Below, piece after piece: positions 1 to 64,000 of a stretch of DNA of 64,000 nt. The notes below the pieces were generated by a model. That model did not search any database. It was not told the DNA's origin and saw only the letters and a program-made list of their open reading frames with translations. The DNA comes from Hippasteria phrygiana. Lineage: Eukaryota > Echinodermata > Asteroidea > Valvatida > Goniasteridae. The position numbers and the translations under genes were made by a program. Numbering within the stretch: position 1 is the stretch's first letter; the number at the start of each line of letters is the position of its first letter. The stretch spans positions 2,666,001 through 2,730,000 of the forward strand of contig JAZGUH010000323.1 in assembly GCA_037893225.1 (NCBI GenBank). Reading direction: 5' to 3'.

Positions 1-3000
1 GAAGAACAGGTCTATGAATCTTTAGAAGCCGATCCACTTGATTATGGTGCGAACTCAGAAATGAAACAAGCAGCTTCTCCGCTATTGTTAAGCAATCCAT
101 GGTGGTCAGGTCAACCATTACAAAGTTCGAACATCTTTGATACACCCCTTGAGGAGATCAATCTCACCCTGCCGCCCCCAGTAGTGCCCATCACCTCAAG
201 CTCTTTGGCTGTTACTCACCCAAACCCATTTACGTCTCCTGTCATCCAGCCGGCCGATCACACCCCACAAGCGTCTCCTGTCGACCGGCCAGCCCATCTC
301 AACCCACAATCGTCTCCTGTCAGTCAGCCAGTTGATTCCAACTTGGAACCCTCCCCTGTGAGTCAACCAGCCCATCCCAACCCTCAAGCGTCTCCTGTCG
401 GTGCCACCCAACACCTTCAACCGCAACCAGTGAACATAATGACTGAGATGGGAAACATCCTGTTCAGAAAGGAGTTGTTAGCCTTGAGCCTTCGAACCTT
501 CAATGATTCTACAGCCATGTACAGACCCTGGAAGGCTTCGATTGTCAGTACAGTAAGGGAACTGAACATACCACCTTCACAAGAACTGAATCTTGTCATG
601 AAATGGTTGGGGAACGACTCAAGGAAACTGGTGGAACCACTACACTCAGTCTACATTGACCAACCTGCAGAGGCATTAAAGCAAATTTGGGGCTTGCTGG
701 ATGATAAGTATGGCTCCCCAGAAGCCATAGAATCAAATGTCATGATACGTCTTCAGGAATTTCCAAAGCTTTCAGCAAAGGAATCTACTAAACTTCTCCA
801 GCTTGACCACTTGCTCCTGGAGGTTTTGCACCTCAAGAAGTCAGGGAAGTACCCCGGGCTAGCGAGTTTAGACTCCGCACATGGCAGTAACCCCATAGTT
901 CAAAAGCTATCACCAGGACTGCAAGACAAGTGGATGATACATGGATCAAAATACAAGAGTTTCAATGCCAGGTTATTCCCACCATTTGAAGTGTTTCATG
1001 GTTTCATCCATTCAGAAGCAAAGATGCGAAGCGACGCAAGTTTTCTCGTTGGTCGACCCTGTGCGGCATCGGAGTCTATTGGCCCTAGCAACACGGTGAA
1101 GTCTACCAAACCAGTCAGTGTTCGGAAGACAGAGGTCATCAATGCTACCAAGCCTAGGGGAGCAAACTTGCAGATGTGTATTCTGCATAACTCACAACAC
1201 CCACTGCACGAGTGTCGGCTCTTCCGAAAGAAACCCCTACAGGAACGCAAACAGCTGTTGAAAGAGTTGGGGGTGTGTTACAAGTGTTGTATGACCACGA
1301 AACATGTTGCCAGAAACTGCAAAAACCCCATCAAATGTGAAGATTGTGGCAGCGATAGACATGTTACCGCCCTTCACGCCCGCATACCTCCACAATCATC
1401 ACAAGAACAGAGTGGTAGCAAAGGCGCAGACAAAAACGCAGGCTCATCAACTGAGATTACCAATGCATGCACGGATGTGTGCGGCTTCTTTCCTGGTGGA
1501 AAGTCCTGTGCAAAGATATGCAAGGTGGAAGTGTACAGAGAAGATCGGCAAGAGCAGACCGTTCCAGCATATGCAGTAATTGACGATCAAAGCAACTCGA
1601 CCCTAGCAAAAGCCGGACTCTTTGACCTTCTTGGAATATCCTCTCCACCCACCACCTACGCAATGAAAACGTGTGCTGGCTCAAGTGAGGTCACAGGACG
1701 AGACACAGCTAAGCTCTGGATCAAGTCGACAGATGGTCGAACATGTATCAAGTTGCCCTTCGTGAGAGAGTGCGATATGATTCCAGACAAGTTGGACGAG
1801 ATACCATCACCAGAAGTTGCTCGACACCATCCACATCTCCAAAGAATTGCCAACGAGATAGGGCCAATCGACCTTGCGATTCCCATTCTGCTCCTCATCG
1901 GGAGAGATGTGCTGCAAGCGCACAAAGTTAGAGAACAAATCAACGGACCTGATAATGCCCCATATGCACAACGATTGGACCTTGGATGGGTCATTGTCGG
2001 CGATGTCTGTTTGGATGGACTCCACAAGAAAGATAGTATATCAGTCTACAAGACCGAACTTCTGCACAACACTGGACGCCCGAGCACTGTTTTCGAGCCA
2101 TGTCGAAGCTCCATCCAAGTTTGTGACCTCTACGAACGTAGCGTCAGCCAGCCAACAGTTCCTGATCTTTTTGATTTGGGAGAAGACTCGATCAGTCCCT
2201 CGAGAGAAGAGGCACAGTTCTTGAGTTTGATGAAATCCAAAGGGAGACTCAATGAAGATGGTCAGTGGCAAGCCCCACTTCCTTTCAGACCAACAAGACC
2301 AAAGCTGCCCAATAACAGAGAGATGGCATGGAAAAGAGCCAAGTCCCTCCATGCAAGCCTATCTAAAGATCCCAAGAAAAAGGAACACTTAGTTACCTTC
2401 ATGAAAGGAATCATTGACAAGGGACACGCAGAGAAGGCATCGCCCATTGCAGATGATGTAGAATGCTGGTATCTTCCGCTGTTTGGGGTTTATAATCCGA
2501 ACAAGCCTGACAAGATAAGGGGAGTATTCGACTCTTCAGCATCGTTTGAAGGGTTGTCTCTGAATCAAGTCCTCCTCAAAGGCCCTGACCTTACCAACAA
2601 TCTGTTGGGGGTTCTGTTGAGGTTCAGAACTGGGCGAGTTGCGGTGTGCGCTGACATTGAAAGCATGTTCTACTGCTTCAAAGTCCCTCCAGGGCATAGA
2701 GACTATTTGAGGTTCTTCTGGTATGAAGACAACGTGTTTGGCCGGAAGATGATTGAATACCGCATGTGTGTCCATGTGTTCGGTAACAAGCCCTCCCCTT
2801 CAGTTGCAAACTACGGGCTCCGTGCTATCGTGGAGGATGCTGACCCAGATGTGAAAGAGTTTGTAATGAGGAACTTTTATGTGGATGATGGTCTTAAGTC
2901 ATGCGACGACCCCCAAACGGCTGTGTCACTGTTGAAACGCACCCAGAAAGCCCTGATGGAAATAGGCAAGGTCAGACTACACAAAATCGCCTCAAACAGC

Positions 3001-5469
3001 CAGCAAGTCCTGAGTGAGTTCCGCAAAGGCGACATTGCCAAAGACATCGCCGAGCTTGACATCAAAGGAGGTGATGTGCCTCTCCAAAGAAGTCTGGGAC
3101 TGGAGTGGAGACTGCATGATGATGTGTTCACATTCTCCCGACACTACGAAGAAAGGCCCTTCACTAAGCGTGGTGTCTTGGCAGTCATTAACAGTGTCTT
3201 TGACCCTCTTGGATTTCTCTCCCCGGTCTTGTTGAAAGGAAGAGCCTTACTTCGCCACATGCTCGCAGTTGGTGCAGACTGGGACGATCCATTGCCTGCA
3301 AGCTTTCGCAATGAATGGGAGGCATGGAAGGCAGACTTGGGGAAATTGTCCAAGCTGCAGGTACCACGTGCATACTCTAACGTCATGAGAAGTCACATAC
3401 TCAAGGAAAATGTACATGTGTTTTGTGACGCATCTGAACAGGCAGTTGCCGCAGTGGTGTACCTACACATGATCACTCATCAAGGCGACCAAGTTGGATT
3501 TGTACTTGGGAAGTCTCGCATCGCACCAAAACAGGGCTATACAATCCCTCGTCTTGAATTGTGTTCTGCTGTCCTGGCTATTGAATTAGCTAAAACTGTG
3601 TCAAGGGATCTTGACTTCTCCCCTGCCAACTTCTCTTACCACTCAGATAGCAAGGTGGTTTTGGGCTACATCAACAACACCACAAGAAGGTTCCACACCT
3701 TTGTGGCAAATCGGGTTGATAAGGTACTGCAGTTCAGCACCCCTCAGCAATGGTGTTATGTGGCATCAGAGAATAACCCTGCAGATCAAGGGACAAGATG
3801 CATGGAGGCATCTAAACTTCCCAATTGTTCGTGGTTGACAGGTCCCAAGCAGTGGCATAACAGAGACGTTGCGTCCGAAAGTCCCTTGAGCTTTCCCCTC
3901 ATCGAACCGGAACAAGACAAGGAACTGAGACGGGAGGAGATTGGAGTCATGAAGACAGAGGTGAATCGTGCAAGCCTGTCTACAAGGGCCGAAAAGTTCT
4001 CAACTTGGAGGTCCTTCATCCGGGCGTTGATGCTATTGACCCATATTGTGCGATGTTTCAAGGGCGCAGAGGCTTCATGTCTCTGCAAGGGTTGGCACCA
4101 CTGCTGTTTGAGAGATAGTCGGTTGAGGCTTCAGGTCAAGAGAACAGTTCTTCAGAGTCTCCAGGAGAAGCACTACCATCGCGAGATAACTTGTCTCAAG
4201 GAACACAGACCCTTACCCAAGGATTCTGTGCTACTGGACCTCAACCCAGTTATGAATGAAGACAGCATAATCTGTGTAGGTGGGCGTCTGAAGAACTGCA
4301 ACATTCCTGTGAAGCTCAAACACCCCGTCGTTTTACCAGGGAGATGCCATACTGCCTCTCTACTTGTGCAACACTTTCACAATGATATCCATCATCAGGG
4401 AAGGCATTTGACAGAAGGTGCAATTAGGGAAGCAGGGTTCTGGATCACCGGTTGTAAAAGACTTGTGTCTTCTGTCATTCATCACTGTGTTCCCTGCAGG
4501 AGACTCAGAGGAGCACAAACGACACAACGCATGGCTGACCTGCCTGAGGACAGACTGTCATGTGAACCTGCCTTCACAAATGTGGGCCTAGACTGCTTTG
4601 GGCCCTGGGAGGTCGTAGCAAGAAGAACGCGAGGTGGTATTGCTAAGAGCAAACGATGGGCCGTCATGTTCTCTTGTCTGTCGTCCAGAGCCGTCCACAT
4701 TGAAGTTATTGAAGAGATGTCAACTTCGTCATTTATCAATGCCCTGCGAAGATTTACTGCCCTCAGGGGTCCAATCCGCACACTTAGATCGGACCAAGGA
4801 ACTAACTTTGTAGGCGCCATTCAAGAGCTTCAGTCCTTCCTGACATCCAATAACATGGAATGGAAGTTGAACCCTCCCCATGCATCTCATATGGGGGGAG
4901 CATGGGAAAGGTTGATAGGAGTAACCCGCAGAGTCCTCGATGGTATGTGTTTGAACAACACGAACAAGAACATGACGCATGAAGTCCTTGTGACTTTAAT
5001 GGCTGAAGTGTGCGGGATCATCAACTCGAGGCCCTTACTACCACTCAGCACTGATCCGGAAGATGTGGTGTACCTAACTCCTACCATGCTGTTGACACAG
5101 AAGCACCCTTGCATCGAAGAGATCGTCATCGAGAACAAGAAACAAAACATGTACAAGGCCCAGTGGAAGTTGGTACAGATCATGGCCGATCAATTTTGGA
5201 CCAAGTGGAAGGCTGAATACCTCCCAACTCTTCAAACGAGGCGAAAATGGAAAGAGAAGCAAAGGAATGTCAAAGTCGGCGATGTGGTGTTGCTTCGAGA
5301 CAAGGGATCAAAGAGAACCCAGTGGCCTATGGGGGTGATTGACGGTTTGTGCACCGCAGACGATGGGTGTGTCAGAGAGGTCAGTGTGCGCCTGCCTTCT
5401 ACTGGAAGAACCTACGTCCGCCCCATACACGAACTTGTGATGTTGGTTGAGTCTCAAGGGTGTCAGTAA
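1..5469 (+). CDS. BEL/Pao retrotransposon Gag-Pol polyprotein, 5'-truncated by window edge
   Basis: One unbroken frame enters from the left edge (the first 20 codons have no stop) and ends at a TAA at 5467-5469. Residues below count from the first ATG at 61. Order seen: a Pro/Ser-rich N-terminus with about four degenerate repeats around a 'QASPV' core (about 60-115); a Gag-like helical region (about 140-330); Cys/His knuckles (about 372-440, including CYKC); a retropepsin-like site VIDDQS (Asp508/509); a reverse transcriptase with YVDD (940-943); RNase H (VFCDAS near 1120, HSDSK near 1195); an integrase HHCC finger; the integrase catalytic triad D1511, D1578, E1616; and a basic C-terminal domain (about 1720-1790) typical of Pao integrases. 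This order (protease before RT, integrase last) and YVDD are BEL/Pao hallmarks. The enzyme set reverse-transcribes the element RNA and integrates the cDNA. No envelope gene is seen. The absence of stops suggests a young copy. Confidence 0.96.
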   Translation, partial: EEQVYESLEADPLDYGANSEMKQAASPLLLSNPWWSGQPLQSSNIFDTPLEEINLTLPPPVVPITSSSLAVTHPNPFTSPVIQPADHTPQASPVDRPAHLNPQSSPVSQPVDSNLEPSPVSQPAHPNPQASPVGATQHLQPQPVNIMTEMGNILFRKELLALSLRTFNDSTAMYRPWKASIVSTVRELNIPPSQELNLVMKWLGNDSRKLVEPLHSVYIDQPAEALKQIWGLLDDKYGSPEAIESNVMIRLQEFPKLSAKESTKLLQLDHLLLEVLHLKKSGKYPGLASLDSAHGSNPIVQKLSPGLQDKWMIHGSKYKSFNARLFPPFEVFHGFIHSEAKMRSDASFLVGRPCAASESIGPSNTVKSTKPVSVRKTEVINATKPRGANLQMCILHNSQHPLHECRLFRKKPLQERKQLLKELGVCYKCCMTTKHVARNCKNPIKCEDCGSDRHVTALHARIPPQSSQEQSGSKGADKNAGSSTEITNACTDVCGFFPGGKSCAKICKVEVYREDRQEQTVPAYAVIDDQSNSTLAKAGLFDLLGISSPPTTYAMKTCAGSSEVTGRDTAKLWIKSTDGRTCIKLPFVRECDMIPDKLDEIPSPEVARHHPHLQRIANEIGPIDLAIPILLLIGRDVLQAHKVREQINGPDNAPYAQRLDLGWVIVGDVCLDGLHKKDSISVYKTELLHNTGRPSTVFEPCRSSIQVCDLYERSVSQPTVPDLFDLGEDSISPSREEAQFLSLMKSKGRLNEDGQWQAPLPFRPTRPKLPNNREMAWKRAKSLHASLSKDPKKKEHLVTFMKGIIDKGHAEKASPIADDVECWYLPLFGVYNPNKPDKIRGVFDSSASFEGLSLNQVLLKGPDLTNNLLGVLLRFRTGRVAVCADIESMFYCFKVPPGHRDYLRFFWYEDNVFGRKMIEYRMCVHVFGNKPSPSVANYGLRAIVEDADPDVKEFVMRNFYVDDGLKSCDDPQTAVSLLKRTQKALMEIGKVRLHKIASNSQQVLSEFRKGDIAKDIAELDIKGGDVPLQRSLGLEWRLHDDVFTFSRHYEERPFTKRGVLAVINSVFDPLGFLSPVLLKGRALLRHMLAVGADWDDPLPASFRNEWEAWKADLGKLSKLQVPRAYSNVMRSHILKENVHVFCDASEQAVAAVVYLHMITHQGDQVGFVLGKSRIAPKQGYTIPRLELCSAVLAIELAKTVSRDLDFSPANFSYHSDSKVVLGYINNTTRRFHTFVANRVDKVLQFSTPQQWCYVASENNPADQGTRCMEASKLPNCSWLTGPKQWHNRDVASESPLSFPLIEPEQDKELRREEIGVMKTEVNRASLSTRAEKFSTWRSFIRALMLLTHIVRCFKGAEASCLCKGWHHCCLRDSRLRLQVKRTVLQSLQEKHYHREITCLKEHRPLPKDSVLLDLNPVMNEDSIICVGGRLKNCNIPVKLKHPVVLPGRCHTASLLVQHFHNDIHHQGRHLTEGAIREAGFWITGCKRLVSSVIHHCVPCRRLRGAQTTQRMADLPEDRLSCEPAFTNVGLDCFGPWEVVARRTRGGIAKSKRWAVMFSCLSSRAVHIEVIEEMSTSSFINALRRFTALRGPIRTLRSDQGTNFVGAIQELQSFLTSNNMEWKLNPPHASHMGGAWERLIGVTRRVLDGMCLNNTNKNMTHEVLVTLMAEVCGIINSRPLLPLSTDPEDVVYLTPTMLLTQKHPCIEEIVIENKKQNMYKAQWKLVQIMADQFWTKWKAEYLPTLQTRRKWKEKQRNVKVGDVVLLRDKGSKRTQWPMGVIDGLCTADDGCVREVSVRLPSTGRTYVRPIHELVMLVESQGCQ

Positions 5470-5699
5470 ACTGTCATCGACTATTGTTTGCGGGCCAGAA
5501 TAATGCCCAGTTCCAACCTGAGGGTAGTCCACCCCAATGATGGTTTTGCCATTGCACGTTTTCAGTGCATATACATGTATTCCTACGGATTTTGACAAGT
5601 TAGTTGTATTGTGAACTTTGTACAATGTACTTGCCTTTGTGGTTGCATGATCCTTAATAATTTGGTTTTATTGCGATGTTGCTCACATCACAGGGGGAG

Positions 5700-6748
5700 T
5701 GTGCTGATCGCAGTTTCGGTTGTCAGTGTTCACTTTATGCCTTCTGTGCGACTGTTAAGTAGCAACAGCGCCCTCTTGAGTTTGCAGGGTTTTGGGCGTC
5801 CGCCGACCAAACACGTCGGTATTTTAGTACAAGCGTTTCTGTGTTTTTCTGTCTTTTTGGCACCTTTTGCAATTTGAAGAATACGTTCACAGTACTGTTG
5901 ATAATTGCCAGTGAGTTTGATACAGTTTGCTTAAACTTGGATGTAACTTAAGAATATTCAATTGTGCCTTATCCATGATTTTGTGTGAAGTTCTCTTTTC
6001 CGTAGGGGGCAGCCATGTTTGTTTTCACTACGCTCCCATATGTACTGTATGCATTAATTTTCATTGTTCGATTTTATAATTGTCCTGTATCCAAAGTTTG
6101 GTGTAGGAGCAGTTCTCATGCTGTTTATGTGCAGTAGTGGACTATTCGCCATAGACCCCTTTGTGTAAATTTGCTTGGATATTTACCTTGGACTTCTGGC
6201 GTGAAGTGTCATGTTTGTGCCATTCCTTTTAAGAAATGTTTCTTAAGTCAGTGTTCTTCATTTGATGTTCTGATTGTTAAAATAGCTTATTGGTCATTCA
6301 CTCTAGGTTACGATACACTGATTTCTTGCTCTCAAAGTTTGGCGGCCTTTGTACGTTTGGAGACACAACAGCTCTGTAAGTCTTTTTCATGTACATGTAC
6401 TTTATAGTTTGATTTGCCCACACGTGTTGTTCCTTTTGGAAAATCTCAGAAGCATAATGTTTATTGCCATTGGATGATGCAATTGTATTTGTGTACTACA
6501 TGTGTCATTTATATACAAGTAAGTTTTTACCATTCCGTTCTGAAATTCCGGTATATGGGATGTACTTGTTATGAATGTTTGTTACCTGCTGCATGGCTTG
6601 TGCTGTATTATTATGTAAGGAAAATCATTTTCTATTTTCCTTCTTTGGTTGTTTTACAGTTTACCGTACGCACAGTCAAGGAATAAATCTTTGAATCTAC
6701 ATTGGTGTCCGTGTGCTGGTTAACTAACTGGATAGGGGGCGTCCCACA
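5700..6748 (+). repeat. Probable 3' LTR of the BEL/Pao element
   Basis: It starts with TGTGCTGATCG directly after a polypurine tract and ends at GTCCCACA, giving TG...CA ends and about 1.05 kb. It carries AATAAA at 6682-6687, about 60 bp before the proposed end, as expected for an LTR poly(A) site. The 3' boundary is inferred from the dinucleotide alone because the partner LTR is not in the window. Confidence 0.6.
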
Positions 6749-6880
6749 CTCCCCGAGGCCAGAATAACAGCCGAGGGCAGTTGTTCCTAGGTATATCTCT
6801 CCCCCTTTCCCCCCACGTATATACATTCTCGCCTTTTCTTTTCTTTTAATAATTTTTTTATTTTCGCCACATCTATATAG

Positions 6881-7192
6881 AAATCTGGATTGCGCTTTGG
6901 CCGTTCAAGTTGTAGACGGCCGTCCGCTACCTTACCACTCCATCCATAGCCGTATCCCCAAACGTAACGCGAACGTATAGGCCTACTACGTATTCACATG
7001 TACACAGGCAGGCGCGCGCTATGGCTAGGACTAGAGGCGTCACAATGTTTATTTTGGATGTTCCACACATGTGCGCGCGCGTGCACGCACGGTTATTTAA
7101 AAATAACCAGTCAGCGTTGGAAATGGAGAGTGGAAATATGGCGGCTGCTGGCGACATCTGTTAAAGCGCGCAGCAGCCAATGTGCAATCCAA
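6881..7192. repeat. MITE family A, copy 1 (AATCTGGATTGCGC termini)
   Basis: About 0.3 kb begins AAATCTGGATTGCGCTTTGG and ends with a decayed inverse of the same word (TGTGCAATCCAAA). Interior blocks (CGTATCCCCAAACGTAACG, GGAAATATGGCGGCTGCTG) recur in copy 2 at 8242-8508 in the same orientation. No ORF is credible. Confidence 0.7.
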
Positions 7193-7606
7193 AGTGTGCT
7201 TAACAGCTCTATGAAATTGGCCCCTGTTCGTTTCACACGGATCGGGAGGTGATCCAGAGCCGAACGAAAACAAACTGGATCGCGAATCCCTCTCGCTATA
7301 TGTTGCATGCTGGGAGAATTTACTACACGATGTCGTCTGCTTCAGATTCTGTAGGGCTATTTTTATGATAAACTATTTAATATTTCCAGAAAAGTAAATC
7401 AATCGTACATAGCTTTATTAACAAAAATACACTGTAAAAGAATTATGAGTAAATACTTTCACAATAGCTCGTTAAATGCTTCAAATCTACGAAAAAATAC
7501 CTTCACTTTTCTCTGTCCGTCTCGCACGTCGCCATCTTGAATCTTGCGAACCCACCTCGCGAGCAGGATCACTAAAAACGTGATCCGGAGCAGCTGTCGA
7601 CGCTGC

Positions 7607-7762
7607 GGATCACTGATCGCGCTCCGGATCACTGATCGCGCTCCGGATCACTGATCGCGCTCCGGATCACTGAACGCGCTCCGGATCACTGATCGCGCTC
7701 CGGATCACTGATCGCGCTCCGGATCACTGATCGCGCTCCGGATCACTGATCGCGCTCCGGAT
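7607..7762. repeat. 19-bp minisatellite, 8 units
   Basis: Eight head-to-tail copies of GGATCACTGATCGCGCTCC are perfect except for one T-to-A change in unit 4. The array is flanked by diverged fragments of the same words. An inverted pair, TTCGTTTCAC near 7228 and GTGAAACAAAC near 7767, suggests it sits inside a small TIR element of about 0.55 kb. Confidence 0.93.
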
Positions 7763-8241
7763 CTGCGTGAAACAAACACGCCCTTAGATTTTAGGAGTTC
7801 GAGGCTGAGTTCGAGGCTGGAAATCGGGCCCAGTTCGCGGCTAGCTTTATTAGACAGGTCGCATGGAGCTATAGCTACAAAAAGGAGCTTTGTGTGCTTG
7901 TGAAATGCTCCTCGAAAATATGCTTGCAAATAGAAATACAGCTTAATTCTAACGCTCCTTAACGTACGTATAGAGCTAGAGAAGGAATTTGAGAGCTAAA
8001 AGATGGAAACTCACAAAACGAATTTCCAAAATTTCAAGCAAATTTTCTGTAAAATGCACTGGTCCCCGTTACAATCATGAAATTCGATTAGTTCGAGAAA
8101 CTCCAGGACCATTTTAGTGGAGGCCAAATTTCACGGCATCCGCCATTTTTCGACGGCTGGCTACACTAAATTACATTGTAGATTGTAGCCAGCGTATACA
8201 TATGCACACGTGTACGTATCACTGATGATCTCTATAAAAAA

Positions 8242-8508
8242 AAATCTGGATTGCGCTTTGGCCGTTCAAGTTGTAGACGGCCGTCCGCCACGTACATTAC
8301 CACTCCATCCATAGCCGTATCCCCAAACGTAACGCGAACGTATATGCCTATATACACAGGCAGGCGCGCTATGGCTAGGACTGGAGGCGTCACAATGTTT
8401 ATTTTTGATGTTCTACACATGCGCGCTGGAAATGGGGAGTGGAAATATGGCGGCTGCTGGCGACATCTGTGCGTAAAGCGTGCAGCGGCCAATGCGCAAT
8501 CCAGATTT
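8242..8508. repeat. MITE family A, copy 2
   Basis: Termini AAATCTGGATTGCGCTTTGG and, inverted, GCCAATGCGCAATCCAGATTT form an imperfect TIR of about 22 bp. The interior matches copy 1 at 6881-7192. No convincing target-site duplication was found; the flanks are A/T-rich. Confidence 0.75.
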
Positions 8509-8573
8509 TATACATGGAGGAGATCAGTGGTACGTATTTGTGCACAAACGGAGCTCTCCGGCTACATGCGTGT

Positions 8574-11050
8574 TGGTTCAAGACGACGGTGATCGATAAT
8601 GGATCGTGTAGCGTCGCCATTCGTTCCATGCAGTGCGCCCTCTGACGGTACGATTAGAATAACTCATGGGCTCGCACTATCGTCTTGGGAATCCTGCAAA
8701 ATGTGGGCGCGGCTGTAATTAATATGCAAATAAGTTTGTTTGTGTTAATATTCATAACCTTCGAACAACATGGCGCGTCAAGCAGTCGGCGACCCCATGC
8801 CATCATACGCGGCGATAGGTTTGTGGGAAGAAACCGAAGATCGTCGTATGTATACGCGTAGCCGAGTAGTTTTATACTAAGATCTTTGGAAGGAACATAA
8901 ACATATTTCTCTGTTAAATAAACGTGACACTGATGGTTTTATTGGGGATATCGTTGGGGATTATACTTCTGCATCACTTATGTGTGATTCATATGTCACA
9001 AGTAATACTCAAAAGCACTGTCGAGAATCACGGACACATTTTTCAAAGTGAAATTCGTACTCTGAAATTAAGTTCAATATAATGGTTTATGATGGTTTTA
9101 AATATCCCTATTTCCATTCATATTTGCCCCAACCACTCTTTCCTACGTATTTGCCCCAACCTCTCTAACTGGATGTAAGATTCGCCATGAGTAGCCTAGC
9201 TCGTACCCCGATTGTACTGAGACATAAGGCTCCCGGACTGCAAGAATTCCCGTCCTCGATCGGCTGCTAAAAAGGGCCTCGGGGGCTTGCTAAAAACAAA
9301 CGAATTAATACTGGCCCTGAGCGTCCTTCTTCAGCACCTCGTCGGTCAGGCTTTATCCAAAGCCAACTTGAGAGGTTTTGTCATGTATAATACTTCTATA
9401 GGCTGCGACGAGTGATTTGGAAATTGGAGGCGAAGTTGTTATTGAAATCAAAACAGAGAGGCACAGGTTCAAAAATTTAGTGTTTACCGAACCCAGTCAG
9501 TAAACACACCATGAAAAACACAAACCCTTCCTGCATAGATGAACACACGAAACGGTCGTTCCCAGTCACAGTTGTTGTGCGATAATCGCATATCGCGCGC
9601 TCGGTGACGTGACAATCATGGCTCGCCTCAACCTCGTTCCCATGGCTCACTTTATTTTTAACCTCGTTTCCAATATAGTAAGCCCTGGGATGGAAACTCC
9701 TTACTCGTGCCCTGATTGGATAGTGAAAATACAGCATTAGCTTATTAGCATATAGAGAAATTAAAACCGTACAGTTGGTGATTCCACTGTATTTCTTGAT
9801 GAAAGTTTGCCGCGCCAAAAGTGAAACTTTTGTTTGTATTTTTTAACGTTAGTGACTTTTCTGTAGTAGTAGTAGTAGTAGTAGTAGCATATATTCTCTG
9901 AAATTTCTGCAATAGTGACGCCCAGCTCCTCAAAAAATACACCCGTCAAATCTGATACTTGCATCTTGAAGTTAAATTGTGTTCCAAAAGCGACAAACGT
10001 GGGACGCACATCTGCATGGAAAGTCAGTGGACAAAAAAAGTTTTCCGCAATTGCTTTCACCGTAGCTTTCACACGAAGTGACACGTACAATGCCGAAGTC
10101 AAGTTGTGGAACGAAGGTCTATAAAACGGTGGAGGATGCACGGGGTCAACATCGCTAAACTGGCGTGCATGTAGTAGCAGTGGCAAATGATTCCTCAGAT
10201 CTCCTGGTCAGAGTGCTCCAGCTGCGAACGAAACGGCGGGTTTTTGGTCCTGTGTGCCAACGGCAAACGCCGCCCGCCATGCCGCAGTCCGAGGCCTGTT
10301 GCCCCGGCAAAAGCCTGTCCTTTTTTTAGGTTTTATCAAAACTGACAAGAGGAAGTCCGAAGCCTACTAGTAATTTGCCTCGAGTGTGCGCCACGTACAA
10401 GTGTATGTAACTTTGTTTTTTGTCCTTTTCATTTTGAGATAAATGACGCTTCGTTGATGCTCAACCATTTCAACCATTCTGATAACCCATGAACTGCATG
10501 TAGTTTGCCGCCTTTTTCACGATTTTACAATCAAGCTAATCAATCTAGTACCAAAGAGCCTATGCTGTGAATTCGACGAAGATGTGATGTGAAGTTTAAG
10601 AATTGCCATCAGACTACTACGTGCCCAGAATACATCGCTCACAGGGAGCCTAATTTGCATGCGTGTTCAAAAATCTTGCACATTTAAATGATCCCATACC
10701 AGGGTGAGAGAGCAGCTGTGGTGTCGGTGAGGGCGCTGCTCGACACCATGGGAACGAGGTTGGGCTCGCCTGGCCATGCATGTTTACATTTTAGCCCTAG
10801 ATCCCGACCCGTTAATATATTCAGGTCATCACATAATTCATATGCATGTTCAATTTGGAATCGCTGATTGGCTCCCTAGGAAAGCCTAGGGAGAAATAAA
10901 GAAAAAGTTAAACCGCTGATGCAGGATTCCCAAGACGACAGTGCGAGCCCATGAGTTGGTCTAATCGTACCGTCAGAGGGCGCACTGCACGGAACGAATA
11001 AACGCGACGCTACACGATCCATTATCGATCACTGTTGTCTTGAACCAAGA
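8574..11050. mobile_element. 2.5 kb TIR element with 12-bp direct flanks
   Basis: Left and right ends are inverted copies over about 140 bp (8574-8705 against 10917-11050), with few mismatches. Outer ends are TTGGTTCAAGAC on the left and GTCTTGAACCAAGA on the right. Both ends are bordered by the same direct word CTACATGCGTGT (8562-8573 and 11051-11062), from which a 9-bp target duplication can be drawn in several registers. Inside are a (GTA)8 run and a 141-codon minus ORF (9761-10186) with a Tyr run from the microsatellite, which I do not believe is coding. It has no transposase, so it is non-autonomous. Its ends resemble those of the element at 44,010-52,888. Confidence 0.82.
9863..9887 (+). 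repeat. (GTA)n microsatellite
   Basis: About eight uninterrupted GTA triplets lie inside the 2.5 kb TIR element. Confidence 0.95.
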
Positions 11051-11079
11051 CTACATGCGTGTACGATCTGGGCGTGGGC

Positions 11080-11143
11080 GAAGTGGCAAATGGGCAAAGT
11101 GGCAAATGGGCAAAGTGGCAAATGGGCGAAGTGGCAAATGGGC
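11080..11143 (+). repeat. 16-bp minisatellite, 4 units plus degenerate tail
   Basis: Four copies of AAGTGGCAAATGGGCR are followed to about 11310 by looser repeats of the words AAATGG and GCGAAGTGG. It lies 0.3 kb upstream of the iPGM start codon, so it falls in the likely promoter or 5' UTR. No TATA box could be assigned. Confidence 0.9.
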
Positions 11144-11448
11144 AACCTCGTTACCATGGGTACGATCTTGCGGCGCCATGTTTTCCTTGGATACGGCCGG
11201 ATGGAGTCGAGGATGGCAAAGTGCGAAGTGCTAAATGGAGAAATGGTAAATGGGCGAAATGGCAATTGGGCGATGTGGTTGTGGACGAAGTGGAAAATGG
11301 GCGAAGTGACTGTCAACTGTTGCTGCTTGTGCTAGTTTTGCGTGTGAAATCTTGCAGCAACGCTGAGGACCCAGTGACCGTACCGACCGGCGTTTAATTT
11401 TATTTTTGAGGAGCCTTTTACGGTAAAACGCATTCCTGCTACTGAAAA

Positions 11449-11503
11449 ATGTCTGTTTGTCTGATAGTTATCGATGGCTGGGGTATTTCAGATGAAAAAC
11501 AAG
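11449..11503 (+). CDS. ipgm: iPGM exon 1 (start codon and metal-binding Asp)
   Basis: This is the first coding exon of a 2,3-bisphosphoglycerate-independent phosphoglycerate mutase, the cytosolic glycolytic and gluconeogenic enzyme that interconverts 3- and 2-phosphoglycerate using divalent metal and a phosphoserine. The ATG at 11449 has A at -3. The 18 codons contain IDGWG, the N-terminal metal-ligand motif of the family. The exon ends in phase 1 before GTGAGA at 11504, and exon 2 at 29,699 completes the split Gly codon and reads on in register. Family members are about 510 residues, so the three exons seen here (339 nt, 113 codons) are about 22% of the protein. Vertebrates use the unrelated cofactor-dependent enzyme; iPGM is known from nematodes and some other invertebrates. 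The 18.2 kb intron that follows is packed with mobile DNA. Confidence 0.93.
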
Positions 11504-11767
11504 GTGAGAATTTAATAAACCTTTTCGACATTCTCAATGCATTGTGGGTTTGGAGGCCAAACAAACCATGTACTGATGGGGGGACTAGTAAATTATACAC
11601 AAACCTATGGCACTGTGAACCAGTCCAAATATTATTTGATTTTATGCTAAATATCTGTCATGAGTTCAGCGATACCCTTTTCACATATATCTTTGCATGG
11701 AACATATAAGGAAAATAATAACCAGAAAAATCAATTTTAAATGGCAATACAGGAAATAATTCATTAA

Positions 11768-11955
11768 CCCTTGTGCTATTTAAAAGGTCAAAATCAGTCG
11801 AAATTTCCTTCCACCTCCCCTGCCTTTACTTTGTACACAGACAGGGTCAGATTACATGTGGTTTGTACATGTGGCAGAAGGGTCACAAACAATCACCTTG
11901 ACTGATTTTGACCCATACAACAACATGGCTCAGAATGCATGTTTGCATAGGAGGG
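11768..11955 (+). repeat. MITE family B (TTAA target, CCCTCCTA ends), copy 1
   Basis: About 190 bp is bounded by TTAA on both sides (11764-11767 and 11956-11959). It has inverted ends CCCTNGTG/CATAGGAGGG and an inner inverted pair GGTCAAAATCAGTC / GACTGATTTTGACC. The same sequence occurs at 39,576-39,760 (same strand) and 61,023-61,228 (opposite strand). A TTAA target fits piggyBac or Kolobok-type mobilisation, which is inference. Confidence 0.82.
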
Positions 11956-13267
11956 TTAATTGGTGAATCCCTCTCAGGGTACCAGGTACTGATGAATGCA
12001 AATTTCTGGAATTAGAACAGCTAATAATGTCACATTATTAGCCAATCAGAAGAGGATTTTTGCAAGCATGACAACGGACATGTGACCAATGCCGAATGCG
12101 ACCAATCACGTCCGTTCTAATGTGCTTGCTCTTCTAATGCCAGTTAAAGCTGATGCAGTTCCCATGATGCTTTGAGAATTTCGAAAAGGTTTATTGTCTG
12201 TAGGGTTTCTTCTGCCATGTCTGCGTTTTAGAAATTCTCATGTCATGCATGTTGGTCATGTTGGTCGGAGGGCTGTTCCACCAATTGCACTTGGCGTCGG
12301 GCAAAGGGGTAGCCCTCCATTCAATTTGTACATGGAATTACGTGTTTTGTCCCTTTTTTTACAGTAATAAAAAATGAACACAATTTGTTTGGGTATAACG
12401 TGGGAGATATTTTAAATTTTATGGCATAAAACAGTGAAATTTGGAAATATTGAAGGAAAGCCGGGGTTAGCTGTTAGGACAATAATTTAGTTTTTCCCCA
12501 TTGCACATGTTGCATTGACCACAACACTATTCATTCCCCTTTGAGTCCAGGGTGCGATCGGTAACAGCCACCACTGACCAATCAGAGACAAAAAGCAAGA
12601 CCCAGTGACGTCATGCCGACTGCGAGAATGGGGAATCAGCTAGGCCTAAGTTAGCTAGGCCTGTCGAGCGCAATCTGGAGTTTTGCGCAAGTTTCATATC
12701 CCTATGAATAGATTTCATTCCAAGGGAAATTAGCTCAGGAGGGAATACAATAAACGGGAAGAGTTCCGTATAGTCGTATACGGACATCACGGAATCGCTA
12801 CCATTAACATAACAAATATTACCTCACCTTGTGTCTTCATTGAAGATAATCCCATTCAGCTAGGGAAAACTGAAATCCTGTCGGGAAAAAGTTTTCAGGC
12901 GATATTTTGAGTCCACATATCGTTCGTACATTCAATACATAAGTATTTAATCATGTAGGCAGCCATATCAGGATGTGCACGAAGGCACTTGGCCAATAAC
13001 AGTGTGATTTCACGCAATGAATAAACAACACTTTGGGTTTCTACCATTTTTTAATAGAGGGAGCAACAGGTACAATGTAGTACGGAGGGACAATCCGAGA
13101 GGGAGTTCTTTTCCACAATGTGCCGCGGCGCGGCATGCACAATGGATGATGCATGCACCTTGTGTTGGCAAATCAAAGGAATCTAAGTTCTTGTCCTCGA
13201 GAGTTGGCCTTTTCTTAAAATCGGTCCTCGGACGTAAAAATACGTGTTTAGTCTATGGGGTTGTGTT

Positions 13268-13560
13268 ATATTAACCCTAACCCCCTAGGCATTTGTACTA
13301 GGAGGCTTCCTCAACCTGTCAAAATCCAACACTCTGCAGTGTACCTATGGCACATTCTTTGGACTTAGACAAATTGGGGCATCATAGCTCCATGTAAAGT
13401 AATGGTGCCAAGGCCCTGCAGTACTGAACCCATCAAAACTTGACAAAACCTGCTGTTGGAGTTTGCAAGGCTTGGGGTAGTTAGGAACAATAGGAAACAA
13501 AGCATTGTCCTCAGCAGTATAGGAAAACATAACTCTTATTGTAAACCCAATTATTCAATA
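13268..13560 (+). repeat. Repeat family C (TTAACCCTAACC... / TACTGAACCCATCAAAA), diverged copy
   Basis: It starts TTAACCCTAACCCCCTAGG and contains AACCTGTCAAAATCCAACAC and CAGTACTGAACCCATCAAAA. Related copies are at 18,716-18,920, 30,757-30,966, 45,297-45,505 and 46,523-46,700. Confidence 0.65.
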
Positions 13561-13688
13561 CCTGTTCCACCCGTGTGACTTTGGAATATTCCAAAATTTG
13601 TACGTCATGAATTAATACTCCTAATTTAATTAATTCAGAAGCCAGATTGCGACATAAATGTACACCGTAAGTATGACTAAAATGCAAG

Positions 13689-13790
13689 CGCTCATGGCCG
13701 AGCGGGTAAGCGCACTATATATTAACACACGTTCTCTTACAGGCTTGATTTTGATGGAGGTTCGAACCTTGGCAAGGGAATGGAAAAAGG
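13689..13790 (+). repeat. tRNA-derived SINE head (Pol III A and B boxes)
   Basis: TGGCCGAGCGGGT (13695-13707) fits an A box and GGTTCGAACCT (13759-13769) fits a B box, with about 55 bp between them, as in Leu/Ser-type tRNAs. The expected acceptor stems do not pair and there is no CCA-end structure, so I call it a SINE head rather than a functional tRNA gene. It is followed by a purine-rich tail. Confidence 0.6.
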
Positions 13791-14106
13791 AAAATGGAGT
13801 GATAGAGTTGTGTGGTGGTGGAACGGAGGACTGAGGAGCACGGGAGATGCAGGGGGAAGATGCAAAGAAGAGAGATTTCTTCTTTAAAAATGTTTTTGTT
13901 TATTTTTTTTTTTTACAGTTTTCCTCGCTAAAATCACACTAAAAATAAAAGGCGCCCCTTTTAAAAGTTGTTGGAGTTTATAAAACCGCAAAATAGTGAT
14001 GTCCGTATACGGAACTTTTTCCCAATAGACTTGTGCAAAAACTCCAGATTGCGCTTGACAGGCCTATTTGACCGGCACGGCACTGAACATGCGCAGTGAG
14101 TGTTTT

Positions 14107-14524
14107 GGCGATTGTGTAGTGTAGGGCCCTGTTCCGTATACATGTAAGTGAACAAAAATTGGAATTGCCAAACTAGTTAGCGACATTACAAACCAACAGG
14201 TATGCCATAGATAAAGGGCAGGGTTTTAGTTTTGAGGGAAATTTTGGGGTAAAGCGGCGATGAGGACGACAAAACGCAACGCAAAAAAGATGGTGATCAC
14301 CGCAATGCACAGCAAACACCAGAACCGCGCCATAGCAACTGCTGTAAAGCGCATAAGAAAATTGCATTTTCTACCGAAATAAACTGTTCAAAATTACAAA
14401 AACGATGTCAATAGAATTAAGAGAAGTCTGCTTTTGGTTGAAAAAGTCATTTTGGAATGAGAAAAAATACCCTTGCCTCTAATTTCATCAAAACTAAAGA
14501 GGGGCCCTACACTAAACAATCGCC
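14107..14524. repeat. 418-bp hAT-like MITE with 8-bp target duplication
   Basis: The ends are GGCGATTGTGTAGTGTAGGG and its inverse (one mismatch in about 24 bp). The flanks are AGTGTTTT on both sides (14099-14106 and 14525-14532), a perfect 8-bp target-site duplication. No coding capacity. An 8-bp duplication is typical of hAT elements, so that assignment is inferred. Confidence 0.85.
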
Positions 14525-14532
14525 AGTGTTTT

Positions 14533-17500
14533 GAGGGACTTTTTTTACCATAAATCCCAAACGATCCCAAAACTCCCCGTCAGATTCCCAAGTAATGCGC
14601 AGTACAGTTAGGCCTAGGCCTACTCTTCAATTTAAGATGATCTGTAGATTATTGATAGAATATTTGTCCGAAATGTGTGTGTTTTTGAAGATAACTTTTC
14701 AAGTGCGACTAAGGCGGATTGCCGATATCATGTCGGGGTCGAATTTGAGATAAAAATCTAACTAGACAGCTGGGCTAGTACTAGTAGCACAGAAATGTTA
14801 CTGGACCATCAGGCGCAGGGGGAGGGGCCGTGGGGCACGTGTCCCCCAGTAAATTGAGTCCAAAAAAAAAAGTGGGGGGGGGGGGGGGAGGGAGAGGCGA
14901 GAGAAAAGGAGGGGAGGAGGAGAGCAACCTCCTTAAAAGTTAAAGAAATACCGGCGCCGATATTAAACATCTGCTGTGTCTAACTTTTTTGCATAAAAAG
15001 ATACTGAAAATTGCAATAAGAAAAAAAGGTTATCAATGATGCTATGGAACTGAAACCTCTTTTATAAAGAGAAAACCGGAGTACATGTATTTCCCGGAGC
15101 CCTACTTACGCCACAATTAATTTCGTAAGTTGCGCAACATCTGTGACATTTTAAAATCGATTTCAACTGTCTAAACATGTGGCACAACCAGTTATTTAAA
15201 GCAAAATCTGCAAAAAATAGGCAGAAATCAACATGTATAGTGTGAACACTTTGAGTTACCATACACTGTGCACTGTGCCAAGAACATCTAACACAGAAAA
15301 CACAAACTTTCTTCCCCTATATTTCACAAAAATTTCCCAACAAAATTCGTAAATTTAAAAGTTGTGCCAAGTGTTTATACAATTCTGAATACAGATGGAT
15401 AGCTTTTTTCCAAGATTTGCTGTTCCTGACTGATTTTGGTAGGGGGTATTAAAGTAAAATCTTTCCTACTAACGTTCAAATCACTGGACCCGGTCCAGCG
15501 GTCCAGTGGATATTTCGATCCCTGCATGTACATTTGTAATTTTTGACACGTGAATTGGTTTGGAGGTCTTGTTGAAATCTTGTTCTTTTTTTCAAATTTC
15601 TTGGAGATTTTCTATAAAAGTTGAAAGGTCCATGTTTGAAACACGATCACATTGATATATCCAGCCATTTTAATACAGATGAGGATTCACGTACAGGTAA
15701 GGAAATGTGTTCTTGAGCAGTTTAAACAAAAAATTCCCGTAAAAAACATCGCTAACTCCCCTAGAGGGGTTTTTCTGGGGTCACTATGTCAAGTATTGCG
15801 GATTAATATTAAAGGTGAAGTTTAGATTTGCACAGTGTTCTGTGTTCATTCTCTTGAAAGTAATTGGATTCCATGGTTATTATTTTAACAGTGAAGTGTA
15901 AGATATGTATTTGTTGTTTTATTTTTTTTTCTGTATGAAATGAAGATAAATTATTGTTGTTTTCATTTCTTTTTACATGTGCTTTCACCAAAACACATAA
16001 GTAACCCCCCAAAAATAATGCCGAGATTTTGAGGAAAATATTAGTCTGCACAATTTCTAAACTGGTTCAATATCATGCATGAAGCAAAGCATTTACACCC
16101 TGCATTTGTACACAGCACCTGCTAGTGTTCACAGAAAATTGAATCGGGGATTGACCTTCGTGCGAAGCGTGCTAAAAATCGCAAAGCTAGGGAGTAAAAA
16201 AACATAGCAAGTGAGGTTAACAATTTAGGGTATATATCGGCCGCGATGAGTGCAGCACAAGTTCTTGCGATCTAGAGCTACATGTACATGTACACATGTA
16301 GCATCGTAGAATTCTGAATATAGAGCAGGAGCCCGGGGGGGGGGGGGGGGGGGGGGGGGGGTCAGCCTAGCTGGAAAGTTAACCAATTTCCATGTATATA
16401 GCAATGGTCCACGTGCATACCGATGTAAGGAAATGGACGTCTGCCGAGCACATTGTGCTGGGTGTGGTCAGAAGGGCCATGAGAAAGGGCCCATAAATTG
16501 AGCTAGCCTAACTGGTGAGTTAACCCGATGAAACCTACAGTACTGGAAAATGTTCGGCATAGTCCCAGGTATCATGAATGGCCACTACCAGACATTTTCA
16601 GTGGTGGAGTGTGCCCGCCAGACCAAAAAACCTGTACAGGAGGTGGCGTGGCCGTAACCCCCTCCTGTTCCTTTTCGCTGATACAGTTTCAACACGACGA
16701 TAGAGAAAAATGTGAAACCAGTTTCTATAGATGCCTTGACGCTTGTAGAAAATAAAAATGTAACTTGAGAGTAATTTAAGATCAGACTAATTAACTTAAG
16801 AGCGGTGTGAATAGCGCGGAGGGGGTGGGGCTGCCACCCCCTTCCAAGTACATTTTTGAAATATCATTGCAATGCATTCTTTTAATCCTGTCAAATTTTC
16901 CTGGCATGTTTGCCGATGCCTTGTCTATTTTGTACCCATTAAAAAAAATAAAACACACCGTTCTCATCAAATGTACATTTCCCGGAACAAGTAGGCTATT
17001 GACCATGTTCGATATGTACAGTACATGTACATGGGGCCGGAGCTTAGTTTTTAAAAAAGGGGTACAGATAATACAAACTTACAAAAACATTTTTTTACAT
17101 CCATTTCCAGAAATTACTTATAATCCAGAAACTCGAACATCCAAGAAATAAACTTACAGAATTACGCAAACTTCCAGAATTAAACTTAGTTTCGAGAAAG
17201 ATCTGGCGCAAACAAGAATGATCTCCTTCATTCATAAAACCCATACATTACGGTCACAAGCGGGTCAACACAAGTTGTGTGTGCGGTGCGACAAAACCAC
17301 AACGGCCTAGCCCACACGTGCCATGAGGGGTGTACATGTACATATTACATTCCGTGAGGGGGTGTACATAACATATTGATTACACATGCAACATTGACCG
17401 CCCGATCAGAATAATTAAATGACTCATCTTACGAATGACGCAAAATTGCGACGAATAATTATGCTAAATAGATAAGTTTTGTACCAAAATAATCCTGAAT

Positions 17501-17780
17501 AAAATAAGCCTCCAAGACAACTATTTCATTAATTACCAATTTGAGTGAAAATAGTAAAAAACAACTTAAACAAGCAATATTTTCTTCCCTTTCAAGAAAC
17601 CGCATTTCAACTCGCCACTGAGAAAAAAACGATACAACCCACGTAATTAATTACAGTTGTCCAGGCGGCCCCGTATTTTTGGCATCTCCTGAACTCTTCA
17701 GATCAAGCCTGCCAATAGGTAAAACCGTAATACACTGACATTGCGAAAAATTATTTTTTTCACGATTTTTAGCATGCCTC
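14533..17780. other. Intronic stretch without recognisable genes
   Basis: This is AT-rich intron 1 sequence with scattered purine-rich patches near 14,870-14,930, a G27 homopolymer at 16,335-16,361 and ACATGTAC repeats near 16,280 and 17,020. The short open frames have no motif or codon pattern I recognise. Confidence 0.6.
16335..16361 (+). repeat. Poly-G tract (27 G)
   Basis: An uninterrupted run of 27 G is seen after GAGCCC. It could form a G-quadruplex, and its length may be inexact because such runs are error-prone in assembly. Confidence 0.9.
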
Positions 17781-17789
17781 TTAACGGCG

Positions 17790-18268
17790 ATTGGTAGCTT
17801 GGGAGTCAGCTGGATTTGACACGACGTCATCGTGTAGATTTTTATTGCGGGCCAATCAGCGATGCGTATTAGTTTTGTGGTGCTGCTGTGGGCCACTGTG
17901 CAGGGTGAATAGGCAGTGTAAACGCTGTGGAAGGGCCGGATGATGCCCGTTACACATACAACTTTGTGGAAAACTGGTGTAGTGGAGATTTGAGGATGCA
18001 GGAGGAGGAACTTAGAGTATCATACGTTGCATTGCATCAACGTCTGATATACATGTATGTGGACATGCTAATTTATGCGACCCCGCGCCAGCCAATCGGA
18101 GTGGACTTTGCAAACTTGTGACGTCATTTCAATCAGAAGTGTGGACAAAGGTACTGATTGGTTGATAGGTGTCAGCTGACCCCGATTAGCATGGCGGCCT
18201 CAACGGAGCGAGAGTCTGTGTCTTATCAGAGGTTTGCCGAAGGTCCAAAAAACGAGCAGGCTGATTGG
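17790..18268. promoter_or_regulatory. CCAAT/CRE cluster, possible internal promoter or enhancer
   Basis: In under 500 bp there are CCAAT boxes in both orientations (17790, 17852, 18092, 18157, 18264), a perfect palindromic CRE TGACGTCA at 18119-18126, and a second CRE-like GACGTCAT at 17823. The local sequence is less AT-rich than its surroundings, and an ATGGCGGCC start context lies at 18191. Such clusters mark animal promoters. It lies inside iPGM intron 1 and could drive a nested transcript or act as an enhancer. Confidence 0.4.
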
Positions 18269-18382
18269 TCAAAATCTAGAGGTCAAGAGGCGGTTGTCTT
18301 GCATAATTTATCGCCGGATCTGCACACATATTATAGATGCTCAGCGCATTGCTCGAGCGGCTATTCCATAGGCTACATGTAG
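18191..18382 (+). CDS. Possible first coding exon downstream of the CCAAT/CRE cluster
   Basis: The frame from ATGGCGGCC runs 63 codons to a TAG after 'SIGYM'. The first about 30 residues (starting MAASTERESVSYQRF) are charged and plausible as protein; the rest looks less so. Whether it is spliced out early is unknown. I do not recognise it. The start context and the upstream CRE 65 bp away are the only support. Confidence 0.22.
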   Translation: MAASTERESVSYQRFAEGPKNEQADWSKSRGQEAVVLHNLSPDLHTYYRCSAHCSSGYSIGYM

Positions 18383-18715
18383 GAGGAACTGTGAGGTGGG
18401 CTTACATTCGTCTAAAAATGTTTTTTTTTTTAATCTCACAAGTTTATAAACTTCAACAGCCGATATCTTAAGAACTAAGAGGCTTATTTGAAAGCAAATA
18501 TCATCTACATTTTGTAAATGATCTTTGAATTCCAATCATAATTAGATTCAATTTGTATGTATTTTGTGAAATGGGGTACTGCAAACACTATGATTGTCAA
18601 ATTAGCCAGCATGCAAAGTAACAACTTCATAAAATTTAAACGGGCGTACATGTATCTAAAAAATCAAAGGATTAACAAATAACAAATTGCACCACTGATT
18701 CTCTCGGCAGGAGCT

Positions 18716-18920
18716 TTAAAACCCAAACAGTACTGAACCCATCAAAACCCAGCAGCATGTTTGGTTGGAATCTGTTAGGATGGGTACTGGACCCCCAAAC
18801 TGATTGTCCTTTACACTGAGTTTGGCATACAGTGTACCACCAGAATCAGAGTCCAACAATTTGTGTGTACAGTTTTTGGAATTTGCAAGGATGGGTATGG
18901 TTCCTAGTAAATTATACCAG
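18716..18920 (-). repeat. Repeat family C, copy
   Basis: It shares AGTACTGAACCCATCAAAAC and GAATTTGCAAGGATGGGTAT with the copies at 45,297-45,505 and 46,523-46,700, in inverse orientation to them. Confidence 0.75.
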
Positions 18921-18982
18921 TGGGTTAGAGGTGTGCGTTTACGGGTAATACAGGAATCGGGTACCTGATTGAAAAAAGCACG

Positions 18983-19007
18983 GGGTACCCGGGTACCCGG
19001 GTACCCG
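18983..19007. repeat. GGTACCCG tandem triplet
   Basis: Three 8-bp units of self-complementary GGTACCCG. A related GGGTACCCG motif recurs near 59,490 and 59,535. Confidence 0.85.
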
Positions 19008-19241
19008 TTAAAGAAAGCCAATCCCAAAAATTCCATCCCAGAAATTGCTGTTCCTTATTGTTCGTAAGGGTCCACACATTAATACTATCAAATCGGTGCA
19101 TCAATGCAGCAAGATGCAAGTGTGTACAGTGAGCTCTATATAGCTTTATGTTGTAAATTGCATTTTTGCAAGTGTCATAAATGTTACCAGTATGTTTTGG
19201 TTTTTCCCACGTACCCTGGTTTTCATCTTTAAAATTCCCCA

Positions 19242-20579
19242 CTAACTGACATTAAAAAACTTTCTATAGTACGAGGCGAGTCCAAAAAAAGAACGGAGTT
19301 CTTCGGCACTCCTTGGAGTTGGCCAACTTGCGACTCGCTCCACTTTGTCAGGGTCCACTGTAACTCCAAAACTACCAACCACATGCCCTAGATGCTTAAC
19401 TTCACGTTGGAAGAAGTGGCACTTACTACCCTTGAGCCTGAGCCTGTACTTGATGAGTCTCTCGAACACGACACCCAGCCTCTCCAGGTGCTCCTGAAAG
19501 GTACTTGAATAAACCAAGATGTCATCCAAGTACAAGATCAACTTGGACAAATTTATGTCCCTTAAAATCAGTTCGACAGTCCATTGGAACATGCTTGGGC
19601 TATTACACAGCCCCTGAGGTATTCGAGTGAATGCGAAGAGCCCCCATGGAACTCGAAATGCGGTCTAGTCTGGATGCATGACCAGCTGAAAATACCCATG
19701 ATCCATATCCAATGAACTAAAATACTGATCGAGAACCCCCCAACGCCTCTAGAGTCTCCTCAATGCGTGGGAGTGGAAATGCATCTCTCAAAGTAATGGC
19801 GTTGAGCTTGCGAGAATCTATGCAAAGTCGGATTGAATCATCATCCTTGCGAACAAGAACTATAGGGCTTGTATAAGGGCTCGTGGACCTCTGAATGACT
19901 CCCTTCTCCAACAGGTCCTGCAACAACTTTTGCACTTCCTTCATGTAATGTGGAGGAACGCGTCGGTAAGGTTGCCTAATAGGTTGTCACTTGTCAGCTT
20001 AATTTCATGGAGAACGAGAGTACACTTCCCTATGTCTAATGGGCTCATTGGGAAAGCAGCCTCATATTTCCCAATCAGCTGAGCGATCAACACAGCCTCC
20101 CCACGATCAAAATCCCTCAAGCTGATTCCAGGAGGAAGCAAGTATGAGGAACCATCAGGAAAAACAACCGTTTCCCTAATCACACTGGGTGGATCATCCC
20201 TACCAGGGACTCCAGAGACAACTGTCTCATCCCCAACAATACTTCCAGGGTCCGGGGATGCTCTTAAGTTTTCCTCGATCATTTTTACCTGTTCCACAGT
20301 GACCTGCAAACCATCCCAAAGGTGAACCTCGTTGGTGAGTTTGGCCTCAATAGCTGTCACTATTCTTATATGCTCAGGAAGTGTTACCAGACTTTCACAA
20401 AAAATACAAACCAAGACACGCAGAGAGGAATCCTCTACAAGCTGCACACCCTCAATAACATGGATATCACCCATCACTGACTCATTGAGCTCTCCTGTAT
20501 CGTTTGCCCGCTCTTCAAACGAATCCGCATGGATAAGAACACATGCGTCGGACAAACTCGTCTGAAATGGTTTACTCAA
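19242..20579 (-). pseudogene. Ty3/Gypsy pol relic: linker and truncated reverse transcriptase
   Basis: Reading the minus strand, an acidic linker ends in the conserved KYEAAFP...DIGK region just before RT (about 20,050-20,000). After a frameshift near 19,970, RT begins (LLEKGVIQRSTSPYTSPIVL, about 19,920-19,860). A second frame break falls near 19,720 and an in-frame TAG near 19,663, with the PQGL block further on. The catalytic box reads YLDD (about 19,525), followed by KCHFF and LGHVV blocks. The frame stops being RT-like at about 19,260, after the FFGLASYYRKF block. RNase H, integrase and the downstream LTR are missing. This is a dead, 3'-truncated copy. Confidence 0.88.
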
Positions 20580-20944
20580 ATTGCAGGATCAAACACGGGC
20601 CGAGAACGGAGCAATGATCTTATCACGAGCAATGCAAACATTAACAACAAATCCTTGCGTTGGCAACACCAACCCACAAACTTCATCATCCTGCACCTCA
20701 TTCATGCAAGTAAACCACTGCAGGGCAACCGTCCACTCATCTTTGGAAGGTCCACACGGGGTGACACGCATTTTAGCCAGAGTGCGCGAAATGTTGCAAC
20801 CAAGAAGTACAGGGTACATCCTGCGACGTTCAGTAGGTACCTCTGAACTCTCATCTCGAACCAGAAATGGTCAACCCAAAAATAGTAACCGGAATCTCCA
20901 GATAGCCTTTAACAGTTATATCTAATTCATTGGTTCCCATCAAT

Positions 20945-21244
20945 CTAATGAATCTCCCGACCGGCCTCAAACTGCCCACTTTGTTTGGCCAAATTCTCCT
21001 TATAAAACGTTGAAGTTATTAGGGATGTCTCAGCACCACTATTCAAAATACAATTAGTGGTCACACCTCCCATAGCAATTTCAGCTGTGGGACTACTGGC
21101 AATCAGTTTCTCTCGCAGCTGTTCCTCAGTATAATAACCATCAATCCCTAAAACTCCAACAGCATTTGTCTCTAAATACTCATCACTGGTCAACCCAATG
21201 GAACACGGTTTGGGCAGGTTATTACCCTCCACCACCTTGCCCAC
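20945..21244 (-). pseudogene. Ty3/Gypsy aspartic protease fragment
   Basis: A 99-codon open piece lies between gag and the RT linker of the same relic. It contains an ILNSGAETSLI stretch, the retropepsin active-site box with Asn in place of the catalytic Asp. That substitution and the frame breaks on both sides indicate an inactive remnant. Confidence 0.7.
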
Positions 21245-21301
21245 TATGGTGAAGGGCTTGGGTTTTCCGGTACGTTTGGTTTTGTCCCATCACGATTCTC
21301 A

Positions 21302-22342
21302 TCACTTTTCTTCCAACAATTTCTGGAGATATGACCAGTTCTCTTGCAATGATGGCAAATAACTTGGCCTGTTACTCTTGGACGCAATGGCCGCATCAAG
21401 CTTTGTACTCAATACATTGGTTAACTCTGCCAGCTGACTTGTAGCAGCAGCTTGTTGCTGTGAAAGAGCTTCTAATCTCTCTACAATCAACTGGTTAGAG
21501 GCCACTAACTGGGAGAACACATCATCAGACCTCCTAGCTGCAACCCGAACTTGAACATCTTTAGACTCCTCACCACAGACTGCAGTCTCTCTGACCTTAT
21601 TTTTCTTTATAATAGGTGCCTTCTCTTCATGTTCTGGAAAAAGTTCCAGCATGTGTTCCCTAAACCTATAAAACGACAACATAGGTTTTTCGAGCTGGAT
21701 GCGGCGCAATTCCCTACGAATGGCACTGTCGCGCGTACCTTGTACAAAACGCTCCTTCAATGCTTTGTCGCACATGAGCTGCAGTGCAGCCAATTCTGGC
21801 CCTTGCGCACTCTGTTCCATGCAGTCATGGATTCTCATTAGCGCCCGGCTAAACTCTGCAAGGGTTTCCCTATCATTCTGGCTTCTAACGTACAGTGTGC
21901 CCATTAGTGCTGCAATGCTCTCCGACGGCCCAAAAATATTACCCAAGAGTGTAAGCAATTTTTCTAGGGTATCTCTCTCTTCCTGGGGACTATATATAAT
22001 CTCTTCTTTGGCCACGCCCCCTAAATGGTCTAGGGCAACCCCAACTTGCTCATCCTTGGTCAGCTCCAACTGTCGACAATAAGAGTCAAGTTCTTCTATC
22101 CATTCACCCAATGTCAAATCTCCAGGTTTTACAGGTGGTCCTGTAAATTTGGACAATTTCAATTTTGGAGCCCTATTACATTGTAAACTTAAGACCTTGA
22201 AATGCCTTAGCAAGTGTTTCTGCGTGAGCCTCATTTGATTTGCTATGACCTCCGCTAAGCCCTCTGCAGTAGCCATGTTTCCATCAACAGTTAAGGAAAC
22301 TTGATGCATATAATCCAAGAGTGGGCCTATAATACCTATCAC
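21302..22342 (-). pseudogene. Ty3/Gypsy Gag relic
   Basis: A 346-codon open frame whose first ATG lies 11 codons in (about 22,309). Its middle (PVKPGDLTLGEWIEELDSYC to FVQGTRDSAIRRELR) is a typical retrotransposon Gag capsid-like helical region. A Gln/Ala/Leu-rich segment follows, and in the next frame a Cys/His knuckle-like CHHCK...CWKK lies near 21,345-21,305. Gag coats the element RNA. It is open but separated from pol by frame breaks. No 5' LTR or primer-binding site is recognisable between 22,343 and 22,560. Confidence 0.82.
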
Positions 22343-22964
22343 TGGGTCATAATTGAATGATCAAGTAACAGTGTTTTGAGCACCCAGTTCAGCGGTGAGT
22401 ACAAAATGTGACTATAAACCTGTTACAAATAAATCAGTAATTGACTTGCACTTCACACAGAATATATGCAAGAGACATATTAAAATGTAAATGTATAAAC
22501 ATCTCACATGGGATAGAGAAATTCACACAAAGGCATGTGAGCAAATCATGCAACTTGTTTTTTTTTTTTCCCCGCCCAATATAGAGTTAAAACACCAAAT
22601 ATTCATTTGCAAATCCAATTGCATGTAGTAGTATACATGGTATAGGAGATGCCGATTCTGCAACAAATCTCTCATCTCTCTACCCTCCAGAAAAAATTTA
22701 ATAAATTTTCAAAATTTTTAATAAATTCTCTCTTTCCACTTTTTTCTCCTCCCCCCTCCCTCCATCTCCATCACTCAGTCAAATTCACTTTTATTTTTTC
22801 TTAAATTATGTCGTACTCCCTACAGTCATACTCGCGTAGCTACGCTCGTAGGGCGTAGTCGTATACCTACCCAACATAATTTCAAAAAATCGCAAAATTT
22901 TATCATTACATTTGTGTCGTATAGATATACACCAGAAATTTACAAAAATCGTACAAAAAAAGAA

Positions 22965-22993
22965 ACCCCCAACTCTCTAGTAGAGTTGGGGGT
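22965..22993 (-). terminator. 12-bp perfect hairpin followed by T-run on the minus strand
   Basis: ACCCCCAACTCT, a 5-nt loop CTAGT, and AGAGTTGGGGGT form a perfect 12-bp stem. On the minus strand it is followed directly by TTCTTTTTTT. It sits about 105 bp after the stop codon of the last ORF of the minus-strand cassette, so it looks like a transcript 3'-end or terminator structure for that cassette. Function is inferred. Confidence 0.6.
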
Positions 22994-23097
22994 CTATTTT
23001 TGTTACGTAGATCTACTATACACTACGAGTATAACGAGTACACACTAAATTACAACTATTCTTCATACGGAGCGCAAGGCCTAATCTGTAAACTCTC

Positions 23098-23766
23098 TTA
23101 ATTAGGTGGTAAATTACTGTCGTATTCTTTAATTACTTCTAGTTTAAAGCAGTAAGTTTTGTGATAAGATTTTTTTTCTTTTTCCATTCTCTCAATCACT
23201 TTCTTTTCAACTTCATCATCAATTTCTTTTTGATTTCTATCAGATTCTTCTCTCGCCTTTGTTTGAGTTCTAATAGCTTCTTTCATCCCATTAAACTTTC
23301 TTAATTCGTTATTGATCTGAGCAAATTCTTCGTGACTGGTATCACCATCATCTATAGCTTGAGACACTAGCTCATCTATCGTATTTAATTTGGTTTCTGC
23401 CAACACTCTAATCTCATCGTGTTTCTTGGCTTTACCCCTAAACTTTTTGCTAAAGTATTTCAAGACTAAACTCACACCTACACATCCTATAGCTATACCT
23501 TCTAACGCTACACCAATGGGTAAACTATTAACACCGACAACACCTGCGATACCAATAGCACCCGACACGGCTCCAAAACATTCTGTCGCAGTCTCTGCGT
23601 TTGATAAACAACTAACAATTTTATTATACCTTTTATACAACTGATCTCGCTTGTCTCTCTCGGTCGTTATCTCTTTTTGTACCTGCTCAATTTTATTTAA
23701 CCTAAAGACTCTAGTATCATCCGTTTCAACGGGTACATCTGGTAATTTAGGATATATGGAGGTCAT
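23098..23766 (-). CDS. Virus-like cassette ORF 6: small-residue-rich membrane-type protein with charged helical ends
   Basis: The start is placed at ATG 23766 (start MTSIYPKLPDVP) because upstream in-frame sequence belongs to the preceding broken ORF. It encodes 222 residues: a short N-terminal PKLPDVP box, a charged helix (about 15-45), two Gly/Ala/Val-rich hydrophobic segments (about 60-105) that could insert in a membrane, a KKHDEIRVLAE block and a long highly charged helix (about 120-205). I recognise this architecture from anonymous genes that recur in virus-like mobile elements of marine invertebrates; no biochemical role is known to me. The frame is intact. It is the last gene before a hairpin, on the same strand as five others. 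Confidence 0.7.
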   Translation of the reverse strand: MTSIYPKLPDVPVETDDTRVFRLNKIEQVQKEITTERDKRDQLYKRYNKIVSCLSNAETATECFGAVSGAIGIAGVVGVNSLPIGVALEGIAIGCVGVSLVLKYFSKKFRGKAKKHDEIRVLAETKLNTIDELVSQAIDDGDTSHEEFAQINNELRKFNGMKEAIRTQTKAREESDRNQKEIDDEVEKKVIERMEKEKKSYHKTYCFKLEVIKEYDSNLPPN

Positions 23767-23784
23767 TTTAATAAAAGGACGACA

Positions 23785-24163
23785 TTTTATTTTTAAACGC
23801 TTTTTTGCAAGTATACGAGAATCAAAGTCCCGACACCTACCAATAGAGCCCACACATGATCGGCCAACCAACCGACACTCTTACTCAATAAATTAAACAA
23901 CCAACTAGTTATACTACCCAAAATACCCGGTAATTAAAGCGGCCAACAGTTTACCACCGAGCTTTTTTTATAGTAAATTAGCCAAATTTTTAAAATGACT
24001 ACTTACCCAATCTTTCAAATTACCACCCGGTTTAGGCGCTGGAGGAACCGGAGTCGAAGTCGTAACCCCAACACCTCTTACACCTGCTATTATCGAACTC
24101 ATGATCGTACTTACATGTATGGCTAAACTAAACGCGGATAGTATACTAACGATAGTTACACCC
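23785..24163 (-). pseudogene. Virus-like cassette ORF 5, C-terminal part, cut off by the hAT insertion
   Basis: Reading the minus strand from the hAT border, the frame gives a hydrophobic segment (TIVSILSAFSLAIHVSTI), a Pro-rich linker (STPVPPAPKPGG) and an amphipathic block, then breaks at an A-run near 23,970 and again near 23,930. Hydrophobic C-terminal sequence (LLVGVGTLILVYL) is visible in another frame to about 23,795. It continues the coiled-coil ORF seen on the other side of the hAT element; the 8-bp duplication TTACACCC at both borders shows they were once contiguous. Confidence 0.68.
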
Positions 24164-26427
24164 TAGGGCTGACTTTTTTTACCTCGCGATATCGCCGATA
24201 TGGCGATAAAATCGTCAACAAATTTCAGCATGATTGAAATGTCGCAAAAGTTCGTTCATGAATACATAATTGCCGGACGTGTTTGTCGCAGTCATTGTTT
24301 GAGGCCGTTCTTAGGCCAGCCATCAATATTGAGAAACAGCGTAGTCTAAGCTTAGTCTGCGGATATCTGGATCAAAGCTTTTTCTTTGTTGCCGCCACCA
24401 GCCAGAGCCATTACCCTATACACTCCAGACTATTGTTACCTAACATAGCCCCCCCCCCCCCCCCTGATTTCTTAAAAGAATTCCTGAGATTCCGGGAACA
24501 CAATGTCCGACACAAGGGGGGTTTCCCTTGCCCGCATATCGCGCTTCAAATGGCCAGAGCTGGGCTGGCTAATTTGCATGTGAATATTACAACATGTACA
24601 ATGCGGAGTACGCTGAATGTATACTTCAGATATTTATAATGTTTTAATAGATTTTGCATCGTATCGCAGATTTACTGACAGCTTGTCCATTTATATAAAC
24701 TTAGACTTTAAACCGAACAAAATTGTTTTCTTCCCTATTTATATATTTTTCTGCCCTATTTATATTTTTTTCTGCGAGTTGTTGAATACCTTAATTTTTT
24801 TTTATTGAATTAGCATTTTAAAAGAATGATCCCGAACCCAAAAAAAAATGTTCGCTAAAACTTCTGGATTTGTGCAATATTTTGATCTCTCCATCACCCA
24901 GTGCCCGCTGGATAAATGTACTCTCCAGATGCCACCACGTGTGGTTGGCATGGTATTATTTTCGCCCTGTACGCAGGCTTTGCAGTCCAGGGCGCCCTAC
25001 ACAAAGAAACTCTGGAGCTGAACCCATTATATACATTTTGTTACATGGTATTACAATGTATAAATAATTGTATACCCCGCAAAAGTTGAGCTGTCAATCA
25101 CTTTATAAGGTTTGAGGGCTAGGGGTGCAGTATATTTTATTTCAGACATACTTTTCTTTCAGGGCGAATGAATACTGACATTGTAATGAGTACTGATTTT
25201 TTTAAACATACATGTAGCTTGTCGGAACAGGTGAGCATTAATATTCCAAGCAAAGGATACAATAATCCATCCTTTTGTTTAATTCAGCTACGGGAGGGTA
25301 AAAATTATTCTCCTTGCTCGACGTTAAAACGGCAATCGATGGATTTATTTAATCAGCTATGTGTCCCCTTTGTGTTATATTTGTTCTGCTTGCTCAAATT
25401 TTTCTGGTGATTTTCACGGCCAGCCCACTAGACTATCGACGGGTACCAGCGAATTGTGTAGATACCAACAGTCAATCCGCGTGAACCAGCTGATCTATTT
25501 AGAGCTGATCAGCAGGAGGCACGAACCACGTGCGAGCAGCCCTTGTGCAGAGAAGCATTGAAAGGTCGAAATGGATACGCCCACTAATTTGCATAGATTT
25601 AAATATGGCTCAGTCTACACAAAACCACATTTTAAGAAGTTTTCAGGGTTAACTTTATGAAAATTACACTGGGGGTAACACAAAGGGTAACACCAGTGGT
25701 TAAGTTTTGAAAACAACTTCTTTGCAATACAATCGGCATAATTTGGTCAAAAAAATATCATTTTCTAGCTGCCTACCATGAATAGAAATTACACCATTTT
25801 TGTAGACTATCGGATCGCTTGTTCAATGTCATTTGGTGATTTTCTTAAAACGTCCCCCAGTACGAATCACCGAGCCACCAAGTGGTCATTTATCTTATGC
25901 ACCTATCAATTGCTTCCCCACCCCTCCCCCGGGCTTCCCCACCCAAGATTTGGGGATTGTCACTTTTGAAGTGACCAAATCCCCACTCCTGGGGCAAAAC
26001 TTTATTGACAATCCCCGACATGATGTGGAAACAATGGCAAAATGAGTAACCAAAATCCCCACCCTGGGGCTTGAAAAACGTGACCAAACCCCCACATAAG
26101 ACCTGGGGCAACCCAGGGGGAGGGTTGGGGAAGCAATTGATAGGCACATTATTTACACTATTAATAACAAGTTCGAAAGGATGATGTCATTTTGACTTCA
26201 ACCTCGCTTACAAGGAAATTAATTTTAGCGAATTTGCTGGTAAAAAGAAAGTATCACCGATTTTTAAAGGGAAAATAGGGTTCCGGAAAAAATCGCCGAT
26301 TTTAGAAATGATATCGGCGATATCTTGATTTTTCGATTTAATAAAACATGTACACTGTAGCCGATTTCGATTTTTGGTTGGCAAATATCGCATCATGGCG
26401 ATTTTATCGTCGTATCGCCCAGCACAA
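24164..26427. mobile_element. Non-autonomous hAT element inserted in the virus-like cassette
   Basis: TTACACCC flanks both sides (24156-24163 and 26428-26435), a perfect 8-bp target duplication. The ends TAGGGCTG and (inverse) TTGTGCTG are hAT-like. Both ends continue into GCGATATCGCC and GCGATAAAATCG motifs in inverse orientation. No transposase is seen in 2.26 kb. A second MITE is nested at 25,898-26,148. Confidence 0.87.
25898..26148. repeat. MITE nested in the hAT element (TGYACCTATCAATTGCTTCC ends)
   Basis: About 22-bp inverted ends differ at two positions. The interior has mirrored CCCC-rich blocks and paired AAATCCCCAC motifs. A diverged relative lies at about 29,325-29,520 (CAAATCCTCACC, GGGGTGGGGGGATAGG). 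Confidence 0.75.
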
Positions 26428-26435
26428 TTACACCC

Positions 26436-26815
26436 TGTTCTCGAAATAGAATTCTAATCTTTTCAGCCAACGAGATATCACTTCGTAATATTTTTTTAAA
26501 TGTTTCTTTGATTCTAGCGAGTTGATTATTGACATTTCGTTCATTTTCGAGCATCACAGTCGTTCTAGCGTCTCTTTCATCATTGAGCTCTGTTAATGTA
26601 TCGTTTAATTCTTGTCTCTCTTCAACAGTCGTTGCTTCTTTGAGTTTTGCTTTTACTTGTTCTCTTTTCTCGTCTATTATATCTCGTTTGGCTAAATTTA
26701 ATACCAACTCACCATTGAATGTTTCTAGATTTTTTGCTAAACCCGCAAGCTCTCTTTTAGAAAAACTTACTCCTCCAATTTGAATTGTATCTACCCCTTC
26801 TGGTTGGGGGGTGTT
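26436..26815 (-). pseudogene. Virus-like cassette ORF 5, N-terminal coiled-coil part
   Basis: The minus-strand frame shows an IQIGGVSF-type start of domain, then about 110 residues of Lys/Glu/Arg-rich heptads (VKAKLKEATTVEERQELN and onward), consistent with a long coiled coil, ending LAEKIRILFREQG at the hAT border. Upstream it joins the preceding frame only by a 1-nt shift near 26,815. A coiled coil followed by transmembrane-like segments (see 23,785-24,163) suggests a structural or membrane protein. I recognise the pattern as a recurrent gene of invertebrate virus-like elements; its function is unknown to me. Confidence 0.66.
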
Positions 26816-27263
26816 CTTGCGAAAAACCAGTATCGTCCCATTCAAAACCATGATCTGGATCAACGTTGGTCTCACCTTCTTGTATAGTTGCTACAATTCT
26901 TTCTAAGGATTCGCTTACATTATCAACTACTTCAGGAAGTTTGCACGGACTGACATGTTTATCAAATGCCTCATCGATTACATCAAATGCCTCTTGCACA
27001 TCGGGTTGTATCTGACTTAATATTTGTTGAGTTTTACTAGATTTATAATCAGCAAAACCAAGATCATGTCTGATAAATTCTATGTTAGTTTTAGATTGAA
27101 TAGTGCTTAATTTTAAAAATTCGCCAAACAATCCACGCGGATTTCTTTTCGTTAATTTAATCCATTTATTTTTTACACCCCATTTTACAGATAACCCCCC
27201 TGTCTTGATCATTGTCTTGATCATTTCTAAAATTAGTAGGATCTTCAATACCTGGTTTATATC
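26816..27263 (-). pseudogene. Virus-like cassette ORF 4, C-terminal part (frameshifted)
   Basis: An open piece contains KNKWIKLTKRNPRGLFGEFL, a hydrophilic helical middle (IQPDVQEAFDVIDEAFDKHV) and an acidic C-terminus. Its N-terminal neighbour in the foldback-interrupted region (27,200-27,263) is in another frame; a G-run near 27,197 marks the likely break. The intact parent would join ORF 27,486-27,715, since the same 11-bp word borders both sides of the foldback insertion. No domain I can name. Confidence 0.6.
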
Positions 27264-27274
27264 TAGTATCCCTA

Positions 27275-27474
27275 GCAGAACTGCATAGCACTGATGAAAA
27301 GTACAAAGTTTGATAAAAGTTAAAGCAGTGCTCACCAAGAATATTGGAGCTGAATTTTCGGCCTGACTAGGCCTTCAACTCCCAGCTTTGATGAAGGCCT
27401 AGTCAGGCCGAAAATTCAGCTCCAATATTCTTGGTCATGTTGGTGAGCACTTCTTTAACTTTTATCAAACTTTG
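27275..27474. repeat. 200-bp foldback element interrupting cassette ORF 4
   Basis: Its two arms (TACAAAGTTTGATAAAAGTT at 27,302 and its inverse ending at 27,476) pair almost end to end through AATTTTCGGCCTGACTAGGC. The word TAGTATCCCTA borders both sides (27264-27274 and 27475-27485), consistent with a duplication of 9-11 bp. Confidence 0.8.
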
Positions 27475-27485
27475 TAGTATCCCTA

Positions 27486-27715
27486 TATATATATTTATAA
27501 AAATTTGCTACTTTTTGCTTTACCAACTCTGTCATAAGATCCCCTTTTTTTGTACGTTGGCCTTCGATATCTGGTGTTTCTCTTAGTTGTTTTAGTCGTT
27601 GTTCTAGTTCGTCCATATATTCATAATCATCGTCGGCATCATAATCTTGTTGATTGTCTTCTTGATCTTCTCGACCAAAGTCGTCCATTTCAAAATCTTC
27701 TCCGCCTTCAGCCAT
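27486..27715 (-). pseudogene. Virus-like cassette ORF 4, N-terminal acidic part
   Basis: Starts MAEGGEDFEMDDFGRED, strongly acidic for about 45 residues (Asp/Glu/Gln), then a mixed helix ending VANFYKYIYRDT at the foldback border. After that the frame reads into the insertion and stops at 27,455. The start context is TATTTAAAAATGG. Interrupted rather than functional. Confidence 0.65.
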
Positions 27716-27739
27716 TTTTAAATAAACAAACGATTAAAA

Positions 27740-27994
27740 TTAATCGTTATATTTTATGCAGTATTTACTACATTTTGAGGAAGTACAATGTATACCTTGA
27801 CTCACTAACCAAGCCTGCGTGGCTAGAGCACCACCTACCATAGCAGTAATTTTAACTGTATCTTCTAAATCTAATTTTCCTAGATCAGCAGGTTTCATTT
27901 TAGAAACTTTTTTACCCAACATGGTATAACCTACAGTCAACAAACTCAACACAGCACCGTGATAAAGAGTATTTGAAACGTTTTTTGTATCCAT
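27740..27994 (-). CDS. Virus-like cassette ORF 3: small two-helix membrane protein
   Basis: 84 residues with two hydrophobic segments (AVLSLLTVGYTMLG, about 14-27; ITAMVGGALATQAWLV, about 50-65) separated by a Lys-rich link. This is a size and layout common for virus-encoded small membrane proteins. The start is ATG 27994 in the context AATTAAAATGG. I recognise similar 80-95-residue proteins starting MDTK from invertebrate virus-like elements, from memory only. The frame is intact. Confidence 0.62.
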   Translation of the reverse strand: MDTKNVSNTLYHGAVLSLLTVGYTMLGKKVSKMKPADLGKLDLEDTVKITAMVGGALATQAWLVSQGIHCTSSKCSKYCIKYND

Positions 27995-28029
27995 TTTAAT
28001 TATACATTTTTTAAATTTTTATTCCATTT

Positions 28030-28332
28030 CTAAAAAATCGGCTCAGCCTCTTTTTTCAGCTCTGGTATTGGTGGTCCTAAAACAGCCAAGCCAACTACCA
28101 CATACCCCCAGCTAGGAATACAATCTATCGTGACGGTTTGTGTTTGGTTGGGTGTTTCATCGTCTAGACTTTGCATCTTTTTTATTTGTTCCTTCACCTT
28201 TTTGTTTCTTTCGCCTTGTTTTTTACCCTGCTTTACTCTTTTAGGGTTTTGTACTCCTTTTTTAGCCGGAGGTTTTGTTACCCTCTGTATCGGTTGTGTC
28301 TGCTCCTGCGGAATCTCTACCGCTTGTGTCAT
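28030..28332 (-). CDS. Virus-like cassette ORF 2: basic N-terminus, single hydrophobic segment
   Basis: 100 residues. Residues 1-60 are Gln/Pro/Lys-rich (KKGVQNPKRVKQGKKQGERN), then TIDCIPSWGYVVVGLAVLG forms one membrane-like segment near 70-90. It overlaps the 3' end of ORF 1 by 71 bp in another frame, a compaction unusual in animal genes and common in viruses. I do not recognise the family. Confidence 0.5.
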   Translation of the reverse strand: MTQAVEIPQEQTQPIQRVTKPPAKKGVQNPKRVKQGKKQGERNKKVKEQIKKMQSLDDETPNQTQTVTIDCIPSWGYVVVGLAVLGPPIPELKKEAEPIF

Positions 28333-28849
28333 CTCTACTACTTAATCTGCTTTCGTTTCTAGATCCATCTTTTATAATAGAACTACTATTATTTGTACTA
28401 CTATAATTATCTATTTTCAAGTGTTTAGTAGTAATCAACATAGCTACCAAAGGAGATAGATAAAGTCCGTAGTTGTAGTATACTTCGCAAAGTAAACTAG
28501 CCATACTGCTAGAAATAACTGGATCGTTTTCCAAGTCGTTTGTAAGAGATTTTTCAGAGTCTAAACAAAGTTTATAACCAAACGGTGAAGCCAGAGGTAA
28601 AGTCATACCTAGAGGTTTTGCGTAAAGACTAAGCATGCATTTACCCAAACTGACTATCATTTCTTTACCTAGTTTAGCTTCGTAGTTTTTGTATAGTTTC
28701 TCTTGTTTTACAGAGTCTAAATTTTCGACTTCATTGGCGGAGTATTCTTTACCGAGATATTTCTTCGAATCACCAGAAGCAACTACTCCTAAAAGTCTAT
28801 TTTTGTGTTCTGGAACATTATATTTTTTAACAATGCGGCTGTCATTCAT
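28262..28849 (-). CDS. Virus-like cassette ORF 1: 195-residue protein of unknown function
   Basis: Starts MNDSRIVKKYNVPEHKNRLL and is followed by a folded-looking region to about residue 150 with conserved-type blocks (LLGVVASGDSKKYLGK, NYEAKLGKEMIVSLGK, DLENDPVISSS). A hydrophobic stretch YYNYGLYLSPLVAMLITTKH and a Ser/Asp/Thr-rich tail follow. The frame is intact. I recall very similar anonymous proteins from cnidarian and other marine invertebrate assemblies beside genes like ORFs 3, 5 and 6, which is the main reason for treating these ORFs as one cassette. Upstream of 28,850 the cassette stops: no polymerase, ATPase, integrase or capsid-like gene is found in the window. Confidence 0.65.
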   Translation of the reverse strand: MNDSRIVKKYNVPEHKNRLLGVVASGDSKKYLGKEYSANEVENLDSVKQEKLYKNYEAKLGKEMIVSLGKCMLSLYAKPLGMTLPLASPFGYKLCLDSEKSLTNDLENDPVISSSMASLLCEVYYNYGLYLSPLVAMLITTKHLKIDNYSSTNNSSSIIKDGSRNESRLSSRDDTSGRDSAGADTTDTEGNKTSG

Positions 28850-29084
28850 TCTCTGAAAGGCTTTTTTGGAGCTGAGATTTTATTTGGGCTTTTTTAACAT
28901 GTATGAAATGAAACATGAAATTTCACCCTTGTTTTGTGTATAAACGATTTTGGGGTGGGGGGGATGATATTCCAAGTCCAAATAATTTATTAAATATATG
29001 TTTTTTTCATAGTAGAGGTTAAAACTGGATTGAAAAATAATGCCCGGAACTAGACGAAATTCATAACGTGGGTAAAAACACTCA

Positions 29085-29131
29085 CTGTGCATGTTCAGTG
29101 ACAGCATGCCGTGCCGGTCAAATGAATCTGA
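29085..29131 (-). repeat. Fragment homologous to the flank of the MITE at 14,107
   Basis: On the minus strand, ATTTGACCGGCACGGC, ACTGAACATGC and CAGTGAGTGTTTT occur in the order seen at 14,066-14,106, but run on without a MITE. This gives a paralogous empty-site comparison. Confidence 0.7.
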
Positions 29132-29698
29132 TACCGGTTCACTCCAATAACCACTCCAATTGTCGGAACTGATTAACGTGGTAGCAATGTTAAATTCCTG
29201 ATTTCGCAAAGATGAGTTTTGCGGGTCTTATGTATAAAATATAATTATCATTCATGACTAGTTATGGCCTCATTATTTCTCATGCTATGGAAACCTTAGT
29301 CAAATTAGTCGTATTATGCACTTCTTAATTGTTCCCCCATCCTGCTCTGCCCCACCCAAATTGGGCATTGTCATTGTGGAAGTGACCAAATCCTCACCCC
29401 TAGGGCAATATTCTGTATTCCATGCATACCTATGTCGGACCATACTGCCCACCCTTTATTTATGTAACAAATACATGTAACAATGGGGGCCAGTGCCAGA
29501 GGAGGGGTGGGGGGATAGGTGACTAGCTCACACAGGAAAAACCTTGCTGGTTGGATGTTCTTCGATCTTTCTGATGATGGTTTAGGAAAGATAATTTTCT
29601 TTCGGGGAAAGTTCAGTGTCCTTTCATTTACAATGTATGTTTATAAGGAGGCAACTAAAAGTGAACTTGAGTATTTTGTTTGTTTTTTAATCAAACAG

Positions 29699-29865
29699 GT
29701 AATGCTATTGCCAATGCTGATACACCAGTAATGGATGACCTGTGCCATGATTCTAGCTGTGTCACCTTGGATGCTTCTGGACTGTCAGTTGGTTTACCCA
29801 GAGGCCTGATGGGTAACAGTGAGGTTGGCCACTTGAGTATAGGTGCTGGGCGTGTTTTGTACCAG
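29699..29865 (+). CDS. ipgm: iPGM exon 2 (phosphoserine motif)
   Basis: The acceptor AACAG and donor GTATGT bound 167 nt that complete the Gly codon left by exon 1 and then give 55 codons. They read [14 protein letters not shown], a typical iPGM continuation, and then [15 protein letters not shown], the hallmark box with the catalytic serine that carries the phospho-group and lies next to metal ligands. The exon ends in phase 0 after LYQ. There is no stop or frame disruption, and the upstream pyrimidine tract is good. It lies about 850 bp beyond the virus-like cassette, on the opposite strand. Confidence 0.97.
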
Positions 29866-31268
29866 GTATGTGTAGGCAGAAATTTAAAGTCCCGATATTT
29901 TTTTTTTTTCAGTAACAGGAAGAACAAATTACATGTAATCTTAAATTGAAAATACTTGGTTGAAAGTGGTAATCTTTGTATATTGTCACTTCACACACCC
30001 CCCCCCCCCCCAATTTTTTTTTTTTTTTTTACTTGGCTTTTTGTACCAAATGTATTTTGGGTTGTCAAACTAGCCATGCCTTTGCAATTGGCCCCTGTAC
30101 ATGTACATACATGTTGTACATGTATGTTACATGTGTCCAATCTCTTTTTGTACAGTAGAGCATGAGGCAGTTGGGGTACACATTTGAGTAAATTTCCAGT
30201 AAAGGATATTTTCGTTTTAAATAACCTTCCAATGATTTTACCGATCGCAAAGGATAAAAGTGTCTGCACCCTCAAGCTGCAGTGCAAAACTATGGCAGTC
30301 AATATCAAACACTAAATGTATACAGACCAGTCAAAACAAGTAGATTGGTTTTGACTGTCATAGCATGCAAATATGTTTAGGCATGTTTACTGCAGTGGGT
30401 GTTGGTTACATAGTCAAAACATATCAGTACCACAGGGGCACCATTATTTTATCAATGAAATAAACTCAGTTGATTTATTTGGATTGATGCAAGAACTCTT
30501 CATACAAGTGTAGGATTAATCTATTATAAGGAATAATGCAATTCTAAATGGTTCACCAAGTACATGTACATGTAGGCACATGTCTGCACTCTCTGCACAT
30601 ATCCATGTACATGTACATGTACCGGTATGTTCAGACTGTACTTGGTTTACCAGTTCGATTTAAACAATTTACAAGCCATGTTGGGTCTGTACAGTAAGTT
30701 TAATGAGGACGTTGACCGCTGACAGAAATCTGTGTCATTTTGTAGTTTTATGTAGATTAACTCTTACCCTAACCCCTGTGGCACTTTTGCTGGGAAGTAG
30801 CCCGAACCTGTCAAAATCCAACACTGCAGTAAACCTATGGCACAAATTTTGGCATCATCCATGTAAAGTATTAAATGGTGCCAAGCCTCTACAGTACTGA
30901 ACCCATCAAAATACAACACAACATGGTGTTGGATTTTGGTAGATTTGGGACAGTTTAAGGTTAACGCATATTATGGTAAAACAGGCAAAATGATAAAAGT
31001 TGTCGCTGACATACATGTACATGTATTATTTAAAGATGGACTCTCCTTTTGTGTTTAGCACAAAGGAGGCTCCGTCGTATGACACCAGATTTGTTTACTG
31101 CCCTCGGCAACGACTAGACGGGCTTCCCCCAGCAGCTACCCGCTAGACATGACGTGATAAAGTAGATCTCAAAAGTAACTTTTTTTTACTGTTTCACACT
31201 ATGAAAATCTTTACCCTGAAAATGCCCTAAAAAGTCATTTTGCCGTAAAACTAATATTTCACGGTGCA
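29866..31268. other. Intron 2, left part
   Basis: Non-coding. Contains C12 and T18 runs near 30,000-30,030, ACATGTACATGT clusters near 30,100, 30,560 and 30,605, and a repeat family C copy at 30,757-30,966 that begins and ends near TTAA. Confidence 0.7.
30757..30966 (+). repeat. Repeat family C, short copy
   Basis: Contains AACCTGTCAAAATCCAACAC, CATCCATGTAAAGTATTAAA and CAGTACTGAACCCATCAAAA, as at 13,268-13,560. Ends GTTTAAGGTTAA. Confidence 0.72.
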
Positions 31269-31451
31269 ACCAGCACAAGTTAAAATAGCCGGTTAGCAAT
31301 TTGGGATTACAGGTTATAATCAAGGTATAGTGACAGTGTCCTCCAAATAAAAGGAGATTGACTGCAGTATACACATTACAGTGAATGTAAGGTCTATAGA
31401 AATTAGCCTGTGTGATGTGATAACTTTCCAAGTTCCCCCATAAATGGATCC
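31269..31451 (+). repeat. Direct repeat D, copy 1
   Basis: About 183 bp nearly identical to 32,789-32,966, from ACCAGCACAAGTTAA to CCCCATAAATGGATCC, with one 5-bp and a few single-base differences. The block between the copies holds no recognisable gene. Origin unknown. Confidence 0.9.
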
Positions 31452-32788
31452 ACTTCTCCCCTACCACCCAAGGCACAGGAGGCGGCCTGGGGAAGAAGTC
31501 CCCGAGGTTGGGGAAGTGGCAAGTAGACAACGGGCCATAGCCACCTGGAGAGGGTGCCCCCAGTCTGTGCTGTGGGGACGGTCCCCGTGCGGACCAACGA
31601 TACTCACAAGTAACGTGAGCTAGAGGCATACAATAAAATCAGAGAGGGCATAACTGACTCCACCTTGGTGGAGGAGAAATCCTGGGGTAGGTAAACGCCC
31701 CTGGTGAAAAAACAGGTACACTGTACACAGTAGGTGCCTAATAATGCAAATGCAAGGCCATTATATCAACCAGGGGATTCCACAGTCCAAAGACAACGTG
31801 GCTGAACAAATCGCAGCCCTCCACCTGGCAGGGGCGGATCTAGGTTTTAACCAAGGGGGGGGTTTACCTGACGTGATTGGCCTACACACCCCAGCGTGCC
31901 GAATTTTCGAGATCCGCCACTGCCTGGGGGTGTGCATCTACACATGTACCGAGTATCATGTACCAGGATTATACCAATCCTGCCCCAAAGCCCGACCGTT
32001 TATGCCTGACCAAGGAACTGTATTTTCTTAGCCACTCCGGAGGCTCTTGCACCAGCATCGGACCTCTTAATAGCCCAAAAACTGTAAACGACCAGGAACC
32101 TTTTGCCCTGATGGGTGTCAACTGGGGTAGCCAAGAGATGCGCTCCCCAGAACCAAGGTGGGTCCACACCCGTAACCATGTGATAAATTGACCATGAGTG
32201 GTTTTGTTGCGGAGGGTAGGAGGGTTTTTTGGTTATACATGTATGTGTATGCTCAGCGAAGGAAAGCGGAAAAGTGGCAGAAAGTGCGCAAAAGCTACAC
32301 TGCTCGACTGCATGGGACGACCAATCCGGAATCGCGTCTGATTGCTTCCTGTGCTGTTGGAATGTCTGCTCTTCCCCCCAGTGCCAAAGGTGTTCTCCGG
32401 AGACGAGCACCGTAAAACTGTATTGGCCCAAGATGGCGAAGAGAGGACACGGACAATGGAATATGTGGTATGCTCAGACATTGCTTCGCCAAGCGTTTTA
32501 TTGCCCTTTTGGCTTTCCTTTGCTTTCCTGTACAAATCCATGTAACATCTACATTAAAACCCTCCTGTTCTCAGGGCCAAAATCGACCCAGCTGCTGTAC
32601 AGATCAAAACCTATCAAATTTCAGATTGAAACACACACAAACTGTCAGAGTTGGTGTTTAGAGATTTTGATAGGCTGTGATAGTTATAAGGAACGCCGAA
32701 TAATTACACTCAAAATTGTTTGTCTGCTGTACAGCAAACAGCTATCATACATGTAAACTGGTTGTAGCGACAACACAAAGTTTGATAA

Positions 32789-32966
32789 AACCAGCACAAG
32801 TTAACATTGCCGGTTAGTAATTTGGGATTACAGGTTATAATCAAGGTATAGTGTCCTCCAAATAATAGGAGATTGACTGCAGTATACACATTACAGTGAA
32901 TGTAAGGTTTATAGAAATTAGCCCGTGTGATGTGATAACTTTCCAAGTTCCCCCATAAATGGATCC
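32789..32966 (+). repeat. Direct repeat D, copy 2
   Basis: See copy 1 at 31,269-31,451. The two copies are 1.5 kb apart in the same orientation. Confidence 0.9.
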
Positions 32967-33005
32967 CCGCCCTCAAACATTATTCCGAAATCAGGAACTT
33001 GCCAA

Positions 33006-33057
33006 CCCCCCCCCCCCCGTTCCAATACATTGGTTTGGGGGGGGGGGGGGGGGGGGG
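33006..33057. repeat. C13 ... G21 homopolymer pair
   Basis: C13 (33006-33018) and G21 (33037-33057) are separated by 18 bp and can fold as a hairpin. Exact lengths are doubtful in any assembly. Confidence 0.85.
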
Positions 33058-33412
33058 TGTCTGCAGCTGCAGGTGGGAATTAGGTAAAATATACTACAAT
33101 TCCATACCCAGGGTGTGCCCAAGCAGTTTAAAACTGGTTGCCATTGGGCCCTGCATATTTAGAGTTAAAACTGAATATTTAAACAAATACCAGAATATTT
33201 ACACAGCTAACGCCATTTACGGTTAACTTTTAAACTCTCTCGTAGAAGCCTATTGCTGATTTACGGGATGAGCGAAAAACCCGCGAAAAACCCTTTTTTG
33301 GGGGGGGAAAACAAGGGAAAATTCCCATCCGGCTCCAGAGTATTGTCGTAATTGTGGCAGCCGAGTTAACAACTCCGCAGATCAGCGTAAATGGCAGAAA
33401 TATCACTGATGG

Positions 33413-33576
33413 ATGGCTTTATGTATAGCTCTGATTTTATATGTACCCAAGGAGTTCATGGTTCTCAATTGTTCAGGCAGATTATTCCATATACTGGCAC
33501 CACTCACAGCAAAACTTGTCGCGTAGCATTCTTTTTGGCGAAAGTAAAATTCAGTGCCGTTTGGGTCGATTGCCAT
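33413..33576 (-). pseudogene. Non-LTR retrotransposon (LINE) reverse-transcriptase tail fragment
   Basis: The minus-strand frame from 33576 reads about 55 residues including YATSFAVSGASIWNNLPEQL. This is the C-terminal 'R..SF.V.GA..WN.LP..LR' block found after RT in many LINE ORF2 proteins (CR1, Jockey and RTE-like). There is no RT catalytic core upstream; stops and frame changes surround it. A short dead fragment in iPGM intron 2. Confidence 0.6.
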
Positions 33577-33659
33577 GTTTCATGAATTGTTGTAAGTGGT
33601 GTGAGAAGATTTGTCATGTTGGAGTTGGCACCGGTGGAAGGGATCAAGACCCGATTCTC

Positions 33660-35908
33660 ACATCCTTGCTCTCCACCATGTGAGTAGCCCCTTTGAAAGT
33701 CTGTGGTGCATTGTCACCGGTCTGAAGGACAGTGCTGTCGCTGACTGCCCACGAAGGAGGTAGCGGCACGAAGGAGGTAGTGGGAGACCATGCTCACGGG
33801 GGCACGTGTGCAGGCCGCAGTTCCTCTGGGAATGCAATACTGCAGGCTCACCCCATAATTGGAAACCTTAACCTACATGCATGGCTCGGTGAATGTCACC
33901 TTCGAACCAGGTAAAATGCAGGGGTCGAAATTCCGTTAAAATCTACTACACAGCTGGGTTAGTAGCGCAAAATGTTACTCGATCAGAAAGTAAGTTTCAC
34001 AAGACCAATGGTAAAATGAAAGTACATGTACAGTGTTTTGAATGAGTGTGCTGTGTCCATTTTCTTTTTTTTTTGGGTGGCTTTTCCAGTTCACCAGATT
34101 TAGAAAAGAAATGGACTTCAGTGATAGCATTGCACTAGACCACTGACCAGACTTGTTCGGTCAAGAGTTAACTAGACCGACGCTAATCACTGGAATCGGT
34201 CCAGTGGATATTCCGATCCCTGTCGTGGGGGTGTAGGTACATTTTGTACCTGACCAGCTTTGATAAATGTATCTGCCCACATTTTCCTGATTGCTCGGTG
34301 ATAGTCGAAACCACCGACTTATTTATTTAATTATATATTTATTTATTTACCTCCCGTAAGCCTAATGCGGTGCCCCGGGTTCCAATACGCCTCATGTAGC
34401 GACTATCAGCCTCCCAGGAAAGGCTCGCCGGGGGGAAACTGCACGACAGGCGGGGATAGAGATCTTTTAGTGGTTGCAGGCGTTGTGTCCTCTGTATGGG
34501 GACAAGGCCTATTGGGGAAATGCCGTGGTTTCTAGTGGGATGCTGTGAGTGGGCCTACCCAAACGCCCTTGCGCGGCCTTTACTAGGTTTCAAAGGCAGC
34601 AACTTTTTTTAGTTTAAAAAAAATAATAATAAACAGAGTATGTTAACCATTCCTGTGAATGTGAAGGGAGTTCCCCCCCCCCCCGGAAGACAGGAGCGAA
34701 GACTAAGGACGCATCTGTCCCGGAGAGGATGGACGTTAATTTGATTTCTCCTTTGTGTTCAATATGCACCGTTGGCCCGACCTATCCATGGTAAAGGCAA
34801 GGATGGAGGTTGTGCTGCTTGGTGCCAGATGGTCAAGCAGGAGTTACGCTCTATGAATTCGCTTTTCACTATCATTGCCTTAGTTCCCGGCGTGACTGTG
34901 TACCCAATGGTTTGGATATGATATAGCGGACTCATGAAAGTTTTAAGTTGCTTCAATTCTTTGAAATATATTACAAAAAGAATTGAAACAAAATGAGGGT
35001 TTAGTAATCATGATAGGTTAACCCTATGCAAAGTTACGGATTTTGTTGATTTAGAGTTTTCGTTGTTTGGTGAACAATTTCAGTTACAAATTGTGACCAC
35101 ATTGCAATTTTGTTTTTTTTTATTAATTTTTTTATATTGAATTTGAGCCTCATTTATTTCTGATAATTTTAGGTATTAACGATTAACAAACACAGTTGTT
35201 TGCCAATAGATGAGCAAACATAAATGAAAACAAATCCTAAGCCCAGCAGCAGGACTCTTCCCCCCCCCCCCCCCCCACTCCTGATGAAAGTGGGATAATC
35301 CATCTACTCATGTTGGCCTTTATATGTTTCGGACTCCACCAATGTGATTACGAGATGGGTGTGCTTTGCGTAAAGCAACAAGCGAAGAATAAATCACCGG
35401 TTTATCCTGTATTAAAAGGTCGCAATGAATACCAAATTCCACCTGTGTGTGATGCCCAGAATCCTCAATCATATTGCCAATAGGGGCAGGTTTTTATCGT
35501 ATTTTAAATATGTATTTATTTATTTATATATTTGGTTACATTGATCTATAGTCTGGAGCCCAGGCCAAAATGGTCTGAGTATTTCTGATAATTAATAGGT
35601 CCAGAGTCGCCAATTTGTGCTTCAACAAATCATAAATATCACACAACTTTGCACCCAACATCATGTTAATACCTGCATTGGGATCACTTGTCCGGGAAAT
35701 TTCGGAATAGTGTACACGGGGTGACAATAAACTCACCAATAAACTCACCCAGAGTGGATTCTTCGTCCTCTAATTGGGCTACATGGTGGCCGATGTGTTT
35801 GTTATAAAGTTAAGTTGTTTTCCCCTTCGCGATGCCTAGCACCATAGTAAAGTTCAGGCGAAGTTCCCGGATGTCCGACCTCGCGAATGGGGGCATGGTA
35901 CATGTACT
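33660..35908. other. Intron 2, middle part without recognisable genes
   Basis: Contains a GC-richer patch (34,350-34,590), T-rich and C-rich homopolymers (C10 near 34,675, C15 near 35,262) and (TATT)n-like sequence near 34,320 and 35,510. Short minus-strand frames at 34,759-34,956 and 35,536-35,748 have no motif I recognise. Confidence 0.55.
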
Positions 35909-36110
35909 ATTACATTTGATTAGTTATTTCATGTTACATCAGTCTTTGGGTGGGAAATATTTTAGAAAGTTTTAAATCATGTAAATTATATTTTACCAAA
36001 ATTATGATAAAAAAATGTGTCAGTTTGACATAACCAGTTTGACGTAACAGGACACGTCCATATTTCCATTTGTGTGTTTTTCCAACACTTTAAATATAAA
36101 TGGGTCTTTC
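35909..36110 (+). repeat. Repeat family E, internal fragment
   Basis: Matches, in inverse orientation, 43,030-43,240 (TTACATCAGTCTTTGGGTGG and GGACACGTCCATATTTCCAT on this strand). A third, more diverged copy lies at 42,184-42,380. No terminal GGGTCATTCC motif is seen here, so the copy is partial. Confidence 0.75.
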
Positions 36111-38650
36111 TATGGTAATGGGTAATAGGAGTGTGACATTTACCTCAAAATTAAAATTGCTTGGAGAAGATTGAAAGACTAAACATCAATTGAGGGGTAC
36201 AATTACCTTTTCAGAAAAAGTAGTGAAAAGATACTTTCTCTTGAACAATAACAAAATAAAGGGTATTACCTACGTAATACGGGGACGGACATGTTGGTAG
36301 CCCCAGCGGTCACGCAAGGTATTTGAGAAATTTTGAAATGTGTGTTTGTAAAGTGCAAATGACTATTGCAAATAATATCACTGCAGGAGGTCTCCTACAA
36401 TTTCCCTTTTGGCACAAAAAATTAGTAATCCCTCCAGATCACTGTATTTTTCACATTGTCAATATATTTCATTTACCGTTTTATTGAAAGACAATGAATA
36501 AATGCAGAAAATCCGTCATGCCAGTAACTGAGTCTTTGGTGGTCCACTTCTTACTGCTTAATTTGTTATTTATAAGTCAAGTCCGTCTGTGTATTAAATA
36601 TCGCTCAAATTCAGAATAGGTGTTCCGCATTAGCATAGACTTACCCACGTAACATTGACGGACATTGAATTCCAAACGGTTACCAGGCTCTTTGCACTGT
36701 GACACATGAATGTGGGCAGGTTTTTTTTATTAACCTACATGTACATTCAGTCACTTTATGTATTTTAGTTCCCTAAAATTCCACGTGGAACATCATGAGG
36801 CCTAATTTTGTAGAAAGAATTTAGAAGGAAAAATATAGTGTAAAATGGTGACAACACCGGCTGAAGTCAACCTACATGTACTACATGTACTACATGTACT
36901 GTGGGCCTACTGCTAAAAAAAAGGAAGAAAATCACTACTTCAGACTACTTCCCACATTTTCTTACCATTAAACAAAACCTAGAGTTAATTTCAATATTTA
37001 ATTAAAGACTGCTTGGGTATTTAAAAGTCAGTTTTTCGATGGAAGAGTAAAAAAAAATAGATCAGGTGTCCTTAACTTTTACCGATTTGTGCCCAATTTC
37101 CGGACACCACGTTTTTTTTAGTTTCAGACTTTTTATGATACTAAAAAATATTTGACAGGCATTATTAGGATAAAAGTACTCTTCCAGTGTTTATTCTGAA
37201 TTAATATGAAACATTTCAACTCAGAGAACGGGCAACAATGCATGATGAAAGTCGAGGGAAACGTCAAGGTGCGCCATGCTGAGGGGACTCCATATTAATC
37301 CGCGACCTAACGTTGGGCTAACATTAACGTTACACAAAACAGCCGTGCAATTGACACACGCGTTTTTGGCACAATATTGTCTCGTGAACAAACATCTAAT
37401 AATTTTATCAAGAAACGAGTCATACAGAAAATAATAATTTATAACAAGCTTGCATTGGTCACTCCAATTCTTGGAACCAGAGAATCCTTGGCATCTTTCA
37501 CATCAGCCCCTGGACGGTCATACATCACCCCAATCTCTGCTTTAATGTCTGACTGATTGTCTTGATGAACAAGACTTGATGAACAAGACTTGATGTACCA
37601 ACCTTGACAGAAACAGCTGCTATTTTATTGGTCAAAGCTTTTGCCCTACAAATGGGGCCCTCTTTCATCATTTATTAGTCTTTTTTTTCTTAACAATTTT
37701 ATGATGTCTCTTTGTTTCTATATTTATGTTCAATCAACTCAAAGTCTGGAGGACGATTTCCGATGTCGTGGTGGTTTCTCAAGTTGGCTTTCAGCCTAAA
37801 ATAGGCCTATCCTGGGTCTGGTTAGCGTTACTTTCAAATTCATTACAGTCATCTTCATCAACATCACGGTGCACACGTAATAGATATAAAAGCCGCACAT
37901 CAATCAGTTATAGCTGCCTGTAGAACAACCGCCCAGGCGGCCAGCCGCCTACTCCATGGTACTGCAAAGTAGTTGTCATGTTGTCCAAGAAACAAAGATT
38001 ACCATCAAAGACATGGTGGCCTATGTGATTCACTGATCACCTTATCAAAATATCTTGTCAAACATTATTAAGCCAGCTCACAAGATGCGATATTTTGGGC
38101 AGTTTCTACAGTACTTGAAGTTGAACAAGACGAGAGCGTACAGACAGCTCTACTCACCGGCCATTATTCGATGTGATGTGTGCACAACTGCACGGTAACC
38201 CGCGGATTGATCGCACATACATACATGTAAGGCGTGCAAAAATGTAACCCTTTTGTAACGTGAAAACATACTCTCTCAAAACCCAGAAATTGGTCAAATC
38301 CAGACCAATATTTTGAAGCTTTTTTAGAGGACTGCCAAATTTACTTCCGAAATATACCAAGTATTCAAATGCTCTTAAGTTAAATCACTGTATTCATTGA
38401 TATAGGTATAATGAACAAAACAATGTGGTGTTTCTCTGCTTGAAATGCTAACCAGCGAGCCTGCCTACTTACTTCACTAACTGAGTAGATTTTGATTGGT
38501 TAAATCCATTGTTAGCTTATTTTTTTTCCCTAATTTGGCACATTTTAGATCCCCTTCATGACCAAACATTTGACACAAACAGACCAGAGAAAAGGTAACT
38601 GTTGTTCCCGTTAATTTTTTTGGGTAAACTGTTGCCCAAACTGACAAACA
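36111..38650. other. Intron 2, right part without recognisable genes
   Basis: AT-rich. TACATGTAC tandem units at 36,873-36,900. A short direct duplication (GAACAAGACTTGATGAACAA) near 37,565. No coding motif recognised. Confidence 0.55.
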
Positions 38651-38990
38651 AAAAATGACCAACTCAGTTGGGGTAAAACGTTGTAAAACATCTGGTCAAA
38701 TTTTACGTATTTCAACAATTTATAGCACCTGGTGTTGGGTAAAATCTTTGGAAAATTTACCAATATTTGTAACAAAAATGACCAACCTCTGGGTAAATCA
38801 TATTTGCCCAATTTGTCCTTGCCCAACGTTTTTACAGTGTGGAAACCTCAACATCCAAGAAAGAGATTTTGCTTGCCATCTCTATTTCCTGATCTGTGGT
38901 GAGCTGGATGCTGCTGTGAAGCCCATTGAGGTGTTTCAGAAATTAAGAGGCATAGTTGTTGTACAAGCTGTCTAAAATCAGGTCATGCAT

Positions 38991-39322
38991 GTGGGTCATT
39001 CCATAAATTTGGGGTCCCGTGTGACATTTTTGTTGTCCCTGTTACACAGTGGCATAAAGATTTTGCAATTGTCAATGATTGTGGACACATTCTTTAATGC
39101 CTTCTGTCTCCAAGAGTGATTGTGTAAAGCATGTAAAGCAAAGTACATGTACTAAATGTACATATGTACATGTACCTGTTAAACAAGTAAAAAATAGTGT
39201 GAAGTCAATTTCAATAGAAATTACAAAGAAATTATAATACTTGATACAAATACAAATAATACTTGATACAAATTACATAGAAATTATCACACTTTTGGAC
39301 CCCAAATATATGGAATGACCCA
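38991..39322. repeat. Repeat family E, 0.33 kb copy (GGGTCATTCCAT ends)
   Basis: The left end GGGTCATTCCATAAATTTGG and the inverse at the right (ending GGAATGACCC near 39,321) match over about 25 bp. The interior is AT-rich with no ORF. Larger relatives lie at 41,445-43,291 and 59,803-60,990. Confidence 0.8.
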
Positions 39323-39575
39323 AGTTACTTGAGATTGTAAAATTGTCACCAAGACTAATTTGTTGTTGTTTGTGCAGGATTACATGTTACATGTATGGTT
39401 CAATCACTCCATTTTCTGCAGGAATGATGTCATTTTTTCACCATTTGTTGCAAACAGTGTGCAACAAGGGTTGGTTTGTCTCCATCATGGCATTAAGTGC
39501 AAAATAATGGAGCAATATGGAACATATGGAGGTTAAAACCTATTATTGTTCCTTTAACACTTATTTTCCTTTTAA

Positions 39576-39760
39576 CCCTCCTACTATTTAAAAGGTCAAA
39601 ATCAGTCAAAATTTCCATCCACCTCCCCTGCTATACTTTTACACAGACATCAGATTACATGTGGTTTTGTACTATGGCAGGAGGGTCAAAAACAATCACC
39701 TTGACTGATTTTGACCCATATACAACAACATGGCTCAGAATGTATGTTTGCATAGGAGGG
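39576..39760 (+). repeat. MITE family B, copy 2
   Basis: Starts CCCTCCTACTATTTAAAAGG after TTAA (39572-39575) and ends CATAGGAGGG. The right TTAA has mutated to ATTTA. It ends about 90 bp before iPGM exon 3, close to the branch-site region of intron 2. Confidence 0.82.
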
Positions 39761-39852
39761 ATTTATTGAACATCTTACTAAAAAGACAAGGAACGTATGA
39801 AGTACATGTACATGTATTTATAATATTACATTTGTATTTCCTCTCAATGCAG

Positions 39853-39969
39853 AATATTGTGATGATTGACTTGGCAGTTCAAAACAAATCCATTTTCGAC
39901 AAGCCGGCTTTTGTGGAAGCCTACTCCAGGGCCAAAAATGGCAATGGCAGAATTCATCTTCTGGGTTTG
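39853..39969 (+). CDS. ipgm: iPGM exon 3
   Basis: The acceptor CAATGCAG and donor GTGAGT bound 117 nt (39 codons, phase 0 on both sides). The product contains NIVMIDLAVQNKSIF and ends KNGNGRIHLLGL. The latter is the start of the iPGM 'GNGRLHLLGLVSDGGVHS' region, so the next exon should open with Val and the DGGVHS metal and substrate motif. No such sequence was found in the remaining 24 kb, so intron 3 is at least that long. Confidence 0.95.
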
Positions 39970-41444
39970 GTGAGTGTCAAGTTTAAAAAGATTGCACTAT
40001 TGACTTTTCAATTTCCAAATTATGAAATGATTCTTATTAGGACATGATTATGAACATTATGGTCTGAAATTGTAAATGTTGTACTCAACATAACGGCTAA
40101 GGAAAAGGATTTAATAATATTCTACATGTGTACATTTATAGGTTTAGCACTTATCATTGACAGAAAGCTGGAAAATTGAAATGTGAGATTTCTGGGTAGT
40201 TTCTGGAGCATTGTTTTTGAAGATGTTGTTAACTCTTTCAGTGCCCACACATTTTAGCATTTTGACCCTAAAATGCCCAGCTTTTTGGGGGTTTTCAAAA
40301 TTCTGTTAAAAAATAAATAAAAAGTTTTACCCACCAAACAAGCTGTAACTTGCTCATTTCACAAACTTCTTCAAGAGTAAAACGTGCACGTTTACAGGGG
40401 GCCGCCATTGTTTCAATACGTCACCACAAGCAGACAACCGTAGCTAAATATAGAATACATCAAAACAGCTCAGAGACTGATGCGCCCTCTCGCAAGAACC
40501 CGAATAACTAAAAAATAAAATACCGTGCATGTACGAAATGGGTAGAATACGATAGAGCAATGGGCCCTCTTGCGATAATCTAAATAGTGTAGGTCGTACA
40601 TATACGATTGATGGCACTGAAAGAGTTAATAAAAGACACAAACTGTTTCATGTCTCCTCATAAAGCAACACAACCTTTAACTGGACGCATCAATGTTTTC
40701 CCTCTTTTTTCATTTCGGAAATTTTCAAAACATCTCAGTAAACGTTTGATTACTTATGTACACGTACATGTAAGAGAAGGTACACGTACCAAGATACATT
40801 TGTAGCTGTAGTATTCACTCATTGTTAATAATTGCTTCTGAATACCTGAACAATACAACCAAGTGAGAATTGTACACATTTTTGTGTATTGTGTTGATTA
40901 ATGTACATGTGTGTGGATAACTCTGAACGGCAAAGTAAAACAGCATTTGCAATGAGTAATTAAAACTTTTGAGTGGGAAGCAGAAATGTTGTTCACGTGT
41001 ACATTGTAACTTGGATGACAAATTTTGTGTCTTTTATGAACAGAAACAAATCATTCTGCACAAATTATTTTTAAAATGTCTGTTTTGTAATGACACAGTT
41101 TTAAAAAAAAATCCAACCTCAAGTACATGTAGAACAAGAAAGTGGCATATTTTTCACTTGACACAACTCCACATGTACATACATATGCCATTGTTCAAAA
41201 TGAAAAGAATGACTTGGGTCATTTAAAGCTAGCCTCTAACATAACACGTAAACTTTTCTTTCTTGCTTAATATTGTAATATACATGTATGGCAAAATCAT
41301 TTTCAAATGTTATTTTCTGGTTTAGAGCACACAAACAAATGCTACGACAGGGTGTCAGCGGGTCTTTAAACGTAGTGTACATGATTAGTCATTGTTGCAA
41401 TTTTCAGAAATGGGCGGATTTTGGGGTTAGTATTTTTAGGAAAT
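39970..41444. other. Start of iPGM intron 3
   Basis: Non-coding, AT-rich, with ACATGTAC clusters near 39,800 and 40,760. Nothing resembling iPGM exon 4 was found. Confidence 0.6.
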
Positions 41445-41478
41445 GGGTCATTCCACCAGGTTGGGACACAGTGTGTTA

Positions 41479-42162
41479 TTATACAAATAATGAATGTTTA
41501 TGAGTGCGATGGTAAGAATAATTTCATGAGGTGACAGATTGAATGTTCCATTCCACGAGGCGAAGCCGAGTGGAATGGGACATTCCATCTGTCACCGAAT
41601 GAAATTATTCTTACCATTGCACGAATGTGAAACATTCATTATTTGTTTTATACAATGCCTGAATAAATCCGACAGATTGCATGCATGGATTTCTTGGTGT
41701 AACGTTACAACGTGCCGTTTACCTTCTCAGTCCTGCATAAAACCGCGACACAAATTTTTCGAGGTCCGAATCAGTTAAAGCTTCAATTGTTGTTCCTGCT
41801 TGTCTTGCAAATTCATCTAATCGTTTTACTGCATATTTGATTTGTCTCTTTGTATTTGGAGCGTCAGCATCACCTACGAGTTCCAATTTTTCGTCGTCTG
41901 TTAGGAGAACAAACCGCGGCAGTTCGGGAAACTCGGCCGCCATGTTGTGTGAATGACGGCCCTGTTGTAGCGCCACCACAGTGACCGTGAAATTAGGGAA
42001 GTTCTTTTGGTTCTATCAATGCGCGCACACCGTTTGATAGAACCATGTGATAGAACGTTTTGGGCGGTGCGAGTTCGCGTCGTGTGATGGGTCGAATAAT
42101 TCAATGCATGTGATCGACGATCCACCAATCGGATAGCTGGGATTTATTCAGGTGTTGTATAA
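41479..42162 (-). mobile_element. Exon-bearing TIR element, copy 1
   Basis: Both ends carry TTATACAA / TTGTATAA. A second inverted pair, CCTGAATAAATCC / GGATTTATTCAGG, marks the borders of the exon-containing part. The left 150 bp is a hairpin (ATTCCACGAGGCGAAG; TGACAGAT...ATCTGTCA). On the minus strand it holds an upstream region, a coding exon (41,723-41,943) and a splice donor. Copy 2 is at 55,616-56,260 in the opposite orientation and has the same parts in the same order. Confidence 0.75.
41723..41943 (-). CDS. First coding exon of a Crypton/DUF3504-like N-terminal domain
   Basis: The start is ATGGCGGCCGAG at 41943. The exon encodes 73 codons plus 2 nt and ends at a good donor (GAAG|GTAAAC). 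The product begins MAAEFPELPRF, then TDDEKLELVGDADAPNTKRQ, a basic helix, and EALTDSDLEKFVSRFYAGLR. The 'NTK...W/Y..K...F' plus 'L....L..FL..FYA..R' layout resembles the N-terminal (SAM-like) half of DUF3504, QRICH1/ZMYM-type and Crypton tyrosine-recombinase-derived proteins. That link is from memory. The catalytic recombinase part is absent. The frame is intact here, unlike copy 2. It may be a captured host first exon or the 5' end of a Crypton-like gene. Confidence 0.5.
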
Positions 42163-43388
42163 ATGACCATATCATTAAAACCATCATTACATTTAATTCA
42201 GTTATTACATGTGACATCCGTCTTTGGGTGTGAGATTATTTGAGAAAGTTTCCATCATGTAAGTTATATTAAAAAAAAGACATGATAAAAAGTGTGGTTT
42301 ATTTTTATGTAAAATAGACGTAACATGGACACCGTGTCCAACATTTAAATTTTCGTGGTTTTTCAACACTTTAATAAATAAATATGGACAATTTATTACG
42401 TACAATAATTTAAAGACACACTATGCAAAAATGAAACACCTTTTTACAGCAGTCAGTGTCCAAATATAGCAGAAATAGCAAGAATTTGAAGAATCGGTTC
42501 AGACGTAACATGGACACCATGATAGACCATGACCAAACATATATCTCTGCTGTTGTGCTGCATTTAGATATTGAATATCATAACAAATGTTTTTTGTGTT
42601 GCAGTTTGTGTTTTTGTAATTAGTATACAGAGTGAGTTTGCATAATTATTTATATAAATGTTGAAAATGTTACAAAATGGAAATGTGCATTTTTATGTCA
42701 CACCATGTTAGTACTAAATGTTACGTCCAGACTGCCTTGATTTTTTGTAATTAAATAAATAATTATGCAACCTACTATATGTACTAACTAAAAGACACTC
42801 AATGCTACCAGAAAACACTTTTTGTTATGGTTGCCAGTGTCCAAATAGCTCAGAAACAGCAAGAACAAAAAAAACATGCATGTGTGGACGTAACAGTGGA
42901 CACAGTGTCCATGTTACGTCCACTCTCACGTCTGTTCTTGCTGTCTCTGCTATATTTGGACACTGACTACAAATGTGTTCTTGTGTTGCATAGTACATGT
43001 ATATCTTTTAATTAGTACACATGGTGAATTTCCCATATTTATATTTAAAGTGTTGAAAAACACACAAATGGAAATATGGACGTGTCCTGTTACTTTAAAC
43101 TGGTTAATGTCAAACTGACACATTTTTAAAATCATAATTTTGGTAAAAAATAATTTACATGATTTAAAACTTTCAAAAATATTTCCTACCCAAAGACTGA
43201 TGTTACATGAAATAACTGAATCAAATGTAATAGTACTTTTAAAGATATGGATAAATGTCACACACTGTGTCCCAACCTGGTCTAATGACCCAAATATCAT
43301 TCCACTGACCTGTTCAAAGTTTTGCGTTGTTGGATGGCGAAAAAACGAGAGAAAACGATGCTCGTTTTCAACCGTCAGGCGGATAATA

Positions 43389-43476
43389 GCCTTTAGTCAA
43401 GGCGTGCGTGGCTACCTGGATGTATGTCCGGGGCGCGCCACTCATCTGGGTAGCCACGCGCGCCTTGACTAAAGGC
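43389..43476. repeat. Hairpin with 31-bp arms
   Basis: GCCTTTAGTCAAGGCGTGCG ... CGCGCCTTGACTAAAGGC arms are nearly perfect around a GC-rich loop containing CGGGGCGCGCC. It lies just outside the family E element. Function unknown. Confidence 0.85.
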
Positions 43477-45296
43477 TGCAGGGCAGTTTTCCAAGGATTT
43501 CCAGCTGGAAATCGTTAAAAAACGATATAAATTTCAACTTTTCTTGACAACGACAGCACACCTGGTGCCATCATTTCACAGGATGATTGAGACTACTATT
43601 AACTTAGTCTAGTAAGGTATTTCGTAATAATTCAATAAAAAAAAAATTGGAGGATTACCAATCATGTACACTACTTTTAAAAAGTCTTAAATTGAATTAT
43701 CCAAATTTAAAGGTACATTGTACTGTAATTTTATTTGAATTATAATTAAGAAGAAAACTTCATGAAACAGTCAATGAAAACGGCACGTTTGAATCTCTTT
43801 CACGAGTTGTAAATGGAGTGTTTCTACGGTAGAAACACCGAGGTCTACACTGATCGGACCTTTTCCGGCTGGGTAAAAGGTTAAACATTGACCTGTGACA
43901 TGGACAAATTACTGCGTCAGTGTGTGGTGTGTGCATGCACAACTGGCACACTATGATATGCAACCGTACCACTGTACACTACCGCGTCGCCCGTTAGCAC
44001 ATGGCCGGCTATTCTTGGTTCCAAGACATCCTTATGTTCGCACGGTGCGAAGCATCGTGAACATATAGATGTACAGCGCCCTCTACACATGCACACCAAG
44101 GCTAGGCCACATCCCCAAGGACGTCTTGGCCCTTTCGTAGTTTCGCTCGCGAAATCGCGAGCAGAATTGTGTGTACATATAAATTTGCATGCGCGCGTGA
44201 CGTACAGTAGAGTGCATATAATGACGTGACCTGCATTGAATTGTATAATCGCTGACTCACTGGTCTACAATGTACATGTAGTTTCCCGCGCCATACAGCT
44301 TGAGGTACACATGTACGCATACGTTGTCGTGTACATTACCTGACTAGCCAGCTAATTACTAAAACATGATTTTCTCCAGTGCACAAGCGCCATTATTCTT
44401 TTGACCTGCCTGTTAAATTATGCATACACAGGTCACCACGGCCGTCCCACGGAGTAAATAAGAAAGTGCCGCTCATGTGTCACAATTATGCCAGTTAATT
44501 TCGCTCATTGGCTTTGTCATGTTTGTGGGCGTGGTTAAAAACTGGCAACGTTCATGGCATATTTGCAAAATATTTTGTCAGCCTCTATCTGTTCTGATTG
44601 GTTCAAATAAGACAACTGTTGAATTTATATGAGTTATAATGACGTTGAATACAAATTTATTCATCCTTGCAACAAGGTCAAATGTCAAATATTTTTTTTA
44701 AATTCAGCGCCCGATTGCTACAAGATTTGTGTGTACTCGACAACCAGTGCTCTATCGATGTCCTTTTAAATCACTATTTTCGTACAAAATATAAGTTTCT
44801 ACGCCGATATCCATAACTGTCTGGACACCGTGGTGCATCGACTGAACACTTGTGAGAAGGTGAGGGCAGCTAATTTTGTTTGTTTTAGGTTCAGTCGGAA
44901 AGACGAGAAATTTGAGTTTTTCGCATTCACGCTGGCTGCGCCCGTGTGTATGCATGTGGTGTATACGTTTACATGCACAATGTACTATGAGGATACGGGC
45001 ACACGATTTATGTGTATCGGCCTAGGCCTACGTACATGTTCATACACGATATGCATGACATGTGCGTATAATGTATCTACAGTTTCAAGGTACATGTACA
45101 TGTACCCTAGGCTAGCCTAACAAAAAGCCAGTGGGTATTTTTTTCTGAGTGTGCTTGGAACTTAGAAGATAAATTTGAAAATACTGCGCTCAGATTTTAA
45201 AACTTCCAGTGCAAAACAATGAAAAAACTTTGAATAATTTATTTAGAAGTTAAAAACTTATAGGCTACATGTACACGTTATAGCCTTATTACTATT

Positions 45297-45505
45297 ATAA
45301 CCTCCTAGTATAATTTACTACTACTAGGAACTATACAGTATCCTTGCAAATTCCAACACCATTCATATGGTACACACAAATTGTTGGACTCTGATTCTTG
45401 TGGGACCCCCAAACTCAGTTTAGGGGTCTAGTACCCATCATAACAGATTCCAACTAAACATGCTGTTTGGTTTTCATGGGTTGAGTACTGTTAGGGTTAA
45501 ACATG
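45297..45505 (+). repeat. Repeat family C, copy in left tandem unit
   Basis: Contains CCTTGCAAATTCCAACACCA, ACCCATCATAACAGATTCCA and GGGTTGAGTACTGTTAGGGT. Confidence 0.8.
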
Positions 45506-46522
45506 GTAACTTCATGGTAAAGCACGTACGCAAATGTCAACCATGTTTATATTTTCCTTTGATCATTCTCACAAAACAATGAAATAGGTCCCAGTACAGC
45601 GTACAATAAAACACTTCAGTTTGATTTTTTTTTGCCTAGCCAATGTTATTTGGAAAATGACAAAATAAGAGACTAATCTGTTGACCTCCATTTCCTATCA
45701 CTGCCACATATTAGGGTTTTAACTTAGTTTCAGGCTTGCTCCTAATCTTCCTAGGATAAATTATGAATCTCAAATTAATTCTGATACTGAGACGTAGACT
45801 ACATTATGTAAGTCTGCTATCTACATTGTATTTATTCTTCTTTCTTCCTTTTAACTGCAGGAATGAACTGTGCCTGGACTTCTGGGATGGTGCTTGTGAT
45901 GTCGCCTCAATTAAAAGACGCTGTACAGTCTCGTTCGTGTTGCATCGTCTGAACACTTGTGATCGTGATCATGAGAAGGTGAGGGGAGCTCATTTTGTTT
46001 CTTTTAGGTTGTCAGAAAGACGAGTAATTTGAGTTTTTCGCGTTCACGCTAGCTGCGACCGTGTTTACGTTTACATAATGCATGTGCTTAAAATGTACAT
46101 GTACATGTATACAATGTATACATTTACATGCACAACGAGGATACATGTTGGGTACACGATTTACATGTAAAAAACACGTACATGTTCATACATGATATGA
46201 CATGCGCGTATAATCATAGGTAGTTTCAAGTTTATATGTACCCTAGGCTAGCCTAAAAAAAGCCAGTGGTTATTTTTTTGTGAGTGTGCTTGGAACTTAT
46301 AAGATAAATTTGAAATACTGCGCTTAAATTTGAAAACTTCCAGTGTAAAAATAATAAACAATTTTTTAACAATTTATTTAGAAGTTAAATACATAATTAG
46401 ACATGGACATTAATTTCTTAAGTACGACTGATGTACTGGCATGCAAATAAACATGTATGAAAAACCTCTTTAAATCATTCAAATTTTTATTCTGATGGCG
46501 GTGTTATGTTTATGTACATCTG

Positions 46523-46700
46523 AACCCTAACCTCCTACTATAATTTACTAGGAACCATACCCATCCTTGCAAATTCCAACACTATGCACTTATGGTAAAC
46601 TGTACACACAAATTTCAGTTTGGGGTCCAGTACCCATCCTAACAGATTCCAACCAAACATGCTGTTGGGTTTTGATGGGTTGAGTACTGTTGGGGTTAAA
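46523..46700 (+). repeat. Repeat family C, copy in right tandem unit
   Basis: Same words as the left-unit copy, with ends AACCCTAACCTCC / GGGGTTAAAC in inverse orientation. Confidence 0.8.
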
Positions 46701-47022
46701 CATGATAAACTACATATCCACCATGTTTTTTATTTTCCTTTGATCCTTCTAAAAAAAGCAATGAAATACATGTAGGTCCCAATACACCATACAATGAAAC
46801 ACTTCAGTTTGATTATGGTTTTGTTTTGCTTAGCCAATGAATGTTATTTGGAAAATAACAAAATAATAGACTAATCTTTTGACCTCAATTTCCTATCACT
46901 GCCGCATGTTAGGGTTTTAACTTAGTTTCAGGCTTGCTCCTAATCTTCCTATATTTGGAATCTCCAATTAATGCTGAGTACTGATACTGAGACGTAGACT
47001 ATGATGTAAGTCCGCTATCTAT

Positions 47023-50000
47023 TTATTCTTCTTTCTTTCTTTTAAATGCAGGAATGAACTGTGCCTGGACTTCTGGGACGGTGCTTGTGTTATGTCGCCT
47101 AATGATGGTTAAAAGACGCTGTAGATCATCCTTTATGCCGTGAACAACCTGCCCCGTTTTGTTAAACTCTGTATGATCGAGCTCAACGCCCTGCTTATTC
47201 AGAAGGCCGAAGCCTACACCAAATCTCTCAAATTGCTCTACTGCATGATTTTCAAGCAGGTGCATCTAGGGTGTGACTGAGTGTGAGGGGAACTTCCTTC
47301 TGTATGTCGCCATGAAATCAATGATATGAAAGGTAAATTTAGAAAGGTAAATTTAGAAATTAATTCTTTAAATTGCCATAAGTATTTCAATTTTGTCATG
47401 ACACCCCCCCCCCCCCTATGCTAAAACTTTCAAAATAGTTTTTATTATAAATATTTATAACTTACCAACATGACACGTCATCCTCTGTGACTACTCGTGC
47501 ATGGTTTATTGCAAAATGCACGTCGGCAAATTTCATGAAAATTTCATGAAACAATTTGCCGACTGCTGCAGCGTACTGGCCGAGCTCTAGATGTCGTGCT
47601 AGTGGAATACTGCCACAAGAAAGTGATTCAATGACTCTTCTGGGTGTGGATATCAGGTCATTGATGACATCAACCTACATGCAGATAAATACATGAAAAA
47701 CACATTAATCTGAGACAAAACCCATTTCTTATTTGAAGATACATGTACCCTACATGTTAATGTACATGATGTATGGTACATTTATATGTACATTGTACAT
47801 GTACTTGTAGTTTAAAGACAATTACCTTGCAGCACTTATGCACGTGATTTCCTACAAATGCCTTGCTATGATATGCTTGTCTCTGAACATTGTGTTTTTT
47901 AGGGTTTCATCAAGAGCACTGGCAGTGGGTCCCGTTCCAAAGGGCAGCTCGGCAGTAATCTGTTCCTGTTCAGGATTGAAAAAAAATGCAGTAAGTACTA
48001 AGTACATGTTTGTTGGACCAAAACATAGTGTCAATAAAACTGGAGATTTGTCTGCAGTTGACACCTTATTTTTAAGATTAAAAGCTTCATGTGCCATTCC
48101 TTCGAAAACTTTGCCTGCTCCTTGCCTCTTCTGTTGCAAAAATTGCAGGGGCAGCTCCTCCTCGAGTTGTTCCAACTGTTCCCTTTTTGCAGATATGTCC
48201 TTCTGAAGCTTTTGCTGCCTTCCGAATTCTTCTGACACCTGTTGTTCGAAATTCGTAGAACTTCTGTCCTCTTCTGCATACTCAACTGAGGATTTGTATA
48301 ACTTGACATCTATCTCATGACAGCTGGTCTCAAACATCATACAGTTTTTTGTAGATGCCAAGAGATATTGTGTAAACTTGGAAGGACAACCTGTGATATG
48401 GGAAGAGTAAATCATAAATTTATGTGAAAAAAGATTGAAATATATTATCTAACACTGAATTATAAAATACGAATTGTAACATGTAACATGTACATGTACA
48501 TGGTCAACCTCAACTGGAATCATTGCCTTGGCAATGACACTATGGGAGACATCTTTAGCCCGAGCCTTGCAGGATCCATCATCGTTGTATGCCTTGAAGC
48601 TCTTTGCTAGGGAATCAACGTTTCTGTACTGAATACCTTCACCTCCTTGATCTGGGAGAAGCTGCATTTCAGTCCGTGATGTAGTGCAGTACAAGCAGCA
48701 GTAACGGGCTGTCACAAAACAAGTTTTTGATGTATTTTAAATAAGTTTGCTGAATAGACTGAAAATACATTTAATAATTAATTTAGAGAAACCGTAAAGG
48801 TGGTTAGGTTGGCAATTCAAAATGTCGCCAACCCTCTCTGACCTTAACCCTTTACTTAGAGTGGCTTTTAGCCTTGTCTTGGGTGATAAATAAATAAATT
48901 AATTTATTAATTGATCGATCGATCGATTGATTGCAGCTGCAAATACCGTAGATCTTGGTGAGTAGCTCATAGTCTCCAAATACAAACACACAGAGTTTTC
49001 TGTTCCTGGAAATACATGTAAACAATAAGAAATACACAATACAGCTTGTTATTATATTGATGAGTGTAAAAACTGTTTTCTTGTTTTCTTGTTTTCTTTT
49101 CTTCATGTTTATTGTGCAGCAGCAAGACTGAAGTTTCTGGGACAGCACTATTTAAAACATTGACACCATCTGTAGGCGAGAAATGCAACATTAATAATGA
49201 AGGTGACACACATTCTAATGTAAATGCCAGTTTATTTATCACTACTATATTTTACACAAAGATTTCATTTTGATTTTCAACCTTAATATTGTACATTACC
49301 TCCAAGTTTGATTCTAGAGTGACGTCACTTGTTCAAAGATTGGAATAAGATATTGCAGGTTGGCAGTTGAGTCAGACGCCTCAAAACAAGGGAAAACCAC
49401 TGTGTTTCTGAGTGAATTGGGATGGTTGGTATTCACAATCTGGAATGCTAACTTGAAGCTGTTTCCGCCTTTGTCGCCTCCTAGTTTAATCAAAATTTCA
49501 TCCTCTGGAATTACTCCATTATGCCAAGTCAATGAGTTTTGCCTTAAATTTTTTTTTTTTAAATAGGATAGAAAATAAAAACATGTAAATCAAATGTAGA
49601 TTGTAAAATCTGTAATTGCCTTGAGAAAAAAAGCTTTCTTTATTATAGTCACACTTTTCGTGTACTGTTTTCTTTTCCAATGTGCAGCTTACAATTGATG
49701 TCTGTCCAGGTAGTCCATCACCATGGCGGGAAGATCCTTCACGTGTACAAACGGAACATCTTTTGAGATCATCCCGTTGACTCCAGTAGCCTTGTTGGAT
49801 GGAAAGAGCATTGGTTAGAGAGAGCCATGCAGGTTGTCTTTCAAGAGGATGCTCTGTCTTTTTCACATCTGTCGTTCCGAAGACACTGCTATTCCACTTG
49901 GTGCTAGGTACAATGTATCTGCAATATATTTTTAAAAGGGTCATGTGCAATAAAATGTGTATTATGTAGAATTATGTATCATAAATTAAGATATTACAGG

Positions 50001-50592
50001 CCAGAAAAATACAATCTTGTCACAATGTTGGGACCATATTTTGATACCCACATGTACTCAAAATATGTGACCGGCTCTGGCAAAACCCGACGCTTCTCAG
50101 CATTTCCCATTACGCGGTATGGGCCCGCAACGTTAAAAAATTGCATCAGTGATACCAAAACCCCAATATTGAAATTTGTGACTAACTCTTACAAAACCTA
50201 ACACTTTGGGTGAAATTTCAATATTGGGGTTTTGGTATCAATGATGCCATTTTTTAATGTTATGCGGGCCAATGGTTTTGCCAGAGCCGGTCACATAATT
50301 ATTCACAATCCAATTAATAATTGGTGCACTTCATGAACTCAACTGTTCAACTGAGCTTGTAAGTAATGTTTCAAATACTGCAGGTAAAATATGTCAAAAA
50401 AATGTAATTCCCAGTGTAAATTGTTGAAATCATCGCCGAGGTGTAATAGAACCAAATCAAAATTACCTGCAGAGTTTCCGAACCTGCTCTCATGCAAGCT
50501 GACAATCCCTCATCATTGCTAAAGAGACATCGGGTGACTGTTTGGAGGTCGGAGTCTCATTGCTGGATTGTTTGACACTCTGCCGTTTCAGT
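47023..50592 (-). pseudogene. RAG1-like / N-RAG-TP-like transposase core, broken
   Basis: Exon pieces on the minus strand, 5' to 3' and joined by good splice signals: about 50,584-50,467; 49,918-49,693 (ends VPFVHVKDLPAM...DRHQL); 49,542-about 49,298 (EILIKLGGDKGGNSFKLAF); 49,005-48,947 (RKLCVFVFGDYELLTKIY); 48,708-48,509 (ARYCCLYCTTSRTEM); 48,390-48,065; 47,965-47,826 (ITAELPFGTG; YHSKAFVGNHVHKCC); 47,674-47,466; about 47,306-47,023 (MHLLENHAVEQF, GVELDHTEFN). Candidate catalytic residues are D (codon 49473-49475), D (48972-48974) and E (47182-47184). By context these resemble RAG1 D600, D708 and E962, the second followed by a C-x2-C zinc pair as in RAG1; this alignment is inference. Lesions include a TGA in the first exon, frame breaks in the 48,390 and 47,965 exons, and an in-frame TAG at 47266-47268. 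It would have been a DNA-cutting transposase in the nucleus; this copy is dead. Confidence 0.75.
50066..50295. repeat. 230-bp foldback MITE with TA target
   Basis: TGTGACCGGCTCTGGCAAAAC at 50066 and its inverse ending 50295 are flanked by TA on both sides (50064-50065, 50296-50297). The arms pair through ACCAAAACCCCAATATTGAA. TA duplication suggests Tc1/mariner-type mobilisation. It lies in an intron of the RAG1-like gene. Confidence 0.85.
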
Positions 50593-50950
50593 CGCACACA
50601 TGCATTGTTAAGGAATATAATATAAAATGTGCGGTTCTTTGAAAACTTCAGTATGTTGGATATTGTTTTTGTTTTTTTTAAGTATTGTTACACAAAATAG
50701 AAAGCTGTCTTTTATAGTGTAAATAGTATTTATATAATAGTGTAAGTTGTGTGGAATGTATTAAATTGTGTGTACTAGGGTTGTATATGCATTTTATGTG
50801 GTCTTGTGAATTAATTTATTTGTTCATTATCTAATTCTATAAAATGGGTTTTTAAAGCTGTTTGCGAATTGCTGCCAAAGAACTGTTGCACATATTTTTT
50901 TTTAATTGCTGTGAAAATAAATATTCACATTGGAAATGCAGTTTACACAC

Positions 50951-51998
50951 CCTCCCACGAGTCTTAAGTTTAGCTGTTCCACTGATCTGCAGTTTGTGCC
51001 ATGTCCACTTGTCAGAAGCAGCTTCAATTTGTGGTGGAATTGGGGTTCCTTTCACATGTTGTGAAGCCACATGTTCAAGAAGTTTGGCCGCTTTAGTGAT
51101 TTCTGAATCTTGTGTCTGGGAGGGTTGTGGTGTTATTACACCGGGCACAATACACAAATGACAGTGGCATCTAGCCACTTTGGAAGGACATTTATGTTCA
51201 ACCATTTTGTCCAGTTTCCCCATGGATCCACATTTTGAACAAGCTGTTATCAAGCTCCTGAGCTGAAGTCGAAGTACTCTTGGGCATGGGGATACATGTA
51301 CATCAGAGTAGTGTACTGTACATCAGAGTAGTGTACAAGCTGCTTACACACTGGACATGGGACATCCGGTTTGGACTTGTACTTGAACCGTTTAGAAAGG
51401 CATGTGGCACAAAAGTTATGTTCACACGGTGTTTGAATGGTGGGAGTGCTCAGTATGCACTGGCAGATAGGACATGTGAAAATACTCTTCTTCTGAAGAT
51501 TTGCCACACAGTTCCAGTGATGGGCTGACCGTATTGTTGTCGCTGTCACTATCAAGTCCAAATAGGTTTGCAGGCAACTCGGACTTGTTTGCTTGAGTGG
51601 CTGATATACCTGGTCGACTTCGCTTAGGTTGATGATGACCTCCGTCACCTTGTTTCATGAACACTTCACAAATTTCACATTGACCAGTCCTTGGGTGTTT
51701 TTTCCAGTTCAGCCTGGGTGACCGTATAGCACCTTCATGATCATGACACCAGGTACTTATTCTGTCCCCACTTTGGGCATAACGCAAGGATCTTGAAAAT
51801 TTGTAGCACACAGATTCTGGGTGTATTTGTGCATCACCATCCCACGTACTAATGGAAAACACTGTATATTTCTTTTCTGTACTTAGAACAGTGCACAGGT
51901 CTCGTGTAGCTCTTACCCTCTCGCTTTTGTGTGGCTGTTTCTAGTCTCCTCCCACACACTTGGCATAATTGTGATAATACTGACTGATGGTACTCCAT
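50951..51998 (-). pseudogene. RAG1 N-terminal-like exons: zinc motifs and RING finger, broken
   Basis: Exon 1 (51,998-51,917; ATG at 51998, donor GGTAAGA, phase 1) encodes LCQVCGRRLETATQKR, like the first Cys pair of the RAG1 N-terminus. Exon 2 begins at 51,861 (acceptor ATACAG, completing the Val codon) with DAQIHPESVCYKF, then LNWKKHPRTGQCEICEVF, matching the RAG1 order 'IHP..FC...W' then 'W..H.P.C.IC'. A C3HC4 RING follows (CPIC-x12-CEHNFCATC-x14-CPVC, about 51,485-51,348), then a CSKCG...H..C finger. In RAG1 the RING has E3 ubiquitin-ligase activity. Frames break near 51,530 (1 nt) and at 51,298-51,336, where a 20-bp tandem duplication shifts the frame by exactly the amount observed. Exon 2 probably ends at 50,951. 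This is the best-supported homology in the transposon. Confidence 0.82.
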
Positions 51999-52888
51999 AA
52001 TTTGAGACGAAAGCCCTCAAAACAAATAGAAACACTGAATACGATGACCCGCAACGCCTCCGATCCGCTGTGCCACGACGGACACTGTTGATCTTTGCGT
52101 ATTGTTTACACTTAAATTTCGCGCCACTACGCTATAGCCTACATGTACTGCAGAGTGCTACATGTAGCTATACGTTGTGTGTATGTTGAATGGTTGAATG
52201 TATGCATGTTTGCGTGCAAACTAGTACGTGCACACAAAGATGCCGTGATTTCTGCACCGGTTTCTTCGCTTGTAACTTAAAAATCAGAGCTGCCCTCACT
52301 GAAAAAAATCAAAAAGAAATTGAACAAAGGAATATTTTGCCAAGAAACTTCAGTCATTACGTCCACAAAACTTATTTTCACTTAGTTTGCAAGCAAAATG
52401 TAACGTCATTTTCCCCAGCAGGCGCACAACAATTTATCACACACGGGAGACGTAAAAATTGCTCCTTTTTCTGTTTTTAATAATGAAATGATTGAATACC
52501 GTATAAAATCACCATAAATTATTTCAACACAGATACTACATCGATGAAAACATTGTTTAAATTGGTATTTTTTTGTCAAAAATGAAACTTTTTCTTTCGC
52601 GTTTTACAAAATCGCGACGTAAACATAACGCCGCCATCTTTGTGCAGGACCAACACTCATTACTGGAGTAAATACATGTATATTCAAACACGATGAATAG
52701 CTAAACTTTATTTGTGTTGTGCCAATTGGGGTGAAACGACTGTGTCACGCGTAGTTCCCTACGAAAGGGCTAAGACGTCCTTAGCAATGTGGCCTTGTAT
52801 GCATGTGTAGAGGGCAGGCAGTGTACAGCCATTAACTTGTGTGCGCTGCATCGCACGGCGCGATAAGGACGTCTTGGAACCAAGACTA

Positions 52889-54023
52889 ATGGCCGCCTGT
52901 GTACGGGAAGGCACATGAACGATCCAATGGATAAAATCCAACATGATGTGCGATTTTTGGAGGTTTCAGATTTAGTTGTATAAAATGATTACCTTGATGG
53001 ATGGCGAAGAGAGCATACACGTATAAAGTGATACATTTCACTGGCAGTTGTTGGAAGGAAAAGACGATAATGCCCGATTTTTTAGTGGAGTTTGGTTGAA
53101 TCATGGACATGATTGAATGGTGTCATAAATGGTGCCCTTTTCTGTCAGACTTTTTCCTCGACTTTCTTAAGTGAGAAGTGAACTTTTTTTATGAGTCCGT
53201 GACTCTAACTGTAATTCAGGCTTTTTCATTTTGTTAAAACACTGAACATTTTTCTGATCGCAAAATTTACAGGAGGCAGTGTCCGGAAATTGGGCATGAA
53301 GTGTATACTACATGTATTGTATACCTGTATGTACATGTGTAACTGCAGCGCGGCCCAGATTTTGGACACGTATTTTTGTCCGACCAATTTTCTGATTTTT
53401 TTTTCCATATGGCAGTTGCACCGGTAAGAAAAAAACTTTTAGTGTTAGACTATGGGTTGTGGGATAAAACCGATATCTTGGGGGGACATATTTCCTATGG
53501 ATTTTCTGTCCCCTGATGACCTTTGCGCGTGCGGGGATAGAAATTCCAGAGATAGTTGGACCATCCTTCCTCCATGGTTGGACCAAGCTTGTGCGTAATA
53601 CATGTACATACATTTGTACATGTACATGTAGGTTGGGGTTCTATTGTAGGGTTTTAGAAAAGTATAAACTTAAACCATAAGCTGATTTGGCTCAGGGTGA
53701 GATGGTTTAATCTTCAAAAGACGTATTGGTTGATGTGGAACTTGGGATAGGCCTAAGAATTTGTTCTAACAAGACACATGATCAACAAATAAGTTTCAAT
53801 AAATGTTGTAAATGGTAAAATACTGCCTTATTCGTAAGCTAATAAATCAAAATACATGTCAGAAAAGAGGTTAAGAATACACACATTATTTACAATAATA
53901 ACATGTACATTTTATTTATAATACACAAACATTTAATGATTTTCCCATAAAACAACAGTTTGTTTACTTATTCCTGACATGGATATTACGCAAACAAAAA
54001 TAGTAAAATAAATTATAGGCCTA
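52889..54023. other. Intergenic or intronic stretch, no gene seen
   Basis: AT-rich with ACATGTAC clusters near 53,320 and 53,605-53,630. Short frames show no recognisable motif. Confidence 0.55.
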
Positions 54024-54654
54024 CACTATGGAACGCCGTAGCTGCCTTCGTGGCCAAAGAAACTCCTCGTCAACGTTATGCATCAAACGACTCGACGCAG
54101 ACATTAATTCGTTCGACACAAACGTCAAACGATTCGACACAGATGGCAATCCACTCGACGCACACGTTAAACGACTCAAAGCAGACAGGATCCATTCGAC
54201 CCAAAGCTAAAATGATTTGACTCAAACGGCAATCCAATCTACGCCTACATTAGGCGATTCAACAGAAACTTCTATCGATTGGGCGGTGAATCAAACGATT
54301 CGACTTTCATCGATTAGGTGTAGGCGTCAAACGTTCTGACGCGAACGTCAATCGTTTCAGTGGATTCATACCATGATGCGGTCATTCGATCCGGCGCTAA
54401 CACCAAATGATTAAAAAATTCAAATGTTATATTTGTTGCGTATGTTGCAATTGTTTGACTCGGCACGCCGCCCTGCGGGGGCGGTACAACTGTTCATCAA
54501 CTAGCGGCACACATCGTTCAGCGGCTTGACTGTTCGTTGAAAGCTTCAAACCATTCGACAGCTTTTCATCAAATAAGCGACGTGGTGGCGATCGATGGCA
54601 CGAGCTGCGCATAGTGGGGGCCTTACAATAATGACCTCTGATATAATTCACACT
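54024..54654 (+). mobile_element. 0.63 kb element F with internal minisatellite, copy 1
   Basis: Runs from ACTATGGAACGCCGTAG to GACCTCTGATATAATTC. The left half is a degenerate minisatellite of about 24 bp built on AACGATTCGACRCAGACGTC; the right half contains CGCCGCCCTGCGGGGGCGG. An opposite-orientation copy of the same length and order is at 62,264-62,880. No coding capacity, and no clear target duplication. Confidence 0.8.
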
Positions 54655-54783
54655 TAGAACTTGTACACTGTATCCCTGCTTTAGCTTTCAACAGCTCGTG
54701 TTAAATCAATGTTTTACCGACAGACTACTCCAAATCCCATGCCTTGCATGCATGCCGCTCGGTATGGTAGCAGTGTAGTGCAC

Positions 54784-55121
54784 CTCTCTTAATGTAAAAG
54801 AGTGAAAAACTCACTCTCAAAAAGAGTGAATCCCTTCTCAAACCACTCGAAAAGAGTGAATCTTTTATAAAAACCACTCGAAAAGAGTGAAAACCACTCG
54901 AAAAGAGTGAAATTTCCACTCTTTCGAGGAGCCATATAAGGGACAACTCGAAAAAGAGTTGTCCCTTATATGGCTCCACGAAAGAGTGGAATTTTCACTC
55001 TTTTCGAGTGGTTTTCACTCTTTTCGAGTGGTTTTTATAAGAGATTCACTCTTTTGGAGTGGTTTGAGAAGAGATTCACTCTTTTTGAGAGTGAGTTTTT
55101 CACTCTTTTACATTAAGAGAG
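54784..55121. repeat. 338-bp near-perfect palindrome (AAAGAGTG-rich foldback)
   Basis: Starts CTCTCTTAATGTAAAAGAGTG and ends with its exact inverse. The two about 165-bp arms differ at a handful of positions and meet at GGACAACTCGAAAAAGAGTTGTCC (centre about 54,952). Each arm itself repeats AAAACCACTCGAAAAGAGTG. A shorter relative is at about 63,689-63,927. Confidence 0.95.
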
Positions 55122-55615
55122 CATGACTCGAGCTCAGTAGCTCAGCCTAGACCTTGTACTAGCCTGTCTTTTTTCAGGCTTGTGTATTCCAATCAAAAAG
55201 AAACACTTTTGCTATTTGTTTAAATTGATATGGTATTGATACATGCTAATGAAGAATTATCCACCATCTTAAAAACCGGAAATCACTTTCTTCCCCGTCA
55301 AAATTTGCATTCCTAAAATATTGCCTGAACATGATGAAAACTTGAATTAATTAATAGGCCCATTTCTCTACATACTTTTTTTTGTGTGCATATAATGAAG
55401 GCTTTATCCGCAGACAACGTTTTTTTTTTTTTTATTTGTTGCCCCTGGCCCATTTTTTCTGTTTATAACTGTAATTGGTGGAATAAATACATACATGTAA
55501 TACACGTAATAATAATGGTGCAAACATATGAAGAGCAACTCCTCGATTTGAAACGGAAGACGCAAGTCAGGAATCTTCTAATAGTGTCTTCTCGTGTACT
55601 TGCATTTATTAGCAA

Positions 55616-56260
55616 TTATACAACACTTGAATAAATCCCAGCCACCCAATTGGTGGATCGTCGATCACGTGCATTAAATTATTTGTCCCATTGCTTGACG
55701 CGAACCCGCACCGCCATGGTTCCTGGTCCCTCCGTTGTCCTTCGAACTTCAAATGTATATTATATACATATGGGGACCAGGAACCAGTCTATCATTCACA
55801 CAAAATGGCGGACGGTGTTTCCGAACCGCGGTTTGTTTTTCTAACAGACGACTAAATATTAGAACTCATAGGCGATGCTGACGCTGCTAACACAAAGAGA
55901 CAAATGAAATATGCAGTCAAATGATTAGAGGAATTTGCAAGACATGCAGGAACAACAATTAAAGCTTTAACTGATTCGGAACTGGACCACTTTTTGTCGC
56001 GGTTTTATGCGGGACTGAGAAGGTAAACGTACACCAAGAAATCCATGCATGCAATCTGTCGGATTTATTTCAGTCGTTGTATAAAACAAATAATGAATGT
56101 TTCACATTCGTGCAATGGTAAGAATAATTTCATTCGGTGACAGATGGAATGTCCCATTCCACGAGGCGAAGCCTCGTGGAATGGAAAATGGAACATTCAA
56201 TCTGTCACCTCATGAAATTATTCTTACCATCGCACTCATAAACATTCATTATTTGTATAA
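55616..56260 (+). mobile_element. Exon-bearing TIR element, copy 2
   Basis: Same order as 41,479-42,162 in reverse: TTATACAACACTTGAATAAA start, upstream region with TGGTGGATCGTCGATCACGTG, decayed coding exon (55,805-56,022), splice donor, GGATTTATTTCAG..TTGTATAA, then the ATTCCACGAGGCGAAG hairpin ending TTGTATAA. It differs from copy 1 in part of the upstream region (CTGGTCCC...GGGACCAG hairpin here). Confidence 0.75.
55805..56022 (+). pseudogene. Decayed copy of the Crypton/DUF3504-like first exon
   Basis: ATGGCGGACGGTG start, then a sequence parallel to the exon at 41,723-41,943 (GDADAANTKRQMKYAV; HAGTTIKALTDSD; FLSRFYAGLR), ending at the same donor GAAG|GTAAAC. In-frame stops occur at 55853-55855 (TAA) and 55922-55924 (TGA), so it cannot encode the domain. 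Confidence 0.7.
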
Positions 56261-57007
56261 TAACAGAAGAGGAAGACAGATACAAACATTCTGAAAATAA
56301 CACTGTCTAATGTAATGTCCTTGTGTGCACCGTGCGGCCGCTAAGGCCCCCGCAAAAATAGTTCTGCTTCCGTTTTATACCCGATCTACCCTAATTTTAC
56401 GGCCGCGACCCTAAAAATCCTGTTGTATTTTCCGTCTTCACAAAACGCCTCTCAACAACATATTTACGTCAAAAACGCTTGTAATTTGTTTGCCTACTTA
56501 TATTCGCTATTTTGTTTAGAAGAAACCTGCGTTGTTTTTACAAGTTCCCTTCGCGATTACAACTTCCCTCCGGTGCGTGATTTCCTATCAGACGCATTAA
56601 TGGAATGCAAACACAAGGTTTTCCAGCAAATTGTTGAAATTTTGAATGCAGTGAAATTTTGAATAATACATAGAATTCAGATTTTGTTTAGCTGACCTCA
56701 CAAATTTTCTTGCCTTTTTAAATTATTTTAATTATTAATTAATTTAATTAACTTGAATTGACTTAACTAAATTGGAGTTGAATTGAATAGAGTTGAACTG
56801 AATAAGTTTGATAGTACAGAGTGATGACAAAAACATGTATTGTGTTCTGGTTCGGGGTCCTTGTTACAAATGTTTAATAAATGATTAACAACAGTTTTTC
56901 GTTGAAAATGGGATTTGAATAAATGTCAATATACATCATGTTTATCATAAACAAACTTTCCCTTTAAAATATAGAAGATTGATCTTGTAAAACCACCTGG
57001 ATAAAAA
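56261..57007. other. Stretch without recognisable genes
   Basis: A 79-codon plus frame at 56,423-56,662 (ending KVFQQIVEILNAVKF) has no motif I recognise. The rest is AATT-rich low-complexity sequence (56,700-56,820). Confidence 0.5.
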
Positions 57008-57443
57008 TAGGACTGTCCCGAATATACCGGAGATTCGATATTCGATCGTCAAACGAATATTCGAATAACATTTTGCCAGTTTGAATATTCGAAAAGATAT
57101 GCACGTACAGATATGACTCTGGTGCTATTTTAATAGAAAAGTTATGGCGCTTAGCAGTGTCAAATGCCGCATTGTTGTCAATCGTAACTTTTTGTGGACG
57201 GAGGTTTATTGTTCCCGTCCGTAAAACCCTTGATACAACTGGGGCATGCAAAAAATGCCATTTGAACGGTCCATAATATCACTCGCCATACGTAAAACAC
57301 CAGCGTGCTTTTACGTGCACATTTATTTTTACCGGTGCGGCATGCACTTAAAACTTGATCAGCGAGTATCGAATATTCGAACATCCGGTCAAACCCTGTT
57401 TCGAATATTCAAATACTAAATTTATCGAAAATGAACAGCCCTA
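57008..57443. repeat. 436-bp hAT-like MITE with 8-bp target duplication
   Basis: GATAAAAA flanks both sides exactly (57000-57007 and 57444-57451). The ends are TAGGACTGTCC and, inverse, TAGGGCTGTTC. The subterminal regions are rich in the palindrome GAATATTC. Classic hAT-type MITE architecture; no transposase. Confidence 0.9.
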
Positions 57444-57451
57444 GATAAAAA

Positions 57452-58441
57452 CTTTTATTTTTTTATAATATGTGCTGCAAACGTATGTAACGGTGTCCTT
57501 TTTACTTGCTCATGTAACTCGAACTTAAACCAAAATCAGAATATTTTTCTTGTTTGTACTTAGTCTGATCATAGTGAGACATGTACATGTACCTACATGG
57601 TACAAAGTCAAAGGGAACTCACTCTGTGTGATGCCAGACACCTAAAAAACACCATGTTACATACGTTACAAGTGCAGCTACATACATTTGAAAGCTAGAA
57701 AAGTGGACTTCCTTGTGACGAACTATCTTTACCCCTTTAAAGTAGCTTGCTAGAGGGATGAACATTGAAATAAAAGATTCTGCATTATTCCTGAAAGTTA
57801 TTAATGTTTTACCATGTGTGTCACACTTTATTCACCTACAGTATTGTACATCACCGTGATGAAAACATGTGTGTAATGCTCAATGCAGCAATGCTGTACT
57901 GATTCCCGCTGCGCCGCCCACTAAAAGTGCCAAGAAGGCATGATAGAAATGCAGCAACCAGTCTGCATTATGGCCGACCAACATTTAGCATAACACTGCA
58001 GAGTGCACTGTAGTTCCAGGTCAGATCTGACATCGTAAAAATGCCAAATAATTAAACATCGATGGAGAAAGAAGATCTCTGCAAGTTAAATTAATTCACA
58101 GAACTTGATCTCTCTTGTCTGTGTATGTACATGTATTTTCCGTGTGCATGAATTTATTTTGAGGTTGTACCGCTTACGATACTTGAAGTAATAGCGCAGC
58201 GTGTTTCCGTGACATTTCCTGCCACAACACGAGGTTCGTCACCCGCCACACAGTGCATCACGCACGCTTACCGCACGACTAACGGACGGTGTTGGCCAGT
58301 TTCCCGTCTTTGCTGGCATTGTACATGTTGTGCATAGTGTGGTGTGTATGCACGACCTAAATTCTCCATTATTTTAAAGAATTATCGACCATAAATATTT
58401 TTGACATTAATTAAGGCAAGTTTTTATCACTTTTTGACAAA
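57452..58441. other. Stretch without recognisable genes
   Basis: Non-coding AT-rich sequence with scattered ACATGTAC. No motif recognised. Confidence 0.5.
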
Positions 58442-58589
58442 AGGGTTTTATTCTCCCGCACTTAAATCCCTCTTTAACTTGACACTCAAACACGTCAATC
58501 AAAGGAATGAATTGAATTATCTAAATCAATTCAAATTAATATTGTATTTTCTACAGATGCACGCGCGGGCGCGCCGTTCCCGTATGCTT
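58442..58589 (+). repeat. 148-bp duplicated segment G, copy 1 (splice acceptor plus ATG)
   Basis: Differs from 61,471-61,618 at about four positions, with no gaps. It ends with TATTTTCTACAG|ATG and an Arg-rich start (MHARARRSRML). In this copy the frame continues into TICALCLLLISIIS, a signal-peptide-like stretch, and stops at 58,688. Confidence 0.85.
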
Positions 58590-58688
58590 ACGATCTGTGC
58601 TTTGTGTTTATTACTAATTTCAATTATTTCAGGGACACCAGGACCTTTGAAGTTGAACATTAATTATGTTAAATTTGATCTGTTATAA
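58557..58688 (+). CDS. Possible exon: Arg-rich start and signal-peptide-like segment
   Basis: A 43-codon frame follows a good acceptor (TTTTCTACAG). It reads MHARARRSRML, a hydrophobic segment and GTPGPLKLNINYVKF. It may be the first coding exon of a secreted protein or a chance frame; the stop at 58,688 and the lack of further exons argue for caution. Confidence 0.2.
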   Translation: MHARARRSRMLTICALCLLLISIISGTPGPLKLNINYVKFDLL

Positions 58689-58769
58689 GACATTTTAACA
58701 GCTGCAGTCATTACCTGTCGTCCAGTCTCTATAAAAATATCGTTTAGAATGTTCAGATATTAAAAAAGA

Positions 58770-58911
58770 CCTTGAGTACGGTTATTTACAGGAGGCACCG
58801 GGGTGTCGCGCCGGCCTTTTCATCCAAGCGAAATGGCCACAATGTGCTTGTGCAGTCAAGCGTAACATGCACAAATAGCGGCAAATGGCATCATCCGGCC
58901 TGGTGGTACCG
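58770..58911 (-). repeat. Repeat family H, partial copy
   Basis: Begins CCTTGAGTACGG and contains GGCACCGGGGTGTCG and CATCCGGCCTGGTGGTAC, matching the inverse of the TTAA-type MITE at 63,380-63,659. The right end is missing. Confidence 0.65.
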
Positions 58912-59802
58912 TTTTTGTTTTTTCCCAAATATTAAATCATCCACAGAGAGTACGAGTTAACCTGGGTACGAGTTAACTAGGGTACGAGTTGACTCGGGTA
59001 CAAGTTGACATTGCAAATGTAGTCGGACACCAAAATAATCACACACCATAAAACAGATTACTCCAAGCAAAGCCTCCTCCAAGCAAAGCCTTTTATTGTT
59101 TTTGGTTTAATGTATACCTGTAGGCCTAATACGGAGAGCGCTTCCCACTCCCGCTGCCCCAGTGTCTGAGCAACTTTCACTCTCTCAAGATCAATATTAC
59201 TCCCGCCCGCTCTTTGATCATACCGCGGAGCTAGTTTGGCTGCAGCGTAAACCGCAGTTCACATTCCATTGACAGACTATACTAAGCAACAAGATAGCTA
59301 TAGATAAGATACAAACAGCGTTGGCCGACCACATTATTGATACTTTCCATTCACTGCATTTTTGTTGACGCATTGTTTTCAAAACACCGCCAGACGGTTC
59401 GGGTCTTTCGAGTCGGAACAGAGTTTGAAATGGATCAAATTTATTTTTGGTATGAAACCTTACATTGAATTTTTCACCGTAAGTTTCGGGTACCCGAACC
59501 GGAAAAATGGAACCGGATATTGACGCCGGCATTCGGGTATCCGGGTACCCGGCACAGGCCTCATCTAATGTAGGATGATTAATATAGAACGTACCGTTGA
59601 AGTCAAATAATCACATATGTACGGGTAATGGTTTGGTGGATAACTTCATAGGCTAATTCATAGGCTTTCGAGAAACTAGCGAACAGAACAATTGGAAAAG
59701 ATAAATTAAGGATAAATTTGCCTCCAAAGATAAATAAGGTATTGGGATTAACTGGAACATTTCAAAGAAATAACGGCTTGTGACCTGCAGGACATATACA
59801 TG

Positions 59803-60990
59803 GGTTATTCCATGAAATTGAGACACACACACATTTTGGCATTCTTTGATTATGTAATTTTTTTTCTTGTTTAAACTAAACTGACTTTAATGGTGATTAT
59901 GGTATGAACTTGAAGAGTAAAAGGAAGGCTTTCGAATGATACAAAACATGAGGGCATTATTTGAGATATATTTATGTTTTGTCACCAAGTGTGATGGTGT
60001 CCCGGGCTAAATTATGGGGTAATTTTGTGACATAAAAACTTACAAAATACAAATAGGGTTCAGAGGTTAAAAAAAAATTAAGTGTTTTATTTTCTTTTAC
60101 ATGAGCAGTTAGCAAAAACTGCATGTAACTTAACAACAAATCATATTTTCAGTATCTCTTACATCTTTTCTGTTATATGGCTAACAAATCTGTGGTTAGA
60201 GAGGTAACGGATGGTGTCCCACTCTGTTAAATTTTGTTACATCCTGCTTGCATGTCTAGCTTTCTTACTTTTCATCAAATGAAGTCTGAATTAAATTTCT
60301 TTTCTTTTGTGTGATTACCGTTTTAATAAAATTAACTTGTAGAGTCAATATATTGGACTGCCTTTTCAAAATTAGGGCAAAATGGACTCGGATGTAACGG
60401 TGGTGTCCCACGTTACATCGATCCTAGCAATTTTGGGAACTTTCTTCCATAATTTATCTGTAAGCAGTATGTGAAATGTCCATGCAACATGATAACAAAG
60501 ACTTGGAGTACCTCTTTTTAAAAACATAAAAAAGACCCCCTAAATTGGTGTCATGTGTTAGTTTGCCACCCTTGATGGAGCGGTGTCCCATGTTACATCC
60601 TTGCAGGCTTGCCAAATCAATTATTACATCAAATGTTTTAGCCAACTGTATTTGAGGGGTATGTAAAAGGATAACATTTTCTAACTACCACATATTACAG
60701 ATTTGGATGTTTTAACATGATTATTTATGAATTATGAGCAACATAAACTAAGATGTAACCGGGACACCGTGTCCCTTGTTACATCGTTGATTTATCCACA
60801 GTAAGTCTATGAGAGTTTATGTGAAACTCAAGAGAGAGGACCCTAAACTAAATATTATGTCACAATGAATCTAACCTATGATGAAATAATTGTATAGAAT
60901 CACATGTGGTGTGACAAATTTATTTCACACCAATTTAACATTTTTACCAATATGTCACACATTGTGTCTCAACTTCATGGAATGACCCAC
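59803..60990. mobile_element. Repeat family E, 1.2 kb copy
   Basis: The left end GGGTTATTCCATGAAATTGAG and the inverse at the right (CAACTTCATGGAATGACCCAC) match over about 28 bp with GACACA next. Inside, GGTGTCCCA...GTTACATC words recur every about 130-200 bp (60,000, 60,210, 60,390, 60,590, 60,760), an unusual spaced repeat. No transposase recognised. Confidence 0.78.
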
Positions 60991-61022
60991 ATGTAGCTGT
61001 CACTAAAACAATGATATTAAAA

Positions 61023-61228
61023 CCCTCCTACATGTCCTATATGCAAACATGCATTCTGAGCCATGTTGTTGTACGGGTCAAAATCAGTCAAGGTGATTGT
61101 TTTTGACCCTCCTGCCATAGTACAAAACCACATGTAATCTGATCATGTCTGTGTAAAAGTATAGCAGGGGAGGTGGAAGGACATTTTGACTAATTTTGAC
61201 CTTTTAACCTTTTAAATAGTAGGAGGGT
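61023..61228 (-). repeat. MITE family B, copy 3
   Basis: Inverse of copies 1 and 2: CCCTCCTACATGTCC ... AAATAGTAGGAGGG, with GGTCAAAATCAGTCAAGGTG inside. Confidence 0.8.
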
Positions 61229-61470
61229 TGCTTTAACAAGACCGTAACCTTTCCCATTGTGATAAAACCATATCAGCGAGTGTAAGTTCATAAAACCGTG
61301 TACGTACTTAAATCTGAGAACACGTAAACGAGTGAATAAATTGGCAAAGCCGAGCATTTAAATAACCTAATAAATCAACAGGGCAAAATACAGATTCATG
61401 AAAGAATAAAGATGGACTTAAAGCTATAACTTATTGCATAATAATAATTACATGTATTGTAATTACCTGA

Positions 61471-61618
61471 AGGGTTTTATTCTCCCGCACTTGAATCCCT
61501 CTTTAACTTGACTCTCAAACACGTCAATCAAAGGAATGAATTGAATTATCTAAATCGATTCGAATTAATATTGTATTTTCTACAGATGCACGCGCGGGCG
61601 CGCCGTTCCCGTATGCTT
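61471..61618 (+). repeat. 148-bp duplicated segment G, copy 2
   Basis: See 58,442-58,589. Here the frame after the ATG diverges within 11 codons (MHARARRSRMLAGSC), so the signal-peptide part is not duplicated. Confidence 0.85.
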
Positions 61619-61925
61619 GCTGGCTCATGTGGTCGTCCTTGTGGCCGTCCTTCAAACCAAAAAATAAAAGTAATTGGGTAGGCCTAATCGTTGATTTGGT
61701 CTGGGATACCGTTTTTTTATTTTTTTTATTTTCTTGTAAATGTAATGTCTACAGAATATAGACTAATTTTGGATTGATAAACACCATGTACAAATTTTTT
61801 AAATGGTGGACAAGCCCAAACTCATCTTGTACTCTTGTAAATTGCGTGTGGTGGTAACATTAAACATTCCGGCATAAATGCTGGAAGATACAAAATAGAC
61901 TAGTTCCTACCTGCAGGCGCGGATC

Positions 61926-62004
61926 GGGGGGGGGGGGGGGGGGGGGGGGGGTTGGGGGTCGGGGGTCGAAACACCCTCCCTCCCCCCCCCCCCCCCCCCC
62001 CCCC
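61926..62004. repeat. G26 ... C23 homopolymer pair
   Basis: G26 (61926-61951), then GGGGGTCGGGGGTC, then C23 (61982-62004). It could fold as a hairpin or quadruplex. Lengths are likely approximate. Confidence 0.88.
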
Positions 62005-62263
62005 GCCCCGCTCGTTGCAAACATTTTTTTTAAACAAAATGTAGTTTTTGCTTGCAGGGACCTACGCCTTGCAAATACAGGTCTTATTTTGCTTATGGGT
62101 GAGAACAAAATAAAGAGGTTAAATGGCGCCACCAACGGTGAGAAAGTGTGTCGCAGATGAAACATTTTGGGAGTTACCTTTTTGGGCAAATTTCAGAAAC
62201 ACCCCCTCCAAAAAATCGCGGTAAAAATTCGGCAAAAGATTACCAAAATTTAGCTCTTCCGAA

Positions 62264-62880
62264 TAGTGCGAATTATGTCAGAGGTCATTATTGTAAGGCT
62301 CCCCACGATGCGCCGCTCGTACTGTGCCATCGATCGCCACCGCGTCGTTTGAGGAAAAGCTGTCAAATGGTTTGAAGCTTTCAACGAACAGTCAAGCCGC
62401 TGAACGTGCAAACGATGCGTCCCGCTCGTTGAACAGTTGTACCGCCCCCGCAGGGCGGCGTGCCGGGTCAAACAACATACGCAACGAATAACATTCAAAT
62501 TTTTGAATCGTTTAGTGTTAGCGCCGGATTGAATGACCTCATCATGCTATAATGAAACACGTTTGTGTGGAATCGTTTGACTTATACTGCCCAATTGTTT
62601 GATTTTCCACCCAATCGATTGAAGTTTCCGTTGAATTTCCTAATTATACGTTGATTGGATTGCCGTTTGAGTCCAATCATTTGAGCTTTGCATCGAATGG
62701 ATCTTTGTCTGCGTCAAATCATTTGACGTTTTCGTCGAATGGATCACCATTTGTGTTGAGTTGTTTGACGTTTGCCTCAAACTAATTGCTGTCCGCGTCG
62801 AGTCGTTTGATGCATAACGTCTACGAGGAGTTTCTTCGGCCATGAAGGCAGCTACTTGTACATGTGTGGCGTTCCATACT
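62264..62880 (-). mobile_element. 0.62 kb element F, copy 2 (opposite orientation)
   Basis: Inverse of 54,024-54,654: GACCTCTGACATAATTCGC at its left, CGCCCCCGCAGGGCGGCG, then the degenerate about 24-bp TTGACGTTTNCGTCGAATG repeats, ending GGCGTTCCATACT. Confidence 0.8.
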
Positions 62881-63379
62881 ACACAGCATCCTTATTCATT
62901 TACTTTGCGGCACCTTTGCGGCGGATTATTTGCCTCCCCAATGTTCTCAGTGAGTGCTGCGCACGCTGCGCGACGCAAAAGCCCTGGCCCCACACTGTGA
63001 ACAAGTAACAATGGATTCAGTGCCAAGTAACAATGGATGTTCATTGTTAGTGCACTGTTTTTCTTTTGATAGATGTTCATAGTGCCAGCTCATTACGATC
63101 GGCTATTGTTTTGGCAGCGTTGCTCAGGCTTCAATGGCCTGTCCCGCCTGGCCGGGCGCACCTTGAAGATTAGTGCTTAGCCATCAGCCCCAGCCAGCCG
63201 ATACGATTATCCGGTGATATAAGGCGATAAACTCCACACGAACAAAAGCCATTCATCAATTCCCAAAAATGCCAGTAAAGTTTTAAAAGCCAGTGTATGA
63301 TTGTTGAATTGTTGAAGTTGGAAATTGGTTCGCCATCTTGTAATTAGAGTAGAATTTTCAGAGGGTGTGCACGTCTTAA

Positions 63380-63659
63380 CCCCTTGCGTACGGATGATGC
63401 AAATATGCGCAAAAAAACAGTGCCACCAGGCCGGATGACGCAATAGGCTGCCGTTTGTGCAGTTTCAATCCATTGTTGGATTAAACAGTGCCACCAGGCC
63501 GGATGACGCCATTGGCCGCTGTTTGTGCAGTTTCAATCCATTGTTGGATTATTGTGTATATGTTACGCTTAACTGCACAAACACATTGTAGCGGTTCGCT
63601 TGGCTGCCAGAGCCGCCGCAGCACCCCGACGTCTCCCGTAAAATACCGTACTCAAGGGG
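63380..63659. repeat. MITE family H with TTAA target and internal 68-bp tandem duplication
   Basis: TTAA lies on both sides (63376-63379, 63660-63663). The ends are CCCCTTGCGTACGG and inverse CCCCTTGAGTACGG. The block TGCCACCAGGCCGGATGACG...GTTGGATTA occurs twice, 68 bp apart (63,421 and 63,489). Confidence 0.88.
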
Positions 63660-63688
63660 TTAAAGCTTTGTACATGTACAGTACATGT

Positions 63689-63927
63689 ACTCTCTTATTT
63701 CCAAAGAGTGAAAATTCACTCTATTCGAGTGAAAATTCACTCCCACAGTCTGAAACTAGGGACCAGACGTTTAAGAGTGAAATTTATTCAATCGAAAAGA
63801 TCAAATTTTCACTCGAGTGGCAACTGAATTGGTTCTTTTTTTTGAGTATTCAATCTAAAAACAGAGTGATTTTCACTCTAAATCGTCTAGTCCCTAATTT
63901 CACTCTTTGAGATTTAGAGAGTATTTC
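63689..63927. repeat. AAAGAGTG-rich foldback, diverged relative of 54,784-55,121
   Basis: ACTCTCTTATTTCC ... GATTTAGAGAGTA ends with repeated GAGTGAAAATTCACTC motifs inside. A much weaker palindrome than the 54.8 kb copy. Confidence 0.7.
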
Positions 63928-64000
63928 GCCCCACAATACAGCGGCTGCTGTCGGTGTACATGTACAATGTACGGTGTATTTTATTTAGTCAAAACTTTTG

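Follow-up and report, generated by a model that had tools for sequence, protein, structure and literature searches.

A decayed Chapaev/N-RAG-TP-like transposon of Hippasteria phrygiana with a RAG1-like N-terminal region and unequal ends

Introduction

Chapaev transposons generate a 4-bp target-site duplication (TSD). For N-RAG-TP of Aplysia, Panchin and Moroz are said to have reported in 2008 also a transposase and RSS-like TIRs.

Chapaev with a Chapa zinc finger and a RING is already in print (PMC4411706), and so is N-RAG-TP, described in PMC8355894 as composed entirely of RAG1 N-terminal-like sequence. For the Chapaev/N-RAG-TP kind, PMC12730594 describes a DDE core in which C(2)C and H(3-4)H separate the second D from the E. 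Transib TIRs are given as mostly symmetric (PMC8289069), some having 12/23 asymmetry (PMC8355894). In the account of PMC8355894, this asymmetry is known outside V(D)J recombination only in some Transibs, and other unequal ends are those of ProtoRAG (27/31) and of one oyster RAGL. The same paper gives the proposal that the RAG1 N-terminus arrived through a separate insertion.

We analyzed a window of 64,000 nucleotides from Hippasteria phrygiana, in which a broken gene with a RAG1-type N-terminus and a RAG/Transib-like catalytic layout had been predicted. The locus is very probably an inactivated copy of an autonomous DNA transposon that moved by cut-and-paste and belonged to the Chapaev/N-RAG-TP kind; when alive, it encoded a single transposase of about 1,000 residues with a RAG1-type N-terminus and a core. 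The assignment to this kind was made by motifs, by the match of the relatives' profile to RAG1, by CA..TG ends with 4-bp TSDs and by published descriptions of Chapaev.

Results

Coding region

All the motifs named in the original prediction were located on the minus strand at the places given there:

51968-51951, minus strand, LCQVCG
51826-51806, minus strand, IHPESVC
51706-51668, minus strand, WKKHPRTGQCEIC (exon 2)
from 51480, minus strand, RING
51244-51188, minus strand, second finger, ACSKCG...VEHKC
49481-49464, minus strand, GGDKGG, first catalytic D
ending at 48966, minus strand, FGDYE, second catalytic D
48700-48686, minus strand, CCLYC
47190-47173, minus strand, GVELDH, catalytic E

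In tblastn, an Asterias protein (P0001) matched the window in eight collinear pieces spanning residues 5-1022 (E 2e-4 to 1e-36), which placed the motifs beyond chance. The following exons were assigned:

51918..51998, minus strand, exon 1, first Cys pair (LCQVCG), weak Pfam RAG1_imp_bd match below the curated cut-off
50951..51848, minus strand, exon 2, with Cys/His motifs two and three ahead of the C3HC4 RING, then the Cys/His finger; two frameshifts
50466..50590, minus strand, exon 3 (approximate), in-frame TGA; by reading against P0001 residues ~416-442
49692..49917, minus strand, exon 4, internal frameshift; by tblastn and reading
49306..49541, minus strand, exon 5, first catalytic D (GGDKGG), TAG close to its end; Pfam DUF1280, E 2.8e-14
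48947..49006, minus strand, exon of the second catalytic D (FGDYE); by tblastn and reading
48510..48709, minus strand, exon of CCLYC (ZnC2-like pair); by tblastn and reading
47812..48388, minus strand, exon(s) with a coiled-coil-like stretch, a FVGNHVHKC motif, frameshifts and a possible intron
47463..47674, minus strand, exon preceding the C-terminal exon; by tblastn and reading
47023..47330, minus strand, last exon, TP*MHLLENH (ZnH2-like), catalytic E (GVE) and stop

The last exon was 57% identical to P0001 residues 922-1022 (tblastn, E 8e-33). At exon 3, tblastn of P0001 gave no match in the window. Exon 1 matched RAG1_imp_bd at E 0.0036, with 17.3 bits for a curated cut-off of 23.3. The gene was broken as predicted: no fewer than five frameshifts and three stop codons in frame were read from the translations. 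A short tandem duplication lay just 3' of the RING, adjoined by one frameshift.

Element boundaries and insertion site

The predicted limits, 47023..51998, were right for the coding part and too narrow for the mobile element, which extended over 8,308 bp:

44437..52744, minus strand, whole mobile element (delimited by an end signal on either side and by a perfect 4-bp TSD, with an empty site)
44433..44436, plus strand, TSD TCAC, left copy
52745..52748, plus strand, TSD TCAC, right copy
52705..52744, minus strand, 5' end signal, CACAGTC, 24 bp, AAATAAAGT; found by pattern
44437..44462, plus strand, 3' end signal read inwards, CACGGCC, 11 bp, TAAATAAG
44009..44436, left part of the MITE (~570 bp) hit by the insertion
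52749..52888, remainder of this MITE on the right
44829..47123, tandem duplication of the element's 3' part (copies 44829-45925 and 45936-47123, about 75-78% alike)

The empty-site junction was spanned in all 14 fetched MITE copies, and L041 and L042 had a single TCAC at the corresponding place. Two inverted repeats were rejected as element ends. The pair 43990-44140/52759-52907 belonged to the receiving MITE, and the pair 46494-46515/52617-52638 was dropped after the TSD-flanked ends had been found.

At the 5' end, the L025-type host end aligned with a score of 36, which was reached by 0 of 300 shuffles. The other four of the five aligned host 5' ends scored no better than chance (46 to 177 of 300 shuffles), one of them aligning to the same 40 bases as the L025 type. 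At the 3' end, the L009 end aligned with a score of 24 (reached by 5 of 200 shuffles), and two other host 3' ends were at chance level (73 of 200). Placement of the 3' end was secured by the TSD and the empty site. The first 3' breakpoint of L009 and L010 was not a true end; that of L009 lay further out, and the true 3' end of L010 was not found.

Among the copies surveyed, patterns partly written after the ends had been seen gave a spacing of 23-24 in 12 of 20 5' pieces, a shorter variant in one (L024) and none in seven, and a spacing of 11 in 7 of 15 3' regions and none in the other eight. A separate scan relied on a single exact motif taken from a host copy, its spacing left free, and is biased toward the subfamilies that supplied the motif. 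CA..TG ends with a 4-bp TSD were present in all five copies in which both ends were found.

The multi-exon layout with splice-like sites would suit a domesticated, RAG1L-like host gene, and RAG-like genes are said in PMC9885083 to have been domesticated in sea urchins. This reading was already contradicted by the empty site in the MITE; the TSD, the host copies with TSDs of their own and the many frameshifts and stops also spoke against it. We regard domestication as scarcely tenable, and a transposon copy as the preferred reading.

N-terminal region

As single sequences, the window pieces were not closest to RAG1. The RING piece scored higher with BRCA1 (E 1.4e-7) and TRIM5 than with RAG1 (E 0.004), the joined N-terminal read-through ranked TRIM5 (6e-6) above RAG1 (7e-4), and three RING families exceeded the Pfam cut-off in the window. 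The objection foreseen with the prediction, a RING closer to generic TRIM/RING proteins, thus held for the window sequence alone; with family profiles RAG1 came first. A profile of four relatives, which takes in the most RAG1-like ones (P0010 and P0012), gave RAG1 the top rank (E 4e-16 on the entire chain; 8e-14 on the stretch itself, with a 29-bit composition correction). The order of the N-terminal motifs was that of RAG1, as predicted: profile positions 21-310 aligned to mouse RAG1 100-375, collinear over about 275 residues including the pre-RING part.

The TRIM/BRCA1 matches would be expected if a Chapaev-type transposase had gained a generic host RING unrelated to the RAG1 N-terminus. Two further results leaned the same way: a profile built from P0018 together with three host copies placed RAG1 first in a near tie with TRIM30 (1.9e-6 vs 3.2e-6), and P0018 had a weak zf-AD match (E 0.055). 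Such a convergent capture is opposed by the pre-RING motifs and their collinearity, by the match of the four-relative profile to a RING-less RAG1 chain (21wb, 8e-10), and by RAG1_imp_bd, which was above the Pfam cut-off in P0010 and P0012 (4e-9 and 6e-11). We consider it improbable. Among the 50 matches listed for the P0018/host-copy profile, the pre-RING part was covered only by full-length RAG1 (5-278 on 101-389).

RAG1_imp_bd also reached E <= 0.01 in a third member of alignment A4 (P0017, by elimination) and 0.0035 in one host copy of alignment A5; P0001, P0002 and P0018 were without a match to it, as was the joined N-terminal read-through of the window. Within a limit of 8,000 candidates, which was reached, a region search with P0012 40-420 listed P0012 and P0020 and no RAG1. 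Structure prediction of the P0018 N-terminal region failed (pLDDT 37). Between the finger and the core, a G-R/H/L-P motif was present in four of five aligned relatives; phmmer and profile searches of this region gave no match to the RAG1 NBD, and no RAG1-related Pfam family matched. At the level of sequence, the preferred reading of the N-terminal region as RAG1-like and zinc-binding, with a RING, is supported, most securely via the relatives.

Catalytic core

The predicted RAG/Transib-like layout agreed with RAG1 and Transib in the predicted fold of an Asterias relative, 41% identical to the window read-through. In alignment A1, D537 and D607 were invariant and C626, C629, H948, H953 and E974 nearly so; the window retained the D, D, CxxC, HLLENH and E. 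A search with this alignment gave six proteins, neither RAG1 nor Transib among them. From the model, the core is predicted to be a RAG1/Transib-fold RNase H that carries the D-D-E triad along with CxxC and HxxxxH.

A RAG1-like N-terminus and core are also features of ProtoRAG and RAGL, and asymmetric TIRs are a feature of ProtoRAG (PMC8289069, PMC7204232). The RAG1-like N-terminus with RING and the RAG1-fold core seen here would suit membership of that lineage, as a TransibVDJ-type element with RAG1L and a RAG2L partner. Those elements are described in the same papers with 27/31 spacing, a 5-bp TSD, RAG2L and a CCGHC tail. Here the TSD was 4 bp, the core was only 11-16% identical to RAG1, and no CCGHC tail followed the catalytic E in P0001, P0002 or the window (P0002 has a single Cys as its last residue). 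ORFs of at least 90 aa gave no sign of a second gene: in L012 all seven were transposase, and the ten non-transposase ones in L009 and L011 had no Pfam match at E 0.01. Such membership is very unlikely, and the Chapaev/N-RAG-TP kind is retained.

Discussion

The element resembles Chapaev, as described in PMC4411706, in its Cys/His N-terminal region followed by a RING, its DDE core, which is distantly of Transib/RAG1 type and carries CxxC and HxxxxH, and its CA..TG ends; that description makes no mention of RSS-like ends with an asymmetric spacing of 11 / 23-24 bp. With N-RAG-TP, given in PMC8355894 as N-terminal-like sequence throughout, it shares RAG1 N-terminal-like sequence carried by a transposon; here, one protein holds both the N-terminal region and a full DDE core. 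That both halves lie on one element, as predicted, was borne out, and in relatives both are within one annotated protein. Its novelty had been overstated: Chapaev with Chapa and RING and N-RAG-TP were already in print.

Vertebrate RAG1 is alike in N-terminal motif order, RING and finger, core fold, D-D-E and zinc-site spacing; it differs in core sequence, and no RAG2 and a 4-bp TSD were seen here. The 12/23 RSS likewise has heptamer, spacer and A-rich block with unequal spacing; the element has 11/23-24 and TAATAAAGT, whereas the RSS has ACAAAAACC. HzTransib and other Transibs share the RAG1-like core fold and are without the N-terminal region.

A transposase dimer would recognize the CAC heptamer and A-rich block at each of the two unequal ends and bind there, and cutting may adjoin CAC, as by RAG1. 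The excised element would then be joined to the target with a 4-bp stagger, in keeping with the 4-bp duplications observed. The RING probably works as in RAG1, in dimerisation and as a ubiquitin ligase. Later, frameshifts, stops and the tandem duplication disabled the copy.

By itself, the window copy is of modest value, being a single inactive representative of a kind already described. Relatives that have decayed less are present both in this genome and in a sea star. We tentatively suggest that an element without recognisable RAG2 joins a RAG1-type N-terminus, a RAG1-fold core and unequal RSS-like ends (heptamer, 11 vs 23-24 bp, A-rich block), and that its transposase may require one short and one long end. 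A 12/23-type rule would then exist beyond the RAG1-RAG2 and Transib lineages, perhaps predating them. This lineage bears on the origins of the RAG1 N-terminus and of the 12/23 RSS asymmetry; with N-terminus, core and asymmetric RSS-like ends together in it, both become directly testable.

The transposase gene

The transposase gene of the element lies on the minus strand, and a tandem duplication overlaps its last exon.

51998 to 47023, minus strand: transposase gene, start codon to stop
44829-45925 and 45936-47123: tandem duplication of about 1.1 kb, covering the end of the last transposase exon

By our own reading of the translations, the gene is broken by frameshifts and in-frame stops. The original prediction had joined a RAG1-type N-terminus to a RAG/Transib-like core, and a motif check on the window found all of its named motifs in place. 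Ten pieces were translated separately and searched against Pfam. Three RING families scored above their cut-offs (best zf-RING_UBOX, 1.5e-7), the GGDKGG exon matched DUF1280 (2.8e-14), and exon 1 matched the RAG1 importin-binding family only weakly (0.0036), short of the curated cut-off. Nothing convincing was found in Pfam for the other pieces. The tandem duplication is old, since its copies are only about 75-78% alike. A transposase intron holds an inverted-repeat insertion of about 240 bp (50061-50300; arms of 49 nt, 94%, and of 27 nt, 96%).

Relatives and other copies in the genome

A read-through of the gene, with X placed at most breaks, matched 15 proteins. The best match, at 41% across the full query, was P0001, a 1,025-aa protein annotated in the sea star Asterias amurensis; next came another annotated protein from that species, P0002 (989 aa, 39%). 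After these came a third Asterias protein, two from Acanthaster and one each from Patiria, a sea cucumber, Strongylocentrotus and Diadema, mostly matched in the core only. The remaining matches were three further relatives (P0010-P0012) and three sponge proteins (coverage 12%). DUF1280 and RAG1_imp_bd occurred together in P0010 and P0012, the latter domain above its cut-off (3.9e-9 and 5.7e-11), and the RING of P0012 was just below the Pfam cut-off.

The genome from which the window comes (944 Mb) contained at least 66 match pieces to P0001, and the same exon series recurred in several copies. Two copies, L009 and L010, were 98.4% alike over 7 kb. This suggested fairly recent activity. No close DNA sibling of the window copy was found with a 1,495-base query, which gave three genome matches (itself and two of 64 bases).

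Another host copy (L013/L014) spans 16.4 kb and still has the perfect duplication ACCT at its outer ends; inside it are minus-strand ORFs of 1,427 and 380 aa, retrotransposon-like by eye. Elsewhere in the window, 18720-18928 resembles the element's 3' untranslated part (about 74% similarity) and is adjoined by GTACCCGG repeats; it may be a relative's fragment, or both may contain a common repeat. Minus-strand ORFs at 19242-22360 resemble a Ty3/gypsy-type retrotransposon by eye, with a gag-like one of 352 aa and a reverse transcriptase-like one of 140 aa.

RAG1 likeness of the N-terminal region

When the window sequence was used by itself, generic RINGs scored better than RAG1, one of the outcomes that the original prediction had named as speaking against it. 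This was reversed when a profile of four family sequences (P0001, P0002, P0010 and P0012) was searched against PDB: RAG1 came first, at 4e-16 for the chain and 8e-14 for the stretch. Profile positions 21-310 aligned with residues 100-375 of mouse RAG1, and 21wb, a RAG1 chain that lacks the RING, was matched at 8e-10. A second profile, made only from another relative (P0018) and three host copies, also placed RAG1 at the top, but nearly tied with TRIM30, BRCA1 and others; among its 50 rows, the part before the RING was covered by full-length RAG1 only. We concluded that the N-terminal region as a whole is RAG1-like by sequence, most securely through the more RAG1-like relatives.

In Pfam, residues 13-71 of P0018 matched zf-AD (ZAD) weakly (E 0.055); a relationship between ZAD zinc fingers and the first Cys pairs of the N-terminal region is possible.

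Element limits and insertion site

Homology breakpoints between host copies showed that their 5' ends begin CACGGCTG, and from these the ends of the window copy were located, at 52744 (5', by pattern) and 44437 (3', by alignment), with TCAC flanking both. When host 5' ends were aligned to the window end, one of five beat all 300 shuffles and four were at chance level. For the 3' ends, the score of one of three was attained in 5 of 200 shuffles; for each of the other two the figure was 73 of 200. With this uneven support, the insertion site was the decisive evidence for the limits.

44009-44436 and 52749-52888: MITE of about 570 bp with inverted arms of about 130-150 bp, the insertion target

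The right-flank query gave 67 genome matches, a count that takes in both arms of copies and the window itself. Apart from the window, none extended beyond query position 207, the first base of the element. The predicted empty site aligned across the junction in all 14 fetched MITE copies (90-93% identical), taking in part of the left side only in two of them (L050 and L051). A single TCAC stood at the junction in L041 and L042; the other 12 differed there by at least one base. Perfect 4-bp duplications were present in all five copies with both ends found.

Unequal end signals

The window and 28 fetched host loci (182,750 bases, both strands) were surveyed for the heptamer and A-rich block at any spacing from 0 to 45. 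There were 20 matches: seven at spacing 11, five at 23, seven at 24 and one at 18. Every match at spacing 11 was at a 3' end, and every match at 23 or 24 at a 5' end; the match at 18 was at no known end. The 19 end matches do not amount to 19 independent cases, because they include near-identical copies (L025-L027, L011/L012/L017, L009/L010 and L013/L018). Across 30 trials with resampled sequence, the matches averaged 2 and never exceeded 5. A slightly different pattern gave six matches at 11, five at 23 and seven at 24, plus single ones at 15 and 18; both patterns were composed once the ends had been seen. Inside the 64-kb window, the survey pattern matched at the two element ends only.

A stricter exact host-copy pattern, with spacing free from 7 to 31, gave 11 matches in the 944 Mb (seven at 23, three at 24 and one at 11), and its reversed control gave none. 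Nine of these sat at copies known from the P0001 search, and the other two were on contigs C521 and C564. No end signal was found in 7 of the 20 regions at 5' ends or in 8 of the 15 at 3' ends, these being diverged, truncated or out of range. In one copy (L024) the 5' spacing was shorter than 23-24.

Comparison with RAG signals and known transposons

RAG signals consist of CACAGTG, a spacer of 12 or 23 bp and ACAAAAACC (PMC8289069). The element ends are like them in layout, in CAC and in A-rich character, but differ in full sequence. The unequal ends may work as a 12/23-type rule. PMC8355894, which describes N-RAG-TP, gives some Transibs as the only known cases of 12/23 asymmetry apart from RAG. 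In the portions of the literature on Chapaev, N-RAG-TP, RAG1 and asymmetric TIRs that we consulted (including PMC12730594 and PMC3630058), asymmetric RSS-like ends were not described for any Chapaev element. Chapaev groups with a Chapa zinc finger and RING were known already, and the two were inferred to have been fused to the core in an ancestor shared by Chapaev, Transib and RAG1 (PMC4411706).

The copy in the window is old and dead; it belongs to a known kind, and its anatomy is unusually complete. Its interest to specialists is that a RAG1-type N-terminus, a RAG1-fold core and unequal RSS-like ends come together in one lineage, with less-decayed relatives.
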